A stretch of DNA of 59,486 nt from a virus: positions 1 through 59,486 of IMG/VR virus record IMGVR_UViG_3300027917_000004. The stretch is one strand, 5' to 3'. Positions within the stretch are counted from its first letter, which is position 1. The number at the start of each line of letters is the position of its first letter. Positions 1-59,486 of the stretch are shown here, piece after piece. The position numbers were made by a program, and so were the translations under genes. The notes under the pieces are model-generated. The model did no database searches and had not been told where the DNA came from. It saw nothing but the letters and a program-made list of their open reading frames with translations.

Positions 1-99
1 ATTTAACTGTTTCCACCGGTATGTCTTTTACCGCTGGCACGAATGCTTGGACGTTTGGCGCAACGTCTGGAACAAAAACTATTACCTCTAATGGTAAAA
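1..99. repeat. 99-bp exact terminal repeat, left copy
   Basis: The first 99 bases are identical to 59388-59486. The open reading frame entering at the left edge is the continuation of the one leaving at the right edge, with codon phase preserved. A length of 99 is typical of a k-mer overlap left by an assembler on a circular molecule, so I read this as circular closure of one genome rather than a biological direct terminal repeat. Confidence 0.9.
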
Positions 100-3000
100 G
101 TCTTGATTTTCCGTTGACCTTTAACGGGGTTGGCGGTGTTTGGACACTTGGTAGTGCGTTTACAACATCCAACACTATAACACTCACAAACGGCACGCTG
201 GATACATCGTCCAGTGGTAATTATTCCATCAGTGCAAACCAAATAAATACTGGGTCTGGCACTAAAACATTTAACTGCAACGGATCATCTATTTCAATCG
301 GCAGCACAACCGCATGGCCGAACGCAAACCCAACTGGCTTTACATTCAACGCAGGAACGTCAACTTTTACTTTTTCTGCGACTACGCCAACTTTCAGTGC
401 AAATTCTGTAACATTTTACAATGTTACATTTTCGTCTGCACCTACGGCTACTTTCAATGGTTCCTATACTTTTAATAATTTAACTGTTCCATCATCCTCA
501 GTTTCTGGCGTCAATTCTTTTACTTTGGCGGCAAACCAAACTGTCAACGGAACATTTACGGCTTCTGCAAATACGGGTAACGGCGTTGGCGCTTCTCGCC
601 TTCAAGTCAAGTCTGACACGCTCGGAACCGCTAGAACAATTACCGCCGCTGCGGTTTCACTTAGTGACGTTGATTTTCAAGACATCACAGGTGCTGGCAC
701 AGCAACTTGGTCTGGCACGCGCATTGGTAATGCTGGCGGCAACACGAATATCACATTTACTGCTGCCAAAACGGTTTATTACTCCGCAGCGACTGCGGGG
801 AATTTTTCTGTTGGTTCAAACTGGGCGACCAGCAGTGGTGGTGGTGGCTCCGGCGTAAACTTTCCGCTTCCGCAAGATACTGCTGTTATTGATAATAGCA
901 GTGGTACTGGGACATTTACAGTCAACACTCCTTATTTCTATCCGTCATTGGATTTTTCGTCGCGCAGCACTTCGCTGACTTTTGCTGTTACCGGCGCTTA
1001 TACTTTAATTGGTAATGTGACACTCAGTAGCTCAATTACGGTATCTGGAACAGTCGCAATTACGCTTGGCAGTCGCGGCACGCAGACCATTACTTCGGCT
1101 GGTCGTACATGGACAACTCCGTTCATCGTCAATTCCGTTAGCGGAACGGCGCGTCTTTTAGACGCCCTAACTGGATCAAGCACATTAAACGTCACATCAG
1201 GCACACTTGATCTCAACACATACGGTTGGACTTGCACGACTTTCAACTCCAGCAACTCCAACACGAGAACGCTTGCCTTTGGCACAACTGGTTCAATCAC
1301 CACAACGACAACATCTGGAACGCTTGCGACTGTTGCAACGTCCACGAACCTGACCGTCACAGGCACACCAAAAATTACCATCAATAACAACACGGCAAAC
1401 GGGTCAACCGTTGCTGGTGGTGGCACGGGTGCAACAGAAGCTAACTCCGTCAGCTTCTATATCATCAATGGCACATATGATCTGACGATCACGGGTTCCG
1501 TCAGAACGCTTGACCTGACGGGCTTTGCAGGAACGATCCAGAATAACAACGTCCTGACCATTTATGGCGACTGCACGATCTCCAGCGGCATGACGTTAAG
1601 TTCTGGCTCACTTGCCTTCACGATGGCGTCTACATCAGCCACAGTTCGCACGTTCACCACAAACGGCAAGACGATTGGCATTCCGTGGATTTTCAACGGC
1701 GTTGGCGGCTCGTTCAAGCTTGGTGATAACCTCACCATGTCTGCGCCCTTAACACAGACAAATGGTGCGCTTGATTTGAACGGCAAAACGCTGTCAAGCA
1801 GCTCCACATATACAATCGGCACGGGAACGCAGAGCATCACCTTCAATGGTGGCACGATCTCGTTGACTGGTTCTGGCACCGTCTTCAACGTCACTTCTGT
1901 TGCTTTGACAACAAGCGCAGGGACAGGCGCTGGCACCATCACGCTGACAAGCGCGTCTGCAAAGACGTTCGCTGGTGGCGGCGTTGTTTATTATGCCACC
2001 ATCAATCAGGGCGGTGCGGGTGCTTTGAGCATCACAGGCTCAAATACGTTCGATAATATTACGGCGACCTACACAGCAGCAGGTTACACGGTTAATTTTG
2101 GTTCAGGCAGCACAAATACATTTGGTCTATTCAGCATCAATGGTTCGTCTGGCAAGGTTTTGACGCTTGGCGCAACAACAGCGGGTGCAAGCGCGTCCGT
2201 GTCTTACACAGGCGGCGGCAATCTTGTTCTTGATTATCTGTCGATGCGTGACATCGTTTGCTTGCCAGCGTCTAACGGTTCAACACCAATTTCTTGGTAT
2301 GCTGGTACAAACTCCACCAACCTCGGCAACAATTCCAACGTCCTATTCAATACGACGGCTTACAAAGCTTATATGCTCACAAGCGGCACAACATGGACGG
2401 TGCCAACTGATTGGAACTCATCCAGCAACAACGTCTATTTATTTGGCGCTGGCGGTGGTGGTGGCGGGTCAACCGTAAACGGAACAGCCCGTGCATCTGG
2501 TGGTGGCGGCGGTGGTGGCGCATATCGTGGTGTTACCAATTATTCCGCAACACCCGGAGGCTCTGTCAGCTATGCCATTGGGGCGGCTGGCACCGCTGGC
2601 GCGGCTGGCGGTACGACATCAACTGGCGGCACAGGTGGCACGACCACGTTCGACACATATTCTGCGGGTGGTGGCACAGGCGGCGCATCGACAAGTAGCA
2701 CCAGCACGGGCGGCACGGGCGGCACATCATCCGGCGGCAATGCTGGCGGTAACGGCGGCACAGGCAACACAGGTACGTCCACAACAACTGGTCGCGGCGG
2801 TGGCGGTGGCGGCGGCGCTGGTGGCCCAAATGGCACTGGTAAAACTGGCGGTAACGGCTTCGCTGGTACGACAACAACAAACGCTGGCGGCGGCGGTGGC
2901 GGTTATGGAGGTGGCACGGCTGGCGGTAACGCATCAGGCACGGCTGGCGGTACTGGTGGTAACAACTTCAGCGGCACTGGTGGCGGCGCATCTGCAACGT

Positions 3001-3296
3001 CCGGCACTGTCGGCGGCGGTGGTGGTGGTGGTAGAGGCGCAAGTGACGCGGGCGGCGGCGGCGGTGGCATTGATCTCTTCGGCACCACTGGCGGCGGCGG
3101 TGGCATGGGTGGCGGCGGCTACACCGCTAACTATCCTTCGCCTCCTGCTTTCGGCGCTGGCGGCGCTGGTGCTTATCTTCCGACAGGCACAGGCACAACA
3201 GGTTTTGCTGGCGGCGCTGGCGGTCAAGGTGCGATCTTTATTGTTTACACACCCAGCGCAACAGTATCAAACAGTAACTTCTTCTTATTGTTCTAA
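1..3296 (+). CDS. Giant repeat-rich tail adhesin, C-terminal part
   Basis: This is the end of a gene that starts at 58337; joined across the circle it spans 4347 nt, about 1448 residues. The body is rich in Thr, Ser, Gly and Asn, with repeating beta-strand-like modules marked by IYG(N/D)xT(V/I)S(T/S)GM and TNGKxxxxPxxFNGVGG, as expected of a beta-helical virion fibre. From about 2340 (TWTVPTDW) the protein becomes a glycine-rich domain with many G5-G9 runs, ending in GGxGAIFIVYTP. Such domains occur as receptor-binding tips of phage fibres (T4-type gp38 adhesins fold into polyglycine-II sandwiches). The gene follows the collagen-like fibre gene and precedes a methyltransferase-glycosyltransferase gene. 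Role in host binding is inferred. Confidence 0.8.
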   Translation, partial: LTVSTGMSFTAGTNAWTFGATSGTKTITSNGKSLDFPLTFNGVGGVWTLGSAFTTSNTITLTNGTLDTSSSGNYSISANQINTGSGTKTFNCNGSSISIGSTTAWPNANPTGFTFNAGTSTFTFSATTPTFSANSVTFYNVTFSSAPTATFNGSYTFNNLTVPSSSVSGVNSFTLAANQTVNGTFTASANTGNGVGASRLQVKSDTLGTARTITAAAVSLSDVDFQDITGAGTATWSGTRIGNAGGNTNITFTAAKTVYYSAATAGNFSVGSNWATSSGGGGSGVNFPLPQDTAVIDNSSGTGTFTVNTPYFYPSLDFSSRSTSLTFAVTGAYTLIGNVTLSSSITVSGTVAITLGSRGTQTITSAGRTWTTPFIVNSVSGTARLLDALTGSSTLNVTSGTLDLNTYGWTCTTFNSSNSNTRTLAFGTTGSITTTTTSGTLATVATSTNLTVTGTPKITINNNTANGSTVAGGGTGATEANSVSFYIINGTYDLTITGSVRTLDLTGFAGTIQNNNVLTIYGDCTISSGMTLSSGSLAFTMASTSATVRTFTTNGKTIGIPWIFNGVGGSFKLGDNLTMSAPLTQTNGALDLNGKTLSSSSTYTIGTGTQSITFNGGTISLTGSGTVFNVTSVALTTSAGTGAGTITLTSASAKTFAGGGVVYYATINQGGAGALSITGSNTFDNITATYTAAGYTVNFGSGSTNTFGLFSINGSSGKVLTLGATTAGASASVSYTGGGNLVLDYLSMRDIVCLPASNGSTPISWYAGTNSTNLGNNSNVLFNTTAYKAYMLTSGTTWTVPTDWNSSSNNVYLFGAGGGGGGSTVNGTARASGGGGGGGAYRGVTNYSATPGGSVSYAIGAAGTAGAAGGTTSTGGTGGTTTFDTYSAGGGTGGASTSSTSTGGTGGTSSGGNAGGNGGTGNTGTSTTTGRGGGGGGGAGGPNGTGKTGGNGFAGTTTTNAGGGGGGYGGGTAGGNASGTAGGTGGNNFSGTGGGASATSGTVGGGGGGGRGASDAGGGGGGIDLFGTTGGGGGMGGGGYTANYPSPPAFGAGGAGAYLPTGTGTTGFAGGAGGQGAIFIVYTPSATVSNSNFFLLF

Positions 3297-3297
3297 C

Positions 3298-3319
3298 CAT
3301 GTGAAAAGGGGGTCACATG
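3298..3319 (+). promoter_or_regulatory. Hairpin holding the start codon of the next gene
   Basis: Arms CATGTGA (3298-3304) and TCACATG (3313-3319) pair perfectly around an 8-nt loop that contains the ribosome binding site GGGGG. The ATG of the downstream gene (3317-3319) lies in the right arm, so initiation may depend on opening the stem. There is no T-tract, so it does not look like a terminator. Confidence 0.5.
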
Positions 3320-4903
3320 CCTACAAGTGATACGAGAGGAAAGGATCAAATCCTTTCTTTTGTCCGCAACCTTAAACATGACCGGATGCTAGACATCGGT
3401 TGTGGTGAAGGCACCTATGCCAAGCTTTTCCCAGAAGCGCATTGGACAGGCGTGGAAATTTGGGAGCCTTATGTTGATGAGTATAAACTCCGCGATCTCT
3501 ATTCTGAACTGCATCTTATGGATGCTCGCAACTGGGATAGTAACGGCCAGCGTTGGGATGTTGCTGTCGCTGGTGATATTCTTGAACATATGACGGAGCA
3601 GGAGGCTTTTCTTCTGGTCCAAAAACTACGCGATTGCGCTGATTGGGTCATCATCAGCATCCCGTTTAACATGCCGCAGGGAGAGTGGTATGGAAACCCC
3701 TATGAAGCCCATGTTAAAGATGACTGGACCCATGAAGAAGTTAAGCGGGTTTTTGGTGACGCAGAATGGTGCTTTATTGATTATCCCATCGGAGCTTATG
3801 CTTTTAAAGGAAAGTCAAAAGAGCGTCTTAAAATTTGCGTTTATGCAATCAGCAAAAACGAAGCCCATTTCGTTCCGCGCTTTTGCGAGTCAGCAAAAGA
3901 AGCAGACCTTATCCTAATTGCAGACACGGGGTCTACAGATGGGTTGCCAGCAGAAGCCGAAAAACATGGCGCAGTGGTTCACCACATTTCTATTACACCT
4001 TGGAGATTTGATCTTGCTAGGAACGCTGCTCTTGCTCTTGTTCCTAGGGATTTTGATGTCTGCATCAGTCTAGACATTGATGAAGTTCTTCAACCCGGCT
4101 GGCGCGAAGAAATCGAACGTGTCTGGATCAAGGGCCACACGACCCGTCTGCGCTATATGTTTGATTGGGGCTGCGGCATTCAATTCTTCTACGAGAAGAT
4201 CCACGCCAAGCATGGTTATATGTGGCACCACCCGTGCCATGAATATCCTGTTCATGATGGTCGGATCAAAGAAAATTGGGCACAGACTGATATGCTTTTG
4301 GCGGTCCATATGCCTGACCCGACAAAATCACGCGGTCAGTATTTGGACTTACTGAAGCTGTCAGTTGAGGAAGACCCAGAATGCCCTCGCAATGCTTTTT
4401 ATTATGCCCGTGAACTTAGTTTTCATGGGGATTGGTGGAAAGCTATTGAAGAGTGCCAACGGTATCTCGCTCTTCCCCGCGCCACATGGATGAACGAACG
4501 GTGCTATGCGTATCGTGTCATGGGGCGGTCTTGGAATGAGCTTGGTCGGTGGGAAGAAGCCGAAAAGGCATTTCAGATGGCAGCGTCAGAGGCACCTAAT
4601 ACCCGCGAACCATGGTGCGAACTGGCCCTTTTGATGTATCGCCAGAGCCGTTGGGAAGAGTCTTTCGCCTATGCCATGCGGGCCTTGCGGATTGCGAATC
4701 GTGAACAGGTCTATACCTGTGATCCAGCAGTTTGGGGTTCTCAACCCCATGATTTGGCTTCTGTTGCCGCATGGCATCTAGGGCTGAAAGATTTAGCTTT
4801 GGAGCAAGCTATGATAGCTTTGAGCCATGATCCTGATGACATTCGTTTACAGAATAATGTAAAATTCATGTCTGGCACAGAGCCTATTAAGGATGCGGCG
4901 TGA
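3317..4903 (+). CDS. Methyltransferase-glycosyltransferase-TPR fusion protein
   Basis: This 528-residue protein has three parts. Residues about 15-165 are a class I SAM-dependent methyltransferase (MLDIGCGEGTY as motif I, then VAGDILEHM). Residues about 170-330 are a GT-A-like family 2 glycosyltransferase (ADTGSTDG for nucleotide-sugar binding and the DxD-like SLDIDEVL). Residues about 340-520 are TPR-like helices (WNELGRWEEAEKAFQMAASEAPN). In bacteria such fusions build or decorate surface glycans. Here the gene sits between the adhesin and the lysis genes, so it may glycosylate virion fibres or alter the host envelope; that is inference. RBS GGGGG lies in the hairpin loop just upstream. Domain calls are good, substrate unknown. 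Confidence 0.85.
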   Translation: MPTSDTRGKDQILSFVRNLKHDRMLDIGCGEGTYAKLFPEAHWTGVEIWEPYVDEYKLRDLYSELHLMDARNWDSNGQRWDVAVAGDILEHMTEQEAFLLVQKLRDCADWVIISIPFNMPQGEWYGNPYEAHVKDDWTHEEVKRVFGDAEWCFIDYPIGAYAFKGKSKERLKICVYAISKNEAHFVPRFCESAKEADLILIADTGSTDGLPAEAEKHGAVVHHISITPWRFDLARNAALALVPRDFDVCISLDIDEVLQPGWREEIERVWIKGHTTRLRYMFDWGCGIQFFYEKIHAKHGYMWHHPCHEYPVHDGRIKENWAQTDMLLAVHMPDPTKSRGQYLDLLKLSVEEDPECPRNAFYYARELSFHGDWWKAIEECQRYLALPRATWMNERCYAYRVMGRSWNELGRWEEAEKAFQMAASEAPNTREPWCELALLMYRQSRWEESFAYAMRALRIANREQVYTCDPAVWGSQPHDLASVAAWHLGLKDLALEQAMIALSHDPDDIRLQNNVKFMSGTEPIKDAA

Positions 4904-5148
4904 TGGATATTCAGGGTCTTATAAATCTTGGTCTTGGGACCATTATGGCTGGCATTGGCTGGTTTGCTAGACAGATTTGGGAGGCCGTTGCGGAACTCCG
5001 TAAAGATGTCAAACAAATTGAGGTTTCTATGCCAACCCACTACGTCCGAAAGGATGAGTTTGTGGATGCAATTCGGGAAATCCGACAAGATTTAGATGTT
5101 GGATTTAGACGCATCTACGACAAACTTGATGGCAAGGCAGACAAATAG
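4903..5148 (+). CDS. Small membrane/coiled-coil protein of the lysis region
   Basis: The 81-residue protein has an N-terminal hydrophobic helix (LINLGLGTIMAGIGWFA, about 6-22) followed by a charged, coiled-coil-like segment (AVAELRKDVKQIEV). An in-frame GTG lies just upstream at 4900; I chose the ATG that overlaps the previous TGA because the overlap suggests translational coupling. The following gene starts on its TAG. Being directly before two membrane proteins, a holin and an endolysin, it could be an auxiliary holin or spanin-like component, but no family was recognised with confidence. Confidence 0.7.
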   Translation: MDIQGLINLGLGTIMAGIGWFARQIWEAVAELRKDVKQIEVSMPTHYVRKDEFVDAIREIRQDLDVGFRRIYDKLDGKADK

Positions 5149-5621
5149 TGGATCCCGCCACCATTTCCCTTATTTTTGGTGGCGCTAAAATGGCCTATGA
5201 AGCCATCAAAAGCGGCATTAAAGTTGGCAAAGAACTGCAAGGCATGGCTTCGGATGTTGCCAAGCTTTATGGGTCAGTCGCTAAATTAACCCAACTATCC
5301 GCAAAACCTCCCAAGCCCAAACTGTTCTCCGGCGTCTCTGTCGAAGAGATGGCTATGGATATTGTAGTTAAGCGCAAACAGGCTGAAGCTTGGTATCACG
5401 AAGTCAAAAACGCCTTTGTCGCTGAGTATGGTTTGCGTGGATGGGAAGAGGTTCAGCGCGAAATCGTCCACATCCAGAAGCAACAAAAGGCTGCTCAGGC
5501 CGCTGCTCAAAAAGAGCATGAAGAATCCATGCACCAGCTAAAAGTGTTGGGCATGGCTGGCCTATTAGTTGTGATGCTTGTAATTGGCATGATCGTAACG
5601 ATCAGCCTATCAATTAAATAG
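5148..5621 (+). CDS. C-terminally membrane-anchored lysis-region protein
   Basis: A 157-residue protein starting with GTG that overlaps the preceding stop. The body is helical and charged, with a Gln/Ala-rich coiled-coil stretch (QKQQKAAQAAAQKEHEES), and the last ~25 residues form one strongly hydrophobic segment (VLGMAGLLVVMLVIGMIV). A soluble N-terminal part with a tail anchor would fit a spanin-like or holin-accessory role in the lysis cassette; the function is unassigned. Confidence 0.72.
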   Translation: MDPATISLIFGGAKMAYEAIKSGIKVGKELQGMASDVAKLYGSVAKLTQLSAKPPKPKLFSGVSVEEMAMDIVVKRKQAEAWYHEVKNAFVAEYGLRGWEEVQREIVHIQKQQKAAQAAAQKEHEESMHQLKVLGMAGLLVVMLVIGMIVTISLSIK

Positions 5622-5630
5622 GAGGCTGAA

Positions 5631-6158
5631 ATGGACCTTTTGAAGAGTTTTGGCCCCCTTTTGGGTCAAGTTGCGCCTACCCTTGCTACCGCACTGGGCG
5701 GTCCGATGGCTGGTTTGGCAGTCAAAACCCTGTCAAATGTCCTGCTTGGGCATGAAGAAGGCACCGAAGAGGACCTGTCAAAAGCTCTTGGCAGCGCCAC
5801 TCCCGAGCAGCTTGCTGACATCAAAAAGATCGACGCGGACTTCAAGACCCGCATGAAGGAACTGGATATTGATCTGGAACGCATCAGCGCCGCAGATCGT
5901 GACAGTGCACGCAAAATGCAGATGGAAACGCGGGATTGGGTGCCAAAGGTTCTGGCCCTTGCCATCACCATTGGCTTCTTCGGAATCCTCGTTTGGATGC
6001 TTATTAACGGTATGCCGCACACCGGGACTGAAGCTCTGCTGATGATGCTTGGTGCACTTGGCACGGCTTGGACAGGCGTTGTGAATTTCTATTATGGCTC
6101 GTCGGCTGGCTCTAAAGCCAAGACGGATGCGTTGACAGCTAAGGAAACCGGCAAATGA
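5631..6158 (+). CDS. Holin of the 3TM gene-transfer-release type
   Basis: The protein (175 aa) has an amphipathic/hydrophobic N-terminus (GPLLGQVAPTLATALGGPMAG), a charged helical middle (KKIDADFKTRMKELDIDLERISAADRDSAR, cited here only as residues about 65-94), and two clear membrane helices at about 105-125 and 133-155. This order, with DRDSARKMQ before the first strong helix, matches the GTA_holin_3TM family known from alphaproteobacterial gene transfer agents and related phages. It has a good RBS (AGGAGG) and overlaps the endolysin gene by 4 nt. Holins pierce the inner membrane at the end of infection and let the endolysin reach the cell wall. Confidence 0.85.
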   Translation: MDLLKSFGPLLGQVAPTLATALGGPMAGLAVKTLSNVLLGHEEGTEEDLSKALGSATPEQLADIKKIDADFKTRMKELDIDLERISAADRDSARKMQMETRDWVPKVLALAITIGFFGILVWMLINGMPHTGTEALLMMLGALGTAWTGVVNFYYGSSAGSKAKTDALTAKETGK

Positions 6159-6673
6159 ACGAGAATTGGGAAAAATCCTTCCAGATGGTCCTGAAGCACG
6201 AAGGCGGCTTCGTTAATAATCCCAAAGACCCCGGCGGGATGACCAATCTTGGTGTGACTAAAAAGGTCTGGGAAGAGTTTGTCGGCAGAGAAGTTGACGA
6301 ATCAGAGATGCGTGGCCTGACGCCAGATGCCGTTAAGCCATTGTATAAAAAGAACTATTGGGATAAAATCAAAGGCGACCAACTTCCGTCTGGCGTGGAT
6401 TATGCCGCTTATGATCTGGCAGTTAATTCTGGCACGGGTCGCGCTGCCAAGTATCTGCAACAAATTGCTGGTGTTCCGGCTGACGGGATTATTGGCCCCA
6501 AATCAATGGAAGCTATTCTTGCCTGTGACCCAGAACAGACGGTTGATGCTATCTGCAATATGCGCCTCGATTTCCTGCAAAAGCTTCCGACTTGGAACAC
6601 TTTTGGTAAAGGATGGGGTCGCCGTGTGGAAGAAGTCAAAGCTGTTGGCCTCCAGATGGCAAAAGCTGAGTGA
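6155..6673 (+). CDS. Endolysin, glycoside hydrolase family 108
   Basis: The N-terminus carries the family 108 muramidase signature (KHEGGFVNNPKDPGG, then TNLGVTKKVW), with Glu16 in KHEGGF as the expected catalytic residue. Later segments YWDKIKGDQLPSGVDYAAYDLAVNSG (residues about 69-94) and GVPADGIIGPKS (peptidoglycan-binding-like) are typical too. At 172 residues it is a normal single-domain length. It should cleave the glycan backbone of host peptidoglycan and lacks a signal peptide, so it depends on the holin gene it overlaps. Confidence 0.92.
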   Translation: MNENWEKSFQMVLKHEGGFVNNPKDPGGMTNLGVTKKVWEEFVGREVDESEMRGLTPDAVKPLYKKNYWDKIKGDQLPSGVDYAAYDLAVNSGTGRAAKYLQQIAGVPADGIIGPKSMEAILACDPEQTVDAICNMRLDFLQKLPTWNTFGKGWGRRVEEVKAVGLQMAKAE

Positions 6674-6707
6674 CCGTGGTATAACAGCGGGATAGCGGAG
6701 TTCCCAA

Positions 6708-7379
6708 ATGACCACAGGCTTGAAGCGATGCTCAAAATGCGGCTTTGAAAAGCCCCATGCTGAGTTTCATCGTTCAACGCGTGGCCTTTATGGTTTGCGG
6801 GGCGACTGCAAAGAATGCCGTTTTGTCAAAAAAGCCACTGAAATTGTGCCCAATGGCATGATGCGCTGTATAAGTTGTAATGAAATCAAAAACATAGAGT
6901 GCTTTTCGCCTAGATCAGATCTTAAAACAAGGCGGACACGCTGCAAAACGTGCATGGCTGATTGGCGTACATCATACTATAAGGCCAACAAAGATCGCTG
7001 CGATGAGCATAAGCGCATTTGGGTTCAGAAAAACCCAGAAAAGCATAAAGCGGTTTGCGCTAAATGGTCCAAAAACAATCGGCCTGTCTTAAATAAACGG
7101 GACTCTGCCAGAAGGGCATTGGAATTGAATTGCCAGCCTTCATGGCTGACATCAATTCATTTAGCCCAAATTCAAGAAATGTATGATGTTGCTTTAGCCA
7201 AAAGTGTTCAAACTGGCATCAGATACGAAGTTGACCATATCCACCCTTTGCAGGGCGATGGCTTTAATGGCCTCCATGTCCCATGGAATTTGCAAGTTGT
7301 GACACTGGCTGAAAACCGTGCTAAATGTAACAAATTCCCGCAGAGTGAGGCTCATTTGCTTTGGAGCTATGAACAATGA
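6708..7379 (+). CDS. HNH homing-type endonuclease with zinc-ribbon repeats
   Basis: This 223-residue protein starts with paired CxxC motifs (KRCSKCGFEKP ... CKECR; MRCISCNEIK ... CKTC) and ends with an HNH site (YEVDHIHPLQGDGFNGLHVPWNLQ cited as residues about 171-195, key DHIHP and N). It looks like a free-standing mobile endonuclease lodged between the endolysin and the tail connector gene, whose start it overlaps by 4 nt. Its first five residues (MTTGL) are the same as those of the next gene, which hints that it landed at that gene's start. Confidence 0.88.
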   Translation: MTTGLKRCSKCGFEKPHAEFHRSTRGLYGLRGDCKECRFVKKATEIVPNGMMRCISCNEIKNIECFSPRSDLKTRRTRCKTCMADWRTSYYKANKDRCDEHKRIWVQKNPEKHKAVCAKWSKNNRPVLNKRDSARRALELNCQPSWLTSIHLAQIQEMYDVALAKSVQTGIRYEVDHIHPLQGDGFNGLHVPWNLQVVTLAENRAKCNKFPQSEAHLLWSYEQ

Positions 7380-8110
7380 CAACGGGCCTTAGCTTTGATG
7401 GCACCGTAGCTGGAACGACCAGTTACATTAACCAGATTGCCACAATGGCGGTCGTGGAGCCGACCAATGCCGAATTCCTGATTATCCTGCCCCAGATGAT
7501 CACCTATGCGGAAAACCGCATGTACCGTGATCTAGACTTCCTGTTTACCTCTATCGCCACAACTGCCTATGGCATGACAGCTGGCAGCCGCCAGATTTCC
7601 GTGCCAGCGGGGACATTCGTAGTGCCGGAGCAGATCAATGTCCTTGTCGGCTCTAGCGACCCAGATCAAGCAACTCGCGTCCCACTTTTGGCGACAACGA
7701 AAGAGTTTTTGGACGCCGTGTATGGGTCAGGGGCTACGGCTAATCGTGGTCTACCTAAGTATTGGGTTCCTTTTGATGATTATACGTTCCTTGTAGGGCC
7801 GTATCCTGATCAGAGCTATCCATGTGAGATCGTTGGCACTTACCGTCCAGACAGCTTGTCTGCGACCAATAAAACCACGTTCATTAGTTTGTATCTACCT
7901 GATCTCTTCATCATGGCCTCAATGATTTATGTCAGCGCCTACCAGCGCAACTTTGGCCGGATTAATGACGATCCGCAGATGGCTCAAACATATGAGAGCC
8001 AGTATCAAATTCTTCTTAAGAATGCCGATCTGGAAGAAAACAGAAAGAAGTTCGAAGCTGCTGCTTGGTCTTCGCAAGAACCGTCTATCAGCGCCACTCC
8101 GACACGGTGA
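7376..8110 (+). CDS. Connector/head-tail adaptor protein
   Basis: A 244-residue protein whose helical N-terminus (EFLIILPQMITYAENRMYRDLDFLF) and middle (YWVPFDDYTFLVGPYPDQSYPCEIVGTYRP, residues about 131-160) match a conserved adaptor family of environmental podoviruses that sits between portal and tail hub, comparable to P22 gp4 or T7 tail tubular protein A. It directly precedes the gp10-like hub gene. A second adaptor-like protein is encoded at 54698; the two share size and layout but not obvious sequence. Confidence 0.7.
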   Translation: MTTGLSFDGTVAGTTSYINQIATMAVVEPTNAEFLIILPQMITYAENRMYRDLDFLFTSIATTAYGMTAGSRQISVPAGTFVVPEQINVLVGSSDPDQATRVPLLATTKEFLDAVYGSGATANRGLPKYWVPFDDYTFLVGPYPDQSYPCEIVGTYRPDSLSATNKTTFISLYLPDLFIMASMIYVSAYQRNFGRINDDPQMAQTYESQYQILLKNADLEENRKKFEAAAWSSQEPSISATPTR

Positions 8111-8116
8111 TAGGCT

Positions 8117-10189
8117 ATGCCGCACTCTTCGTTCAAAATCCTTCCCGGTGTCGATCAAAACAAAACACCAGCACTTAACGAAGCGGCTATTTCAGAAAGC
8201 CAGCTGATACGGTTTATTCCTGACCGTACGTTGGGTGGTCTTGTTCAAAAGCTTGGCGGTTGGACGAAGTTTTATGCCAATACAATTGGCTCTATTGTTC
8301 GTTGTCTTTGGGCTTGGGAAGATACGAATGCCAACTCATATCTAGCTGTTGGCGCAGAAGGTTTGCCCGCTAATGGCGGCGGTGCACTTGAAGTCATTGT
8401 CAGCGGCGGCGCTACTGACATCACTCCCCAAACGACCGTTGTTAATATTCCTGTCAGCTTCTCAACGACTTTGGGAAGCAATGAGGTTATCGTTACAGAT
8501 ACAGGTCGTAATGCTGACAACTACGATGTTGTTGACCTAAAGACACAAGTCTCCGTTGGTGGTCTTGTCCTTTTTGGCCAGTATCAAGTTTACAATCCCG
8601 GTGCTTCAGCAAACACCTATAAAATCTATGCCACTAATGTTCTTGGTGAACCCGCGTATGCTACATCTACGGTAGCTAACGGCGGTGCCGTTCCAGATTT
8701 TTCAACGACTAGCGGCAGCGACTTTGTCGATGTGACGCTTGCTAATCATGGTTTGGCAATTGGTGACACGTTCCCAATTTTGATTGCTACCAGCGTTGGC
8801 GGTGTGACACTTTATGGGAACTACATTGTTACAGATGTTATTTCGTCTAGCGTTTTCACCATTTCTGCTAGTACGCAAGCATCTTCGACAACCACCGGAT
8901 TTGAAAACTCCGGCAATGCCTATTTCATTTACTACAATGGAATTGGCCCCCTTCCCGGCGGCACTGGTTACGGTGTTGGTCCTTATGGCGGGGGCGGTTA
9001 TGGGACCGGTATTCCACCCGTTGCAGGGACAGGCACACCAATTAACGCGATTGATTGGACCCTTGATAACTGGGGCCAAATCTTAATCTCATGCCCACTT
9101 AACGGCCCTATTTACCAATGGGACCCGACAAGCGGAAATCCAACTGCGCTCATTATTCCAGAAGCTCCATCTGTTAATGATGGGATATTTGTGGCGATGC
9201 CTCAAAGGCAGATCATTGCTTGGGGTTCCACATTTAATGGAATTAAAGACCCGCTTTTGATCCGCTGGTGTGATGTTAATAATTTCACAGCGTGGATTGC
9301 ACAGATCACCAATCAAGCGGGGTCGTATCGCATTCCTAAAGGCTCACGCATTGTCCAGTGCATCCAAGCTGGTCAACAGGGCCTTATCTGGACCGATCTT
9401 GGCATCTGGGCCATGCAATATGCTGGTCCTCCATATGTCTACCAGTTCAACGAACTTGGTACTGGCTGCGGATTGATTGGCCGCAAAGCTGCAACATCTG
9501 TTGGTGGTCTCGTTTATTGGATGGGCCAAAGCCAGTTTTATCGTCTGTCAGGTGGTGGCGTTGAACCAATCCGCTGCCCTGTTTGGGACGTTGTTTTCCA
9601 AGATTTAGATACCAATAACTTGGAAAAAATCCGTGTCGCGCCAAATAGCCGATTTGGTGAAATTGCTTGGTATTATCCGACCAAAAACAATGGCGGCGAA
9701 ATTAGCCATTACATCAAGTATAACTACATCCTTGATCAATGGGATTTCGGCCAGCTTGCTCGTACGGCATGGATCAATGAATCTGTGCTTGGCCCTCCGA
9801 TTGGCGCGGCTCCAAACACCTATATCTACCAGCATGAAACCTCGACTGACGCTGATGGCGAACCGATGAACTCGTCATTCCAGACAGGTTATTTCGTGCT
9901 AAATGAAGCCGACAATAAGATGTTTGTTGACCAAGTATGGCCTGACATGAAGTGGGGCTATTACGGTGGGACGCAAAGTGCCAACGTCAATTTGACTTTT
10001 TATGTCGCAGATTATGCGGGTCAAACGCCGACATCGTATGGCCCATTTACCCTGACACAGGCTACAACCTACATTACGCCGCGTTTCAGAGGCCGTCTTG
10101 TTTCCATTAAAATGAACAGCAATGACATTGGCTCGTTCTGGCGTATTGGTAATACACGCTACCGCTTTCAGCCGGATGGGAAATACTAA
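8117..10189 (+). CDS. Tail hub / DNA stabilisation protein, P22 gp10-like
   Basis: The 690-residue protein opens with KILPGVDQNKTPALNEAAISESQLIRFIPD and GLVQKLGGW (residues about 6-50), the pattern of phage stabilisation proteins of the P22 gp10 class, and continues as a beta-rich propeller-like body with WGSTFNGIKDPLLIRWCDVNNFTAW and GLIGRKAATSVGGLVYWMGQ segments (about 370-470). In P22 this protein forms a ring below the connector and closes the packaged head. It overlaps the next gene at TAATG. Confidence 0.85.
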   Translation: MPHSSFKILPGVDQNKTPALNEAAISESQLIRFIPDRTLGGLVQKLGGWTKFYANTIGSIVRCLWAWEDTNANSYLAVGAEGLPANGGGALEVIVSGGATDITPQTTVVNIPVSFSTTLGSNEVIVTDTGRNADNYDVVDLKTQVSVGGLVLFGQYQVYNPGASANTYKIYATNVLGEPAYATSTVANGGAVPDFSTTSGSDFVDVTLANHGLAIGDTFPILIATSVGGVTLYGNYIVTDVISSSVFTISASTQASSTTTGFENSGNAYFIYYNGIGPLPGGTGYGVGPYGGGGYGTGIPPVAGTGTPINAIDWTLDNWGQILISCPLNGPIYQWDPTSGNPTALIIPEAPSVNDGIFVAMPQRQIIAWGSTFNGIKDPLLIRWCDVNNFTAWIAQITNQAGSYRIPKGSRIVQCIQAGQQGLIWTDLGIWAMQYAGPPYVYQFNELGTGCGLIGRKAATSVGGLVYWMGQSQFYRLSGGGVEPIRCPVWDVVFQDLDTNNLEKIRVAPNSRFGEIAWYYPTKNNGGEISHYIKYNYILDQWDFGQLARTAWINESVLGPPIGAAPNTYIYQHETSTDADGEPMNSSFQTGYFVLNEADNKMFVDQVWPDMKWGYYGGTQSANVNLTFYVADYAGQTPTSYGPFTLTQATTYITPRFRGRLVSIKMNSNDIGSFWRIGNTRYRFQPDGKY

Positions 10190-10545
10190 TGACCGCTTCA
10201 CTCAGTGATATCCTAACGGCTCAGAAAAACGGTGTGGTTGCCATCAACAACGTGGCGCAGACCAATCAGCGTGCGCTTGGCGTTGTGACATCTCAAACAG
10301 TTACAGCGTCCACGGTTATTTTCGTTGGCTCTGGGTATCTTGTGAATTTTTCCGTGGTTGTCGCAGGAAGTGCTGCGGGAACCATTTACGACTTCAATTC
10401 CACAACATCACCTCCAGCGGCAGATGCTCTTTGCGCTGTCCCGGCAACGGTTGGCGTAATTAAAACAGGTCAAGTATTTACCAATGGTTTGGTTATTGTT
10501 CCCGGCACGGGACAATCCATCAACGTCACATATTCGCCGGGGTAA
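10189..10545 (+). CDS. Small conserved virion protein
   Basis: 118 residues, mostly beta (VTSQTVTASTVIFVGSGYLVNFSVVVAGSAAGTIYDF, residues about 33-69). It lies between the tail hub and a basic virion protein with only a 1-nt overlap to the former, so it probably belongs to the tail. No catalytic motif. The pattern recalls small beta-sandwich proteins found beside gp10-like hubs in environmental phages; the exact role is unknown. Confidence 0.75.
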   Translation: MTASLSDILTAQKNGVVAINNVAQTNQRALGVVTSQTVTASTVIFVGSGYLVNFSVVVAGSAAGTIYDFNSTTSPPAADALCAVPATVGVIKTGQVFTNGLVIVPGTGQSINVTYSPG

Positions 10546-10548
10546 ACC

Positions 10549-11154
10549 ATGCCGCTCAAAAAAGGCTCATCTCAAAAAGCAGTTAGCTCGAATATCAGCG
10601 AATTGGTCCATTCTGGCCGTCCGCAGAAACAGGCTATTGCGATTGCTCTTGATGTGGCGCGGAAGCCTAGAAAAGCTTTTGGCGGCGCTCCGGCCCCTAA
10701 AACGCTCCCAATACTTCCAAAGGCTCCCGTTGCTAAAGGTGTCCAACAGGAAAAATTGCATGTCGGGCCGATCCATAGCCATGTAGCTGGCCGCACTGAT
10801 CACTTGCCTATGAAGGTTCCGTCAGGGTCCTACGTCATTCCAGCCGACATTATTTCTTCCATGGGGGAAGGAAATACAATGGCTGGTTTCCGGGTCGCCA
10901 AGCGTATTTTCAGCCGCCCAATTAATTACATGACCGGGTCTCCCGGGGCTTCGGCTTTTGCCAAGGGTGGTAGTGTTGAGCCTGTAGAAATTGTCGCAGC
11001 TGGCGGAGAATATGTTATTCATCCTGATGATGTAGCGTATCTTGGCGGCGAAGATTTAGATAAAGGTCATGCGGAGCTTGATAAATTCGTCAAACTCCAG
11101 AGAGCAAAAACTGTTAAAACACTAAGGAATTTACCGGGGCCAAAAAAGGACTGA
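10549..11154 (+). CDS. Basic virion-associated protein with KGSSQK start
   Basis: 201 residues. It starts MPLKKGSSQKAVSSNI ... GRPQKQAIAIAL, a short motif that recurs at the start of many phage structural-region proteins. A middle segment (GRTDHLPMKVPSGSYVIPAD) and a C-terminal half (FAKGGSVEPVEIVAAGGEYVIHPDDV) follow. The FAKGGSV segment belongs to the K/R-x-GG motif family seen in several other proteins of this genome. Likely a head/tail accessory protein; function unknown. Confidence 0.72.
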   Translation: MPLKKGSSQKAVSSNISELVHSGRPQKQAIAIALDVARKPRKAFGGAPAPKTLPILPKAPVAKGVQQEKLHVGPIHSHVAGRTDHLPMKVPSGSYVIPADIISSMGEGNTMAGFRVAKRIFSRPINYMTGSPGASAFAKGGSVEPVEIVAAGGEYVIHPDDVAYLGGEDLDKGHAELDKFVKLQRAKTVKTLRNLPGPKKD

Positions 11155-11163
11155 GGGGGTCTT

Positions 11164-11655
11164 ATGGCTAATAGCTTAGGGGTAAGAATTGGTACTCCAG
11201 CCGATGTTCATAAAATGATGGACCTTGCGTTGGCTGCCTGTGACGAAAATGGGTTTATTGAGCCAAATCCTGCTAAATTATTGCAGGAAATTTGGCCCGC
11301 ACTAAACCAAGAGGGTGGGCTGGTTGGAATAATTCCGGGCAAGGAGGGCGCTTTAGAAGGCGCGGTCCTTCTACGCATCGGAAACATGTGGTATTCTGAC
11401 CATGAAGTCTTGGAGGAAAAGGCCATTTTTATTCACCCTGATTTTCGGAGTGCAAAAGGTGGCCGGGCGCGGAAACTCTGCGAGTTCTCCAAGCATGTAT
11501 CTGATTCGCTGGGCGTCCCATTAATCATTGGGGTGCTTTCAAATCATAGGACGGAAGCAAAAATTCGTCTTTATGAACGTCAATTTGGCAAGCCAAGCGG
11601 CGCATTTTTCCTTTATAATGCCACTACTGGTGGCTGGAAGGACGCTGCGGAGTAG
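11164..11655 (+). CDS. GNAT-family N-acetyltransferase
   Basis: 163 residues with the GNAT layout: VRIGTPADVHKMMDLA at the start, a beta core (GAVLLRIGNMWYSDHEVLEEKAIFIHPDFRSAKGGRARKL, residues about 63-102) whose HPDFRSAKGG...L corresponds to the acetyl-CoA-binding loop, and the terminal KIRLYERQFGKPSGAFFLYN. It is preceded by GAGGGGGTCTT. GNAT genes at this spot in the virion cluster are common in related podoviruses; target (virion or host protein) unknown. Confidence 0.8.
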   Translation: MANSLGVRIGTPADVHKMMDLALAACDENGFIEPNPAKLLQEIWPALNQEGGLVGIIPGKEGALEGAVLLRIGNMWYSDHEVLEEKAIFIHPDFRSAKGGRARKLCEFSKHVSDSLGVPLIIGVLSNHRTEAKIRLYERQFGKPSGAFFLYNATTGGWKDAAE

Positions 11656-11660
11656 AAATT

Positions 11661-14600
11661 ATGGGCGGCAAATCAACTACTTCGACACAGACAGTATCTA
11701 TCCCGCCAGAGGTTATGGCGCGGTATAATGCTGTAAACGCCCGTGCTGAAGATGTTGCCGCCACTCCATTCCAGCCATATTCCGGTAAATTTGTCGCCCC
11801 GCTTTCTCCTACCCAACAAGCTGGCGTACAGAACACCAATGTCGCGGCAGGACAGGCCCAGCCTTACTATGGCGCGGCTACCGGCCTGACCCTCGCTGGG
11901 GCTCAGGATGTTGGCGCTCTGACCCCCGGTCAGATTTCCTATTATCAGAACCCATATACCCAAGCGGTCGTTGACCCTACGGTTCAAGCCCTTCGCCAAC
12001 AGCAGGGTCAGCAACTTTCGCAACAGCAATCCGATGCTATTCGGGCTGGCGCATTTGGCGGTGACCGTTCTGGCATCCAGAGGGCTGTCCTGCAAGGCCA
12101 ACAGGGTCTCGCTACGGCTCAAGCTATCGCGCCATTGTACCAGCAGGGCTACGGACAGGCTGTCCAGACCGCTGCCGGTCAACAGGGCGTTGTAGCCTCG
12201 GATTTGGCTCGTCGGATGCAAGCTGGTTCGCAAATTGCTGGCCTTGGTGCTGCGGCTCAACAGGCGGCTATCCAAGGTGCGCAAGCCCAACTTCAAGCTG
12301 GTGGCGTCGAACAACAGACGCAACAGGCCGATCTTACCGCCCAGTATCAGCAGTTCCTGCAACAGCGCGGCTATCCGTTCCAAGTCGCCCAGTTCCTTGC
12401 AAATATTGCGATGGGCACTGGCGCGTTGTCTGGTTCGACCACGACCACAGAACAGCCCAGCGGCCTGTTTTCGGATAAGCGTCTCAAGCACGATACAGAG
12501 CGTGTTGGCTATACTGATGACGGTTTGCCGATCTACACGTTCAAATACAACGGCGACAATAAGACCCAAATGGGTGTTATGGCGCAGGATGTTGAGAAAA
12601 AGCATCCTGATGCTGTTGGCGAGGCCCAAGCCTCTGACGGTCAAATGTACAAGACCGTCGATTATGGGAAATTGGACGCTAAAGAACGCGCTTATGGCGG
12701 CGGTTTAGACCCCAATTCCATGGGCGGCGCAGTCATGGAGTCTGGCGCATTTGCCCGTGGCGGATTCCTCGGTGGTGGCCTTGTTGGCGACACCGAAATG
12801 AAGTCCATGATGGCTAATATGAAGCAGCCACTGGGCATGTATCAGCAAGCTGGTTTGTATGGCTCAACACCATATCAGACCCCTTATGGACCGGGTCTCG
12901 GCATCCGTGGGGATGCCGTTCCCGTCCCTTCGCTTGTGACGGCTGGTTCTCTCAAATCTCCGCCACCTAGCGCGCTTCAGCAAGCTACATCTGCTTATAA
13001 GCAAATGAGTGATTTGGGCCAGATGGGTTCCGGTCTTTATGATTTTGGTGAGCGCGTTGCCGTTGGCCGCCCAGAAATCAAAGACGATAAGGGTAAAGTA
13101 ACCCAAGAAAAGTCATCTGGTCTTCTTGGTTCGGCTGGCAAGTATGATCCTAAGCAAGGGTGGCTTGGCTCAAAAGAAACAGCTGCGACTGGCGGTCTTG
13201 TTGGGCGTCTTCACTACGATATGGGCGGCGATCTTCCTTATAGCTCGGGCCAACAGGGTTATGACCCTATGGCTGAAATCATTAAGCAAGGTCAGCAGCA
13301 GCATTATGAACTTGCCAAGCCCGGCCAACTTCCAAAGCGCCCAGAGCCTTTGAAAGATGCCATGCAGACCGGAATGCAGATGTATTCCGCTGGCAAAATG
13401 GGTTCCAAAATTATTGATAAAGGTAAGGAACTTGTCGATAAAATGGGTAGCGAGCCAATGGCACCGGCTACCGGTCAAGTTCAAACTGACATTACAGCTA
13501 TGCCTGTGGCTCGCCCAACTGGCCTTGGTGCTGCTCCAGTTAACCCAGATGCCCCGGCTGCTGGCGCGAAAGCTGTTGAAGCAACACAGGCTACGCCAAA
13601 CGTTGCCGGGACCTATACGATCCCCGGCTCCGGCCAGACCGTTACTCCCGGATTGGCATCTGGTGCTGAAGCGCCTACGGCTGCTGTTGCTGAAACTATG
13701 CCGGAATCGGTGGGCGCTGCTGCTGCCCCCGCTGCTGAAACAGTCGCGGCTGCGGCTCCAGAAGCATTGGGTGCGGCTGAAGGTGCAACTGCACTTGCCG
13801 GTGGCGCAGAAGCACTGGGAGCAGCTGGTACGGCTGCCGCGGGTGCTGAAGAAGCTCTTCCATTTTTGCTTGCACTTCTTAAGCGTGGTGGCCGCGTCAA
13901 TGATCATCATTACGCAGAGGGCGGCTTGGTTCCGCGCCACGGTTATGCGAACGAGGGAACTGTTTCCTCACCTGCATATGACCCAGAAGATTTGGCAATC
14001 CGCACTATTGCTGCGGAAACTGGTGGCGATCCCGATGAAACAAAGGGTATCGCTGCGGTTATCAAAAATCGTTTGGATTCTGGCAAGTATGGTAAGTCCC
14101 TTGGTGACGTTGTCCTTGCTAAGGGGCAGTTCGAGCCTTGGGCTAATCCTGCCGCTCCTAATTATCCGATGCGTTTTGAGCCGGGCAACAAGCGTTATGA
14201 AGCTGCAAAAGATGCTTGGAACGCTGTTCAACAAGGCGATGACCCAACAGGTGGCGCTACTCATTTCTGGGCTCCGGCAGCACAAAAAGCATTGGGCCGT
14301 GCTGCACCAAGCTGGGGTCAACAAGGTGGCGTAGATATTGGCGCTACACGTTTTCATAAATTGGAAGATGATGGCGGTCTTGGCTCGAAGTACATGACCT
14401 ATGCCCCCCAGACAGGTGGCCTTGGTAATGCGGATGCTTTGAAGGCTATCGACCAAGCTGCGGGTAAGGCAACTGGGCTCGCATCTTATTTCCCGACAAA
14501 GAAAGATGATACCGGCGCTGAAACAACGGATTGGAAGAAAATCCTTATTCCGTTGGCAACCGGCATTGCTGGTGTGGCTGGTGCTCCAACCCGTAATTTG

Positions 14601-15923
14601 GGTACGGCTTTGGCTTTAGGTATTGGCGCTGGCGCTAAGAGCTATGCTGACATTGACAAGCAACAGGCTGACATTGCGTATCGCGAAGCTGAAACAGGTA
14701 AGCTTACGCAAGAAACTCAATTGTCTATGATTGATCGTCTTATCAAGATCAATCAGGTTCGCTTCCTTAATAAGTTGCAGCCAATTAAAACAATTGATGA
14801 ATATATGCGCCGCGCAAAGGATAACACTCTTTTGACGGATGAGCCTTCTGCGGTAGGCACTACAGGTGCAAAACCAGCTGGCGCAACTGTGCAGCCAGCC
14901 GCTGGTACACAGCCGTCTGAAGCAGCTGGTCAACCGGGGGCTAAAACTGAAGAAGCGAAAGCTCCTAGCGCCATTGATTGGAACCAAGTTGTCGATGTCG
15001 ATAACATTGAAAAAATGGGCGAAAAGGTTAACCGTTTGGAATCTTTGTTGAGCATCGAAACGGACCCTGACAAAATTGTATCCTTGACCAAGCAAATTCA
15101 AGACATCAACAGCCGCATTAAAGATGTTAAGGCACAGCCTTCATTGTTGTTGAAGAGCGGCGAAAAAATTACGCCGCCGTCTTGGGCTGCTCAACAGCGT
15201 TATGAGCAGAATTTGCCAGAGATTAACAAGACAGCAAACCAAATAGCTGAAAAACAAAAAGCAGCAGACGTAAACATGTCGCAGCTTGATAATATCGAAA
15301 AGGCTCTCGGCATTCTGCAAAGCGGCGCACTCATGAATTATAAAACTGATTTTGCTCGCGCCATGAATGCCGCTGGGTTCCCAGTTTCCGATAAACAAAT
15401 GTCGGATGTCGTAGAGGCACAAAAAGTAGTTAAGGATGCGTGGAACCAAATCTTTGCAAAAGCCGCCTCTCTTCCCGGGACAATTCGTAACCTTGAACTT
15501 CAAGGCGAGCAAAAAGCATCGAATGATATCAGCATCGAACCCGGTGCGAATAAAAACATCCTTGTTAATGGCAAGGCTGGTGTCGCTTATGAACGCCAAC
15601 ATGCTATTGATTGGAACAAGGCTCGATTGGAGCAGGGCGCACGGTTTGACCCATTGACGTTTGAAAATCAATGGCGAGCAGATCATCCTCAACTGTTGGA
15701 TCAGCTTAAAGCCCAATATACCAAGGATATTGCTTTGATGGGTGACACCCCCGTTAAAGATGGGAAAATTCTTGATTATGGGAAGCTCAAGGAAGGTCAT
15801 TCCTATATCATTACACCGGACATGATCACCCCTATGGGCCAATCTGTTGGTATCCAACAGCCCACAAAATTTAGGGCTGAACGTGGTCCAAAAGGAAATA
15901 TCGTTCTCAATCCGGTGCAATGA
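11661..15923 (+). CDS. Large ejection-type virion protein with S74-like and cell wall hydrolase domains
   Basis: 1420 residues. The N-terminal ~250 are Gln/Ala-rich and helical. At about 271-335 is SDKRLKHDTERVG ... YKYNGD-like ... MGVMAQDVEKKHP ... VDYGKL, the pattern of the S74 intramolecular chaperone usually found at the C-terminus of tailspikes, here internal. Residues about 770-905 (RTIAAETGGDPDETKGIAAV, GATHFWAPAAQ, VDIGATRFHK) match SleB/CwlJ-type cell wall hydrolases. The rest is low-complexity Ala/Pro and coiled coil. Between the tail hub and another large helical protein, it most likely is ejected into the host and digests peptidoglycan for DNA entry. Confidence 0.82.
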   Translation: MGGKSTTSTQTVSIPPEVMARYNAVNARAEDVAATPFQPYSGKFVAPLSPTQQAGVQNTNVAAGQAQPYYGAATGLTLAGAQDVGALTPGQISYYQNPYTQAVVDPTVQALRQQQGQQLSQQQSDAIRAGAFGGDRSGIQRAVLQGQQGLATAQAIAPLYQQGYGQAVQTAAGQQGVVASDLARRMQAGSQIAGLGAAAQQAAIQGAQAQLQAGGVEQQTQQADLTAQYQQFLQQRGYPFQVAQFLANIAMGTGALSGSTTTTEQPSGLFSDKRLKHDTERVGYTDDGLPIYTFKYNGDNKTQMGVMAQDVEKKHPDAVGEAQASDGQMYKTVDYGKLDAKERAYGGGLDPNSMGGAVMESGAFARGGFLGGGLVGDTEMKSMMANMKQPLGMYQQAGLYGSTPYQTPYGPGLGIRGDAVPVPSLVTAGSLKSPPPSALQQATSAYKQMSDLGQMGSGLYDFGERVAVGRPEIKDDKGKVTQEKSSGLLGSAGKYDPKQGWLGSKETAATGGLVGRLHYDMGGDLPYSSGQQGYDPMAEIIKQGQQQHYELAKPGQLPKRPEPLKDAMQTGMQMYSAGKMGSKIIDKGKELVDKMGSEPMAPATGQVQTDITAMPVARPTGLGAAPVNPDAPAAGAKAVEATQATPNVAGTYTIPGSGQTVTPGLASGAEAPTAAVAETMPESVGAAAAPAAETVAAAAPEALGAAEGATALAGGAEALGAAGTAAAGAEEALPFLLALLKRGGRVNDHHYAEGGLVPRHGYANEGTVSSPAYDPEDLAIRTIAAETGGDPDETKGIAAVIKNRLDSGKYGKSLGDVVLAKGQFEPWANPAAPNYPMRFEPGNKRYEAAKDAWNAVQQGDDPTGGATHFWAPAAQKALGRAAPSWGQQGGVDIGATRFHKLEDDGGLGSKYMTYAPQTGGLGNADALKAIDQAAGKATGLASYFPTKKDDTGAETTDWKKILIPLATGIAGVAGAPTRNLGTALALGIGAGAKSYADIDKQQADIAYREAETGKLTQETQLSMIDRLIKINQVRFLNKLQPIKTIDEYMRRAKDNTLLTDEPSAVGTTGAKPAGATVQPAAGTQPSEAAGQPGAKTEEAKAPSAIDWNQVVDVDNIEKMGEKVNRLESLLSIETDPDKIVSLTKQIQDINSRIKDVKAQPSLLLKSGEKITPPSWAAQQRYEQNLPEINKTANQIAEKQKAADVNMSQLDNIEKALGILQSGALMNYKTDFARAMNAAGFPVSDKQMSDVVEAQKVVKDAWNQIFAKAASLPGTIRNLELQGEQKASNDISIEPGANKNILVNGKAGVAYERQHAIDWNKARLEQGARFDPLTFENQWRADHPQLLDQLKAQYTKDIALMGDTPVKDGKILDYGKLKEGHSYIITPDMITPMGQSVGIQQPTKFRAERGPKGNIVLNPVQ

Positions 15924-18295
15924 TGGCTGATCAAAACGCTCCTTCCTCCATCGATCTTGGCGTCCCTTTTCCAGAAAAAGAGGACGTAAAATCGATTGAG
16001 CTTGAACCAGTTACATCTGAAACACCGGGCGTCCGTGGGTACGAATCCCGCGTCCGTGAATATATGCCCAAGGCTACAGAAGCAGTTTTGGCAGCAGACA
16101 AAGATACGCTTGCCGGTATCCCGTATCAAAGATTTACGATCCCATATAGCTCGCTTCCTGTAGTTGGACCACTCTATAGGTCTGCTGTTTCTGCTATTGA
16201 AGCGGCTCGCGGAATGGGTGAAGGCGAAACTTTTGGAGAGCGTCATACAAGCAATATTGCTTGGAAAGAGGCTTTAGATCGTGCGCGCCAACAACAGTTT
16301 CCAAAATCTCAAGTTGCAAGTGAAGTTGCAGGTGGCTTAACGGCTGCTTTGGCAACACCAGCTTTAGAGGTTGGAAATATTGGCGCTCAAACAATGCAAA
16401 AAGCCGCCCAATTTTTAGCTCAAAGAGAAATGCCAGCATTTGGAGAAATGATTAGCAAAGTTCCGGGCGCTCTTTCTGAAATAGCTAAGGGTGGTATTTA
16501 CGGCGGCACTTCATCTCTTGCGGAACGTAAGCCCGGTGAAACTCTTGCAGAGACAGGTGAGCGGACTGCTATTGGAACTGCTATTGGTGCGGGCGCTCCA
16601 GTTGTTGCTGGTGCCGCTAGAAAAGGTATTGATAAATTTGGCGAGTCAATACTCGATCCCAAAACAGCCGTTCTTCGTGAGCTTTATGGCGTTTCACCAT
16701 CTATGGGTCCAAAATCAAAAGGACCTATGACTCCAGAAGAATTTGTGTCTCTGCAACAGGCTGGCAAGGATGTAAATGTCGCTGATATTATTGGCGCGCC
16801 AGAAAGAATTTCCAAAGCAGCTGGGGCAAGCACTGCTGACAATCGTCTTGATTCCTTAAATCAAAGGCTTCAAGAAAGGTTTGAGGCCAATATTGGTAAC
16901 ATTGGCCGTACGGTTGATAATGTTTTTGGCACACCTGTGAATGCTTTCCAGCTTAGGGATCAAGCAGAAAAAATTGCTCGGAATACAAACGCACCTTTGT
17001 ATAACCGCGCCTATGCCCACCCGGACGCTCAAAATATTTGGGATGATTCAATTGGGCGAATCCTTAATACAAATGAAGGCAAAACCGCGCTTCAATGGGC
17101 TGATAACGAAGCCCGAAAAGCTGCTGTCGATGCTGGTCGCTCCGCACCTCGCAACCCATTCCAGATTGATGAACAAGGGAACGTCACTCTTCGCCCCGGC
17201 GAAACTGGTGCGCCGCTTGAGTTTCTTGATTGGGTAAAACGAGGCCTCAACAAGGTTTATGCAGAGCAAAGTTCTTCTGCAACGGGTCCGCGTGATCCGG
17301 CTCGTCAATCTACGCAAGAAATTACCGAATTATTCACCAATCTTCTTAAAGATAAAGTTCCAGCTTATGGGGATGCTTTGTCAAATGCGGGTAAATTTAT
17401 TCGCGGTGATAATGCATTTGATGCAGGAACGAAATTTTTTGAGCTTCTACCAACTTATGGCCGCACAAATCCGGGTCAACTTGACGCTCAATTGGCAAAG
17501 TTTAGTCCTTTCCAACGGAATCCATTGTCTTATGAAGAACAGCAACAATTCCGTCTAGGCATTGGTTCTTGGATTAAAGAAAACCCAACACAAGCGGCGG
17601 CTATCTTTAAAGGTAACAATGAAGCCTCTGTGAGAGCTAAAGAAGCCCTTCAAAAGGTTCTTGGCGAGGATGCTTATCGATCTATCGACCAATCAATGCG
17701 AGTTGCCCGTGTTTCAGATTTGGTTAGGGAAATCAGAGCAAATGTAACTCAAAACCAAAATATAACACCAAAGCAGATGTTTTTATCTACAGCTGCGGGT
17801 TCGTCAATCCCATATAACTATGAACATATTATTAATATGGTCCAATCCCATCCTTATATGGCTGCTCTAAGCGGAATATATGGTCTTGGCTCTATGGGCT
17901 CACGAATGATGGGTAATCGCCGCATGAATGCACTGTTGGATATGGCTTCATCAGAAGACCCGGCAGTTGCAGCTAAGGCTGCTGAAACTCTGTCAAAAAT
18001 TGCAGCTGGTGACACGCGGTGGGAAAAATCCCTAAATAAGATTGAAGACACATTGAGCATTTATTTGGCTCAACAACATATGGGCGAACCAGCCCTACCA
18101 GTTGTTGGACCAACAAAGCTTGAAGAACGCAAAATGGGTCGGAAGTCTGGTGGCCGTGTTACCGCAGAAGGCCTTGTCGCTGCTGCTGAACGCGCCAAGA
18201 AGGCCGTCAACAAAACGACAGAGCCGTTGCTGAATAAAGATGATACTTCCGTGGCGCGGGCTCTGGAAGTCGCAAACAAGCATATTGAGGGCTGA
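15920..18295 (+). CDS. Large helical ejection/internal virion protein
   Basis: 791 residues, start overlapping the previous stop (ATGATG; either ATG possible). Mostly alpha-helical with an Ala/Gly-rich hydrophobic stretch near 130-220 and no enzymatic motif. The C-terminus carries GRKSGGRVTAEGLVAAAERAKK, a member of the K/R-x-GG motif shared with other virion proteins of this genome. Position after the hydrolase protein and before tail fibre genes suits a P22 gp16/gp20- or T7 gp15/16-like ejection protein. Inferred from context. Confidence 0.72.
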   Translation: MMADQNAPSSIDLGVPFPEKEDVKSIELEPVTSETPGVRGYESRVREYMPKATEAVLAADKDTLAGIPYQRFTIPYSSLPVVGPLYRSAVSAIEAARGMGEGETFGERHTSNIAWKEALDRARQQQFPKSQVASEVAGGLTAALATPALEVGNIGAQTMQKAAQFLAQREMPAFGEMISKVPGALSEIAKGGIYGGTSSLAERKPGETLAETGERTAIGTAIGAGAPVVAGAARKGIDKFGESILDPKTAVLRELYGVSPSMGPKSKGPMTPEEFVSLQQAGKDVNVADIIGAPERISKAAGASTADNRLDSLNQRLQERFEANIGNIGRTVDNVFGTPVNAFQLRDQAEKIARNTNAPLYNRAYAHPDAQNIWDDSIGRILNTNEGKTALQWADNEARKAAVDAGRSAPRNPFQIDEQGNVTLRPGETGAPLEFLDWVKRGLNKVYAEQSSSATGPRDPARQSTQEITELFTNLLKDKVPAYGDALSNAGKFIRGDNAFDAGTKFFELLPTYGRTNPGQLDAQLAKFSPFQRNPLSYEEQQQFRLGIGSWIKENPTQAAAIFKGNNEASVRAKEALQKVLGEDAYRSIDQSMRVARVSDLVREIRANVTQNQNITPKQMFLSTAAGSSIPYNYEHIINMVQSHPYMAALSGIYGLGSMGSRMMGNRRMNALLDMASSEDPAVAAKAAETLSKIAAGDTRWEKSLNKIEDTLSIYLAQQHMGEPALPVVGPTKLEERKMGRKSGGRVTAEGLVAAAERAKKAVNKTTEPLLNKDDTSVARALEVANKHIEG

Positions 18296-18297
18296 TC

Positions 18298-19170
18298 ATG
18301 ACTTCGTCCTATACAACCAACAAAGTCCTCGAAAAGCCCGGCAACGGCGATTACGTCGATACATGGAACGTGCCTGTTAACGGCGACATGGATGTCATCG
18401 ACCAAGCTTTTGGTGGCGTTACATCTCTCAATGCGACAGGCGGCTCCGCAACTCTGACAGCGGCTCAATATCGTTCATTGATTTTGTCAATTTCTGGCGC
18501 AATGAGTGGTAACGTCACCTACACCATTCCATCCGGCAAGGGTGGAACTTGGATTGTTTACACAAACACATCAGATGTCTCCGGTGGTCCATATACCGTA
18601 ACTTTCGCTTCCGGCGGCGGTGGCACATCTGTTGTAACACCACGCGGTTATGTGGCTACAATTTACAGTGATGGTACGAACATCCAATTTGCGGACAACC
18701 GTCCACTTACTCCTGCGGCAAACAGTGTTGATACTGCGGCTATTCAGGATGGGGCGGTTACTTATCCAAAAATTGATCCTGCATCTATCGCGGGTGCAGC
18801 TGAATTTCGTGCCAATACAAGCAGTCATCTTCTAGATACAACTGGGACGTGGGCATCGGCAGCTTTTGTGGCATTGACAGATGCGCCTTCAATTTCCGTC
18901 GATTTGTCCACGGGCATTAACTTTACTGTGACCCTTGGCGGCAACAGGACGCTTGCAAACCCGACCAATACAAAGGTTGGTCAGAGCGGCGTGATTATCG
19001 TCAATCAGGATTCAACTGGTGGCCGTACCCTGTCATTCAACAGCTATTACAAGTTCGCGAATGGCACGGCTCCGACGATCAGCACCTCGGCAAACTCTGT
19101 CAACGTGCTGTCCTACTATGTTGTCTCGTCCAGCTTCATTGTGGTTGCCGCTCTTACTGGGGTTGCCTAA
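18298..19170 (+). CDS. Tail fibre protein
   Basis: 290 residues beginning MTSSYTTNKVLEKPGNGDYVDTWNVPVN ... DVIDQAFGG (residues 1-41), a start common to phage tail-fibre attachment proteins in marine and freshwater phages. The rest is Thr/Ser-rich beta sequence (LTAAQYRSLILSISGAMSGN; GGNRTLANPTNTKVGQSGVI). Overlaps the next glycine-rich gene at TAATG, so the two probably form a fibre and tip pair. Confidence 0.78.
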   Translation: MTSSYTTNKVLEKPGNGDYVDTWNVPVNGDMDVIDQAFGGVTSLNATGGSATLTAAQYRSLILSISGAMSGNVTYTIPSGKGGTWIVYTNTSDVSGGPYTVTFASGGGGTSVVTPRGYVATIYSDGTNIQFADNRPLTPAANSVDTAAIQDGAVTYPKIDPASIAGAAEFRANTSSHLLDTTGTWASAAFVALTDAPSISVDLSTGINFTVTLGGNRTLANPTNTKVGQSGVIIVNQDSTGGRTLSFNSYYKFANGTAPTISTSANSVNVLSYYVVSSSFIVVAALTGVA

Positions 19171-20000
19171 TGATTCCGGGGCTGTCTAACGCCTTGTTCC
19201 TGTCGCAAGGGTTCATCGTCGCAACTGGCGGCACGATTACCTTTGACGGCAATTATAAAATTCACACCTTCACTTCGAGCGACAATTTCATTGTCACTTC
19301 GGGTTCTGGGCTTGTCCAATATCTTCTCGTTGGCGGCGGTGGTGGTGGTGGCGCACAAACTGGCGGCGGTGGCGGCGGGGGTGGTTATTTGACGGGTACG
19401 TCACTCGTCTCTCCGCAAACCTATGCTGTAGCTGTGGGCGTTGGTGGTGCGAACGGATATGCGGTCAACACCAGTTTTTGCTACAATGGACAGAACGGCG
19501 GCAACACGACCTTCAATAGCATTCTTGCTTATGGCGGCGGTGGCGGCAGGTCCGCTAACGGAAACACATATGTGAGCGGCGACCTCAACGGTCTGTCAAC
19601 CACCTACGGCGGCTCTGGCGGTGGCGGTAACACTGGAAACAATGTCGCTGGACAGGGTTATGCTGGCGGCACGGCTAGTGGGATTGCTGCGGGCGGCGGC
19701 GGTGCTGGTGCTAATACCACGAATGGCACAGGCGGCGATGGCCTCCAGAGCAGCATTACAGGCACAGCTATCTACTATGCTGGCGGCGGTGGCGGTGGCG
19801 GCTCCAACAACAACGGTACGCAGTACGCTGGTGGACAAGGCGGTGGCGGCACTGGACGCGGCACAGGATCGTCAGGAACGGTTGGCACCAATGGTCTCGG
19901 CGGTGGTGGTGGCGGCGGTGGTCAGAACGGCTCTGGTGGCCTGTATTCTGGCGGCGCAGGTGGTAGCGGTGTTGCCATCATCCGCTACCAGTACAAGTGA
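19170..20000 (+). CDS. Glycine-rich fibre-tip adhesin
   Basis: 276 residues. After an N-terminal beta segment (ITFDGNYKIHTFTSSDNFIV, residues about 21-40) the protein is dominated by GGGGG runs separated by short variable loops and closes with GGAGGSGVAIIRYQYK, the layout of glycine-rich adhesin domains with polyglycine-II packing in phage receptor-binding proteins. It resembles the C-terminal domain of the giant adhesin. It is the last gene of the late block; its 3' end overlaps the leftward glycosyltransferase gene by 23 nt. Confidence 0.82.
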   Translation: MIPGLSNALFLSQGFIVATGGTITFDGNYKIHTFTSSDNFIVTSGSGLVQYLLVGGGGGGGAQTGGGGGGGGYLTGTSLVSPQTYAVAVGVGGANGYAVNTSFCYNGQNGGNTTFNSILAYGGGGGRSANGNTYVSGDLNGLSTTYGGSGGGGNTGNNVAGQGYAGGTASGIAAGGGGAGANTTNGTGGDGLQSSITGTAIYYAGGGGGGGSNNNGTQYAGGQGGGGTGRGTGSSGTVGTNGLGGGGGGGGQNGSGGLYSGGAGGSGVAIIRYQYK

Positions 20001-20727
20001 ACAATTCACTGAATAAGCAATCGTTTTTCTCAATCCATTCTGGCGTGATGTCTTTAATGATGTCACGCCAGAACGTCTCGAAGATATGGATAGCGCATGG
20101 GTTCCCCATGATGTCTTTAGCTTCCTGCTTTAGCGCCGGATCAAACATCCAATTCTTCGACAGGTCAAATGGGCAGAAGAACCTATGACTTAGCGGGTTA
20201 TAGTGCGGGTCATAGAAAGGGTCGTGGGTCATTTCATATGGCACGACCACGCCGCCGTAAGCCCACACAGGATTGCTCATTGCCTCCGGCATACGCTCTA
20301 ACCAACCTTTAATGAACTCATTGCCGGGTGGCGTTGCCATGAAGGCATTGCAGATCGACTCGCAAAACGCCGTCTCCCAACAGAACGACAAGATGGTATC
20401 GTCATACGGTTTAAATTGCCGCAGCGAGATCATGTCGGTATCCATGTAGATTCCGCCATGCTCATAGAGGATTTGAAGGCGCATCACATCAGACACATAT
20501 TGAGGCCAAACGATATCAGACCCGCCAATATGGGTTGGAATATCGCACTTTATTTTTGTGACAAATGGCAAAGGAACGCTGCTAGGCGCGTTTGTCCAAA
20601 TGACAACTTCATGGTCTGGGTAGGTGCTTATTGCCGTCTTAACAGCAAGTGTATTTACGATAGACCACGGGCGTGTCTTTTCAGTCCACGGATAAATGAA
20701 GTGAATTTTTTTAGGTATTTCAGTCAT
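19978..20727 (-). CDS. Glycosyltransferase with DXD motif (GT32/OCH1-like)
   Basis: 249 residues starting IPKKIHFIYPWTEKTRPWS. The core SDVMRLQILYEHGGIYMDTDMISL has the DTD metal-binding motif of the sugar-binding-region DXD glycosyltransferases (Gly_transf_sug). A late AIHIFETFW... segment fits the family. The gene is convergent with the glycine-rich adhesin gene and is the most distal of the leftward block. It may modify host surface sugars or phage components; the acceptor is unknown. Confidence 0.85.
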   Translation of the reverse strand: MTEIPKKIHFIYPWTEKTRPWSIVNTLAVKTAISTYPDHEVVIWTNAPSSVPLPFVTKIKCDIPTHIGGSDIVWPQYVSDVMRLQILYEHGGIYMDTDMISLRQFKPYDDTILSFCWETAFCESICNAFMATPPGNEFIKGWLERMPEAMSNPVWAYGGVVVPYEMTHDPFYDPHYNPLSHRFFCPFDLSKNWMFDPALKQEAKDIMGNPCAIHIFETFWRDIIKDITPEWIEKNDCLFSELFTCTGSG

Positions 20728-20989
20728 GACGAATAAATCTTTTTTCTCGCGCTACGACCATGCTGATCGGGTCTTGGTTCATTGTTAGGTATTTTTCGCC
20801 GCTGGCAGCGTCCTCAAAGCAATCAAGGTAGCAGACCAAACGGTGATCTGGGCGTGAGGTGAAAATCTGGTCTCCGTCACCGTCTTCGTAGCAATACCCA
20901 TATGGCGCGTCCAGATCAGGCCTACGCAGCCAACCAAATGACCAGTGCCATCCAGACTTGATATATTTATCTTGTAGATAGTGGGACAT
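20720..20989 (-). CDS. Hypothetical protein, 89 aa
   Basis: A short protein rich in aromatic residues and Asp (GWHWSFGWLRRPDLDAPYGYCYEDGDGDQ), without a recognised family. Its 3' end overlaps the glycosyltransferase start by 8 nt and its start overlaps the upstream gene, so it is translated as part of the leftward operon. Confidence 0.6.
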   Translation of the reverse strand: MSHYLQDKYIKSGWHWSFGWLRRPDLDAPYGYCYEDGDGDQIFTSRPDHRLVCYLDCFEDAASGEKYLTMNQDPISMVVAREKRFIRHD

Positions 20990-21179
20990 TAGAAACTCTT
21001 CCGTAAGTTAGATTAGAATCAGCTTTGATGTCGTTATTTTTCCATGTCCAGCATTCGCCGTCCATCTGAAAGCATACCCATAGAAGATCGTGATCTGGAC
21101 CATAGTCAATAAGGATGTGCGCTATTGCTGGCCCTTTAGGCGTTTTAACTTGAAGCGGCGGGTTAAGCTGCAACATCAT
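20967..21179 (-). CDS. Conserved hypothetical phage protein, 70 aa
   Basis: MLQLNPPLQVKTPKGPAIAH ... YGPDHDLLWVCFQMDGECWTW is a pattern I know from many phage genomes, always as a small stand-alone protein; its function is not established. One base separates it from the GcrA-like gene upstream and it overlaps the next gene downstream by 23 nt. Confidence 0.75.
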   Translation of the reverse strand: MMLQLNPPLQVKTPKGPAIAHILIDYGPDHDLLWVCFQMDGECWTWKNNDIKADSNLTYGRVSNVPLSTR

Positions 21180-21180
21180 C

Positions 21181-21657
21181 TTAGGCCTTTTTTAAAATAA
21201 ATCTGGACGCATTGCTCTTCTCTCGCTTTTCAGCCGGATAGAGGCAAAGCTTGTGATGCTCTTCGCAGTAGCTCTGCTTCCAAGTAGGTTGGCCGCAAAA
21301 CCGATATTCTTTGGGGCTTATTTCCTTAATTGGATAGCGGCACATATCGATCCCAAGCTCCATAAGGCCATAGCCCATTAGCTTACGTTTCTCGGCCATT
21401 CGCTCACTAGCGATCCGTTTGATCTCTGCGGATTCTTCTTCTTTTGTTTTCTTTGGTGCGGTCTTTGCCCTTTTAAGGGCTTTTACGGATGGTTGAATTG
21501 GAACCTTATAGCCAACAAAGCCCTCCCTTCGCAGACGATGGATTCGACCCATAATTACGTTTCGCGTAACGCCAAAGTGGTTAGCTAATTCAGATGAGGT
21601 AGCCCCCTGATCCCACATCTTCAGCATGTCTTTGTCTTTATCGGTCAACGTAATCAT
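21181..21657 (-). CDS. GcrA-type cell cycle regulator homologue
   Basis: 158 residues with the two-part GcrA layout. Residues about 3-47 are a helix-turn-helix (DKDKDMLKMWDQGATSSELA, FGVTRNVIMGRIHRL), the DNA-binding domain that in Caulobacter GcrA reads GANTC sites methylated by CcrM. A Lys/Glu-rich linker follows, then MCRYPI ... YRFCGQPTWKQSYCEEHHKLC (about 106-142), equivalent to the C-terminal CRWPIGDP...FHFCG...YCxHH domain of GcrA that contacts sigma-70. Both parts are intact, so it could redirect host RNA polymerase to phage or host promoters. GcrA is essentially alphaproteobacterial, which supports the host assignment. Family call from motifs only. Confidence 0.85.
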   Translation of the reverse strand: MITLTDKDKDMLKMWDQGATSSELANHFGVTRNVIMGRIHRLRREGFVGYKVPIQPSVKALKRAKTAPKKTKEEESAEIKRIASERMAEKRKLMGYGLMELGIDMCRYPIKEISPKEYRFCGQPTWKQSYCEEHHKLCLYPAEKREKSNASRFILKKA

Positions 21658-21668
21658 GGGTCTATTCC

Positions 21669-22064
21669 TTATTCAGACTTTGGTTCTGGTGTCGGCATCG
21701 TTGTAGCGACAGGCTGCGGGTTCGGCATTGCGGGGCGAACAGGCGCAAACTTACGCGCCATCGTCGCAATATCCTCTTCCAGAGCAACCTTTACCTGTTC
21801 TTCCGCTTGGCTAAATTGTGCGGCAAAGGCCAGATAATTGATGCCATCGACATAGTTGTCATCCAATGTACGAGAGCTACTGATGCGAGCCATTTTCATG
21901 GAATGCATAATCATCGCGATATCATACATAGTGACTTGCTTATCCAGCATCAGCGTTGCCAATTTGGCAGCGCGATCAAACGTATCCTCCACGCTTCCGT
22001 AGCGGCGGCCCCTGTCGCCCAGTGTTGTTACTGAAGCCTTCAGAATATCCGTATGATTCGTCAT
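21669..22064 (-). CDS. Conserved phage protein (DUF6378-like)
   Basis: 131 residues. TLGDRGRRYGSVEDTFDRAAKLATLML and DIAMIMHSMKMARI ... DNYVDGINYLAFA match a small phage family in which RG.xYG, a Met/Lys-rich helix and D.Y.D.INY recur. The C-terminus is a Pro-rich tail. I chose ATG 22064, which has GGAGAAAGGG upstream, over a TTG 24 nt earlier. It overlaps the 3' end of the next upstream gene by 89 nt. Function unknown. Confidence 0.72.
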   Translation of the reverse strand: MTNHTDILKASVTTLGDRGRRYGSVEDTFDRAAKLATLMLDKQVTMYDIAMIMHSMKMARISSSRTLDDNYVDGINYLAFAAQFSQAEEQVKVALEEDIATMARKFAPVRPAMPNPQPVATTMPTPEPKSE

Positions 22065-22326
22065 CGTTTTCCCTTTCTCCATATTCAAAGAACTCTTGCA
22101 CCTTGCCGATATGCGAGGTGTTTATCAGAAGCTCGCCCTTGTCGTTCCAGATCACCTTGCCGGTTACATCGTCGCGGCGTCTGTAAAACAATTGAGCTTT
22201 GATAAATTCGTAATCGTTGATGACCCTGCAAAACTGATCGATGTTTTCACTTGGATGCTCAACGGTAATTTGATGCACAGAGTAACCCTGTGCGCTAGGC
22301 ATATGCATCGTGATGAGAAGCTTCAC
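21976..22326 (-). CDS. Hypothetical protein, 116 aa
   Basis: Chosen start is GTG 22326 preceded by GGAGAG, giving (M)KLLITMHMPSAQGYSVHQIT. The first ~90 residues look like a compact alpha/beta domain; the last ~25 (DDESYGYSEGFSNNTGRQG) are low complexity and overlap the next gene by 89 nt in another frame. The start overlaps the HNH gene stop. No family recognised. Confidence 0.65.
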   Translation of the reverse strand: MKLLITMHMPSAQGYSVHQITVEHPSENIDQFCRVINDYEFIKAQLFYRRRDDVTGKVIWNDKGELLINTSHIGKVQEFFEYGERENDDESYGYSEGFSNNTGRQGPPLRKRGGYV

Positions 22327-22673
22327 GATTCTCTCCTTACAACTGTCCCATCCATTCGCTTCTTCCATTTGGAATGGCGTCCTCCGGGCATTGGGTTTTT
22401 GGACTTTAGTTCAGCGCCGATGTGACGCTGGTGGATGCGTTTGACCTTGGCGATCTTAGGCATATCCACGGTAGAAGTGTGAACACGATGGCACTTCCGA
22501 TGGGCAACCAGCCAGTTTGACTCATCATCAGCACCGCCACACTCAAGAGGAATTTCGTGGCTAACATCCCAATCTTCTCCCGGCACAACCTTCAAGCTGC
22601 ACAGATGGCAAACACCCATATGGCGCGTGAAGATTTCTACCCTCATCTTTGCTGTGATACGTTTCCGCTTCAT
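22323..22673 (-). CDS. HNH endonuclease
   Basis: 116 residues with a classic HNH site: VCHLC ... VSHEIPLECGGADDESNWLVAHRKCH, that is CxxC, the DxSHE-type first histidine, an Asn and a closing H-C-H. Small stand-alone HNH proteins in early phage operons may be mobile endonucleases or act on host DNA. It overlaps both neighbours by a few bases, so it is well integrated in the operon. Confidence 0.85.
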   Translation of the reverse strand: MKRKRITAKMRVEIFTRHMGVCHLCSLKVVPGEDWDVSHEIPLECGGADDESNWLVAHRKCHRVHTSTVDMPKIAKVKRIHQRHIGAELKSKNPMPGGRHSKWKKRMDGTVVRRES

Positions 22674-23152
22674 AGCTCATAGTTCCCTTTGACCCAGTTA
22701 AAGATCGTTTGCGGGTCTGTAAGTTCTTCCTGCTTAATCCACCATGCTGGAGCGCCAGTATTGTCTTGGTCAGACTTGTCTTTCTTTTTAGCTTTATGGC
22801 CTGATATCCCGCCTACAATAGTGTAGTTGGGGCATTCTGTTATCACCAGCACATATACAAAACTCTCTGGATCATTGTCTCTGATGATCAGATGTCCATC
22901 TTTGCGGGTTGTAGACCGCACATGGATATTTGCAACATCAGGGTCTTTGAATGACCCGACATGACCGCTCCAGTATACACCCATAGCCTTTGCCACAGCA
23001 AGTTCTGCACAAGCGCCATCGATGTCGTAAGACCATTCGCTTTTGTAGGCGTGTTTGTACCTATTCAAGCTTTTATGGATGCTGTCGAGGCGTCGAGCTA
23101 GGCCCACATGGGCAGCCATCATCACCTCTTCATCGCTCAATTTAATGATCAA
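22670..23152 (-). CDS. Conserved phage protein, possible nuclease fold
   Basis: 160 residues. YDIDGACAELAVAKAMGVYW ... DPDVANIHVRSTTRKDGHLIIRDNDPESFVYVLV (residues about 42-106) gives an E, then D(V)xxxxVR(S/T)T, then DxD order that resembles PD-(D/E)XK-type folds, although the lysine of the core is replaced. It overlaps the HNH gene stop and the upstream gene by 4 nt. The nuclease suggestion is weak; as a conserved phage protein it is familiar. Confidence 0.65.
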   Translation of the reverse strand: MIIKLSDEEVMMAAHVGLARRLDSIHKSLNRYKHAYKSEWSYDIDGACAELAVAKAMGVYWSGHVGSFKDPDVANIHVRSTTRKDGHLIIRDNDPESFVYVLVITECPNYTIVGGISGHKAKKKDKSDQDNTGAPAWWIKQEELTDPQTIFNWVKGNYEL

Positions 23153-23430
23153 TTTCTGGTCTCGTTTTTGTTTTCGTCTTCATCCTCTTCACCAACCATT
23201 TCTGCCATCTGCTTGATGGTAAAGATCATGCTGGCAAAGATATTGGCGGTTTCGGCCATAGCAAGAGCAGGGTCTTCCGTGTTGCTCAAAACGCTCTGCA
23301 TCAGCAAAGACACAAGAATGGCGACACGATCTTCATATTGCAGACCCTCAGATAATTCATGGAACGCTTGAGAAATCTTAGACAAATCTTGGGCGTGTTT
23401 TAAAAGCTCATCGGATTCTTTTTTATTCAT
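23149..23430 (-). CDS. Hypothetical helical acidic protein, 93 aa
   Basis: Entirely helical by composition (SDELLKHAQDLSKISQAFHEL; AETANIFASMIFTIKQMAEM) with an acidic Glu/Asp/Asn tail. No motif recognised. It lies between the nuclease-like gene and a helical protein upstream in the recombination operon. Confidence 0.6.
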   Translation of the reverse strand: MNKKESDELLKHAQDLSKISQAFHELSEGLQYEDRVAILVSLLMQSVLSNTEDPALAMAETANIFASMIFTIKQMAEMVGEEDEDENKNETRN

Positions 23431-23442
23431 TTTTAACCCCTA

Positions 23443-23760
23443 TTAAAGTTTCATTTCAGCGCGTCTGGTGGCCTCATGTGACTGCCATTCACTGAATTGC
23501 ATACGGATATATTCTAGCTGAACTTTGAGAAGAGCCGCCTTTTTACGCGCCTCAACCATTTCTGTGATGTAATCTGTCCAAGGCGTGGATGCCTTAACGG
23601 TCATCTCCGCCTTTGACACGGGCATGTCGCCCAGATCGGCCATGCTCTTGGAAAGGAAAGCCGACTTGGTTTCCTCCAAGATGCTGGCGGCAGAATCCGC
23701 ATCGACCCATTTTTTGGCGACGATGCGGAACTGCTCAGATAGTGGAAGATTGCTGTCCAT
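23443..23760 (-). CDS. Hypothetical helical protein, 105 aa
   Basis: Predicted long helices (FRIVAKKWVDADSAASILEE; YITEMVEARKKAALLKVQLE) and no catalytic motif. It starts on the stop codon of the SSB-like gene (TAATG), so the two are translationally coupled, suggesting a role in the same recombination or replication module. Confidence 0.62.
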   Translation of the reverse strand: MDSNLPLSEQFRIVAKKWVDADSAASILEETKSAFLSKSMADLGDMPVSKAEMTVKASTPWTDYITEMVEARKKAALLKVQLEYIRMQFSEWQSHEATRRAEMKL

Positions 23761-24017
23761 TAAAAAGGGAAATCCGAGTTATCTTTTGCAGCTGGAGCAG
23801 GACGCTCTTCGCGCTGATCATACTCAGGCTTCTGTTCCTTTTCACGGAAAGACATGCTGATCCACTTCTCGCCGTTCTTGTCGGTCTTTACCCATGCATT
23901 GACCCAGACATCGCGTCCAAAGATGCGAGCAGAGCCTGTCATGTCGGCAGACTTTTCGTTTTGCTTATTGCGGTTCTTAAAGATTGAACCGCTCAGATCA
24001 CGGACTTCATAGGCCAT
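23760..24017 (-). CDS. Single-stranded DNA binding-like protein
   Basis: 85 residues: a beta-rich core (GSIFKNRNKQNEKSADMTGS, VWVNAWVKTDKNGEKWISMS) followed by a flexible charged linker and the end DNSDFPF. The acidic-aromatic tip resembles the C-terminal tail by which SSB proteins (DDDIPF in E. coli) recruit partners. Placed next to a YqaJ exonuclease and ERF annealing protein, an SSB-like role is likely. The core is shorter than a usual OB-fold SSB, so this is an inference. Confidence 0.65.
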   Translation of the reverse strand: MAYEVRDLSGSIFKNRNKQNEKSADMTGSARIFGRDVWVNAWVKTDKNGEKWISMSFREKEQKPEYDQREERPAPAAKDNSDFPF

Positions 24018-24658
24018 TAGAATTTTTCCTTCTTACATGCTGCCTCAAGGGCGACAATCTTGTCTTCAAGCTCAGACAAGAATTTCTCAACTTCGCGTTC
24101 AAGCTCAATGATGAGTTCGTCATCACGCTCAATCCGCGCCATGAACAGTTGCATTTCTTCCGGCATACGCGGGTCATACGATACGAAATCGCACCATTTG
24201 CGGCCCGTGCAAGCCATCTGCCATTGCATCTGGGTGATGTATTTGGACGGTGCAGTTTTGCCCAACAGCGTCTCAATATGAGTGGCTGTGTTGGGGCATT
24301 TGATCTCCACCAGACCTTCTTCAAGGACAAGGCCATCAGGAGAGGCCCCAGCCATGGTAATGGTAGGGTGGGAGACGAAGCCGACTTCCTCGACCAATAC
24401 GCCTTCGAGAGCTTCGTAGGCTGCACGGGCCATGGGTTCGGTATTCGTCCCCCACACCATCGCGGCATTTGAAAAGGAATCCCCCTGTTTCCCAGTCAAA
24501 CGCTCGCACACTAGCTCTGCCATATAGTTGGCGCGGCTGGTGCTATACCCGCTTTTCGTCTTGGCAATGATATCGGCTACGCGAGACGCGGTGACCTTAC
24601 CAAGACGGGCGGTAAACCATTGTTCAGACCTTTGGACTAATTCCTGCGTATTCACCAT
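24017..24658 (-). CDS. YqaJ-family recombination exonuclease
   Basis: 213 residues with the lambda-exonuclease/YqaJ pattern: RSEQWFTARLGKVTASR at the start, a helical segment (ANYMAELVCERLTG), WGTNTEPMARAAYE, and the PD-(D/E)XK core ASPDGLVLEEGLVEIKCPN, followed by Y..Q.QWQMACTGRKW. It would resect dsDNA ends 5' to 3' to give ssDNA for the ERF annealing protein encoded just upstream. The two are separated by an HNH gene, whose end overlaps this gene by 35 nt; RBS AAGGAG lies inside the HNH gene. Confidence 0.93.
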   Translation of the reverse strand: MVNTQELVQRSEQWFTARLGKVTASRVADIIAKTKSGYSTSRANYMAELVCERLTGKQGDSFSNAAMVWGTNTEPMARAAYEALEGVLVEEVGFVSHPTITMAGASPDGLVLEEGLVEIKCPNTATHIETLLGKTAPSKYITQMQWQMACTGRKWCDFVSYDPRMPEEMQLFMARIERDDELIIELEREVEKFLSELEDKIVALEAACKKEKF

Positions 24659-25118
24659 ATAGCTCCTTCTTGTAATTTATGTATGCGTTATGGGCTTCTT
24701 CAGCTGTTTTAAAAGTTCCTATTGTTATGAGCTTTTTATTATACGCAATTCTGGCAGCATACTTACCACTGCTTGCATTAATGCGAACACCCATAGGCAG
24801 GTTTTGTTTTTTTGCTCTTTTAAAATGGTTCCACGCATTTTGCGTAATTGTTGCATTACGCAAATTTTCTGGCCGATCATCTAAAGAGTTGCCGTTGATA
24901 TGATCAATGCAATCAGAAGGCCATTTACCGTGGACCATATAATATACTATCCTTGAGCGTTTTACTTTTTTCCCATTTATTTGAACAGCCCAATAAGTTT
25001 TTTTATTTGACGTAACGGGCGACCCAGCCTCTTTACCCAATAAACGTGGGTGTCGTTTAGGTGGATTGCGCCAAAACAACTTTCCAGTTTTTCTATCAAG
25101 GGTAAAAAGCTGTTCCAT
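24624..25118 (-). CDS. HNH homing endonuclease with AP2-like DNA-binding domain
   Basis: 164 residues. An NUMOD4/HNH_3-type half (FTLDRKTGKLFWRN; YMVHGKWPSDCIDHINGNSLDDRPENLR with the DHINGN catalytic core) is followed by an AP2-like DNA-binding half (MGVRINASSGKYAARIAYNK, IGTFKTAEEAHNAYINYKK). This is a typical mobile phage endonuclease, inserted between the annealing protein and its partner exonuclease. I chose ATG 25118, right after the ERF stop with AAGGGGG upstream, over one 21 nt earlier. Confidence 0.9.
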   Translation of the reverse strand: MEQLFTLDRKTGKLFWRNPPKRHPRLLGKEAGSPVTSNKKTYWAVQINGKKVKRSRIVYYMVHGKWPSDCIDHINGNSLDDRPENLRNATITQNAWNHFKRAKKQNLPMGVRINASSGKYAARIAYNKKLITIGTFKTAEEAHNAYINYKKELYGEYAGISPKV

Positions 25119-25119
25119 G

Positions 25120-25734
25120 TTAGGCCCCCTTAGCTGCATCAGCAGTGGCGGCTGTGGACTTCAACACCTTGAGGTGATTCGAGGGGAACATCTGACGGTC
25201 TTTGGCCGACAGTTCGGTCCAGAAGACACGAAGGGCCTCGCTGCCAAGGTTGGCTGCAATATCAGCCTGTTTGAACAGGTCGCTGTTAGCTGCGAGAGGC
25301 TTTCCGGGAACAGGGATGGGGTCGCCGTTCCGAATCAGGGGCGCACGCTCGACAGCGGAATTGCCGTCATCATCATCTGGCGCAAGGTTAAGGATTGCCA
25401 TAGCGCCTTGACGGCGGCCAAAGGTCAAAGCCCCAGCCAGACCATGCACATCCTGCTTATTTGCGGGCCAGAAGGTGGTCTCCGACATAAACTGACCAGA
25501 CTTGTGCAAGATCATGGTTTCGACCTCGACCCCGTTGTCACGGGTACGGGGGAACTGGATCAGCGACAAATCATTGACGGCCAGCGGCTCGCGAATCGCT
25601 TCGCGGATCGATGCCAGATCGGCAAACTTGCTCTTATAGAACGTGTTTTCGCGGTCTGCGCGAGCGTTCTCAATCATGCCCTGCGCCTTAGCAAGCGCGG
25701 TAGCCAATTCGATGATTTCATCAGACATTTTCAT
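25120..25734 (-). CDS. ERF-family ssDNA annealing recombinase
   Basis: 204 residues starting EIIELATALAKAQGMIENAR and FYKSKFADLASIREAIREPLAVNDLSLIQFP, then VETMILHKSGQFMSE and DVHGLAGALTFGRRQGAMAILNL. This matches the ERF superfamily (P22 Erf type), which anneals complementary single strands and can circularise or recombine phage DNA. It pairs functionally with YqaJ and the SSB-like protein in the same operon. RBS AAGGA precedes ATG 25734. Confidence 0.92.
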   Translation of the reverse strand: MKMSDEIIELATALAKAQGMIENARADRENTFYKSKFADLASIREAIREPLAVNDLSLIQFPRTRDNGVEVETMILHKSGQFMSETTFWPANKQDVHGLAGALTFGRRQGAMAILNLAPDDDDGNSAVERAPLIRNGDPIPVPGKPLAANSDLFKQADIAANLGSEALRVFWTELSAKDRQMFPSNHLKVLKSTAATADAAKGA

Positions 25735-25745
25735 GGTGTTGGTCC

Positions 25746-26045
25746 TTACCAGTTGTTATTCGCGTATTCTTCAGCACATGCAGTTTCGATATCTTCCATG
25801 AGATCACGGTCAGCTTGCATGATCTTGATCAGAGCTTGCTCAAATGATCGCGGGATCAGCGAGTTAGGCTGACGATCTGCAATAAACGAAATCTGGGAAA
25901 TCTCGACTTCGTTATTGACGATGTTGATGTCCAGCCAGCAATCGGTGATGAAGATGCTTTCCATACCCTTTGGCTCGTATTCCTCAAGGTGATAGATGAT
26001 CGGGTCGAGCATGACAGGTTCGGCATCAGGGTTATTAGCGTTCAT
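25746..26045 (-). CDS. Hypothetical protein, first gene of the leftward operon
   Basis: 99 residues, acidic, with LDPIIYHLEEYEPKGMESIF and an LIPRSFEQALIKIMQADRDL helix. No family recognised. It is the first gene behind the leftward promoter at about 26080-26103, so it would be among the earliest proteins made from that strand. Confidence 0.65.
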   Translation of the reverse strand: MNANNPDAEPVMLDPIIYHLEEYEPKGMESIFITDCWLDINIVNNEVEISQISFIADRQPNSLIPRSFEQALIKIMQADRDLMEDIETACAEEYANNNW

Positions 26046-26074
26046 ATCCGTATCTCCGTAAAACCAATATGCAG

Positions 26075-26103
26075 AACATAAGCCGCCCTAAAATCGTTGT
26101 CAA
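26075..26103 (-). promoter_or_regulatory. Leftward early promoter
   Basis: On the minus strand TTGACA (26098-26103) is followed after 17 nt by TATGTT (26075-26080), a near-consensus sigma-70 promoter reading into the leftward recombination operon. Its -35 box lies in the left half of the operator palindrome at 26097-26117. Confidence 0.78.
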
Positions 26104-26117
26104 GCCCGACTTGACAA
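26097..26117. promoter_or_regulatory. Operator palindrome shared by divergent promoters
   Basis: Perfect inverted repeat: arms TTGTCAAG (26097-26104) and CTTGACAA (26110-26117) with a 5-bp spacer CCCGA. Each arm contains the -35 hexamer of one of two divergent promoters, so a dimeric repressor bound here would shut both. The nearest candidate binder is the Cro/YdaS-like protein encoded at 26145. Confidence 0.75.
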
Positions 26118-26138
26118 ATCTTTTCGGGGCTGTATATT
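26111..26138 (+). promoter_or_regulatory. Rightward early promoter
   Basis: TTGACA (26111-26116), 16-nt spacer, TATATT (26133-26138). The start point expected about 7 nt after the -10 box falls at or next to the ATG at 26145, so the first transcript may be leaderless, like lambda cI mRNA from pRM. Confidence 0.8.
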
Positions 26139-26144
26139 GCCAGC

Positions 26145-26345
26145 ATGACAAAACCGGACCCCATACTCGCTAAGGTATTCGCCGCAGCGGGAAACCAATC
26201 CAAGCTCGCAGCAATGTTGGGTCTTACCCGCGCCGCTGTGTCTTGCTGGAAAAAGGTTCCTATTCGTCATGTAAGAGAAGTTTCCAAAATTACCAATATC
26301 CCGCGCCAGAAGTTACGCCCAGATGTCTTCGATGAAAACAACTAA
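26145..26345 (+). CDS. Cro/YdaS-like transcription regulator
   Basis: 66 residues. AGNQSKLAAMLGLTRAAVSCWKK is a helix-turn-helix, followed by VREVSKITNIPRQKLRPDVF, the end typical of the YdaS/Cro family (RHDLRPDIF in relatives). It has no Shine-Dalgarno and its ATG sits where the promoter should start transcription. It probably autoregulates through the palindrome that overlaps both -35 boxes just upstream. Confidence 0.85.
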   Translation: MTKPDPILAKVFAAAGNQSKLAAMLGLTRAAVSCWKKVPIRHVREVSKITNIPRQKLRPDVFDENN

Positions 26346-26547
26346 ACTTACACCGGAAGACGTTCTACGTTGGTTCCGGCAGGGAGCAGATACGCAAAAG
26401 ATTGCATATCTGTTCCGCATGTCAGAATCTGACGTAGCCAACTTATTGGGGCAAGCAAAAGATGCGGAATACAATCAAGATCATTCTTCCGTTTCCACCG
26501 AGCGTGAACCGCCTGTGGAGGACGAACAAAACCGGAGGGATGCATAG
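26332..26547 (+). CDS. Small HTH-like protein
   Basis: 71 residues from ATG 26332 (an in-frame earlier start exists at 26323). LTPEDVLRWFRQGADTQKIAYLFRMSESDVANLLGQA reads as a helix-turn-helix (residues about 5-41), followed by a polar tail. It overlaps the Cro-like gene by 14 nt and the RusA gene by 86 nt in a different frame, which is unusually deep; the tail may be dispensable. Confidence 0.65.
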   Translation: MKTTKLTPEDVLRWFRQGADTQKIAYLFRMSESDVANLLGQAKDAEYNQDHSSVSTEREPPVEDEQNRRDA

Positions 26548-26839
26548 ATCAACGGAGTATTCCGCTTGGCGCAAACAAGCCGAATGGGCGGTTGCTGGGC
26601 AAGTCAAGGGTAACAAGATCGCTGGGGAATATACGCTGGAGATCGCGGCAGTTAAGCCCGACAAACGGCGGCGTGATCTGGGGAATTTGGAGAAGGCTGT
26701 TAGTGACCTTCTGCAAAAGGTTAAGGTGATCGAAGACGATTACCTTTGCCAAGAGATACATATGAAGTGGGTGAAGTCTGGCCCAGAGTGTCTGATAATA
26801 CTAAAGGATTATAACGATGACGAAGGAACAACAGATTGA
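26462..26839 (+). CDS. RusA-family Holliday junction resolvase
   Basis: 125 residues: IILPFPPSVNRLWRTNKTGG at the start and KPDKRRRDLGNLEKAVSDLLQKV ... IEDDYLC, which contain the acidic residues (D, D, D of RDLGN, SD and EDD) that bind Mg in RusA. It resolves branched recombination or replication intermediates, in line with the ERF/YqaJ system across the divergent promoter. Confidence 0.9.
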   Translation: MRNTIKIILPFPPSVNRLWRTNKTGGMHRSTEYSAWRKQAEWAVAGQVKGNKIAGEYTLEIAAVKPDKRRRDLGNLEKAVSDLLQKVKVIEDDYLCQEIHMKWVKSGPECLIILKDYNDDEGTTD

Positions 26840-26987
26840 AATTCTGATGGCGGCTCTACAAGAGTGCCAAGAATACTTTGATGACGAATCAGATGTAGTG
26901 GATGGCGACGATGGTCAGCCGGAGCCTAACCGTGAAATGTATATGTCTATGATGATCGATAGTGCTTTGAGGGAGATCGGCAAATGA
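26817..26987 (+). CDS. Small acidic protein, 56 aa
   Basis: Reads MTKEQQIEILMAALQECQEY then an Asp/Glu-rich stretch and MYMSMMIDSALREIGK. RBS AAAGGA (26803-26808) is well spaced, and it overlaps its neighbours by 23 nt and by ATGA. Unknown function. Confidence 0.65.
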   Translation: MTKEQQIEILMAALQECQEYFDDESDVVDGDDGQPEPNREMYMSMMIDSALREIGK

Positions 26988-27187
26988 GCGACGACAAAAC
27001 CATCACAGACTACATCCACAACCAGCCTCCGATTTATCAGTTACAGGCCATGGGTCCGATTGCGACCCTGCGCGACCAGTTCGCGATGGCGGCGCTTGGC
27101 GGGATCAACGTAAAGAACTTCCAACCGCGTGACATTGCAGAAATGGCTTATGAGCTTGCCGATGCCATGATGGAGGCGCGGAAATGA
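26984..27187 (+). CDS. Conserved small phage protein, 67 aa
   Basis: Start MSDDKTITDYIHNQPPIYQL, then GPIATLRDQFAMAALGG and PRDIAEMAYELADAMMEAR. The segment RDQFAMAAL...AYxxADAM is found in many phage early regions as a stand-alone small protein of unknown function. Overlaps both neighbours by 4 nt (ATGA). Confidence 0.75.
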   Translation: MSDDKTITDYIHNQPPIYQLQAMGPIATLRDQFAMAALGGINVKNFQPRDIAEMAYELADAMMEARK

Positions 27188-27432
27188 TTGACCTTAACGC
27201 ACTCGACAACGACCCGTGGTCTACGATCCCAGTGAATAAGGATGACCTTCGTGCGCTGGCTTCTGCGCTGCAAAGCATGGAGGCTGATCTGGCGCGGGTG
27301 ACTAAAGATGCCAGCCATTTCTATCAGGCACTGGTCTTTATCTCTGGGCAGGACATGGAGTTACGCTCTCGCAATCTGGCTCGGCGCACTCTTGGGTTAG
27401 AACCTCAAGCAAATACGGATTTGATACTATGA
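27184..27432 (+). CDS. Hypothetical protein, 82 aa
   Basis: Helical, with DLRALASALQSMEADLARV. No recognised domain. ATGA overlaps at both ends tie it into the same translational chain as its neighbours. Confidence 0.62.
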   Translation: MIDLNALDNDPWSTIPVNKDDLRALASALQSMEADLARVTKDASHFYQALVFISGQDMELRSRNLARRTLGLEPQANTDLIL

Positions 27433-27776
27433 TCAGCAAAGACAAAACCTACCGCACCCGCGATGGCCGTGAAGTGCGTATCTATGCGACTGATGGGCAT
27501 CCTTTGGAGCCTATTCATGGAGCATTCCAAGATTACTCAGGCGCTTGGAATAGCACCATGTGGCGTCACGATGGAACAAATGTATATGGAAAAGGTGAAA
27601 CCGATCTCATAGAAGTAAAGCCCCGCATCAAGCGCACGGTGTGGATGAATGTGTATGACAACGAAGTCATTCATGGCGGCTGGCGTACAAAAGAAGAAGC
27701 GCAGGGTTATCATGAAAAGAACCGCATTGCTTGTCTGAAACTTGATCTGGATTTTGAAGAAGGAGAAGGGCTGTGA
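27429..27776 (+). CDS. Conserved phage/bacterial small protein, 115 aa
   Basis: YRTRDGREVRIYATDGHPLEPIHGAF and WMNVYDNEVIHGGWRTKEEAQGYHEKNRIACLKLDL (residues about 7-32 and 75-110). The YRTRDGxxVRIYATD start with a later W.RRD-like GTN...DL pattern is common in phage early proteins, where the C-terminal part (W.N.Y......Y.T.EEA) recurs. Function unknown. Confidence 0.72.
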   Translation: MISKDKTYRTRDGREVRIYATDGHPLEPIHGAFQDYSGAWNSTMWRHDGTNVYGKGETDLIEVKPRIKRTVWMNVYDNEVIHGGWRTKEEAQGYHEKNRIACLKLDLDFEEGEGL

Positions 27777-28024
27777 CCGACGATCTTGTGAAGCGGCTGC
27801 GCGACACGTTCTTTAGCGTTGATCCATTTGACGCAATGATCTTTCAAGAAGCCGCCAGCCGCATTGAACAACTGGAAGCGGCGCTGCGGGATGTTTACGA
27901 AGTCTATGCAGGATCAGAAGGAATACCACAGCCAATGACTGCGGCTGAAGGATACTTGCTGCACTTGGTAAAGGAAATGGCAAACACAGCCCGCGCCGCA
28001 CTAGGGGAGAAGAAAAATGACTGA
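27773..28024 (+). CDS. Tandem paralogue 1 (DDLVxRLR ... AALGEKK)
   Basis: 83 residues from a GTG start overlapping the preceding stop. It begins TDDLVKRLRD, contains EAASRIEQLEAALRDVY and ends ARAALGEKKND. Members downstream at 28088, 28326 and, more divergent, 28627 share this frame of start, coiled coil and end. This start/coil combination is familiar from phage and prophage early regions; a function is not established. Confidence 0.75.
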   Translation: MTDDLVKRLRDTFFSVDPFDAMIFQEAASRIEQLEAALRDVYEVYAGSEGIPQPMTAAEGYLLHLVKEMANTARAALGEKKND

Positions 28025-28091
28025 TCTGTCTGTTTTCATGATGTGTGTGACCGCTGTTCTCATTGCAATGATTTGGAGCGCGAACCAATGA
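28017..28091 (+). CDS. Predicted 24-residue membrane peptide
   Basis: MTDLSVFMMCVTAVLIAMIW then SANQ: almost the whole peptide is one hydrophobic helix. It begins 8 nt before the stop of the preceding gene with GGGGAGAAG upstream, and its stop overlaps the next start (ATGA), so the spacing between two paralogues is filled exactly by it. Confidence 0.55.
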   Translation: MTDLSVFMMCVTAVLIAMIWSANQ

Positions 28092-28333
28092 CTGATGATC
28101 TGGTTAATAGGCTGATGGATTGCGGAACATTTGGCGCAGAAGGAGCTGAAAGTTTGTGTAGTGAAGCTGCCGACCGCATTGAAACGCTAGAGAAGGCGCT
28201 GCAAAAAATTGCCGTCATTGAAGATGAACATATCAACGTTCCAAAAACCAATGAAGGCGCAAACCTTTGGGCTTGCCTAGCCATGTGCGTTGAGCTTGCT
28301 GAACGCGCACTAGGGGAAAAAAAAGATGGATGA
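28088..28333 (+). CDS. Tandem paralogue 2
   Basis: 81 residues; start ATG 28088 in the ATGA overlap. TDDLVNRLMD, SEAADRIETLEKALQKIAVI and AERALGEKKDG match paralogue 1 at the start, in the coiled coil and at the end, while the middle (CGTFGAEGAESLC, TNEGANLWACLAMCVEL) differs. Confidence 0.75.
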   Translation: MTDDLVNRLMDCGTFGAEGAESLCSEAADRIETLEKALQKIAVIEDEHINVPKTNEGANLWACLAMCVELAERALGEKKDG

Positions 28334-28634
28334 TCTTGTGAATGAACTCCGCAATCCCAAGGGAACCAGCGGTTCTGACTTCAATGCTACCTATTGGCTT
28401 GGGTTGGCAAATAAAGCTGCTGACCGCATTTATGAATTGGAAAAAGAACTTTTTGTGAGGGGATGTAAAAACTGGGATTTGTTTGTTCAAAAAAGTTCCC
28501 GCATTGAGGCGCTGGAAACGGCGCTTGCTCACATCTACGCATGGTATCCAATCAGCGTGACGCAACCGCATCAAACAATTCATGACATTCGGGAGTTTGC
28601 TCGCGCCGCACTAGGGGAGAAGAAAGATGGATAA
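28326..28634 (+). CDS. Tandem paralogue 3
   Basis: 102 residues: MDDLVNELRNPKGTSGSDFN, KAADRIYELEKELF, a second coil SSRIEALETALAHIYAWY, and ARAALGEKKDG. It overlaps its neighbours by 8 nt on each side. The doubled coil suggests an internal duplication relative to paralogues 1 and 2. Confidence 0.75.
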   Translation: MDDLVNELRNPKGTSGSDFNATYWLGLANKAADRIYELEKELFVRGCKNWDLFVQKSSRIEALETALAHIYAWYPISVTQPHQTIHDIREFARAALGEKKDG

Positions 28635-28866
28635 TGAAATTATAAAACACCTTCACGAAGTAGGCATATGGCTTGATCTGGACGGCGACGAGGCTGAAGC
28701 CCAGATCATCTATGAAGCTGTCGATTATGCAGAAGATTTAGAAAAGCGCGTAAAGAAACTAACCGAATACATCGATGCATATCAGAACCAGACCAACATC
28801 ATGTTGGACCGCATTAAAAAGATAGAGGCCGAATTAGAGGAGAAAGCAAATGGCAAAATACCGTAA
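28627..28866 (+). CDS. Divergent coiled-coil relative of the tandem paralogues
   Basis: 79 residues, starting MDNEIIKHLHEVGIWL and containing YEAVDYAEDLEKRVKKLTEY and LDRIKKIEAELEEKANG. Same size and coil-rich layout as the three genes before it, but the DDLV start and the GEKK end have drifted or are absent. Function unknown. Confidence 0.68.
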   Translation: MDNEIIKHLHEVGIWLDLDGDEAEAQIIYEAVDYAEDLEKRVKKLTEYIDAYQNQTNIMLDRIKKIEAELEEKANGKIP

Positions 28867-29056
28867 TCGCAGAACGTCTGATAGCCATGGCACAATGCAA
28901 TATGATTCACATAAACCACGGCTCGCGACACTCAAACAAATCCGGTTTGAAAACCGCATTCGAGAAACTTTGATCGATGCTGATAGCAAAAGAGCAAAAG
29001 CTAGAGTTTCATTGCCTAAATTCAGCTGGGACAAAGACGATGGGAAAGAGGTCTGA
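28850..29056 (+). CDS. Small basic protein, 68 aa
   Basis: Starts MAKYRNRRTSDSHGTMQYDS and is rich in Arg and Lys; ends FSWDKDDGKEV. It overlaps the coiled-coil gene by 17 nt and the methyltransferase gene by 17 nt, which supports it as a real member of the chain. A nucleic-acid-binding role is only suggested by charge. Confidence 0.58.
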   Translation: MAKYRNRRTSDSHGTMQYDSHKPRLATLKQIRFENRIRETLIDADSKRAKARVSLPKFSWDKDDGKEV

Positions 29057-29561
29057 CTTCACCCGTCGAAAGATGGATTTCTACGCGACCCCCGAATCAG
29101 CTGTGCGGCCCTTGCTGCCGCATATTCCCAAAGGGACCATCTATTGCGAGCCGTGCGCTGGAGAGGGTGACCTGATAGGCCACCTTCTGGCTCTGGGCGG
29201 CCATCACTGCATAGCCGCCTATGATGCCGAAATAGGGCCGTGGAAGAGGATCGATGCTTCTTGGCTAATGGAGGATGATCTCAGTGGCGCGGAGATGATT
29301 ATCACCAACCCGCCATGGGACAGGCCCGTCCTTCACCAGATCATAGAACGCTGCGCCCTGCTGCGGCCTACATGGCTGCTCTTCGATGCGGATTGGATGC
29401 ACACCGCTCAAGCCGCGCCACATTTGGAAATCTGCAAAATGATCGTTGCGATAGGGCGGGTGAAATGGTTTGGCGATACTAGCGGCAAAGACAACTGCTG
29501 CTGGTATCTCTTCGATGCCGCAGGATCGCCCCACAGGCCAGTTTTTGTAGGTAGGGCATGA
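29040..29561 (+). CDS. DNA adenine methyltransferase-like protein
   Basis: 173 residues from ATG 29040. FYATPESAVRPLLPHIPKGT leads into motif I (EPCAGEGDLIGHL) and motif IV TNPPWDRP (NPPW, the N6-adenine/N4-cytosine amino-methyltransferase signature), then LLFDADWMH and RVKWFGDTSGKDN. It is short, with no clear target recognition domain, so its specificity cannot be read. It could protect phage DNA from restriction or alter methylation-dependent promoters; the latter is noteworthy because the phage also has a GcrA-like protein. Confidence 0.82.
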   Translation: MGKRSDFTRRKMDFYATPESAVRPLLPHIPKGTIYCEPCAGEGDLIGHLLALGGHHCIAAYDAEIGPWKRIDASWLMEDDLSGAEMIITNPPWDRPVLHQIIERCALLRPTWLLFDADWMHTAQAAPHLEICKMIVAIGRVKWFGDTSGKDNCCWYLFDAAGSPHRPVFVGRA

Positions 29562-29803
29562 GTACCATCAAACAACAGGCCGATGCCGTTGAGCGGGCCG
29601 CTATGAACCTTCGCGGCACCATTGCTCACATGAAGAACATGGCCCGAGTGAACAAGGGCGACGAGACGATGATCAGGATGCGCGAGAGCCACCTGACTGA
29701 CTTATTGTCAGCGCATAAGACTATGGTATGGTTAATGGAGAACGAGGAAAAAATTAGGGCGGCACTAGGCCGCCCCAAGTCAGTTTCGTCAAGAAAAGAC
29801 TAG
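29558..29803 (+). CDS. Hypothetical helical protein, 81 aa
   Basis: KQQADAVERAAMNLRGTIAH, LTDLLSAHKTMVWLMENEEK and a basic tail. Overlaps the methyltransferase stop by 4 nt and is the last gene before the operator-bearing intergenic region. Its stop codon lies in a hairpin stem. No recognised family. Confidence 0.65.
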   Translation: MSTIKQQADAVERAAMNLRGTIAHMKNMARVNKGDETMIRMRESHLTDLLSAHKTMVWLMENEEKIRAALGRPKSVSSRKD

Positions 29804-29818
29804 GGGAACATCCCCTAG
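29800..29818 (+). terminator. Hairpin at the end of the early chain
   Basis: Arms CTAGGGGA (29800-29807) and TCCCCTAG (29811-29818) around a 3-nt loop ACA; the stop TAG of the preceding gene is in the left arm. No T-tract follows, so it may be a processing or attenuation structure rather than a true intrinsic terminator. Confidence 0.45.
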
Positions 29819-29882
29819 CCACCTCAGAAGATACCATTTTGAATTTTTTGTCACGCTCAACTTTTGGCCTTTAAAATACCTG

Positions 29883-29912
29883 TTGACTAAATGACAGAAT
29901 GCCACATATATA
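29883..29912 (+). promoter_or_regulatory. Promoter of the HTH regulator gene
   Basis: TTGACT (29883-29888), 18-nt spacer, TATATA (29907-29912). Operator 1 lies in the spacer and operators 2 and 3 follow downstream, so binding would block polymerase. Confidence 0.65.
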
Positions 29913-29947
29913 TGACATATTGCCATTTAAAAAATGGCAGACTGCCA
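29892..29947. promoter_or_regulatory. Three tandem operator sites
   Basis: Three 13-bp dyads of the form TGRCA-N3-TGCCA: TGACA GAA TGCCA (29892-29904), TGACA TAT TGCCA (29913-29925) and TGGCA GAC TGCCA (29935-29947). Centres are 21 and 22 bp apart, about two helical turns, so bound dimers would lie on one face of the DNA, as at the lambda operators. The adjacent gene at 29964 encodes a helix-turn-helix protein. Related sites recur at 35522, 35572 and 37982. Confidence 0.78.
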
Positions 29948-29963
29948 TTTACTGAGGGGCAAA

Positions 29964-30164
29964 ATGTCAAAAGGTGAATTAAACGAAAAATTCGTTGAAC
30001 TATCCAAAAAACTCAAACTGAATAATCTTGAAGTGTCTAAATTGTTGGGGGTTCACCCTCGGACCTACTATAGGTGGGCGTCTGGCGACACCAGCGTCCC
30101 ATATAGTGTTATCAAGGTGTTAGAGTTGCTTTGTGAGCAAAACGAGAGTAAGGTAGCTGAATAA
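29964..30164 (+). CDS. HTH transcription regulator
   Basis: 66 residues from ATG 29964, with GAGGGG 5 nt upstream; an in-frame ATG at 29934 lies inside operator 3 and is less likely. FVELSKKLKLNNLEVSKLLG and VHPRTYYRWASGDTSVPYSV form an XRE-like helix-turn-helix. With three operators in its own promoter it probably represses itself and, through matching sites elsewhere, genes in the 35-38 kb region. Confidence 0.8.
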   Translation: MSKGELNEKFVELSKKLKLNNLEVSKLLGVHPRTYYRWASGDTSVPYSVIKVLELLCEQNESKVAE

Positions 30165-30169
30165 CGAAA

Positions 30170-30195
30170 CCCCAGAGGGTGTGAGACCTCTGGGG
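30170..30195 (+). terminator. Stem-loop after the HTH gene
   Basis: CCCCAGAGG (30170-30178) pairs with CCTCTGGGG (30187-30195) around an 8-nt loop. It follows the stop by 5 nt. Only short Ts (CTTCT) follow, so termination would be partial. Confidence 0.55.
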
Positions 30196-30237
30196 CTTCT
30201 GAGATCAACACGCAAGGCGCTGCGAGTTGGACTTGAC

Positions 30238-30249
30238 GGATAATTATCC
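30238..30249. promoter_or_regulatory. 12-bp palindrome upstream of the HTH_36-like gene
   Basis: GGATAATTATCC is a perfect dyad, just after a CTTGAC half-site (30232-30237) that matches the operator arm at 26110. A possible regulatory site; nothing else supports it. A CCCC/GGGG hairpin follows at about 30273-30287 before the ATG. Confidence 0.35.
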
Positions 30250-30293
30250 CGAAATTCCGATTTTTGCAAGTGCCCCAAAACATGGGGTCATAA

Positions 30294-30566
30294 ATGTCGT
30301 TTCAAGCTATGGCTTGGGCCATCCGTCAAAAAGCACCGACTAAACCAAAATTCGTTTTGTTGGTCCTCGCCAACTACGCAGACCCGAAAGGCGTAGCTTG
30401 GCCGTCCCTAAAGGTGCTGGAGCAAGATACTGGGATCAAGCGGTCCACGCTGATCACCAGCATCGCAACGCTTGTGAAGCTTGGGCTGCTCACCAAGGCA
30501 AAGCGGTATCGCGGGAACCTCAAAACGTCCAACATTTACCAGCTTGAAATGGCCGAAACCTCGTAG
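30294..30566 (+). CDS. Helix-turn-helix replication-type protein, 90 aa
   Basis: MSFQAMAWAIRQKAPTKPKF, VLLVLANYADPKGVAWPSLK and LEQDTGIKRSTLITSIATLVKLGLLTKAK (residues about 41-69) match the winged-helix (HTH_36) domain that opens many phage replication initiators. Only this domain is present; the longer protein usual in other phages is missing, so it may be a separate loader subunit or a transcription factor. Helicase and primase genes follow. Confidence 0.78.
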   Translation: MSFQAMAWAIRQKAPTKPKFVLLVLANYADPKGVAWPSLKVLEQDTGIKRSTLITSIATLVKLGLLTKAKRYRGNLKTSNIYQLEMAETS

Positions 30567-30581
30567 TCCAGAATCTGGACT
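30565..30581. promoter_or_regulatory. 17-bp palindrome centred on a GANTC site
   Basis: AGTCCAGA-A-TCTGGACT is a perfect dyad overlapping the stop of the HTH_36-like gene. Its centre is GAATC (30571-30575), a CcrM-type GANTC methylation site. Lies in the 142-nt gap before the helicase gene. Confidence 0.45.
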
Positions 30582-30708
30582 TACCGTGGTTCAAAACTTG
30601 GACCCTATACAGTCATACCAGAAACTATCATCCAACACTTGGAATATCCGAGCCAAGAGAGGAATGATTCTAGTTAGAGTGAGTAGGTTAAACCGTTACG
30701 GAGCCGAA

Positions 30709-32211
30709 ATGGATTTACGCGATTATCAAACTGACGCTATCGACAAACTGCGTGACAGCCTCCGCGCTGGAAAGACCCGTCCCGTGGTGCAAATGCCTAC
30801 GGGAGCGGGCAAGACCATTGTGGCCGCTAACATCGTCCGAATGGCCTTGGACAAGGGCAAGCGGGTTGTGTTCTGCGTCCCTGCCATCAGCCTGATCGAC
30901 CAGAGCGTTGAGAAGTTCGAGCGCAATGGCATCCCGCATATCGGGGTGATCCAAGCCCAGCATGAGCGGACTGACCGGACAGCACCTGTACAGGTCTGTT
31001 CGATCCAGACACTGGCGCGGAGGCATCTCCCAGAGGGTGATCTGGTGATCATCGATGAGTGCCACCTGATGTTTAAATTTTACGATATCTGGATGAACTT
31101 GCCTGAGTGGCAAAAGGTTCCCTTTATCGGGCTGACTGCGACCCCATGGGCCAAGGGCATGGGCGCACAGGGGCGGTGGGATGATTTAATTATTGGCACG
31201 ACAACCGATGAGCTTATTAAACTCGGCCACCTGTCCGATTTTAAGGTTTTCGCGCCAGCGCATCCCGATCTGGATGGGGTCAAGATCGTCGCGGGTGACT
31301 ACAAGCTCGACCAGCTGGGTCAGGCGATGGACAAGGCCCCCTTGGTTGCCGACATCGTCTCGACATGGCTGGAACGGGGCCAAGATCGCTCGACGCTGGT
31401 CTTCGCTGTCAATCGCGCCCATGCCAAGAACATCGAAAAGCAATTCCAAGAAGCGGGCGTGACTACCGCTTATCTGGATGCCTACACCGATCTGGAAGAA
31501 CGAAACCAGATCGCGAAGGCGTTCGAGGCGGGTGACGTTCGGGTGGTCTGCAACGTGGGGGTTTTGACCACGGGGGTCGATTGGGACGTTCGGTGCATCG
31601 TTCTGGCGCGTCCGACTCGATCCGAAATCCTCTACACCCAAATCATTGGCCGTGGTCTGCGGACGGCGGAGGGGAAGGACTATTGCCTGATCCTCGACCA
31701 CAGTGACACCACCCTTAAGCTCGGGTTCGTGACCGATATCAGCCACGACAAGCTCGACAATGGACGGGTCAAAAGCTCGCCCAAGGAAAAGAAACAGCTG
31801 CTTCCCAAGGAATGCCCCAAGTGCGCTTTCCTCAAGCCGCCCAAGACCAAGGTCTGCCCGTCCTGCGGGTTCGAGGCCATTGCGGTTTCGGATATCGACA
31901 CGGAAGAGGGCGAGCTTCATGAGATCACCCGTGACGGGCGGGTGAAGGTTGAAAAATGGCCGCAGGAGCAAAAAGAATATTTTTATCGTGAGCTTCTGGG
32001 TTACGCGGAATTAAAAAGCTACAAAAAGGGCTGGGCCTATCACGCTTATCGGGCGCGGTTTTCTGTCGGTCCTGCTAATTCTTTTTCCGGTAGTCCGTTG
32101 CGAATGATCCGGCCCGAAACCGCGTCTTGGATTAAATCTTATAATATCCGAAAGGCTAAGGCGCGTGAAAAGGCGGCTGGGGCTAGGTTTGACGCAAGGC
32201 ATCCAGACTGA
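30709..32211 (+). CDS. Superfamily 2 DNA helicase with C-terminal zinc ribbon
   Basis: 500 residues from ATG 30709 (ACGGAG upstream); the frame is open further but that part is non-coding in style. Motifs: Q-like LRDYQ, Walker A PTGAGKT (30-36), DECH (116-119), TATPW (143-147), and motif VI QIIGRGLR (about 310). The helicase C-lobe is followed by CPKC ... CPSC at about 375-395, a zinc ribbon, and a basic tail. The type is the ResIII/UvsW-like family that unwinds forks or recombination intermediates. Position between HTH_36-like and primase genes makes it the likely replicative or fork-remodelling helicase. Confidence 0.9.
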   Translation: MDLRDYQTDAIDKLRDSLRAGKTRPVVQMPTGAGKTIVAANIVRMALDKGKRVVFCVPAISLIDQSVEKFERNGIPHIGVIQAQHERTDRTAPVQVCSIQTLARRHLPEGDLVIIDECHLMFKFYDIWMNLPEWQKVPFIGLTATPWAKGMGAQGRWDDLIIGTTTDELIKLGHLSDFKVFAPAHPDLDGVKIVAGDYKLDQLGQAMDKAPLVADIVSTWLERGQDRSTLVFAVNRAHAKNIEKQFQEAGVTTAYLDAYTDLEERNQIAKAFEAGDVRVVCNVGVLTTGVDWDVRCIVLARPTRSEILYTQIIGRGLRTAEGKDYCLILDHSDTTLKLGFVTDISHDKLDNGRVKSSPKEKKQLLPKECPKCAFLKPPKTKVCPSCGFEAIAVSDIDTEEGELHEITRDGRVKVEKWPQEQKEYFYRELLGYAELKSYKKGWAYHAYRARFSVGPANSFSGSPLRMIRPETASWIKSYNIRKAKAREKAAGARFDARHPD

Positions 32212-32221
32212 GGGGGAAAAT

Positions 32222-32416
32222 ATGAGCTACGGCCAATATATGCTTTCACGCGCTCCAAATAGTATCAGCGCGGGAGAAACGTCCGGCGTTTTTTTAGTCA
32301 TGCCAAGTTTCTATTCCGATAGCGGGATTATTTACGCCCGTGAAGGTTCGATGGCTGCCAACCCTGATCGCGCCCTTTACCGCGTCCGTTTTCGTCTGAA
32401 GGATAAAACCAAGTGA
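32222..32416 (+). CDS. Small hypothetical protein, 64 aa
   Basis: Start ATG 32222 with GAGGGGG upstream: MSYGQYMLSRAPNSISAGET, then GVFLVMPSFYSDSGIIYARE. No family recognised. Its stop overlaps the GTG of the primase gene, so the two are coupled. Confidence 0.6.
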   Translation: MSYGQYMLSRAPNSISAGETSGVFLVMPSFYSDSGIIYAREGSMAANPDRALYRVRFRLKDKTK

Positions 32417-33354
32417 CAGCCCCGCGTGAATTAGCCAAAGGCCATTGGGCAACCCTGCTACCGGCCCTTGGGGTCGATAGCCGCTTTCTGGTCAATCGGC
32501 ATGGCCCGTGCCCGATCTGCGGCGGGGCTGACCGATTCCGGTGGGATAACCAGCACGACGAGGGCGGCTACATCTGCGGCCAGTGCGGCGGCGGGGATGG
32601 GTTCGATCTGGCGCGGAAGGTAACGGGCCAGCCGTTCGGGGCCATCTTGGGCAAGATCGAAGAATTGCTCGGCAAGAAGCTCGACAGCACCCCGACCGAT
32701 AACCGTGGGGAAGAGTACCGCGTTAGAACGGCCATGGAATCGATCTGGCGGGGGTCTACACGGCCAACTGCACATGATCCGCTAGGGGTATACCTGACGC
32801 ACCGCCTTGGCCGTTTCTGGGCTTTTACGGGGCTGCGCTACAACCCCAGCGTCTGGCACTATGAGGCCAAGGCCCGTTTCCCTGCCATGGTGACACAAAT
32901 TGTCACCCCAGAGGGTCGAGCGGTTAACCTTCACCTCACCTATCTGCGGCCTGACGGGTTCAAGGCCGATCTGGAAAAGGCCAAGATGGTCATGGCTGCC
33001 AAGCTACCGGACGGGTGCGCCATCAGGCTGGGGCCGGAGCGGGAAAAGATGGGGGTCGCGGAAGGTATCGAAACCGCCCTTAGCGCGGCCATCCTTTTCA
33101 AGATGCCCGTCTGGGCTTGCGTAAATGGCAATTTGCTCGCCAAGTGGCAGCCGCCGGAGATAGCCAAGGAGATCGTGATTTTTGGCGATAACGACGAGAA
33201 TTTCACGGGTCAGGCCAAGGCCTACCACCTCGCCAACCGCCTAGAGGTGCAATTTAAGCGCAAGGCCTTTGTCATGATCCCGCCCCATGCGGGGCAGGAT
33301 TGGAATGACCATTTGCGAGCGGTATCAGGCCACGGGCTGCGGGTTATTAAATAG
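32413..33354 (+). CDS. Primase with zinc-binding and Toprim domains
   Basis: 313 residues from GTG 32413. CPICGG (33-38) and YICGQCGGGDGFDL (53-66) form the zinc finger of P4/T7-type primases; a central part (DPLGVYLTHRLG; GLRYNPSVWHYE) is that of Toprim-linked primases; VAEGIETALSA (about 214-224) and VIFGDNDENFTGQ (about 250-262) are the Toprim motifs, with E and DND as metal ligands. No helicase domain is fused, so it probably works with the SF2 helicase encoded just upstream. Confidence 0.92.
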   Translation: MTAPRELAKGHWATLLPALGVDSRFLVNRHGPCPICGGADRFRWDNQHDEGGYICGQCGGGDGFDLARKVTGQPFGAILGKIEELLGKKLDSTPTDNRGEEYRVRTAMESIWRGSTRPTAHDPLGVYLTHRLGRFWAFTGLRYNPSVWHYEAKARFPAMVTQIVTPEGRAVNLHLTYLRPDGFKADLEKAKMVMAAKLPDGCAIRLGPEREKMGVAEGIETALSAAILFKMPVWACVNGNLLAKWQPPEIAKEIVIFGDNDENFTGQAKAYHLANRLEVQFKRKAFVMIPPHAGQDWNDHLRAVSGHGLRVIK

Positions 33355-33359
33355 CCCGC
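33339..33359 (+). terminator. Terminator at the end of the replication block
   Basis: GCGGGTTAT (33339-33347) and ATAGCCCGC (33351-33359) pair (one G-T) around TAA; the primase stop is in the right arm. A T-rich run (33369-33390) begins 10 nt later. On the other strand the same Ts encode the Lys-rich tail of the next gene. Confidence 0.6.
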
Positions 33360-33361
33360 GC

Positions 33362-33631
33362 CTAATTTGCTTTTTTCTTTTTCTTTTTTGCTTCGGTGAA
33401 AATCAGCTTTCCTGTGGTTTTAATATAATCATTTATTGTGGCGGCTTGGTTTTCGTTGCGCTCGCGTAGTTCTTCGACCTCTTTTTGAATTTCCATTAAT
33501 TCTTTTAATTTAGCCTCCGCCCTCCAAAAATCGTATTGGGCATTGATTAAATCTTCGCTTTTCCGGTGCAATTGATCGATGAGCAGCTGCATAAATTCTT
33601 CTTCAAAGTCCTCGGGGATTTCGACCAGCAT
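33362..33631 (-). CDS. Coiled-coil protein with polylysine tail
   Basis: 89 residues: EDFEEEFMQLLIDQLHRKSE, a long coil (WRAEAKLKELMEIQKEVEEL), and the end AKKKKKKAN. The basic tail is encoded by the A-rich counterpart of the terminator T-tract on the other strand. No family recognised. Last gene of the leftward accessory set. Confidence 0.6.
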   Translation of the reverse strand: MLVEIPEDFEEEFMQLLIDQLHRKSEDLINAQYDFWRAEAKLKELMEIQKEVEELRERNENQAATINDYIKTTGKLIFTEAKKKKKKAN

Positions 33632-33643
33632 GATTTGTCTCCT

Positions 33644-33928
33644 TCATTGGTATTGCGAGAAAATAAACTCTTTTGCGGTCTCTAGGGCGTAGCAATGCTT
33701 AACCTCGCCATGAATTGAGACCGCCCTATATTTCGGGCCGTCCGGCATGGGTTTGGTAATTTTATTCAGCCACCCCATAACCGCCCCGTCACGGGTGAGG
33801 GTAATTACCCCCTCCTCTAGGCTGGTGCATATAGCGTTAATTCGGGTTACGGGTTCGAGCTTGGGCTTGGGCTTTTTTTCGTCCAAAACGATTCCCAGCA
33901 TATTAGCTAAATCTCGCGGCATATCCAT
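33644..33928 (-). CDS. Hypothetical protein, 94 aa
   Basis: Starts MDMPRDLANMLGIVLDEKK, then ITLTRDGAVMGWLNKITKPM and YRAVSIHGEVKHCYALETAK. Preceded by AAGGAGGGG inside the small membrane gene, whose stop overlaps its ATG (TAATG). No known domain. Confidence 0.62.
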   Translation of the reverse strand: MDMPRDLANMLGIVLDEKKPKPKLEPVTRINAICTSLEEGVITLTRDGAVMGWLNKITKPMPDGPKYRAVSIHGEVKHCYALETAKEFIFSQYQ

Positions 33929-34050
33929 TAGTGGCCCCTCCTTTTAGGTCTAGACGGCAAACAAAGCAGAAAGATGAAACCGAAAAATAGCGCGGCACCG
34001 ATTAATAAAAGCTTAAACAGCGCGGCGAGTCCTGTAATTAAATCTTTCAC
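33928..34050 (-). CDS. Small single-span membrane protein, 40 aa
   Basis: GTG start overlapping the previous stop, stop overlapping the next ATG. KDLITGLAALFKLLLIGAAL and FFGFIFLLCLP form one long hydrophobic helix, followed by SRPKRRGH, so the basic end is probably cytoplasmic. Could be an antiholin- or exclusion-type peptide, but nothing specific is recognised. Confidence 0.6.
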   Translation of the reverse strand: MKDLITGLAALFKLLLIGAALFFGFIFLLCLPSRPKRRGH

Positions 34051-34241
34051 CCTGTTTGCCCCATGTCTTGAATTTCATTTATCGCGCACTCGAATGTTTC
34101 ATTTTCTACGAGGGCGTCTAATCGCTCATAAGGGTCGAGGCTGAAAAAGTGTTTTTCGATCTCCTCGAAGGTCTCTAAATCCGTTTCAATTTCATAAATT
34201 GAAAAGGTTACGTTTCGAAGGTGAATCCGTTTCCTAGCCAT
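34047..34241 (-). CDS. Small acidic protein, 64 aa
   Basis: From ATG 34241: MARKRIHLRNVTFSIYEIET, then LETFEEIEKHFFSLDPYERL. An earlier in-frame start would overlap the preceding gene by 67 nt. No family recognised. Confidence 0.58.
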   Translation of the reverse strand: MARKRIHLRNVTFSIYEIETDLETFEEIEKHFFSLDPYERLDALVENETFECAINEIQDMGQTG

Positions 34242-34242
34242 T

Positions 34243-34497
34243 TTATGCCCCCCAGCTTGCAACGTAATTATCCCCATCGAAAAGCACCGCTTCGATAGTG
34301 CCGGAAGCACCCGCCACCGCTAGGGCCGTTTGAATCGCTTGCATTGCATCGCATAGGGCCCCGCCATAAAACCCCCAGCGTTCGACCTCTGAATCGTGGG
34401 CGGGGGCCTCGCAAATCTTTACCGCCCCCGCTTCTTTCGCCTTGGCATAGGTTTCGAACTTAACCGAATTATAAAAGTGAAGCGTCAAATCAGACAT
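34243..34497 (-). CDS. Hypothetical protein, 84 aa
   Basis: MSDLTLHFYNSVKFETYAKA, YGGALCDAMQAIQTALAVAG and a beta end FDGDNYVASWGA. Overlaps the upstream gene by 8 nt. No recognised function. Confidence 0.6.
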   Translation of the reverse strand: MSDLTLHFYNSVKFETYAKAKEAGAVKICEAPAHDSEVERWGFYGGALCDAMQAIQTALAVAGASGTIEAVLFDGDNYVASWGA

Positions 34498-34723
34498 AGC
34501 TGGACTCCTTTGTTAGATATTTAGCGGGCACCTGATAAAAATCGGTTGGGCTATCTCGGAACGGGTCAAGATTGCGGGTGATCCCGAATAGTTCCCCGTT
34601 TTTTAGTTTCCAGTGAATCGTATACCCCGCCGCGTTGTCGTATCTTGCAACGGGGTACGGGTGAACGTCTAAAGCTTGGTCATAGATGATTTTGTAAAAT
34701 TCGGCTTTATTGGTCAGTCTCAT
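34490..34723 (-). CDS. Hypothetical protein, 77 aa
   Basis: MRLTNKAEFYKIIYDQALDV and WKLKNGELFGITRNLDPF. No recognised family. Twelve nucleotides downstream of the Cys-rich gene and likely co-transcribed with it. Confidence 0.6.
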   Translation of the reverse strand: MRLTNKAEFYKIIYDQALDVHPYPVARYDNAAGYTIHWKLKNGELFGITRNLDPFRDSPTDFYQVPAKYLTKESSYV

Positions 34724-34735
34724 TTTAGCCCCCTA

Positions 34736-35479
34736 TTATGCCGCGACCTTGCGGGCGTGATTTTCTCCGGCCCCGTGGGCCTCAATAACGATAGATTTAC
34801 CCTTGGCGCTATTACCCTTGCACAACCCGCAATCGGTACATTGAACCCCCTTGTTAGAGGGGCAAACAATCTCGGACCCCTTAACAATCTCGGACTCGGA
34901 ATTGACTAGGCGGAACGTACGGCGACCCAAGGCCCAAGCGGCTCGGGCTTGCTCGGCGCTTTCGACTGATTGCATAAACCAAGCGGGGTTAGCGGAGGCC
35001 TTGGGGTTTTCGAATTGGTGCGAATAGCCTGTCCACCCCTTAGCGCGGCTCAAAAGGCTTTCCCAAATGTAGCTAGGCACGGCGGCGGGGTCGCCATAGG
35101 TTCCGGCTCGGACCATTTTACCCGCGCCAAGGGCCGCGATTGCGTCATGGCCGCTAACCGTAGGGTAGCCGCCCCGTTGCAAGTGTTTCCAAGTGATAAG
35201 AACGCCTTGCCCGATGTTAACATAGCACCCGCGCCCGATTGCCAGCTTACCCTTTTCGGGGTTAGGCGTGCCGCGCAAGGGGCAATTGCCGCAAATAGAA
35301 TAATCGGCGCCCGTACGGTTAGCCTCACGCGGGTCGATATCGTCGCGCAGGATATAGGTTTGCACCATAAGGCCCGTTTTACGGTTGCGGGCGGAAAGAA
35401 CGGCGACAACGGCAATCGGTTGGCCGTCTAACAATGAAGGGCCGCGATAAATCACGGCGCTTTGCACAAGCTTAGTCAT
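34736..35479 (-). CDS. Cysteine-rich conserved protein of phages and plasmids
   Basis: 247 residues with two Cys clusters: ICGNCPLRG ... GRGCYVNIGQG (about 62-92) and CPSNKGVQCTDCGLCKG (about 209-225), and conserved RAGTYGDPAAVPSYIW and GWTGYSHQ segments between them. I recognise this pattern from uncharacterised proteins on mobile elements. The Cys spacing would suit a metal or Fe-S site. First gene behind the leftward promoter at about 35515, which carries operator sites. Confidence 0.72.
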   Translation of the reverse strand: MTKLVQSAVIYRGPSLLDGQPIAVVAVLSARNRKTGLMVQTYILRDDIDPREANRTGADYSICGNCPLRGTPNPEKGKLAIGRGCYVNIGQGVLITWKHLQRGGYPTVSGHDAIAALGAGKMVRAGTYGDPAAVPSYIWESLLSRAKGWTGYSHQFENPKASANPAWFMQSVESAEQARAAWALGRRTFRLVNSESEIVKGSEIVCPSNKGVQCTDCGLCKGNSAKGKSIVIEAHGAGENHARKVAA

Positions 35480-35512
35480 AGCGTTACCCCTAGAAAATAA
35501 ATCAGCGTGAAC

Positions 35513-35521
35513 CTTATAGCA
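35513..35521 (-). promoter_or_regulatory. Extended -10 promoter for the Cys-rich gene
   Basis: Minus strand reads ATGCTATAAG: TG-C-TATAAG, an extended -10 element. The same context (ATGCTATAAA) occurs at 37966-37974 before the gene at 37872. No good -35 is seen; operator 35522-35534 abuts it upstream. Confidence 0.5.
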
Positions 35522-35534
35522 TGGCGACCCGCCA
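35522..35534. promoter_or_regulatory. Operator site, regulon family
   Basis: TGGCG ACC CGCCA, a perfect dyad in the TGRCR-N3-YGCCA series that also occurs three times before the HTH gene at 29964. It adjoins the extended -10 of the leftward gene. Confidence 0.65.
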
Positions 35535-35545
35535 CAGTATATTAT

Positions 35546-35567
35546 ACTAAAGTCGTACGACTAAAGT
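35546..35567. repeat. 22-bp repeat, copy 1
   Basis: Identical to 38014-38035. It is built of GACTAAAGT-type direct repeats flanking the 12-bp dyad AGTCGTACGACT (35551-35562). In both places it sits upstream of a leftward gene and beside a TGRCR-N3-YGCCA operator, so it is probably a second protein-binding site. Confidence 0.75.
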
Positions 35568-35571
35568 CTAA

Positions 35572-35584
35572 TGGCAATCCGCCA
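35572..35584. promoter_or_regulatory. Operator site, regulon family (imperfect)
   Basis: TGGCA ATC CGCCA, one mismatch from a perfect dyad; centre is 50 bp from the operator at 35522-35534, with the 22-bp repeat between. Confidence 0.55.
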
Positions 35585-35720
35585 CAAGATAGGCTATAAC
35601 TTAAATCACGCGCCGAGGTTGCCCGAGGCTAGTAGGAATGGCACCCTATGAATGAAGCCGGATAGCTCCGACAATAAAAGCCCCAAGCCTAGGTTAGGCC
35701 GTTATGGCGGTTGCGTTAGT

Positions 35721-35757
35721 CTGATTTGGTGAGGGGTAACCCTAAGAAGCAAATCAG
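35721..35757 (+). promoter_or_regulatory. Structured leader hairpin with GNRA loop
   Basis: CTGATTTG (35721-35728) pairs with CAAATCAG (35750-35757). Inside, AGGG (35732-35735) pairs with CCCT (35740-35743) across the tetraloop GTAA. It lies 37 nt before the start of the next gene and has no T-tract, so it looks like a leader structure, not a terminator. Confidence 0.5.
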
Positions 35758-35794
35758 GCCCGCCAATTAATTCTAGCTGATAGGGGTTAAGACA

Positions 35795-36205
35795 ATGGAA
35801 TATGCTACACTTAAAGAGAAAATCGCCGCCGAAAAGGTTGCCCGTGCGGAACGTCATTCCAATTATGAAACCGTCTTTAATAAGGCCTTGGCCGAGGGCT
35901 TGCTTGCGGGTCAAAACGCGCAACCCCGCGCCATGAAAATTACCGACTCCTTTACGGGTCAGACATGGGTCGAAGAGTCCGGCTTGTGCGGTTTCGCTTG
36001 GGTTATTGTAAAGGCCGCTAACAAGGGGTTCGGCCATTGGTTGCTTAAATCGGGCCGCGCTCGCAAGTCTTACTACGGCGGGGCCGAGATTTGGGTTAGC
36101 GAATTCGGCCAAAGCTATGAACGCAAGGCCGCAATGGCTAGCGCAATGGCTACGGTTTTTAATGACGCGGGTTTCGATAGCTACGCGGGGTCGCGGTTAG
36201 ACTAA
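35795..36205 (+). CDS. Hypothetical protein, 136 aa
   Basis: Helical basic start (LKEKIAAEKVARAERHSNYE), then FTGQTWVEESGLCGFAWVIV, HWLLKSGRARKSYYGGAEIW and an end with FNDAGFDSYAGSRLD. No recognised domain. Preceded by a structured leader and followed by a terminator, so it is a single-gene unit under its own control. Confidence 0.65.
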   Translation: MEYATLKEKIAAEKVARAERHSNYETVFNKALAEGLLAGQNAQPRAMKITDSFTGQTWVEESGLCGFAWVIVKAANKGFGHWLLKSGRARKSYYGGAEIWVSEFGQSYERKAAMASAMATVFNDAGFDSYAGSRLD

Positions 36206-36251
36206 AGGTTAACTAAGAAGCAAAAACCCCAATCAAACAGCAAAAACTAGG

Positions 36252-36279
36252 GGCCCCCTAAAAAGGGCCTTTTCTTTTT
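36252..36279 (+). terminator. Intrinsic terminator
   Basis: GGCCC (36252-36256) and GGGCC (36265-36269) with an 8-nt loop, followed directly by TTTTCTTTTT. Ends the single-gene unit at 35795-36205. Confidence 0.75.
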
Positions 36280-36317
36280 GCCGCCAATGGGTTAGATTGT
36301 TTCTAGAGGGGTTTTCA

Positions 36318-36506
36318 ATGTCTGATTCTTGGGTTTTTCCGGCGGTTGCTTTTGGCGCGATTGTAGGTTTTCCGGCCCTAGTTATTGCTTGGGCCTTGGC
36401 GCTTTCCTATTATGAGCGGGCAAAGGCCTTGCGGGTTCGCGATAACATGGGGCCCGATGCATGGGGGTCGCAAGATATCGACCCGCGCTTTAGGGGTAGC
36501 CGATGA
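36318..36506 (+). CDS. Small membrane protein before the small terminase
   Basis: 62 residues from ATG 36318 with GAGGGG upstream. SWVFPAVAFGAIVGFPALVI and AWALALSYY are hydrophobic, followed by a basic stretch (ERAKALRVRDN). It overlaps the small terminase start by 4 nt. Function unknown. Confidence 0.6.
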   Translation: MSDSWVFPAVAFGAIVGFPALVIAWALALSYYERAKALRVRDNMGPDAWGSQDIDPRFRGSR

Positions 36507-37186
36507 CCGGAAAGCTAGAGACGTTAGAGACAATGGAATCTCTCCCGTTGCCTAAAGAGACAAGGGCGGAAAAGCGGGAGCGGGTTAGCCGAGAGACTTT
36601 GGCCGAGCAAAGGATAGCGATTGCCGAGGGAGAGGCTAGGGCCGAGCAAGGTATAGCTTTGGCGCGACAAGCCGGAAGGCCTTCGACCTATGACCCTAAC
36701 AAGGCAATGGAAATATGCACCCGAATAGCTTTAGGGCAATCTCTCTCTAGCATATGCAAGCAAGAGGGGTTTCCTTGTGAGGCTACGGTTATGAAATGGT
36801 TCAATGACAATCCGCCATTCGTAAAGAGTTACGCCCGAGCGAGGGAGTTACAGGCGGACTCCCTATTCGACTCCATCATCGATATAGCCGATGACACTAG
36901 TCGGGACATAATCACCTTGCCCCCAGAAGAGGGAGAGGGAGGGAATGGCAAGACGGTTTTGAACCCCGTAGCGGTTAGTCGCGCCAAGGTCCGAATAGAT
37001 GCAAGATTCCGGTTATGCGGAAAGCTTAATCCGAAGAAGTACGGCGACAAGCTAGAGGCGTATATATCGGGGCCGGATGGCGGACCTATCGAAACAACGG
37101 TTATTCCGGCGGACCGGTTAGACCGGAACGCAAGAGACCGGCTTAGAGAGATATTGGCAACGGCGAAGGATATTACGCCGGAATAG
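36503..37186 (+). CDS. Terminase small subunit, Sf6 type
   Basis: 227 residues. After a charged N-terminus come AGRPSTYDPNKAMEICTRIA, GQSLSSICKQEGFPCEATVMKWF (helix-turn-helix), YARARELQADSLFDSIIDIA and RFRLCGKLNPKKYGDKL. This is the Sf6 gp1-type small terminase pattern: the HTH binds the packaging site and the middle forms the ring. The large subunit is encoded 1.4 kb away, past two leftward genes and a repeat-rich region, an unusual separation. Confidence 0.88.
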   Translation: MTGKLETLETMESLPLPKETRAEKRERVSRETLAEQRIAIAEGEARAEQGIALARQAGRPSTYDPNKAMEICTRIALGQSLSSICKQEGFPCEATVMKWFNDNPPFVKSYARARELQADSLFDSIIDIADDTSRDIITLPPEEGEGGNGKTVLNPVAVSRAKVRIDARFRLCGKLNPKKYGDKLEAYISGPDGGPIETTVIPADRLDRNARDRLREILATAKDITPE

Positions 37187-37191
37187 AAAAA

Positions 37192-37215
37192 GGCCGGAAG
37201 GTTTCCCCTCCGGCC
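37192..37215. terminator. Bidirectional terminator between convergent genes
   Basis: GGCCGGA (37192-37198) pairs with TCCGGCC (37209-37215). On the minus strand the stem is followed by TTTTTCT; on the plus strand only by CTTTGG. It separates the small terminase gene from the convergent gene ending at 37223 and is stronger for leftward transcription. Confidence 0.7.
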
Positions 37216-37222
37216 CTTTGGT

Positions 37223-37579
37223 TCACGCGGCGCTGTTTGCGTATCGGTCTTTAAAGAATTGCCCCGCCCATTGGTTATTCGCTTTGAAGTCTGAACCCTC
37301 TGGGAGGTGAGCATAAGACCTAATCCGGCTCCGGCCATTGGTATAGCTATCCTTTATCGGAGGCCTTTGTTCACCCCGAGAAAGAAGCGTAGCCAAATAA
37401 ATCGGAGCATCACAATCTTCTTCGAGGTAAACCGAGGTTACCCCGCTTGCGTCCGTTCTTGCGTAGCTACAACCGGAAAAGTCTTTTTCCCAGCTAAGGC
37501 CTACGCGGGAAAGTTCCGAGACCGGAACCTTTAGCCAAGCGTGTGAGGGGTCCGAATAGAGTGTAAGCGTCTTAGTCAT
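37223..37579 (-). CDS. Hypothetical protein, 118 aa
   Basis: MTKTLTLYSDPSHAWLKVPV, SELSRVGLSWEKDFSGCSYA, YLEEDCDAPIYLATLLSRG and a basic C-terminus. Resembles small proteins on phages and plasmids that begin with the LYSDPGHAWLKV pattern; function not known. Bounded by terminators on both sides, so it has its own promoter somewhere in 37580-37600 or is read through from upstream. Confidence 0.65.
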   Translation of the reverse strand: MTKTLTLYSDPSHAWLKVPVSELSRVGLSWEKDFSGCSYARTDASGVTSVYLEEDCDAPIYLATLLSRGEQRPPIKDSYTNGRSRIRSYAHLPEGSDFKANNQWAGQFFKDRYANSAA

Positions 37580-37598
37580 TAGTCTAATCCTTATGAGA

Positions 37599-37625
37599 TA
37601 GAGAAAAGGCGGGGTTGCCCCCGCC
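37599..37625 (-). terminator. Leftward terminator with GNRA loop
   Basis: On the minus strand GGCGGGG, loop GCAA, CCCCGCC (37608-37625), followed by TTTTCTCTA. It ends transcription of the gene at 37633-37872. Confidence 0.72.
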
Positions 37626-37632
37626 CATATTG

Positions 37633-37872
37633 TTAAACGCGGCCCCCGCCTTCTCCGGTAAGCATGTCCAATAGATCAAAAGCATCTTTATAGATGATTA
37701 AGTGTTTTTCTATCGGCCCGAACTTAGCCCGTTGCCAGCTGGGGGTATCTTCCTGATATTCCGACTCAATGGCCGTCAATTGCTCTTGTACCGCCTTGCG
37801 GGTTTTACCTATGAGCGAATAGCACTTGCTATCGTCTAACCGTTCGGCGGCCCAGTAAATCAGCTTTGGCAT
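37633..37872 (-). CDS. Hypothetical protein, 79 aa
   Basis: MPKLIYWAAERLDDSKCYSL, GKTRKAVQEQLTAIESEYQE and YKDAFDLLDMLTGEGGGRV. No recognised family. A single-gene unit: extended -10 promoter with operator at 37966-37996 and terminator at 37599-37625. Confidence 0.62.
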   Translation of the reverse strand: MPKLIYWAAERLDDSKCYSLIGKTRKAVQEQLTAIESEYQEDTPSWQRAKFGPIEKHLIIYKDAFDLLDMLTGEGGGRV

Positions 37873-37965
37873 TGTGTTAACCCTTTCTTAACGTAGGAAC
37901 GGCTCGCACCCGTCTAGGTTGCCCCAGCGGGTTGGCGAGTCGTTCACTTATCAAACAGCATGTTC

Positions 37966-37974
37966 TTTATAGCA
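37966..37974 (-). promoter_or_regulatory. Extended -10 promoter of the gene at 37872
   Basis: Minus strand ATGCTATAAA (TG-C-TATAAA), matching the element at 35513-35521. An operator dyad lies just upstream at 37980-37996. Confidence 0.5.
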
Positions 37975-37979
37975 TGGCC

Positions 37980-37996
37980 TATGGCAAATTGCCATA
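37980..37996. promoter_or_regulatory. Operator site, regulon family
   Basis: TATGGCAA-A-TTGCCATA is a perfect 17-bp dyad with core TGGCA AAT TGCCA (37982-37994), same form as the three operators before the HTH gene at 29964. Confidence 0.7.
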
Positions 37997-38013
37997 TAGC
38001 AATTAGTCTTAAG

Positions 38014-38035
38014 ACTAAAGTCGTACGACTAAAGT
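38014..38035. repeat. 22-bp repeat, copy 2
   Basis: Identical to 35546-35567, with the 12-bp dyad AGTCGTACGACT at 38019-38030. Directly preceded by, and overlapping, the 16-bp dyad TTAGTCTTAAGACTAA (38003-38018). Confidence 0.75.
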
Positions 38036-38047
38036 ATAAGCCGGTCT

Positions 38048-38177
38048 TTACCGGTAATCGCCGCCCCGCGCCGCGCCCCGCTTGGCCGCAGTCTTTACCG
38101 GTAATCATTGCCGGTAATCTTTATGGTTAACGCCGCGCCGCTTGGCCGTAATGTTTACAGGTAAACTTTTCCGGTAA
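38048..38177. repeat. 60-bp tandem repeats with TTACCGGTAA boxes
   Basis: Boxes TTACCGGTAA (38048, 38095), TTGCCGGTAA (38108), TTACAGGTAA (38155) and TTTCCGGTAA (38168) are spaced 47, 13, 47, 13 bp. This gives a 60-bp unit present just over twice, also marked by CGCTTGGCCG at 38079 or so and again 60 bp on. The perfect form of the box is a 10-bp dyad. Regular spacing like this is typical of iterons bound by an initiator or of terminase-binding sites. Confidence 0.72.
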
Positions 38178-38300
38178 TCGCGCCCGCCTCTCAAGGTACC
38201 CCGCAGCACCCCCCGCCACCCCCTAAAATGAAGGAGCATATGAGAAGGGGAATGGGCCAATCTCCAAAACGTCACACGCTTATTTTTTGAAACTCTTTAT

Positions 38301-38527
38301 GGGTCCCCTTTTCGGGGGTGGGGGTACCTGTTTCACATGAAACATGGGTCCCCTTTTTGATACCCCGGGTATACCGCTATATATGCGGATGCCTCCTATG
38401 GGTCCCCTGATGGCTTGTCGCGCCAAAAAATGGGCCACCGCAGCATCCCGCGATGACCCTGATTGTATCCGAAACCCCAAAAGGAACCACCCGTTTTGGT
38501 TATTTTGATTATAGCACGGGTCCCCTT
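38301..38527. repeat. Four GGGTCCCC boxes
   Basis: GGGTCCCCTT at 38301, 38346 and 38518 and GGGTCCCCTG at 38400, all on the plus strand and each preceded by YAY (TAT, CAT, TAT, CAC). Spacing is 45, 54 and 118 bp. They flank the parS-like site. Possible packaging-initiation or protein-binding repeats. Confidence 0.6.
38329..38344. promoter_or_regulatory. parS-like site
   Basis: TGTTTCACATGAAACA differs at one position (the second of the two central bases) from the chromosomal parS consensus TGTTTCACGTGAAACA bound by ParB in most bacteria. In a random 59-kb sequence a match with at most one mismatch is expected about 0.0007 times (49 variants of a 16-mer, equal base use). It lies in non-coding DNA next to iteron-like repeats. 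No complete ParB was seen in the phage, so host ParB would be the binder. Loss of the central CpG may weaken binding. Confidence 0.6.
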
Positions 38528-38555
38528 AAAGGGTAGGGGTACAGGGATTAGATTA

Positions 38556-38564
38556 TGGTATAAG
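38556..38564 (+). promoter_or_regulatory. Possible late promoter before the large terminase
   Basis: TGGTATAAG is an extended -10 (TG-G-TATAAG) 22 nt before the large terminase ATG. No clear -35 box, so an activator or the GcrA/alpha-CTD-like proteins of the phage could matter here. Confidence 0.45.
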
Positions 38565-38585
38565 GTTGGTTAGAGGGGTGGGGTA

Positions 38586-40361
38586 ATGCGCGTACTATCG
38601 ATTGATAATCAGAAGATTGATTACGAAAAGCAGCTGCTTGAATTGGATCGGGCTGACTGCGAGGAGAGCTTGTACGAGTTTTTGAAGAATTCGTGGAAGT
38701 ACATTGACAGTGTGCCGTTTACGGATGGATGGCCGATTGAAGCTGTAGCCGAACATCTTGAGGCTGTGGCGCGAGGTCAGATACGCCGTTTGATTATTAA
38801 CATTCCGCCTCGTTGCGCCAAGTCCTCGCTGACTTCTGTTGCGTTTCCGGCTTGGGTCTGGGCGCAGTCGCAGCGGGGCCCGACGATTGGACCGGGTACG
38901 CAATTCCTTCATGCCTCCTATGCCCAGCAGCTTTCTCTCAGAGACAGCGTGAAATGCCGCCGCCTGATTGAAAGCCCGTGGTATCGGAAGCTTTGGGGTG
39001 ACCGGTTTAGGTTAACGAGTGATCAGAACACAAAGTCGAGGTTTGATAATGACAAAGGCGGCTCAAGGCTCTCAACCTCCGTTGGCTCGGCCCTCACGGG
39101 TGAAGGCGGTCATATCATCGTGGTCGATGACCCGAATGCTGCACAGGAAGCCTTCTCGGAAGCCACCATTGCATCTACCATTGAGTGGTGGGATGCGGCT
39201 CTTTCCACCCGCTTGAATGATCCCAAGACTGGCGCGTTTGTTGTTATTCAGCAGAGGCTCAGTGAAGAGGATTTGACCGGCCACATTACGTCCAAAGACG
39301 AAGGCGAGTGGACGCATTTGTGTCTGCCGATGAAGTATGAGTGGCAGCGTCATTCTTATACAACTTTGGGCTATGACGAGAACGGTGATGAGATCGTCTG
39401 GAACGACCCGCGTGGGTGCGTCGAGGATGAAGACACGGGTGAATTAGTCCCGCTTGTTGAAGTGAATGATGACGGTGAACGCATTGCGATCTCGCCGGAA
39501 GCCCAAGAGGTTCTGGAGGAGGAGCGTGAAGGATCGCTGCTTTGGGAAGAGCGTTTCGGGATTGAGGAAGTCAATATTCTGGAGAAGCAACTTGGTCCTT
39601 GGGCCGCTGCGGGTCAGCTGCAACAAAGGCCGGAACCCAAGGGCGGTGGTATTATCAAGTCGGATTGGTGGCAAGTTTGGCAGGAACCGGAATATCCGCC
39701 AATGGATTATATCATTGCCTCTCTCGACACTGCCTACACTACTAAAACGGAAAACGACTTCTCTGCGATGACTGTTTGGGGCGTGTTTACCAAGTCTGCG
39801 ACAGCCCAGATCACCCGCTCTGTGGCGCGGCATGGTGGACTTATGTCCCATATCGAAGTGACCCGTGACTACGTTGATAAGCAAAGCCCGAAAGTCATGA
39901 TGATGTATGCATGGCAAGCAAGGCTTGAGCTTCATGAATTGGTCGAAAAGGTAGCCGAAAGTTGTAGGAAGATGAAAGTTGATAAGCTTATCATCGAAAA
40001 CAAAGCCGCTGGTTACTCTATTGCCCAAGAACTTCGTCGCCTTTACGGCCATGAAAACTTTGCCGTGCAGCTGGTTGACCCCAAAGGTCAGGACAAGCTT
40101 TCACGCCTGTATTCAGTCCAGCATTTGTTCGCAGAAGGTATGATCTTCGCGCCAGTCAGAGGCTGGGCCGATATGGTCATCCAACAGGTTGGTACCTTCC
40201 CCAAAGGCAAACACGACGACTTGGTCGATACTGTCTCGCAGTCGATCCGTCATTTGCGCGATCTGAACTTGCTGGTGAGGGCGCCGGAACTGATCCACGA
40301 TGTGGAAGACAGCATGGCATTCCGCTCACAAAAAGAGGATGTGCCTCTTTACCCGATCTGA
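38586..40361 (+). CDS. Terminase large subunit
   Basis: 591 residues. ATPase half: Walker A-like INIPPRCAKSSL (72-83), HASYAQQLSLRDSVKCRRLI, Walker B IIVVDDP with the following acidic residues (about 165-185), and a coupling segment VVIQQRLSEEDLTGHI. Nuclease half: SLDTAYTTKTENDFSAMTVWG (first Asp), LIIENKAAGYSIAQEL (middle Glu) and KGKHDDLVDTVSQSIRHL (final Asp), the RNase H-like layout of headful and cos terminases. Translocates DNA into the prohead and cuts it. Starts the long rightward late block. Confidence 0.95.
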   Translation: MRVLSIDNQKIDYEKQLLELDRADCEESLYEFLKNSWKYIDSVPFTDGWPIEAVAEHLEAVARGQIRRLIINIPPRCAKSSLTSVAFPAWVWAQSQRGPTIGPGTQFLHASYAQQLSLRDSVKCRRLIESPWYRKLWGDRFRLTSDQNTKSRFDNDKGGSRLSTSVGSALTGEGGHIIVVDDPNAAQEAFSEATIASTIEWWDAALSTRLNDPKTGAFVVIQQRLSEEDLTGHITSKDEGEWTHLCLPMKYEWQRHSYTTLGYDENGDEIVWNDPRGCVEDEDTGELVPLVEVNDDGERIAISPEAQEVLEEEREGSLLWEERFGIEEVNILEKQLGPWAAAGQLQQRPEPKGGGIIKSDWWQVWQEPEYPPMDYIIASLDTAYTTKTENDFSAMTVWGVFTKSATAQITRSVARHGGLMSHIEVTRDYVDKQSPKVMMMYAWQARLELHELVEKVAESCRKMKVDKLIIENKAAGYSIAQELRRLYGHENFAVQLVDPKGQDKLSRLYSVQHLFAEGMIFAPVRGWADMVIQQVGTFPKGKHDDLVDTVSQSIRHLRDLNLLVRAPELIHDVEDSMAFRSQKEDVPLYPI

Positions 40362-40387
40362 TTTTTATGTCAAAGTAACCTTAACAT

Positions 40388-40464
40388 CCGGGTGTAGCGC
40401 AGTCTGGTAGCGTGGCTGATTTGGAGTCAGTAGGTCGCATGTTCGAATCATGCCACCCGGACCA
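40388..40464 (+). tRNA. tRNA-Pro (anticodon UGG)
   Basis: Full cloverleaf of 77 nt: acceptor CCGGGTG/CACCCGG, D-stem GCGC/GCGT, anticodon stem GCTGA/TCAGT with loop TTTGGAG (anticodon TGG), T-stem GCATG/CATGC with TTCGAAT, and an encoded CCA. It reads CCA and by wobble other Pro codons, which are very frequent in the phage's collagen-like GPT fibre. Confidence 0.93.
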
Positions 40465-40483
40465 CATCTCTGAGGGGGGATAC

Positions 40484-40840
40484 ATGGACAATTTAGATAA
40501 ACCGCTTGAGGAAATGGAACTTAGGCAACGGACAACGAACGCTCTTATCCAAGCCGGATATAAAACATTGCGCGATGTTGTGGTTGCTAAACAGTCTGAA
40601 ATTAAAAAAATACCCGGACTTGGCAGCAAATCATTTGACGAAATTAGAGAAGTGATAATGTTCTATGGTTATCACTTTGATATGCAAATTTTAAAATCAG
40701 CCAACCATTATCAGTCTTATGAAAAAGCCCTTCAAGAAATTGAAAGGCTGGAAAAACTTTTGGAACAACGCGACTCCTTCATCATTTACAACAATTTATG
40801 GGATGATTTTGTCGCATCACTAAAGGAGAAAGCACAATGA
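40484..40840 (+). CDS. RNA polymerase alpha-CTD-like protein with coiled coil
   Basis: 118 residues from ATG 40484 (GAGGGGGG upstream). Residues about 4-60 (KPLEEMELRQRTTNALIQAG, YKTLRDVVVAKQSEIKKI, PGLGSKSFDEIREVIMFYGY) match the C-terminal domain of bacterial RpoA: the LELxxRxxNxL helix and the (P)xLGxKSxxEI helix-hairpin. Positions that touch DNA in E. coli alpha (Arg265, Asn268, Gly296, Lys298, Ser299) are all kept; Cys269 is Ala. A coiled coil (YEKALQEIERLEKLLEQRDS) replaces the rest of alpha. It could bind UP elements or compete with host alpha-CTD at activators. Confidence 0.78.
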   Translation: MDNLDKPLEEMELRQRTTNALIQAGYKTLRDVVVAKQSEIKKIPGLGSKSFDEIREVIMFYGYHFDMQILKSANHYQSYEKALQEIERLEKLLEQRDSFIIYNNLWDDFVASLKEKAQ

Positions 40841-41367
40841 AAATTTTGCATTGGATCAAAACACAGCTGGATTATCGCAAAAAATATAAAGCGTCTCTCC
40901 AGCAGCGCCTATTTAATGAAAAAGAAGACCGTACAGCAGCCAAAAATGCTCTGGATATTTTGGCTAAATACGAAATTCTGACAGCAAGTCTTCCGGCAAA
41001 TCATGAGTTATCTACTCAGATTTATTGGAAAGAATATGCTGATCGCAATTTAATGCGGGAAAATGAAAATCTCCGCAGTCAATTTAATCACCTACAAAAA
41101 ACTTATTATGAACTGTCCAATAAATGGACGGATAATATTTTGCGCTACGGCGTCCAGATGTACGGCGAGTGGCAGCCTATGGAGATCGCGCCCAAAGATA
41201 ATTCAGCCATTTTGCTTTGCTATGAAAATGGCGATGGCCGCTGGGTCGGCAACGGTTTTTATGAGCAAGGCAAACAAAACGGCGGCGAATATGTTGGCTG
41301 GGTATGTGAAGGGGAGAATGACGTTACCCCGCTGTACTGGATGCCGTTGCCGGAGGGGCCGAAATGA
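40837..41367 (+). CDS. Coiled-coil protein with DUF551-like end
   Basis: 176 residues. The N-terminal ~100 are helical and charged; the C-terminal part EWQPMEIAPKDNSAILLCYE ... GWVCEGENDVTPLYWMPLPEGPK matches DUF551 (W.P...APKDG ... WMPLP..P). It overlaps the alpha-CTD-like gene by 4 nt. Two short DUF551-type genes follow directly. The function of DUF551 is unknown. Confidence 0.75.
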   Translation: MKILHWIKTQLDYRKKYKASLQQRLFNEKEDRTAAKNALDILAKYEILTASLPANHELSTQIYWKEYADRNLMRENENLRSQFNHLQKTYYELSNKWTDNILRYGVQMYGEWQPMEIAPKDNSAILLCYENGDGRWVGNGFYEQGKQNGGEYVGWVCEGENDVTPLYWMPLPEGPK

Positions 41368-41567
41368 ACTGGCAACCTATTGAGACCGCGCCAAAAGACG
41401 GCTCATGTTTCTTAGCTTATATGTGGTACGAAAAAGAAGAAGGCGATGATTATGAGTTTTATAGCGTTATTCGTTGGGAAAAAGGCTTAGGTTGGGTACA
41501 AGAGAATCCCTACATGGACCCATTTAAGCCAACCCATTGGATGCCCTTGCCGGAGCCGCCCAAATGA
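41364..41567 (+). CDS. DUF551-like small protein
   Basis: 67 residues: MNWQPIETAPKDGSCFLAYM ... WMPLPEPPK. It is the second of three adjacent DUF551-type units (the first is the C-terminus of the preceding protein). ATGA-type overlaps at both ends. Confidence 0.82.
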   Translation: MNWQPIETAPKDGSCFLAYMWYEKEEGDDYEFYSVIRWEKGLGWVQENPYMDPFKPTHWMPLPEPPK

Positions 41568-41821
41568 AATGGGAGCCCATTGCTACCGCTCCAATGGATG
41601 GCACTTGGGTCCTGTTGACCGGGTTCAAACAGGGCAAGACCAAAACGATCAGCCACCTGTATGTGGTTGGCGCGTGGTATAACGTGAGCCAACGCTACCC
41701 CAACATGGGTGGAAATTGGTATGTTCTGGACCAAGACGGCAAGTTTGTCCTAAACCCGACCCACTGGGCCGATCTGCCTGATCTGCCCCCTAAACCTGTT
41801 CCCGTATCGTCTAACCGGTAG
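41564..41821 (+). CDS. DUF551-like small protein overlapping a tRNA gene
   Basis: 85 residues from ATG 41564: MKWEPIATAPMDGTWVLLTG ... PTHWADLPDLPPKP. Third DUF551-type unit; the canonical WMPLP has become WADLP. Its last eight codons, including the TAG stop, lie within the 5' end of the tRNA-Gln gene, so mRNA and tRNA compete for the same transcript segment. Confidence 0.8.
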   Translation: MKWEPIATAPMDGTWVLLTGFKQGKTKTISHLYVVGAWYNVSQRYPNMGGNWYVLDQDGKFVLNPTHWADLPDLPPKPVPVSSNR

Positions 41822-41874
41822 GACAACGCACTTTGACTGCGTCAATCGTGGTTCGAATCCATGTGCGGGAGCCA
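41800..41874 (+). tRNA. tRNA-Gln (anticodon UUG)
   Basis: 75-nt cloverleaf: acceptor TCCCGTA/TGCGGGA (one G-T), D-stem GTCT/GGAC, anticodon stem ACGCA/TGCGT with loop CTTTGAC (anticodon TTG), T-stem CGTGG/CCATG with TTCGAAT, discriminator G and encoded CCA. G at the discriminator is usual for tRNA-Gln. Its first 22 nt overlap the preceding coding sequence. Confidence 0.9.
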
Positions 41875-41906
41875 ATTTATGCTATATAATTGTTTTTACC
41901 GCTGTT

Positions 41907-41981
41907 GGTCCGTGGCGGGGAAGGGCTGGCCGCTCGGTACCGGTCAGGTCGTGGGGGCTTCCACAACCGCCAAAACGGACC
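41907..41981 (+). ncRNA. Possible structured RNA downstream of tRNA-Gln
   Basis: GGTCCGT (41907-41913) followed by GGCGG (41914-41918) pairs with CCGCC (41967-41971), an AAA bulge and ACGGACC (41975-41981): a 12-bp closing helix around a GC-rich 48-nt interior with GTGG/CCAC and CGGTACCG elements. The ends imitate a tRNA acceptor, but no anticodon or T-arm fits, so it is not a standard tRNA. It could be a processed small RNA, a tRNA relic or a leader of the next gene. Confidence 0.4.
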
Positions 41982-41997
41982 ACACACAGAGGGTAAA

Positions 41998-42210
41998 ATG
42001 AATCGGGTTCTTGCAAACGCTGTCGTTGACGTAATTAAACCAGCTTCTCCGGTCGGTCTCGGCATATTTTCAGTCGAAGTCTGGGGCGTAGAGCCTTATG
42101 ATTACACGCGCCGCTATGAAATTCAGTCTAAAAACGATACACTAGCTGCCCAAGAGGGCATCCGCCGTTTCGTTGCTGAGATGGAACAGCTGCCCGATCA
42201 GGGGAATTAA
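41998..42210 (+). CDS. Small conserved protein, 70 aa
   Basis: From ATG 41998 with AGAGGG upstream: MNRVLANAVVDVIKPASPVG, VEVWGVEPYDYTRRYEIQSK and AAQEGIRRFVAEME. Its position three bases before the portal gene, and a familiar VEVWG..P.D..R.YEI...D...A..EGI..F pattern in phage genomes, make it a real gene. Function unknown. Confidence 0.7.
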   Translation: MNRVLANAVVDVIKPASPVGLGIFSVEVWGVEPYDYTRRYEIQSKNDTLAAQEGIRRFVAEMEQLPDQGN

Positions 42211-42213
42211 TTC

Positions 42214-44547
42214 ATGCCTTTAACGCCCGGCCTTGTCCCTAACATCCGCGAGCTTGGCTCCGATCCCGCAGCCATGCCGTCTGAGGACGATATCGTCATT
42301 GAGATGGTAGAGGACCAAGACGCGCCGGAGATCGATGAAAAAGGCAATGTCATCAAGATCGAACACGCAGACGGTTCGATTACGATTTCGCTGGATGGTC
42401 GCCCCGTCGAAGAAAATATCAAAGAGAAGGATATGGCGGATTGGTTCCGCAACCTTGTCGAAGATATCGATGACATGGAACTTTCCAGCATTGCCAGCGA
42501 CTTGATCCGTGGCATTGATGATGACATTTCATCGCGCCGCGAGTGGATCGAAGACCGCGCACAAGGCTTGAAGCTTCTTGGCCTTAAGGTTGAAATTCCC
42601 GGCCTCCAAGGCGCTACAGATGGCGCGCCAGTTGAAGGCATGTCCAAGGTCCGCCACCCGCTTCTTCTCGAAGCCGTGTTGCGCTTCCAAGCCAATGCCC
42701 GTTCAGAACTTCTCCCGACAGATGGTCCAGTCAAAGTTCGCAATGACAACAACAATGCGAACCTTAAAGATGACCAGCTTGGTAATGCGCTTGAGAGCGA
42801 TCTCAATCATTACCTGACAGCAGTTGCCAAAGAATATTATCCAGACACAGATCGTATGCTTCTGATGTTGGGTTTTGGCGGCACAGCTTTCAAGAAAGTT
42901 TACTTCTGCCCGCTGCGTAACCGTCCTGTCTCTGAGACAGTTGATGCAGACGATTTGATCGTCAATAACGCAGCCACAGACCTTTCAAATGCCAAACGCG
43001 TTACGCAGCGCATTTACATGCGGCCTTCAACGGTCAAGCGTATGCAAATTCTTGGCGCGTATCGTGACATTGATTTGTCTACGCCAAATGAACCTGACTA
43101 CGATGAGGTTCAAAAAGCTGAACGCGCACAGCAAGGCATTAACGATGGATCGATGAACCCGGAAGACCGGGATCGTGAGATTTACGAATGCTATTGCGAA
43201 CTTAATCTGCGCGGCTTTGAGCATAAGCACAAAGGCAAAGAAAGCGGTTTGGAAATTCCGTACCGCGTAACGATTGACGTTTCTTCCAAGCAAATCCTGT
43301 CAATTGTCCGTAACTATGACGAAGACACCGCAGAGCTTCCAGAAGCTCGCCAGAACTTCGTCAAGTACACTTTTGTTCCGGGCTTTGGTTTCTACGACAT
43401 CGGCCTCCTGCATATCCTTGGCAACACGACCAATGCAGTGACTGCTGCATGGCGCGAAATGCTTGATGCGGGCATGTACGCAAACTTCCCCGGCTTCCTT
43501 ATGGCCGACAGCGGTGCGCGTCAGAACACCAACATTTTCCGTGTTCCTCCGGGCGGCATGGCTCTTGTGAAAACAGGCGGTATGCCGATCAACCAAGCCA
43601 TCATGCCGTTGCCGTATAAAGAACCCGGCGCTGCTTTGATGAACCTTGTCGATAACATGGCTCAGACAGGTATGCGCGTTGGCGGCACAGCTGAAATGGC
43701 TGTTGGCGAAGGCCGCGCTGATGCACCTGTCGGCACAACCATTGCGCTGATTGAGCAAGCTAAAGTTGTCATGAGTTCGGTGCATAAGCGCCTTCATGCT
43801 TCACAGGCTGAAGAGTTCCAGTTGCTGCGCCGTACGTTCGAAGAACATCCAGACAGCTTCTGGCAGCGTAATCGGGCTACTGCATTCCCGTGGGATGAAA
43901 AAACATTTACGGATGCATTGAAGAACTTTTTGCTGGTCCCACAAGCTGACCCGAATACAGCTTCCAGCATCCAGCGCATGATGAAGGTCGTTGCTCTCAA
44001 GCAATTGGCTGCACAAAACCCTGCGCTGTATGATCCGATTGCGGTTGATATTGCCGCTCTTCAAGCGATGGGTTGGAACAACCCGCAGCAGTTTATGGCT
44101 CCGCCTTCCGCTCAAGGAAAGCCGCCGCCGGAACTGTTGGAGAAGATGGCAAACATCCAAGCCAAGCAAAAAGAAGCAGATGCCCGCATGTTGGATTCGC
44201 AGACCCGCGCTGCCGAATCACAGGCGCGTTTGCAGCTGGATCAGCAAAAGCTTCAGATGGAAATGGGCGGTGGCCTCAACGGTGGCATAGACCCCGAAAA
44301 GGCTATGCAGTTCCAAATCCAACAGGCAGAAATCCAACAGCGCCAACAAGATACAATGTTGGACGCTATTAACCGCAAACGCGACCGCGAATCACGCGAG
44401 CGTTTGGCTGCCATCAAACTGGCTGAAGAAGCCGCCCGTAACCCGCAAGGTTTGGGTATCATCCAAAGCATCGTAACCCCTGACATGCTGGCTCGCCTTG
44501 AGGGTAATGAGCCGGGTCTTGATGGACAGCAGACCGGAGAACTCTAA
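42214..44547 (+). CDS. Portal protein
   Basis: 777 residues, a length typical of P22/N4-like and environmental podovirus portals. Features: acidic N-terminus, HPLLLEAVLRFQANARSELL, MLLMLGFGGTAFKKVYFCPL, FVPGFGFYDIGLLHILGNTT, and PVGTTIALIEQAKVVMSSVHKRLH (residues about 508-531), a segment conserved in this portal group. The last ~120 residues are a Gln-rich coiled coil (QQAEIQQRQQDTML). It forms the dodecameric DNA gate at one capsid vertex. Overlaps the next gene by 1 nt. Confidence 0.9.
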   Translation: MPLTPGLVPNIRELGSDPAAMPSEDDIVIEMVEDQDAPEIDEKGNVIKIEHADGSITISLDGRPVEENIKEKDMADWFRNLVEDIDDMELSSIASDLIRGIDDDISSRREWIEDRAQGLKLLGLKVEIPGLQGATDGAPVEGMSKVRHPLLLEAVLRFQANARSELLPTDGPVKVRNDNNNANLKDDQLGNALESDLNHYLTAVAKEYYPDTDRMLLMLGFGGTAFKKVYFCPLRNRPVSETVDADDLIVNNAATDLSNAKRVTQRIYMRPSTVKRMQILGAYRDIDLSTPNEPDYDEVQKAERAQQGINDGSMNPEDRDREIYECYCELNLRGFEHKHKGKESGLEIPYRVTIDVSSKQILSIVRNYDEDTAELPEARQNFVKYTFVPGFGFYDIGLLHILGNTTNAVTAAWREMLDAGMYANFPGFLMADSGARQNTNIFRVPPGGMALVKTGGMPINQAIMPLPYKEPGAALMNLVDNMAQTGMRVGGTAEMAVGEGRADAPVGTTIALIEQAKVVMSSVHKRLHASQAEEFQLLRRTFEEHPDSFWQRNRATAFPWDEKTFTDALKNFLLVPQADPNTASSIQRMMKVVALKQLAAQNPALYDPIAVDIAALQAMGWNNPQQFMAPPSAQGKPPPELLEKMANIQAKQKEADARMLDSQTRAAESQARLQLDQQKLQMEMGGGLNGGIDPEKAMQFQIQQAEIQQRQQDTMLDAINRKRDRESRERLAAIKLAEEAARNPQGLGIIQSIVTPDMLARLEGNEPGLDGQQTGEL

Positions 44548-46043
44548 TGGTTGACCGCCCCTCCACAGCGACTATGCGCCGCCGGATGTATGTCCCGGAG
44601 GAGCGGCCAGATTATGAGTCTTACATTGCTGATCCTGAGAACCAGCGCCTAGCTGAAGAAGCAGCAATGAATTTGATTGCTTTGGGCATGGGGCCAATGG
44701 GTGAAATCCCAGCTGGTCTTCGTTTGGCGCGTAATGTTTTGGGCGGTGCTCGTCTTGCAAATAAAGGGGAGCAGCTTCTTCCGCGCCCAGATCGTGGCAA
44801 TGCCATGCGTCCAGAAGAAATGTTGACCCCAGAGCCGCAAGCTCCGTGGTTAGCTGCTGATCAAAATCGTTGGTATCCAACAAAATATAATACCAAAGAT
44901 AATTTGTTGCCTAAACCGCAGCGCCCGCAAATGACTGAAGAAGAAATGCAAGCAATGGAAATTGCTCGCATGGTTGGCGAGGGTGGCCCATCGTTTTCAA
45001 AACAGGAAGCTGCTCGTCGCGAAGTTCGTCGTCGTCCTTCTGAAGAAGAAATGCGTGCAAATGAAGTTGCGCGTATGGAATCAGAAGGCGGCATGGACCC
45101 AGAACTGGCTGCTTTGCTGCGCACTATTAAAGAAGATCGTGAACGTGCTGCACATGCTGAAGACCTTGCCCGCTTTGAGGGTGAAGGCGGCGGTGCATGG
45201 ACCTATACGGGTCCCCGTTACAAGTATGGTCTCCCAGCCACTCAAGGTTCTCGCGAAGTTATGCCGTTCAACGCTGGCGCTCGCGAAATGATTCCATATG
45301 GCTCCAGCAGCAGCGTTCCGACATTTGCCGGTGGTCGCGGCGGCATGGATTTGCTGACACCATCTTATCGTTTTGCTGAAGGCCAAGAAGCTCTTATGCC
45401 TCCTGCTGGTGGCGGTAGACTTCCGCCTCCAAGCGGCGGCGCAGCACCGGGCGCTTCAGTTCCTCCTTCTAGTGGCGGGTTTACTGGTTTCCAAACAAAA
45501 GTTCCGTATGGCGGGGAAGCAGCCAATTTTGCGTTAGGTGATATGCCGGGCTCAGTGGGCGCTTTAACTCGTTCAGTGCCGCCGTTTGCATTCTCAATAA
45601 ATGAAGAAGTCAATAAACTTAAAGCACAGCGACAGGCCGCTAATACCCCAGCCCAAACGCAAGCTCCTGCGGTAACGCCAGAAGACTTGTTTGATATGCG
45701 TAATGCTCCTGCCCCTGTTTATACGCCAGCCGACCTTTTTGATATGCGGTCTGCGCCAGCAGGAAAAGGAAGCCCTGCTCGTTCTTCTGGCGCTCCTGCT
45801 CCGGCACCAGCTGCAAAACAATCCACTGGCGCGGATATTCGTGCGCTTTGGGAAAATTACAACAAGAGCGGCGAAGCAGCTGATTTCATTCGTGCCGACA
45901 AGGCCATGCAAGAAGCTCGCAAGGCCGGTATTGATCTCGGCCTTCCAACAGCACAGGGCGAAAAGCGCGGTGGTTCTGTCGAGAAGAAGCCAGATGCAGT
46001 GCATAAGGCTCTTGAGATCATCCATCACCTTGTGACGCGATAA
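44547..46043 (+). CDS. Low-complexity virion protein with C-terminal KRGGSV motif
   Basis: 498 residues. The N-terminus has an Ala/Gly-rich helix (MNLIALGMGPMGEIPAGLRL); the middle carries two copies of EEMxAxExARMxxEGG; Pro/Ala-rich repeats include PEDLFDMRNAPAPVYTPADL and a second DLFDMRSAPA. It ends EKRGGSVEKKPDAVHKALEI, one of the K-x-GG end motifs shared across the genome. Portal-adjacent; likely a minor virion or head protein. No family recognised. Confidence 0.72.
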   Translation: MVDRPSTATMRRRMYVPEERPDYESYIADPENQRLAEEAAMNLIALGMGPMGEIPAGLRLARNVLGGARLANKGEQLLPRPDRGNAMRPEEMLTPEPQAPWLAADQNRWYPTKYNTKDNLLPKPQRPQMTEEEMQAMEIARMVGEGGPSFSKQEAARREVRRRPSEEEMRANEVARMESEGGMDPELAALLRTIKEDRERAAHAEDLARFEGEGGGAWTYTGPRYKYGLPATQGSREVMPFNAGAREMIPYGSSSSVPTFAGGRGGMDLLTPSYRFAEGQEALMPPAGGGRLPPPSGGAAPGASVPPSSGGFTGFQTKVPYGGEAANFALGDMPGSVGALTRSVPPFAFSINEEVNKLKAQRQAANTPAQTQAPAVTPEDLFDMRNAPAPVYTPADLFDMRSAPAGKGSPARSSGAPAPAPAAKQSTGADIRALWENYNKSGEAADFIRADKAMQEARKAGIDLGLPTAQGEKRGGSVEKKPDAVHKALEIIHHLVTR

Positions 46044-46045
46044 TC

Positions 46046-46399
46046 ATGACCAGCTACCCGCTCAGACATCATACAGATTGGGAAGAAGCCCATGACTATG
46101 AGAAAACTGGCGGGAAGCTAGTTCACATGTCTCCTGATGAATATTTGTCAAAAGTGAAGCCATTGAACATGGATCACAATGACAAGCACATTATTCATCA
46201 TTTTAAAAAACAGATAAAAAAGGGAGAGAAACTTGACCCTATCGCAATTTACCCAGACGGCCATCCAAACGGTCGCCACCGCGCTCACGCGGCTAAAGCT
46301 TTGGGCCTCAAAAAAATTCCAGTGGTGATTTGGCCCAAGAAGAAACGAGGCGGCTCTATTGTAGACCGCGCTCTTATGCTAACATCTAAAAAGGCTTAA
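46046..46399 (+). CDS. ParB/Srx-fold domain protein
   Basis: 117 residues. MSPDEYLSKVKPLNMDHNDK, IIHHFKKQIKKGEKLDPIAI, YPDGHPNGRHRAHAAKALGL and KKIPVVIW follow the N-terminal ParB/sulfiredoxin-like fold, in which G(E/R)(R/H)RxxAA forms the nucleotide-binding box. The ParB DNA-binding HTH is absent. The end KKKRGGSIVDRALMLTSKKA is the K-x-GG motif again. It could be a ParB-like CTPase/ATPase module used in head assembly or DNA handling; that is inference. Confidence 0.75.
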   Translation: MTSYPLRHHTDWEEAHDYEKTGGKLVHMSPDEYLSKVKPLNMDHNDKHIIHHFKKQIKKGEKLDPIAIYPDGHPNGRHRAHAAKALGLKKIPVVIWPKKKRGGSIVDRALMLTSKKA

Positions 46400-46437
46400 G
46401 CCTCGGGGGACGCCCCGGAACCTGATCAGGAGCGAGC

Positions 46438-48324
46438 ATGTCAAGTCTGGCTAAACAGGCCCGTGAGGCCATGAAGGCGAAGGCATCCCGCCTTACGACC
46501 GCCGACCCACACCAAAAAGTTGATTCGTCCAATTGGACCCCGGCTGAACCGCTGAACACAGAGGTTAAGACCGGTCTTCGCCCCGTGAGCCGCCGTGCTT
46601 TTAAGTCGGGCGGCAAGGTGACGGGTGCTAAGTCTAAGGCCAACCTTGGCAAGAAGGCTCGTAATTCGGGCGGTAAAGCCATTACGGCTGACAGCCTGAT
46701 CAACCGTAACGTCAAAGAAGCCAATGAAGAGCGGCCCGGCGGCAAGGCTCACATTGGTGGTTACAAGAAGGGTGGCCGTCTGAAGCGTAATGCTGGCGGC
46801 GATGCCATCAAGGACTATTTGGATGCCAACCCAGACTCTAAGCCAGAGTCGGTGCCGCTTCCGCCTCCCCGTCCTAAGAATTTGGATGCACCCAAGCCTG
46901 AGAAGTTCAAGTCACCTTATGATTTGAACACGCAGCGCGCCAAACGTGGTGGCAAAGCTGAAAAGTGCTGGGGCGGAAAAGCAAAGAAAGCTGATGGCGG
47001 CTCACTGGACGCTGCCAAGCAGATGATGATGCAAGCCCAGAAAACCGCTGGCGTTCCGTCGAGCGGCATTTATGGCTCTGGCTTTACACGCACTGGCGCG
47101 GGTTCCATGAGCCCAGCTGGCGCTCTCGGTAAGCAGAAGCTGAAAAAAGGCGGCGCTGCCCATGAAGACGTTAAAGCCGATATGGCGCTCATTAAGAAAA
47201 TGGTGAAGCCGTCTGCTATGCGTAAAGGCCGTGCTGGCGGCGGTATGCTTGGTGGTACAGCTTCGACGCTTGACCCAGTTGGCACACCTCAAGCTATCAA
47301 AGACCCACTTAACCTTGGTAAGGGCGTTACCGACCCTTTGGGCATTGATAAGCCGCTTAAGCGCGGCGGTCGTACGGCCCGCAAAGAAGGCGGCGGCGTC
47401 TTCTCCGGCCCCGGCTATCCCGGCAAAGTTCCCGGCGTAGTTGGTGGCCGTCAGGCCCACGCAACCCGTGGTCGCGTTAAAACCGCAGACGATATTGCAG
47501 CAGAATATGCAATGCGCGGCCCAGATGAAGCGATGCAATCCATTGTTCATGGCGGTCTTCCACCGGGTGAATATAAAGCTTCCGGTCAGTCCGCTATGCG
47601 TCCTCAAGATTGGGAAGCTGTGCGGAATAGCATGTATGATGATGCTATGCGCCGTTCTCTCATGGATTCTTCGCGCAACAACGATTTGATGTACCTTTAT
47701 GACAAAGCCATGAGTGGCGCTCAACCAAGCATGAGCGAATACACTGGGGCGGCGGGTGCTTCATTAGCCCCGGAAGAAACGATAGGAATGGATATGGCCC
47801 GCCGTCATGGTGGCCGTACAGCCCATGCTAAAGGCGGCAAAGCAAAGGGCAAAGGCAAAACCCACATCAACATCATGATTGCTGCTGGCAAACCCGGCAT
47901 GGGCGATATGATGCCTCCGGGTGGCCCAACGCCTCCTCCGGGAATGGATGGTGGTCCGGGTGGCATCGCGCCAGTGCCTATGGCTCCTCCTCCGGGCGGC
48001 GCTCCGGGCGCTCCAATGCCGATGCCTATCCCGATGCCAATGCCAATGGCTGGCGGCGCTCCTGCTGGCGGTCCTCCGCCGGTTGGCCGCAAATCGGGTG
48101 GTCGCCTGACCAAGGTCGCGCATTCATACAAAGATATGGAAGCGGGTGCTGGTTCGGGTGAGGGCCGTTTGCAGAAAACGGACATTGCCAAGTTTAAAGC
48201 TGGCCGTAAGGCTGGTGGCAAAGTTGGGCATCGCACCTATCGTTCGTACAAGGATATGGACGCTGGCGCGGGTTCTGGTTTTGGCCGTTTGGAAAAAGCG
48301 GAGATTCAATCCCGCAAGAAATGA
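46438..48324 (+). CDS. Basic glycine-rich virion protein with many K-x-GG motifs
   Basis: 628 residues, highly basic, with at least eight K/R-x-GG units (FKSGGKVTG, YKKGGRLKR, AKRGGKAEK, LKRGGRTAR, RHGGRTAHA, RKSGGRLTK) separated by low-complexity Pro/Gly/Ala/Met linkers, including a PMPMPIPMPMPMAGG run. Near the end, two copies of SYKDMxAGAGSGxGRLxK form a short tandem repeat. Probably a DNA-associated internal or head protein. RBS GGAGCG is unusual in spacing. No family recognised. Confidence 0.7.
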   Translation: MSSLAKQAREAMKAKASRLTTADPHQKVDSSNWTPAEPLNTEVKTGLRPVSRRAFKSGGKVTGAKSKANLGKKARNSGGKAITADSLINRNVKEANEERPGGKAHIGGYKKGGRLKRNAGGDAIKDYLDANPDSKPESVPLPPPRPKNLDAPKPEKFKSPYDLNTQRAKRGGKAEKCWGGKAKKADGGSLDAAKQMMMQAQKTAGVPSSGIYGSGFTRTGAGSMSPAGALGKQKLKKGGAAHEDVKADMALIKKMVKPSAMRKGRAGGGMLGGTASTLDPVGTPQAIKDPLNLGKGVTDPLGIDKPLKRGGRTARKEGGGVFSGPGYPGKVPGVVGGRQAHATRGRVKTADDIAAEYAMRGPDEAMQSIVHGGLPPGEYKASGQSAMRPQDWEAVRNSMYDDAMRRSLMDSSRNNDLMYLYDKAMSGAQPSMSEYTGAAGASLAPEETIGMDMARRHGGRTAHAKGGKAKGKGKTHINIMIAAGKPGMGDMMPPGGPTPPPGMDGGPGGIAPVPMAPPPGGAPGAPMPMPIPMPMPMAGGAPAGGPPPVGRKSGGRLTKVAHSYKDMEAGAGSGEGRLQKTDIAKFKAGRKAGGKVGHRTYRSYKDMDAGAGSGFGRLEKAEIQSRKK

Positions 48325-48356
48325 TTCGCCGCCTTGTCTCCTTGGCGCTGCGGATC

Positions 48357-48390
48357 GGGACGGGAGTTGGCCCCCTCTAACTCCCGTCCC
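48357..48390 (+). terminator. Strong stem-loop after the basic virion protein gene
   Basis: GGGACGGGAGTT (48357-48368) pairs over 12 bp with AACTCCCGTCCC (48379-48390), loop 10 nt, followed by TCTTATCC. The stem is strong but the T-tract is weak, so it may be a partial terminator or an mRNA processing/stability structure within the late block. Confidence 0.6.
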
Positions 48391-48424
48391 TCTTATCCAA
48401 GAGGGGACCACTTAGGGGAGTGGT

Positions 48425-48640
48425 ATGCAAACTGGACATGCATTTTTTTCGTCTGAACTAGAACGGCTGATCAAATTAGAGATTGATCATCTGAAAGATA
48501 ATTTAGTGACCGGCAGCGCATCGATTGATTATGCCGGATACAAACACCAAGTAGGAAGAATACAAGGACTTCAAGAAGCTCTTCAGCTTATTGAGGAAGC
48601 GTGGAGTATTGTTAACGGTGCAGAGCAGAGGGGAAACTAA
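48425..48640 (+). CDS. Small conserved head-region protein, 71 aa
   Basis: SSELERLIKLEIDHLKDNLV, IDYAGYKHQVGRIQGLQEAL and a QLIEEA end. The helix pattern LE..I....E.L...LA.G...DYA.Y....G...GL is widespread next to phage capsid genes; the function is unknown. Preceded by TTAGGGGAGTG. Confidence 0.72.
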   Translation: MQTGHAFFSSELERLIKLEIDHLKDNLVTGSASIDYAGYKHQVGRIQGLQEALQLIEEAWSIVNGAEQRGN

Positions 48641-49042
48641 ATGCCGCCTATGATGATTAAACACAAAATTCCGCCAGCTAAGAAGCTGATGGATGAACTT
48701 GGCGATATCTCCGATTTGGAGATTTTTAATAATCAAATCCTGTGTGCGGTTTACATCCGCCCAACAGAAACTGTGGTTGGCGGTAAGGCATTTTTTCTGA
48801 CCGACAATCAAGTCGATGAAGACAAGTTTCAATCGAAAATGGGTCTCGTCGTAAAAATGGGGTCATCTGCCTTCCAAGACAAATCAGGAAACTGGTTCAA
48901 AGATATCACTGTCAAAGAAGGTGACTGGCTTATCCTTCGTCCATCCGATGGTTGGAGCATCACTGTTAATGGCGTTTTGTGCCGCATCATGGAAGACGCG
49001 GACGTTAAGGGACGCCATCCCAACCCGGATGCAATTTGGTGA
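48641..49042 (+). CDS. GroES-like co-chaperonin
   Basis: 133 residues. IRPTETVVGGKAFFL, KMGLVVKMGSSAF, VKEGDWLILRPSDGWSITVN and GVLCRIMEDADVKGR line up in order with GroES: IRPLxDRVxV, GxVxAVG, VKVGDxVxFxxxxGxxVKxD and EEYLIMxExDILA. The mobile-loop position (FFLTDNQVDEDKFQS) is present. A phage Cpn10, as T4 gp31, would help GroEL fold the capsid protein encoded downstream. Scaffold and capsid genes follow, in line with that role. Confidence 0.8.
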   Translation: MPPMMIKHKIPPAKKLMDELGDISDLEIFNNQILCAVYIRPTETVVGGKAFFLTDNQVDEDKFQSKMGLVVKMGSSAFQDKSGNWFKDITVKEGDWLILRPSDGWSITVNGVLCRIMEDADVKGRHPNPDAIW

Positions 49043-49052
49043 GGATTAAATC

Positions 49053-49973
49053 ATGAATGAGAATGAAAAATTGGATGATATTGAGATCGTTGTAACAGAC
49101 GAACCTCAAAAGAAGCCCGACGATAACCTTGTTGTCTCTGATGACATGCCGGAAATCGTTGTTGCAGATGCTGATGGTGATGGTTCTAACGATACAGACC
49201 CTCAGTCAGCTATTGAAAAACTTCAAAAAAAGTTGAAAAAAGAGCGTGAACGCCGCAAAGAAGCGGAACGTCAGGCTCAAGCAGCATCTTATGAAGCTCA
49301 AAAAGCTTCGTATCAGGTCGAAGATAGTAATCTGACGCTTGTTACCAATGCCATTGATACGCTGAAGCGTGACAATGAGTATCTTAAGGCTGCGTATAAA
49401 GAGTCTATGAGTGTTGGCGACTACGACAGAGCTGCTGAAATTCAAGAAGTCATGTCTGGTAATTCTGCCAAGCTCCTTCAATTGGAGAATGGTAAGAATG
49501 TTATGGAGAGCAAACCGCGCCAGCCTCCTCAATTTGAGACTGATCCGGTTGAGCGAATGGCTGCCAACCTTTCTCCACGCTCTGCAAAGTGGATTCGCAA
49601 GAACCCACAGTTCGCAACTGATCCGCGTTTGACGCAAAAGATGGTTGCGGCGCACAATTTGGCTATGGCCGATGGTTATCAGGCCGATTCCGATGATTAC
49701 TTTGAATTTGTCGAAGACATTTTGAAGGTTCGGACCAGAAATGATGACCGTGAAGATGAATCCGCACTTTCAGAGGCTTCAATGGCTAAATCTCGTCGCT
49801 CTGCGCCGGTCGCTGCACCAGTTTCACGTTCTGGTCAGGCCCCCGGCACCCGTCCAAATGTAGTTCGTTTGACAAGTGAAGAGCGGGAAATCGCCCGTTT
49901 CAACAAAATGACGGACCATGAGTACGCCAAGTACAAAATCCAGCTTCAAAAAGAAGGCAAATTGCCAAATTAA
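49053..49973 (+). CDS. Capsid scaffolding protein
   Basis: 306 residues, with an acidic N-terminus (DDIEIVVTDEPQKKPDDNLV), a long coiled coil (AIEKLQKKLKKERERRKEAE and on to about 150), and a helical, more basic C-terminus ending EYAKYKIQLQKEGKLPN. Size, charge profile and location between GroES-like and capsid genes fit an internal scaffold with a C-terminal capsid-binding helix. No sequence motif is diagnostic. Confidence 0.75.
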   Translation: MNENEKLDDIEIVVTDEPQKKPDDNLVVSDDMPEIVVADADGDGSNDTDPQSAIEKLQKKLKKERERRKEAERQAQAASYEAQKASYQVEDSNLTLVTNAIDTLKRDNEYLKAAYKESMSVGDYDRAAEIQEVMSGNSAKLLQLENGKNVMESKPRQPPQFETDPVERMAANLSPRSAKWIRKNPQFATDPRLTQKMVAAHNLAMADGYQADSDDYFEFVEDILKVRTRNDDREDESALSEASMAKSRRSAPVAAPVSRSGQAPGTRPNVVRLTSEEREIARFNKMTDHEYAKYKIQLQKEGKLPN

Positions 49974-49984
49974 GGAGTTAAATC

Positions 49985-50593
49985 ATGACTAATGCATCAA
50001 ATCCTCGTCCCCGTGGCCGTCCGCGTAAGGTTCAAGCCGCTGCACCGGTGGTTTCTGCCCAAGAAGAGGCAGTAATCAACGAATCTTTTGATGGACGCCC
50101 TCCGCTTCGCGCCCCAATGCGTGATGAAGACCCTCGCGCCCGTGCGGCTCGCCGTGCGGCTGAAATTAAGGGCCACCTTGGCGGCAATATGGATGAAGGG
50201 ACCGATGAATTCTTTATCGACACCCGTACCGTGCCGGATGGCTGGACCTATGAGTGGAAGCGCCGGACCGTTTTGGGCAAAGAAGACCCGGCTTATCAGG
50301 TTTCTTTGGCGCGTCTGGGTTGGGAGCCTGTTCCGGCTAGCCGTCACCCCGAAATGATGCCAGCTGGCATGAGTGCAGCTGATATTGAGCGTAAAGGCAT
50401 GGTCCTTATGGAGCGACCAAAGGAAATTACGGACGAAGCTCGTCGTATTGACGCGCAGAAGGCCCGTAATCAGGTCCGCGCCAAGGAACAGCAGCTTAGT
50501 TACGCCCCGGAAGGCACCCTTCCGCGTGACCACGCTCAAGCGCGTCCAAATATCAAGAAAAGCTACTCGCCAGTGGATATTCCCACGGATTAA
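49985..50593 (+). CDS. Head-region protein with AT-hook
   Basis: 202 residues. The start carries PRPRGRPRKV, an AT-hook core (RGRP flanked by basics) for binding the minor groove of AT-rich DNA. Then GTDEFFIDTRTVPDGWTYEW, RLGWEPVPASRHPEMMP and KGMVLMERPKEITDEARRID, a pattern I recognise next to scaffold genes of related phages. Possible DNA-binding head protein; the function is not established. Followed by a terminator. Confidence 0.72.
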   Translation: MTNASNPRPRGRPRKVQAAAPVVSAQEEAVINESFDGRPPLRAPMRDEDPRARAARRAAEIKGHLGGNMDEGTDEFFIDTRTVPDGWTYEWKRRTVLGKEDPAYQVSLARLGWEPVPASRHPEMMPAGMSAADIERKGMVLMERPKEITDEARRIDAQKARNQVRAKEQQLSYAPEGTLPRDHAQARPNIKKSYSPVDIPTD

Positions 50594-50614
50594 TCTCTGG
50601 CTAATTAGCATTTG

Positions 50615-50646
50615 GGGCCACCTTCGGGTGGCCCTTTACATTTATA
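50615..50646 (+). terminator. Intrinsic terminator with UUCG loop
   Basis: GGGCCACC (50615-50622), TTCG, GGTGGCCC (50627-50634), then TTTACATTTAT. It separates the scaffold transcript from the capsid transcript. Confidence 0.82.
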
Positions 50647-50662
50647 AATTCCCGTATAAAAT
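50635..50662 (+). promoter_or_regulatory. Promoter of the capsid operon
   Basis: TTTACA (50635-50640), 16-nt spacer, TAAAAT (50657-50662). It lies directly after the terminator and about 115 nt before the first capsid gene, giving the capsid genes their own strong transcription. Confidence 0.62.
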
Positions 50663-50778
50663 ATTTTTATACCATTTATTGGTTAGCTTCCCCCGGCGTG
50701 GAGGCTTCACTACTATCAGGTTTTCGGCCTCCCCGGTGTGAGGTTAGAAAACTGCTCCTTTAAAAAGGAGACGCCCAA

Positions 50779-51372
50779 ATGGCTAACTCGAACAGCCCTT
50801 TTGGTTTCCGTCAGTACAGCGGCACAGGTTCTGCTCCGACATACGAGCAGGTTGCTGTAGACATCGCATACAACACAACGAACATTTTTTTCGGTGACCC
50901 CGTTGCTCCAACGAACACGGGCTACATCACTCAGGCTTCGTCTTCAGGCGGTTCGTCTGATACGCAGATTGCTGGCATTTTTGTCGGTTGTCAGTATCTC
51001 TCGACAGCTCAGAAGCGTACCGTCTGGTCGAACTATTATCCGGGTGGGACTGATCCGGCTTCTGGTTCGATTGTTGGTTATATTGTCAATGATCCGAATG
51101 CCAAGTTCCTTGCCCAAACGGGTGCGGGTGGCGCGGCTCAGACGAACATCAACAACACTGTTGGGTTCACAATCGGCTCTGGTAACACAGCAAACGGCAT
51201 TTCGGCGGCTCTCGTCAATATGTCTACGGCTGGTACGGACAACACACAGCCCTTCAAAATTGTGTCACTTGTGACATCACCTCCCGGGTCTGCTGGCACG
51301 GCGTCTGGCGACTACAACTATGTTGTGGTTTCGTTCAACAACGTCTCCACCAAGCAACTCACCGGCATCTAA
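50779..51372 (+). CDS. Capsid-associated/decoration protein
   Basis: 197 residues starting MANSNSPFGFRQYSGTGSAP, beta-rich, with IFVGCQYLSTAQKRTVWSNYYPGGTD in the middle (residues about 67-92). This SPFGF..... start followed by G.F.G..Y......  ......W is known from proteins encoded just before the capsid gene in environmental phages. AAAAAGGAG precedes the start. Probably a head decoration or stabilising protein. Confidence 0.72.
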   Translation: MANSNSPFGFRQYSGTGSAPTYEQVAVDIAYNTTNIFFGDPVAPTNTGYITQASSSGGSSDTQIAGIFVGCQYLSTAQKRTVWSNYYPGGTDPASGSIVGYIVNDPNAKFLAQTGAGGAAQTNINNTVGFTIGSGNTANGISAALVNMSTAGTDNTQPFKIVSLVTSPPGSAGTASGDYNYVVVSFNNVSTKQLTGI

Positions 51373-51385
51373 GGAGTAAGGACCA

Positions 51386-52300
51386 ATGGCTGTTAATCTT
51401 TCTGCCATCAAAGACCTTCTCCTCCCCGGTCTCCGTGGGGTTGAAGGCAAGTACGAGATGATCCCATCTCAGTACGACAAAATCTTCACCAAGCATGAAT
51501 CGAAGATGGCTCTGGAACGCACTGCTGAAATGCGCTTCCTCGGCCTCGCCCAGTTGAAGACTGAAGGCGGCCAGACGGCTTTCGACAACAACGCTGGTGA
51601 GCGTTATGTCTACAACCAAGAGCATATTGAAATCGGTCTCGGCTACGCGATCACTCGCAAAGCCATCGATGACAATCTCTACAAGACACAGTTCCACCCA
51701 TCGAACCTCGGCCTGATTGAATCTTTCCAACAGACCAAGGAAATCTATGGCGCGAACATCTTGAACACTGCCACGACCTATAACTCGGCTGTTGGCGGTG
51801 ACGGCAAGGCGCTCTGCGCTACGGACCATCCGATTGACGGTGGCACGGTTGCGAACAAGCCTTCGGTGGACGTTGACCTTAACGAGTCGACCCTGCTGAA
51901 CGCGATGATCGCCATCCGTACCAACTTCAAGGATCAGGCTGGTCTGAAAGTGTTTGCGCGTGGCCGCAAGCTCATCGTGCCTCCGGCACTTGAGCCTGTT
52001 GCTATCCGTCTTCTCAAGACTGAACTGCGTCCCGGCTCTGCCGACAATGATGTCAATGCAATTCTTACAACCGCTGGCGGCTTGCCAGAGTCGTATATGG
52101 TCAACGACTTCTTGACCTCGGCTTACGCTTGGTTCCTGCTTACGAACATCGACGGTCTCTCCTACATGGAGCGAGTGAAGTTCGAAACAGATATGCAGGT
52201 AGATTTTGTGACCGACAACTTGCTGGTTAAGGGGTATGAACGGTACTCCTTTAGCTATTATAATTGGAGGGCTATCTATGGCAGCTTCCCAACTACTTGA
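51386..52300 (+). CDS. Major capsid protein, Mu gpT-like
   Basis: 304 residues. Segments GLRGVEGKYEMIPSQYDKIF, YVYNQEHIEIGLGYAITRKA (the Mu gpT-like start of the capsid fold), RKLIVPPALEPVAIRLLKTE and SAYAWFLLTNIDGLSYMERV are typical of the HK97-fold capsid proteins of the Mu gpT group. RBS AAGGAG is well placed. Its neighbours (GroES-like, scaffold, decoration protein) support the call. The protein end WRAIYGSFPTT looks natural, so the HNH gene that follows does not interrupt it. Confidence 0.88.
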   Translation: MAVNLSAIKDLLLPGLRGVEGKYEMIPSQYDKIFTKHESKMALERTAEMRFLGLAQLKTEGGQTAFDNNAGERYVYNQEHIEIGLGYAITRKAIDDNLYKTQFHPSNLGLIESFQQTKEIYGANILNTATTYNSAVGGDGKALCATDHPIDGGTVANKPSVDVDLNESTLLNAMIAIRTNFKDQAGLKVFARGRKLIVPPALEPVAIRLLKTELRPGSADNDVNAILTTAGGLPESYMVNDFLTSAYAWFLLTNIDGLSYMERVKFETDMQVDFVTDNLLVKGYERYSFSYYNWRAIYGSFPTT

Positions 52301-52348
52301 TTTTTCAAGTAGTTAAGCTGTATAGATAAATCCAATTTGGAAAACAAG

Positions 52349-52386
52349 AGCTTCCGGTGTATGGTTCATAACCAGCATCGGAGGCT
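52349..52386 (+). promoter_or_regulatory. Hairpin that hides the RBS of the HNH gene
   Basis: AGCTTCCGGTG (52349-52359) pairs over 11 bp (two G-T) with CATCGGAGGCT (52376-52386), and inside it TGGTT pairs with AACCA (52362-52374). The Shine-Dalgarno CGGAGG (52379-52384) of the gene at 52390 is in the right arm, so translation would be blocked on long transcripts, as known for free-standing endonuclease genes of T4. Confidence 0.65.
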
Positions 52387-52389
52387 CAA

Positions 52390-53055
52390 ATGAAGGGTAA
52401 AGCTAGGGTTCCTAGTCTTACGCACCAGCAAGTTCGGGATGCATTGGATTACAATCCTGCTACCGGGGAGTTTGTGTGGAAGATCAGTCCAGCAAAGAAT
52501 GTAAAGTCTGGAACTAGAGCAGGTGGATATAGCAAGAGCAATAGCTATCGCTATATCCGTCTTTTTGGTGAAGAAGTTACAGAATCTAGACTGGCTTGGT
52601 TTTATATGACTGGCGAATGGCCGAAACGGCGGGTTAGATTCAAAAATGGCAATCTTGATGATTGCAGATTTGAAAATCTAACTCTCTTCAACGGCATCGG
52701 CGGTGAGTTTGATCATAAAACCTCTGAAGGCCGTAAGGCTTATTTGAGAGCATATAGATCAAAAACGCCACTGATCCAAAAGTCCCGCGCATTGCGTGAT
52801 AGCTTTAACCTTTCATTAGATCAGTATTCAGAAATGCTGAAGGCCCAAAACGGTGTATGCGCGATCTGTAACCAACCAGAAACGCATATGCGGAACGGAA
52901 AGCTAAAAGCATTGGCCGTAGATCATGACCACAAAAGTGGTGCAATCCGGGGTCTTCTGTGTTCTGATTGCAATACAGGGATTGGAAAGCTGAAAGACGA
53001 CCATAAGGTTCTTCAATCAGCAATTCAGTATCTGGAAAAGTCTAGGAATCCTTAG
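52390..53055 (+). CDS. HNH/endonuclease VII-type homing endonuclease
   Basis: 221 residues. The N-terminal half (ALDYNPATGEFVWKISPAKN, ESRLAWFYMTGEWPKRRVRF, NLDDCRFENLT) matches the HNH_3-associated module in which the catalytic His is lost (DHINxN has become RFKNGN). The C-terminal half (LKAQNGVCAICNQPE, LAVDHDHKSGAIRGLLCSDC, NTGIGKL) is an endonuclease VII fold with its zinc Cys pairs and catalytic DHDH. It appears to be a recombined mobile endonuclease inserted after the capsid gene. Confidence 0.88.
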   Translation: MKGKARVPSLTHQQVRDALDYNPATGEFVWKISPAKNVKSGTRAGGYSKSNSYRYIRLFGEEVTESRLAWFYMTGEWPKRRVRFKNGNLDDCRFENLTLFNGIGGEFDHKTSEGRKAYLRAYRSKTPLIQKSRALRDSFNLSLDQYSEMLKAQNGVCAICNQPETHMRNGKLKALAVDHDHKSGAIRGLLCSDCNTGIGKLKDDHKVLQSAIQYLEKSRNP

Positions 53056-53094
53056 TCACACAGACCGACCTAGCGGACGCTGCACAGACTGTGT
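53056..53094 (+). other. Stem-loop after the HNH gene
   Basis: TCACACAG and CTGTGTGA form an 8-bp stem around a loop of about 23 nt between the HNH gene and the next virion gene. No T-tract. It may mark the right edge of the inserted endonuclease gene or protect the downstream mRNA. Confidence 0.4.
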
Positions 53095-53118
53095 GATTGA
53101 CTCGTGCAGGAGGTTGCT

Positions 53119-53577
53119 ATGGCAACAACCACATTTACTGGCCCGATCAAGGCTGGCGATGTTCTCAACACGACCGGCAGCACTGTCGGTACGCTCAAGA
53201 ATGTCGGCACCGTTGTGACGGCTCAACAGGCTGCGGTCGCGCAGTCTGCTACTGCTGCTTCTACGACCATCGTGATCCCGGCAAACAGCACAATCGTTTC
53301 GATTGATTTGTTTGTTACGACAGCTTGGTCTAGCGCAACGACTACCTACACTGTCAGCGTTGGTACTTCGGCAACTGCAACGGAACTCGTTGCGGCTACG
53401 AACGCTAATGCTATTGGCCGCCTTGCCCTTACACCGGGTACGGATGCCACGAAGACAGGCCTGTGGGTCAATGTCGGTACGTCTGACGTTCAGATTTATG
53501 TCAAATCTGGCGCTCCAGACACCACTCCCGGTGCTGGTACGCTGGTCGTTCGTTACATCCAAGCAGCTAATGCTTAA
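53119..53577 (+). CDS. Virion (head decoration-type) protein, 152 aa
   Basis: From ATG 53119 with AGGAGG upstream. MATTTFTGPIKAGDVLNTTG, LKNVGTVVTAQQAAVAQSAT, then a beta-rich body with SWSSATTTYTVSVGTSATATELV-like sequence. TFTGPIKAG is a common start of phage head decoration or head-fibre proteins. Located after the capsid gene, as expected. Confidence 0.72.
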   Translation: MATTTFTGPIKAGDVLNTTGSTVGTLKNVGTVVTAQQAAVAQSATAASTTIVIPANSTIVSIDLFVTTAWSSATTTYTVSVGTSATATELVAATNANAIGRLALTPGTDATKTGLWVNVGTSDVQIYVKSGAPDTTPGAGTLVVRYIQAANA

Positions 53578-53598
53578 TCAGAGCTATAGGAGGCTCAC

Positions 53599-53886
53599 AT
53601 GAAAGGTCGTTCCAAGCGTGCTTCTGGCGGCGTCAATGAAATGGCGCAGGACATGGGCAAGAAGAATATGCGTTATACCTATCAGTCGAACGTCAATGAC
53701 GAGGCTGAAGAGCGTAAGCGCGGTGGCAAAGCTGTTGGCAAGGTCAAAGGCATGAAGGGTAAAGCGGACATGGGCCGCAAGCCTCGCAAGTCCGGTGGCC
53801 GCACTGGCTCGAACATGAGCCCGCTGTCTTCGGCAGCTAAGGGTACACCGGCTCCGGGCCGTAACGTCTCTGGCAGCCTTGACTAA
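53599..53886 (+). CDS. Small basic K-x-GG protein
   Basis: 95 residues, highly basic: MKGRSKRASGGVNEMAQDMG, ERKRGGKAVGKVKGMKGKAD and RKPRKSGGRTGSNMSP. Three K/R-x-GG units tie it to the 628-residue basic protein and other virion proteins. Probably packaged or DNA-associated. Has AGGAGG as RBS and a terminator after it. Confidence 0.7.
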   Translation: MKGRSKRASGGVNEMAQDMGKKNMRYTYQSNVNDEAEERKRGGKAVGKVKGMKGKADMGRKPRKSGGRTGSNMSPLSSAAKGTPAPGRNVSGSLD

Positions 53887-53892
53887 AATTGG

Positions 53893-53920
53893 TGGGGGCT
53901 TCGGCCCCCATCTTTCCTTT
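53893..53920 (+). terminator. Intrinsic terminator with UUCG loop
   Basis: TGGGGGC (53893-53899), TTCG, GCCCCCA (53904-53910), then TCTTTCCTTT. Likely lowers transcription past the capsid genes. Confidence 0.8.
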
Positions 53921-53930
53921 GGAGGGGTAA

Positions 53931-54176
53931 ATGGCAAAGTCACCCGCGTGGACCCGTAAAGAGGGCAAATCGCCATCTGGCGGTCTGAATGAAAAGGGCC
54001 GCGCCAGCCTTCGTGCAGCTGGGCATGATATTAAACGTCCACAGCCGGAAGGTGGCTCTCGCAAAGACAGTTTTTGTGCCAGAATGACGGGTATGAAGCG
54101 GAAGTTAACAGGTTCAGCCAAAGCCGCTGACCCGAACAGCCGAATCAATAAGTCACTAAGAAAGTGGGATTGCTGA
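53931..54176 (+). CDS. Conserved small basic protein (DUF6321-like)
   Basis: 81 residues: SPAWTRKEGKSPSGGLNEKG, RASLRAAGHDIKRPQPEGGS, RKDSFCARMTGMKRKLTGSA, SRINKSLRKWDC. This WTRKEGKxxxGGLNxxGRxS ... SFCxRMxGM ... SRIxxSLRxWxC sequence is very constant across phages. GGAGGGG precedes the ATG. The function is not established; its position suggests a head-completion role. Confidence 0.8.
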   Translation: MAKSPAWTRKEGKSPSGGLNEKGRASLRAAGHDIKRPQPEGGSRKDSFCARMTGMKRKLTGSAKAADPNSRINKSLRKWDC

Positions 54177-54340
54177 TGGCTGATAAACCTTTTTGGGAGC
54201 AAAAGGCTCCGAAAGATGCTAAGGTAAAGCATCTGAACCGCAAACAAGTTCAAGAGGCCAAAGCCCGCGCTCGCGCTGCTGGGCGTCCTTATCCGAACTT
54301 GGTTGATAATGCAGCAGTCGCCCGATCAAAGGGGAAGTGA
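54176..54340 (+). CDS. Small basic protein, 54 aa
   Basis: Reads MADKPFWEQKAPKDAKVKHL then NRKQVQEAKARARAAGRPYP and ends VARSKGK. ATG overlaps the previous TGA. RAAGRPYPNLVDN recurs in small head-region proteins of related phages. Function unknown. Confidence 0.72.
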   Translation: MADKPFWEQKAPKDAKVKHLNRKQVQEAKARARAAGRPYPNLVDNAAVARSKGK

Positions 54341-54341
54341 A

Positions 54342-54689
54342 ATGCAACCGATTACAGTTTCCACGACAGATGCCACTGCTGGCACCACATACAGCCGCAA
54401 GGTTCGCATGGATAGCTGGGCATTTGCTCAGACCATCATTCAAGTGGATGTCACCGGCACTGCAACCTATACAGTCGAAACATCGATGGATGACCCGAAT
54501 AGCATCACCAATCCGGTTGATGTTGCGAGCATGACATGGATTAACGCGGCTGATAGTGCGATTGTCGCTAAGACGGCATCGGCTCAAGGCGTTCTTGTTG
54601 CTACACCAACCTTCATCCGCATCAAGCAGACTGCTGGTAATGGTTCGACAACCATGACCCTTGCTCAATTTGGCAATGCTCCATACTAA
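54342..54689 (+). CDS. Small virion protein, 115 aa
   Basis: From ATG 54342 (AAAGGGGAAG upstream). MQPITVSTTDATAGTTYSRK, IIQVDVTGTATYTVETSMDD and TFIRIKQTAGNGSTTMTLAQ: a compact beta protein resembling head-tail or decoration proteins. Lies just before the connector gene. Confidence 0.7.
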   Translation: MQPITVSTTDATAGTTYSRKVRMDSWAFAQTIIQVDVTGTATYTVETSMDDPNSITNPVDVASMTWINAADSAIVAKTASAQGVLVATPTFIRIKQTAGNGSTTMTLAQFGNAPY

Positions 54690-54697
54690 GGTGAGCC

Positions 54698-55390
54698 ATG
54701 GCTACCAGCGGAACATATGCATTCAATCCTTCGCTTGGTGAGTTGACGCTTTATGCGTACAACTTGATCGGCGTTAGGAACACGGCTGTTCTGCAAGAGC
54801 ATATGGAAGCTGCCCGTATGGCTTCCAACATGATGTTGGCGCGGTGGTCCAACCAAGGTGTTAACCTCTGGGCAGTCGATAAAATCACGGTTCCATTGGT
54901 GCAGGGACAATCTACCTACAGTGTAGATGCCAACACCGTTATGATTCTTGATGCTTACATGGTCATCGATAATGGTAATGGTCAGCCAATTGACCGCATT
55001 ATCCTGCCTATTTCGCGCACGGAATACGCTTCTTATCCAAACAAAGAGCAGCAAGGTTTCACAACCACATTCTGGTTTGATCGCTTGCTTTCTCCGACTG
55101 TTACTCTCTGGCCTGTGCCGGATGGAAGTTCTGCTCAGTATCTAAAGTACTATCGTGTTCGACAGCTTCAAGACTCAGAACTTCAAAACGGCCAGCAAGT
55201 TGAAATTCCGTATCTTTGGATGGAAGCTTTTGCTTATGGCTTGGCTCAACGCCTTGCAATGGTTTGGGCACCCGATAAGGTTGCTATTCTTAAACCTATT
55301 GCTGATGAATCGTACATGATTGCAGCAGAGCAAAACGTCGAACAAGCACAGCAATATATTTCGCCGCAGATTTCTGGCTACTTTAGGTAG
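54698..55390 (+). CDS. Head-tail connector, P22 gp4-like
   Basis: 230 residues. GELTLYAYNLIGVRNTAVLQ, MEAARMASNMMLARWSNQGV, NLWAVDKITVPLVQGQSTYS, and WPVPDGSSAQYLKYYRVRQL then YLWMEAFAYGLAQRLAMVWA match the phage tail accessory factor gp4 group that binds under the portal. It is distinct from the adaptor-like protein at 7376. Together with the gp10-like hub it supports a podovirus particle. Confidence 0.83.
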   Translation: MATSGTYAFNPSLGELTLYAYNLIGVRNTAVLQEHMEAARMASNMMLARWSNQGVNLWAVDKITVPLVQGQSTYSVDANTVMILDAYMVIDNGNGQPIDRIILPISRTEYASYPNKEQQGFTTTFWFDRLLSPTVTLWPVPDGSSAQYLKYYRVRQLQDSELQNGQQVEIPYLWMEAFAYGLAQRLAMVWAPDKVAILKPIADESYMIAAEQNVEQAQQYISPQISGYFR

Positions 55391-55399
55391 GGGGCGTGA

Positions 55400-55915
55400 A
55401 TGGGATACGCCTCCAAAGCTGGACGGGCGAGGACTAATCCAAATAGCCCTCAAGCACATGCGATATGTGATCGTTGCGGCTTTCGCTATAACCATGTCGA
55501 TCTGCATTGGCAGTACGATTGGCGCGGCGCGTCAATGATGAACATTCGTTTGTTGGTCTGCAACACTTGCTACGATGCTCCGCAAGAGCAGCTTCGTGCG
55601 ATTGTCGTTCCTGCTGATCCTGTGCCGATTGTTAATCCGCGCATTCAGGATTTTGTCACTGCGGAAACAAATACCCGCGCCACATCAGGCCAGAACACTG
55701 TTGATCCGACCACAAATATCCCCATTATTAACGGGGATACGAGAATCACGCAGGACGACAAGGTTCGTGTTACGCAACAAACGGGTGAGCCTCCAAGGGG
55801 TCTTAACGAAGAACCCGGCACTGATCCGAATGCTCCGGGTGACAATGATCCGGGTCTTCCCTACAATATGGACGAAGTTCCAAAGACAGGTCCGCTTAAC
55901 GGTAGTGAGACCTAA
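55400..55915 (+). CDS. Conserved zinc-ribbon phage protein, 171 aa
   Basis: CDRCGFRYNHVDL ... LLVCNTCYD (residues about 23-58) gives a four-Cys ribbon; the C-terminal ~80 residues are Pro/Asn/Asp-rich and disordered-looking. I recognise the YASKAGRARTNPxSPxAxAICDRCGF start from phage connector regions. RBS TAGGGGG. Possibly an adaptor bridging connector and fibres; not established. Confidence 0.75.
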   Translation: MGYASKAGRARTNPNSPQAHAICDRCGFRYNHVDLHWQYDWRGASMMNIRLLVCNTCYDAPQEQLRAIVVPADPVPIVNPRIQDFVTAETNTRATSGQNTVDPTTNIPIINGDTRITQDDKVRVTQQTGEPPRGLNEEPGTDPNAPGDNDPGLPYNMDEVPKTGPLNGSET

Positions 55916-55933
55916 TTATGCCAGTCTTGATGA

Positions 55934-58126
<2,193 letters not shown>

Positions 58127-58138
58127 TTGGAGGGGAAT

Positions 58139-58333
58139 ATGGCAGTTACGATTTTAGAAAACGGCTGGATCAGTGACGCTTTCGTTCTTGGCGATGGTCC
58201 ACTGGTCTATTCAGACGCAATTGTTTTGCCGCCTGAGCAATACAACGCATTGTCGCCTGATGAAATTGCTGCATTGAAGCAGCAGCGGTATGACAATTGG
58301 ATTGCCATCATTAACACACCTCCGCAGGAGTAA
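58139..58333 (+). CDS. Small protein between fibre genes, 64 aa
   Basis: From ATG 58139 (GGAGGGG upstream): MAVTILENGWISDAFVLGDG, then a beta/helix end LSPDEIAALKQQRYDNWIAI. Such 60-70 residue proteins often sit after collagen-like fibre genes. Possibly a fibre chaperone or attachment protein; unknown. Confidence 0.65.
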   Translation: MAVTILENGWISDAFVLGDGPLVYSDAIVLPPEQYNALSPDEIAALKQQRYDNWIAIINTPPQE

Positions 58334-58336
58334 ACG

Positions 58337-59486
58337 ATGGCAGCGCGGTTTTGGGTCACAGGCGGCACAGGAAACTGGAGTAGCACAACTAATTGGTCAA
58401 CTGCATCTGGTGGAGCCAGTGGCGCATCTGTTCCCGGAACGGCTGATACCGCAACATTTGATGCTTCTTCTGGCGCTGGCACGGCAACCGTTGACAGCAA
58501 CGTAACTATTCAAACTCTGACCATGACGGGGTTTACGGGTACGCTTGCCTTTGGAACAAATAGCATTTCTTTGAATAGCACTGGCACGGTTTATACTGGC
58601 GCTACTACGTTTACTGTTACTGGTACGCCTGTTATCAATGTTACCAGCACTGGTTCAACATCAATTACTGTAAATACAACTGCTACCACTGAAGCAAACT
58701 CAATTTCATTTAATTTTACTGGCGGCACATATGCGTTGTCATTGACTGGCACTACTTCTTTCCGCAATCTTGATTTTACGGGATATGCTGGAACCGTTGG
58801 CAACAGCGCGATTTCAATTTATGGAAATTTAACCGTTTCCACTGGCATGTCTCTTACCGCTGGCACGAATGCTTGGACGTTTGGCGCTACAAGCGGAACA
58901 AAAACGATTACATCAAATGGTAAAACGATTGATTTTCCTCTTACATTTAACGGTGCTGGTGGAGCGTTTCAGCTTCAAGATGCTTTGACTCTTGGGTCAA
59001 CAAGGACTCTAACTCTTACCGCTGGTACGCTGGACCTTAATAGCAAAACGCTTACCACGGGTCTTTTCTCATCAAATGTTTCGTCAACACGTTCTGTTGC
59101 GTTCGGTACAGGTAAGATTGTTCTTATTTCATCTGGAACAGTCTTTGCTGTTACGACTACAACTGGTTGGAGCGTTACTGGAACGCCTGTTGTTGATGTC
59201 AACAACAATACCGCAACAGCAACTACTATCAATCTTGGTGTCAGCGCTGGTGAAACCAATTCTGTTTCGTTCAATATTCTAAGCGGAACTTATACGCTTA
59301 CATTTTTGTCTGGTTGTTCAATTCGTAACTTGGATTATACTGGATTTTCGGGAACTCAGGCAAATGGTACAGTTAATATTTATGGAAATTTAACTGTTTC
59401 CACCGGTATGTCTTTTACCGCTGGCACGAATGCTTGGACGTTTGGCGCAACGTCTGGAACAAAAACTATTACCTCTAATGGTAAAA
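58337..59486 (+). CDS. Giant repeat-rich tail adhesin, N-terminal part
   Basis: First 383 codons of a gene that continues across the circle junction at position 3 of the window and ends at 3296 (about 1448 residues in all). Starts MAARFWVTGGTGNWSSTTNW, a start often seen on phage fibre proteins and autotransporter-like repeats, then runs as Thr/Ser/Gly-rich beta sequence. Two 187-codon modules begin at IYGNLTVSTGM (58817 and 59378). Downstream in the same protein, at 1560, the related IYGDCTISSGM opens a further module. Gene follows the small protein by three bases. Confidence 0.85.
   Translation, partial: MAARFWVTGGTGNWSSTTNWSTASGGASGASVPGTADTATFDASSGAGTATVDSNVTIQTLTMTGFTGTLAFGTNSISLNSTGTVYTGATTFTVTGTPVINVTSTGSTSITVNTTATTEANSISFNFTGGTYALSLTGTTSFRNLDFTGYAGTVGNSAISIYGNLTVSTGMSLTAGTNAWTFGATSGTKTITSNGKTIDFPLTFNGAGGAFQLQDALTLGSTRTLTLTAGTLDLNSKTLTTGLFSSNVSSTRSVAFGTGKIVLISSGTVFAVTTTTGWSVTGTPVVDVNNNTATATTINLGVSAGETNSVSFNILSGTYTLTFLSGCSIRNLDYTGFSGTQANGTVNIYGNLTVSTGMSFTAGTNAWTFGATSGTKTITSNGK
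58817..59486 (+). repeat. 561-bp tandem module repeat inside the adhesin gene
   Basis: The stretch starting ATTTATGGAAATTTAAC occurs at 58817 and again at 59378, 187 codons later, with about 120 bp of high similarity (differences at third positions mainly). Bases 59388-59486 equal 1-99. The two modules differ enough that the exact 99-bp terminal overlap is not confused with them. Confidence 0.75.
59388..59486. repeat. 99-bp exact terminal repeat, right copy
   Basis: Identical to bases 1-99; see left copy. It keeps the reading frame of the giant adhesin gene across the joint. Confidence 0.9.

Follow-up and report, generated by a model that had tools for sequence, protein, structure and literature searches.

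The strongest bacterial promoters are driven by the C-terminal domain of the RNA polymerase alpha subunit (alpha-CTD), which several phages cleave, modify or displace. The virus record IMGVR_UViG_3300027917_000004 raises the question of whether a phage may also carry its own copy of this domain, and what such a copy would do. The whole record (59,486 nucleotides) is referred to here as the window; its structural genes include those for a terminase large subunit (TerL), a portal protein, a major head protein and a DNA-ejection-type protein. The gene in question lies between TerL and the portal gene, and its product was described in a first-pass annotation, made from the sequence alone, as a mimic of the alpha-CTD. 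Features of the window are listed in Table 1.

The ATG at 40484 was taken as the likely start because the longer reading frame from the GTG at 40412 would begin within the tRNA-Pro gene. A Shine-Dalgarno-like GAGGGGGG is located a few bases 5' of this ATG, and the protein begins MDNLDKPLEEMELRQRTTNALIQAGYKTLRDVVVAKQSEIKKIPGLGSKSFDEIREVIMFYGYHFDMQILK before continuing into a long helix. Promoter-like sites occurred at chance level, and promoter and terminator scans performed no better than shuffles.

Table 1 Features of the window discussed in the text; residue numbers refer to the product of 40484..40840
Feature	Position	Strand	Basis
Methyltransferase domain fused to family 2 glycosyltransferase with TPR-like repeats	3317-4903	+	
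GcrA cell-cycle regulator family protein	21181-21657	-	PF07750, 3.5e-20
YdaS/Cro-like small DNA-binding protein	26145-26345	+	PF15943, 6.6e-12
Terminase large subunit (TerL), backbone	38586..40361	+	PHROG 38, 8.1e-85
tRNA-Pro(tgg), left edge of cargo block	40388..40464	+	ARAGORN
Free-standing alpha-CTD and helical rod gene	40484..40840	+	ATG to TGA, 118 aa
Alpha-CTD core	residues 2-57		PF03118 match
End of alpha-CTD and linker	residues 58-71		
Long C-terminal helix, 46 residues (predicted)	residues 72-117		AlphaFold model
176 aa protein, N-terminal part probably helical, DUF551-like tail	40837..41367	+	ORF list
DUF551 protein, 67 aa	41364..41567	+	PF04448, 1.2e-6, above cut-off
DUF551-like protein, 85 aa	41564..41821	+	PF04448, 0.032, under cut-off
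tRNA-Gln(ttg), right edge of cargo block	41800..41874	+	ARAGORN
Portal protein, backbone, downstream	42214..44547	+	PHROG 1216, 2.6e-28

The core of the protein matched the Pfam family RNA_pol_A_CTD with an E-value of 3.3e-14 (52.8 bits against a curated cut-off of 23.8), and every phmmer match in the PDB down to E 0.05 was an RpoA chain. An AlphaFold2 model, built for the monomer from an 11-row alignment, had a pLDDT of 94-96 over residues 11-60 (86.7 overall). Using Foldseek, the best PDB match to this model was the Caulobacter RpoA-CTD on AT-rich DNA (9zum, E 3e-6), which superposed at 1.1 Å over 71 columns with a TM-score of 0.85 by target length. RpoA or RNA polymerase entries made up 50 of the 50 best matches, among them structures on AT-rich or UP DNA (9zum, 3n97). 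By homology and predicted fold, the product of this gene is a true alpha-CTD, as the annotation had read its first ~60 residues. A fold prediction returning only a generic helix-hairpin-helix (HhH), named there as the refuting case, was not obtained. The corresponding explanation, a DNA-repair-type HhH protein with a chance resemblance to RpoA, can point to a match to HHH_5 (E 7e-5), but this match fell under the family's own cut-off (23.6 versus 27), as did that to HHH (15 versus 24). RNA_pol_A_CTD outscored HHH_5 by about 29 bits and, with sequence and fold searches both returning RpoA, chance resemblance was rejected as scarcely credible.

The alpha N-terminal assembly domain is absent, rpoA models matching the 118-aa protein in its CTD region only and far under their cut-offs, so this protein, unlike RpoA, cannot join the polymerase as alpha. 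The predicted C-terminal helix follows the domain instead, in keeping with the coil that had been proposed to stand in for the alpha N-domain. Neither an Ea22 nor a DUF551 domain was found by Pfam in the alpha-CTD protein itself; DUF551 was confined to neighbouring genes.

In order to compare individual positions, the protein was set against the E. coli alpha-CTD in an ungapped register (residue n corresponds to RpoA n+249). Retained residues were R16 (R265), N19 (N268), G47 (G296), K49 (K298), S50 (S299) and E53 (E302), positions that form the DNA-binding face of the E. coli domain, and the Arg, Asn, Gly, Lys and Ser singled out earlier are all among them. Positions 259 and 261 are acidic, as in RpoA-CTD, both being Glu (E10 and E12). 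In contrast to RpoA-CTD, C269 is replaced by Ala, positions 285-287 read Lys-Gln-Ser, positions 315-318 are changed, and a long C-terminal helix is added. The altered face at 285-289, within which E288 is kept, is the activator-contact face in E. coli.

R265, which lay outside all search patterns, was present in every free-standing phage alpha-CTD collected (candidates were confirmed by similarity to the window protein), despite their differing partner segments. N268 was usual but not universal, being replaced by A, Y, Q or R in some of these proteins, and the 261 and 287 faces varied freely, with 259/261 not conserved. Because the patterns used for searching had partly picked out G296, K298, S299 and E302, which are also typical of HhH hairpins in general, only R265 and N268 count as independent evidence. 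Because R265 is constant while the 261 and 287 faces vary, the aligned sequences favour DNA binding over activator contact as the likeliest common function of these domains.

The gene starts 123 bases downstream of the end of TerL (40361) within a cargo block that runs tRNA-Pro, alpha-CTD gene, three genes with DUF551-type tails, tRNA-Gln. The first of these three genes overlaps the alpha-CTD stop by 4 bases, and its tail is 42% identical to the DUF551 ORF, with no Pfam match above the cut-off; the product of the last resembles the tail of an alpha-CTD protein from another contig (L030, below). This last gene also shares 22 bases with the tRNA-Gln gene. The GC content of the alpha-CTD gene is 37%, versus 52% for TerL and portal.

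Two IMG/VR contigs (L002 and L003) encode a protein 91% identical to that of the window. Their DNA is 88% identical to positions 40483-40803, the identity ending at or near the gene ends and the flanks being unshared, whereas identity to the window drops to 69-70% in the neighbouring TerL and portal genes. In both contigs the alpha-CTD gene flanks TerL on its opposite side and is inverted relative to it, and a small pre-portal gene directly follows TerL where the window has ~1.6 kb of cargo. The window and L003 copies differ at 11 first, 3 second and 38 third codon positions; dN is about 0.05 and dS 0.6-1.0 (dN/dS about 0.05-0.09). Given this distribution of differences, the low dN/dS, and an identity bounded by the gene without shared flanks, the alpha-CTD gene is a functional protein gene that is under purifying selection and moves as a unit. 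Its position beside the terminase, to which the first-pass annotation had drawn attention, is correct for the window but carries no meaningful link, as shown by the two nearest relatives; a role in packaging via the terminase was rejected because the gene changes both flank and strand with respect to TerL. Among other phages, L028 and L032 have terminase genes near the alpha-CTD gene and L030 and L026 have them farther away, too few cases to mean anything.

Scanning viral contigs with degenerate patterns and profiles recovered about 20 distinct alpha-CTD proteins without an alpha N-terminal domain. Most are 110-190 aa long, with a single alpha-CTD and a helical-looking segment before or after it; across the set the partner segment may be helical (N- or C-terminal), sigma region 4-like, DUF551-like or annotated as a pyrophosphatase. 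Several phage proteins of 110-135 aa in BFVD are already named 'RNA polymerase, alpha subunit, C-terminal', and free-standing proteins like that of the window include A0A6J5NZM6 (uncultured Caudovirales), A0A5Q2WLP1 (Mycobacterium phage Mithril) and A0A2P1JY10 (Rhodococcus phage Finch), alongside IMG/VR loci among L014-L055. The window gene is thus a further member of a kind already named in databases. The view that no phage regulator of this design had been described does not hold for the proteins as such, which are common in phages; it does hold for their function, as no functional study of phage-encoded alpha-CTD proteins was found in the literature searched.

The partner segments differ between proteins. 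In the product of L018:1386-2237, an alpha-CTD is joined to sigma-70 region 4, each scoring over its Pfam cut-off, which makes this protein a possible chimeric promoter-recognition factor; the same contig also encodes a major head protein. A sigma-4-like segment was matched weakly in the alpha-CTD protein of L032. In L030:1072-1671 (minus strand) the alpha-CTD is fused to a DUF551-like tail, identified by pairwise similarity only (the DUF551 profile gave no score), so that modules encoded by adjacent genes in the window occur there in one protein. L022:3932-4798, gp23 of vB_RpoS-V16, a named phage of Ruegeria pomeroyi, is annotated as a pyrophosphatase and matches the alpha-CTD (1.2e-10) close to its N-terminus. 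Over a domain of about 58 aa, compared at 24-45% identity, the window protein was 24-40% identical to other phage alpha-CTDs and about 30-38% to RpoA-CTDs; being no nearer to those phage domains than to RpoA (33-38%), it fits either several captures or a very old split.

Some apparent relatives were removed. An INPHARED tblastn match, MT839537, proved to be a bacterial rpoA end with a ribosomal L17-like gene after it, and this record, CAKLQH020000003 and OR851339, all filed as phages, were set aside as bacterial or host DNA carrying bacterial rpoA. Phage-filed records of this type are a trap for alpha-CTD domain searches. A scan of bacterial genomes returned two Nitrospirae contigs only, and the one checked (L008) was rpoA.

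Comparable proteins from better known systems share some of these properties. P1-type PmgS-like proteins (phrog_1660) also contain an alpha-CTD (residues 351-404 of a Pantoea phage-plasmid protein, 1.4e-7), but they are about 430 aa long, carry the domain near the C-terminus and are assigned to 'head morphogenesis' by PHROG. Lambda Ea22 consists of an N-segment, a coiled coil and a variable C-domain and is pro-lysogenic, and DUF551 is described as a portable domain that occurs in transcription factors and in one of the Ea22 variants (PMC10834534). The window protein resembles Ea22/DUF551 proteins as a putative coil-based accessory phage regulator with DUF551-type neighbours, and differs in lacking a match to either domain. 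Host alpha-CTD function, the proposed target of the window protein, is also acted upon by Rac of LUZ19 (cleavage), T4 Alt/ModA (ADP-ribosylation), G1 Gp67 and P2 Ogr; these proteins modify, cleave, displace or bind the alpha-CTD, and none is described as a copy of it (PMC7552054).

We propose, with a probability of roughly 0.4, that the window protein is a DNA binder, oligomerised through its coil, that occupies AT-rich sites of UP type and there competes with, or substitutes for, the host alpha-CTD. Untethered from the polymerase, the domain would bind AT-rich UP-type promoter sites through its retained minor-groove surface, and the C-terminal helix would probably join copies into a dimer or higher oligomer. 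The most likely effect would be competition with the host alpha-CTD at strong UP-element or activator-dependent promoters, above all those of rRNA, lowering host transcription while the phage uses the host polymerase; the acidic residues at 259/261 would leave room for contact with sigma region 4 and thereby for help to selected phage promoters. This proposal draws on the PF03118 match and RpoA-CTD fold, a DNA face kept alongside an altered 285-289 face, the invariant R265, maintenance of the gene by selection and, by analogy, the precedent of phages attacking the alpha-CTD by other means. The window proteins scanned (part of the window ORFs) included no phage RNA polymerase, so the host enzyme is probably used. 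Against competition, the gene lies in the late-gene direction, a timing not obviously right for host shut-off, part of its DNA face (G296, K298, S299, E302) is shared with the HhH hairpin, and the helix was modelled as a monomer only.

The same DNA binding could serve activation. As a phage-specific activator, the protein would occupy AT-rich sites upstream of phage promoters and dock on sigma region 4 via 259/261, as a trans-acting UP-element factor to the advantage of phage genes. E10 and E12 preserve both acidic positions, the L018 and L032 fusions indicate that the domain is used in promoter-recognition proteins, and the GcrA-like regulator of this phage suggests that holoenzyme-binding activators may be in its repertoire. 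This activator role is nevertheless unlikely, given that other phage alpha-CTDs do not conserve 259/261 and that no set of phage promoters with AT-rich upstream sites was identified. It is slightly less likely again that the protein is a DNA-binding adaptor without a direct promoter role, working in an accessory DUF551/Ea22-like regulatory or superinfection cassette. The overlap of the alpha-CTD stop with the first of three DUF551-type genes, the direct fusion in L030 and the architecture of Ea22 would all suit an adaptor, but that fusion is the single case found, and in L002 and L003 the alpha-CTD gene is uncoupled from DUF551, the nearest DUF551-like ORF being on the other strand. A decoy that sequesters alpha-CTD binders (activators or the C-terminal repeats of NusA) rather than binding DNA would be in line with the preserved overall fold and the kept E288; it appears more doubtful still, as positions 285-287 and 315-318, where activators make contact, are altered or lack conservation, whereas the DNA-contact Arg never varies.

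A phage alpha-CTD copy under purifying selection suggests that competition by a free domain may be a further route, and about 20 distinct proteins from one collection, some with sigma-region-4-like or DUF551-like partners, suggest that a group of regulators has been overlooked and that this is not a one-phage curiosity. As a tentative generalisation, which we consider somewhat less probable than the proposal for the window protein, phages may have repeatedly captured the alpha-CTD as an interchangeable promoter-targeting module, left untethered, multimerised by helices or joined to sigma-4-like or DUF551-like modules, that reprograms the host polymerase by competing with or replacing its alpha-CTD. 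If so, captured alpha-CTD modules would form a class of phage transcription regulators that has yet to be described by experiment.

GcrA being a regulator of Alphaproteobacteria, the GcrA-family protein of the window points to an alphaproteobacterial host; it may be a second phage regulator acting on the host holoenzyme. Elsewhere in the window, a family 2 glycosyltransferase with TPR-like repeats carries a fused methyltransferase domain, and the YdaS/Cro-like protein hints at a temperate or formerly temperate phage.
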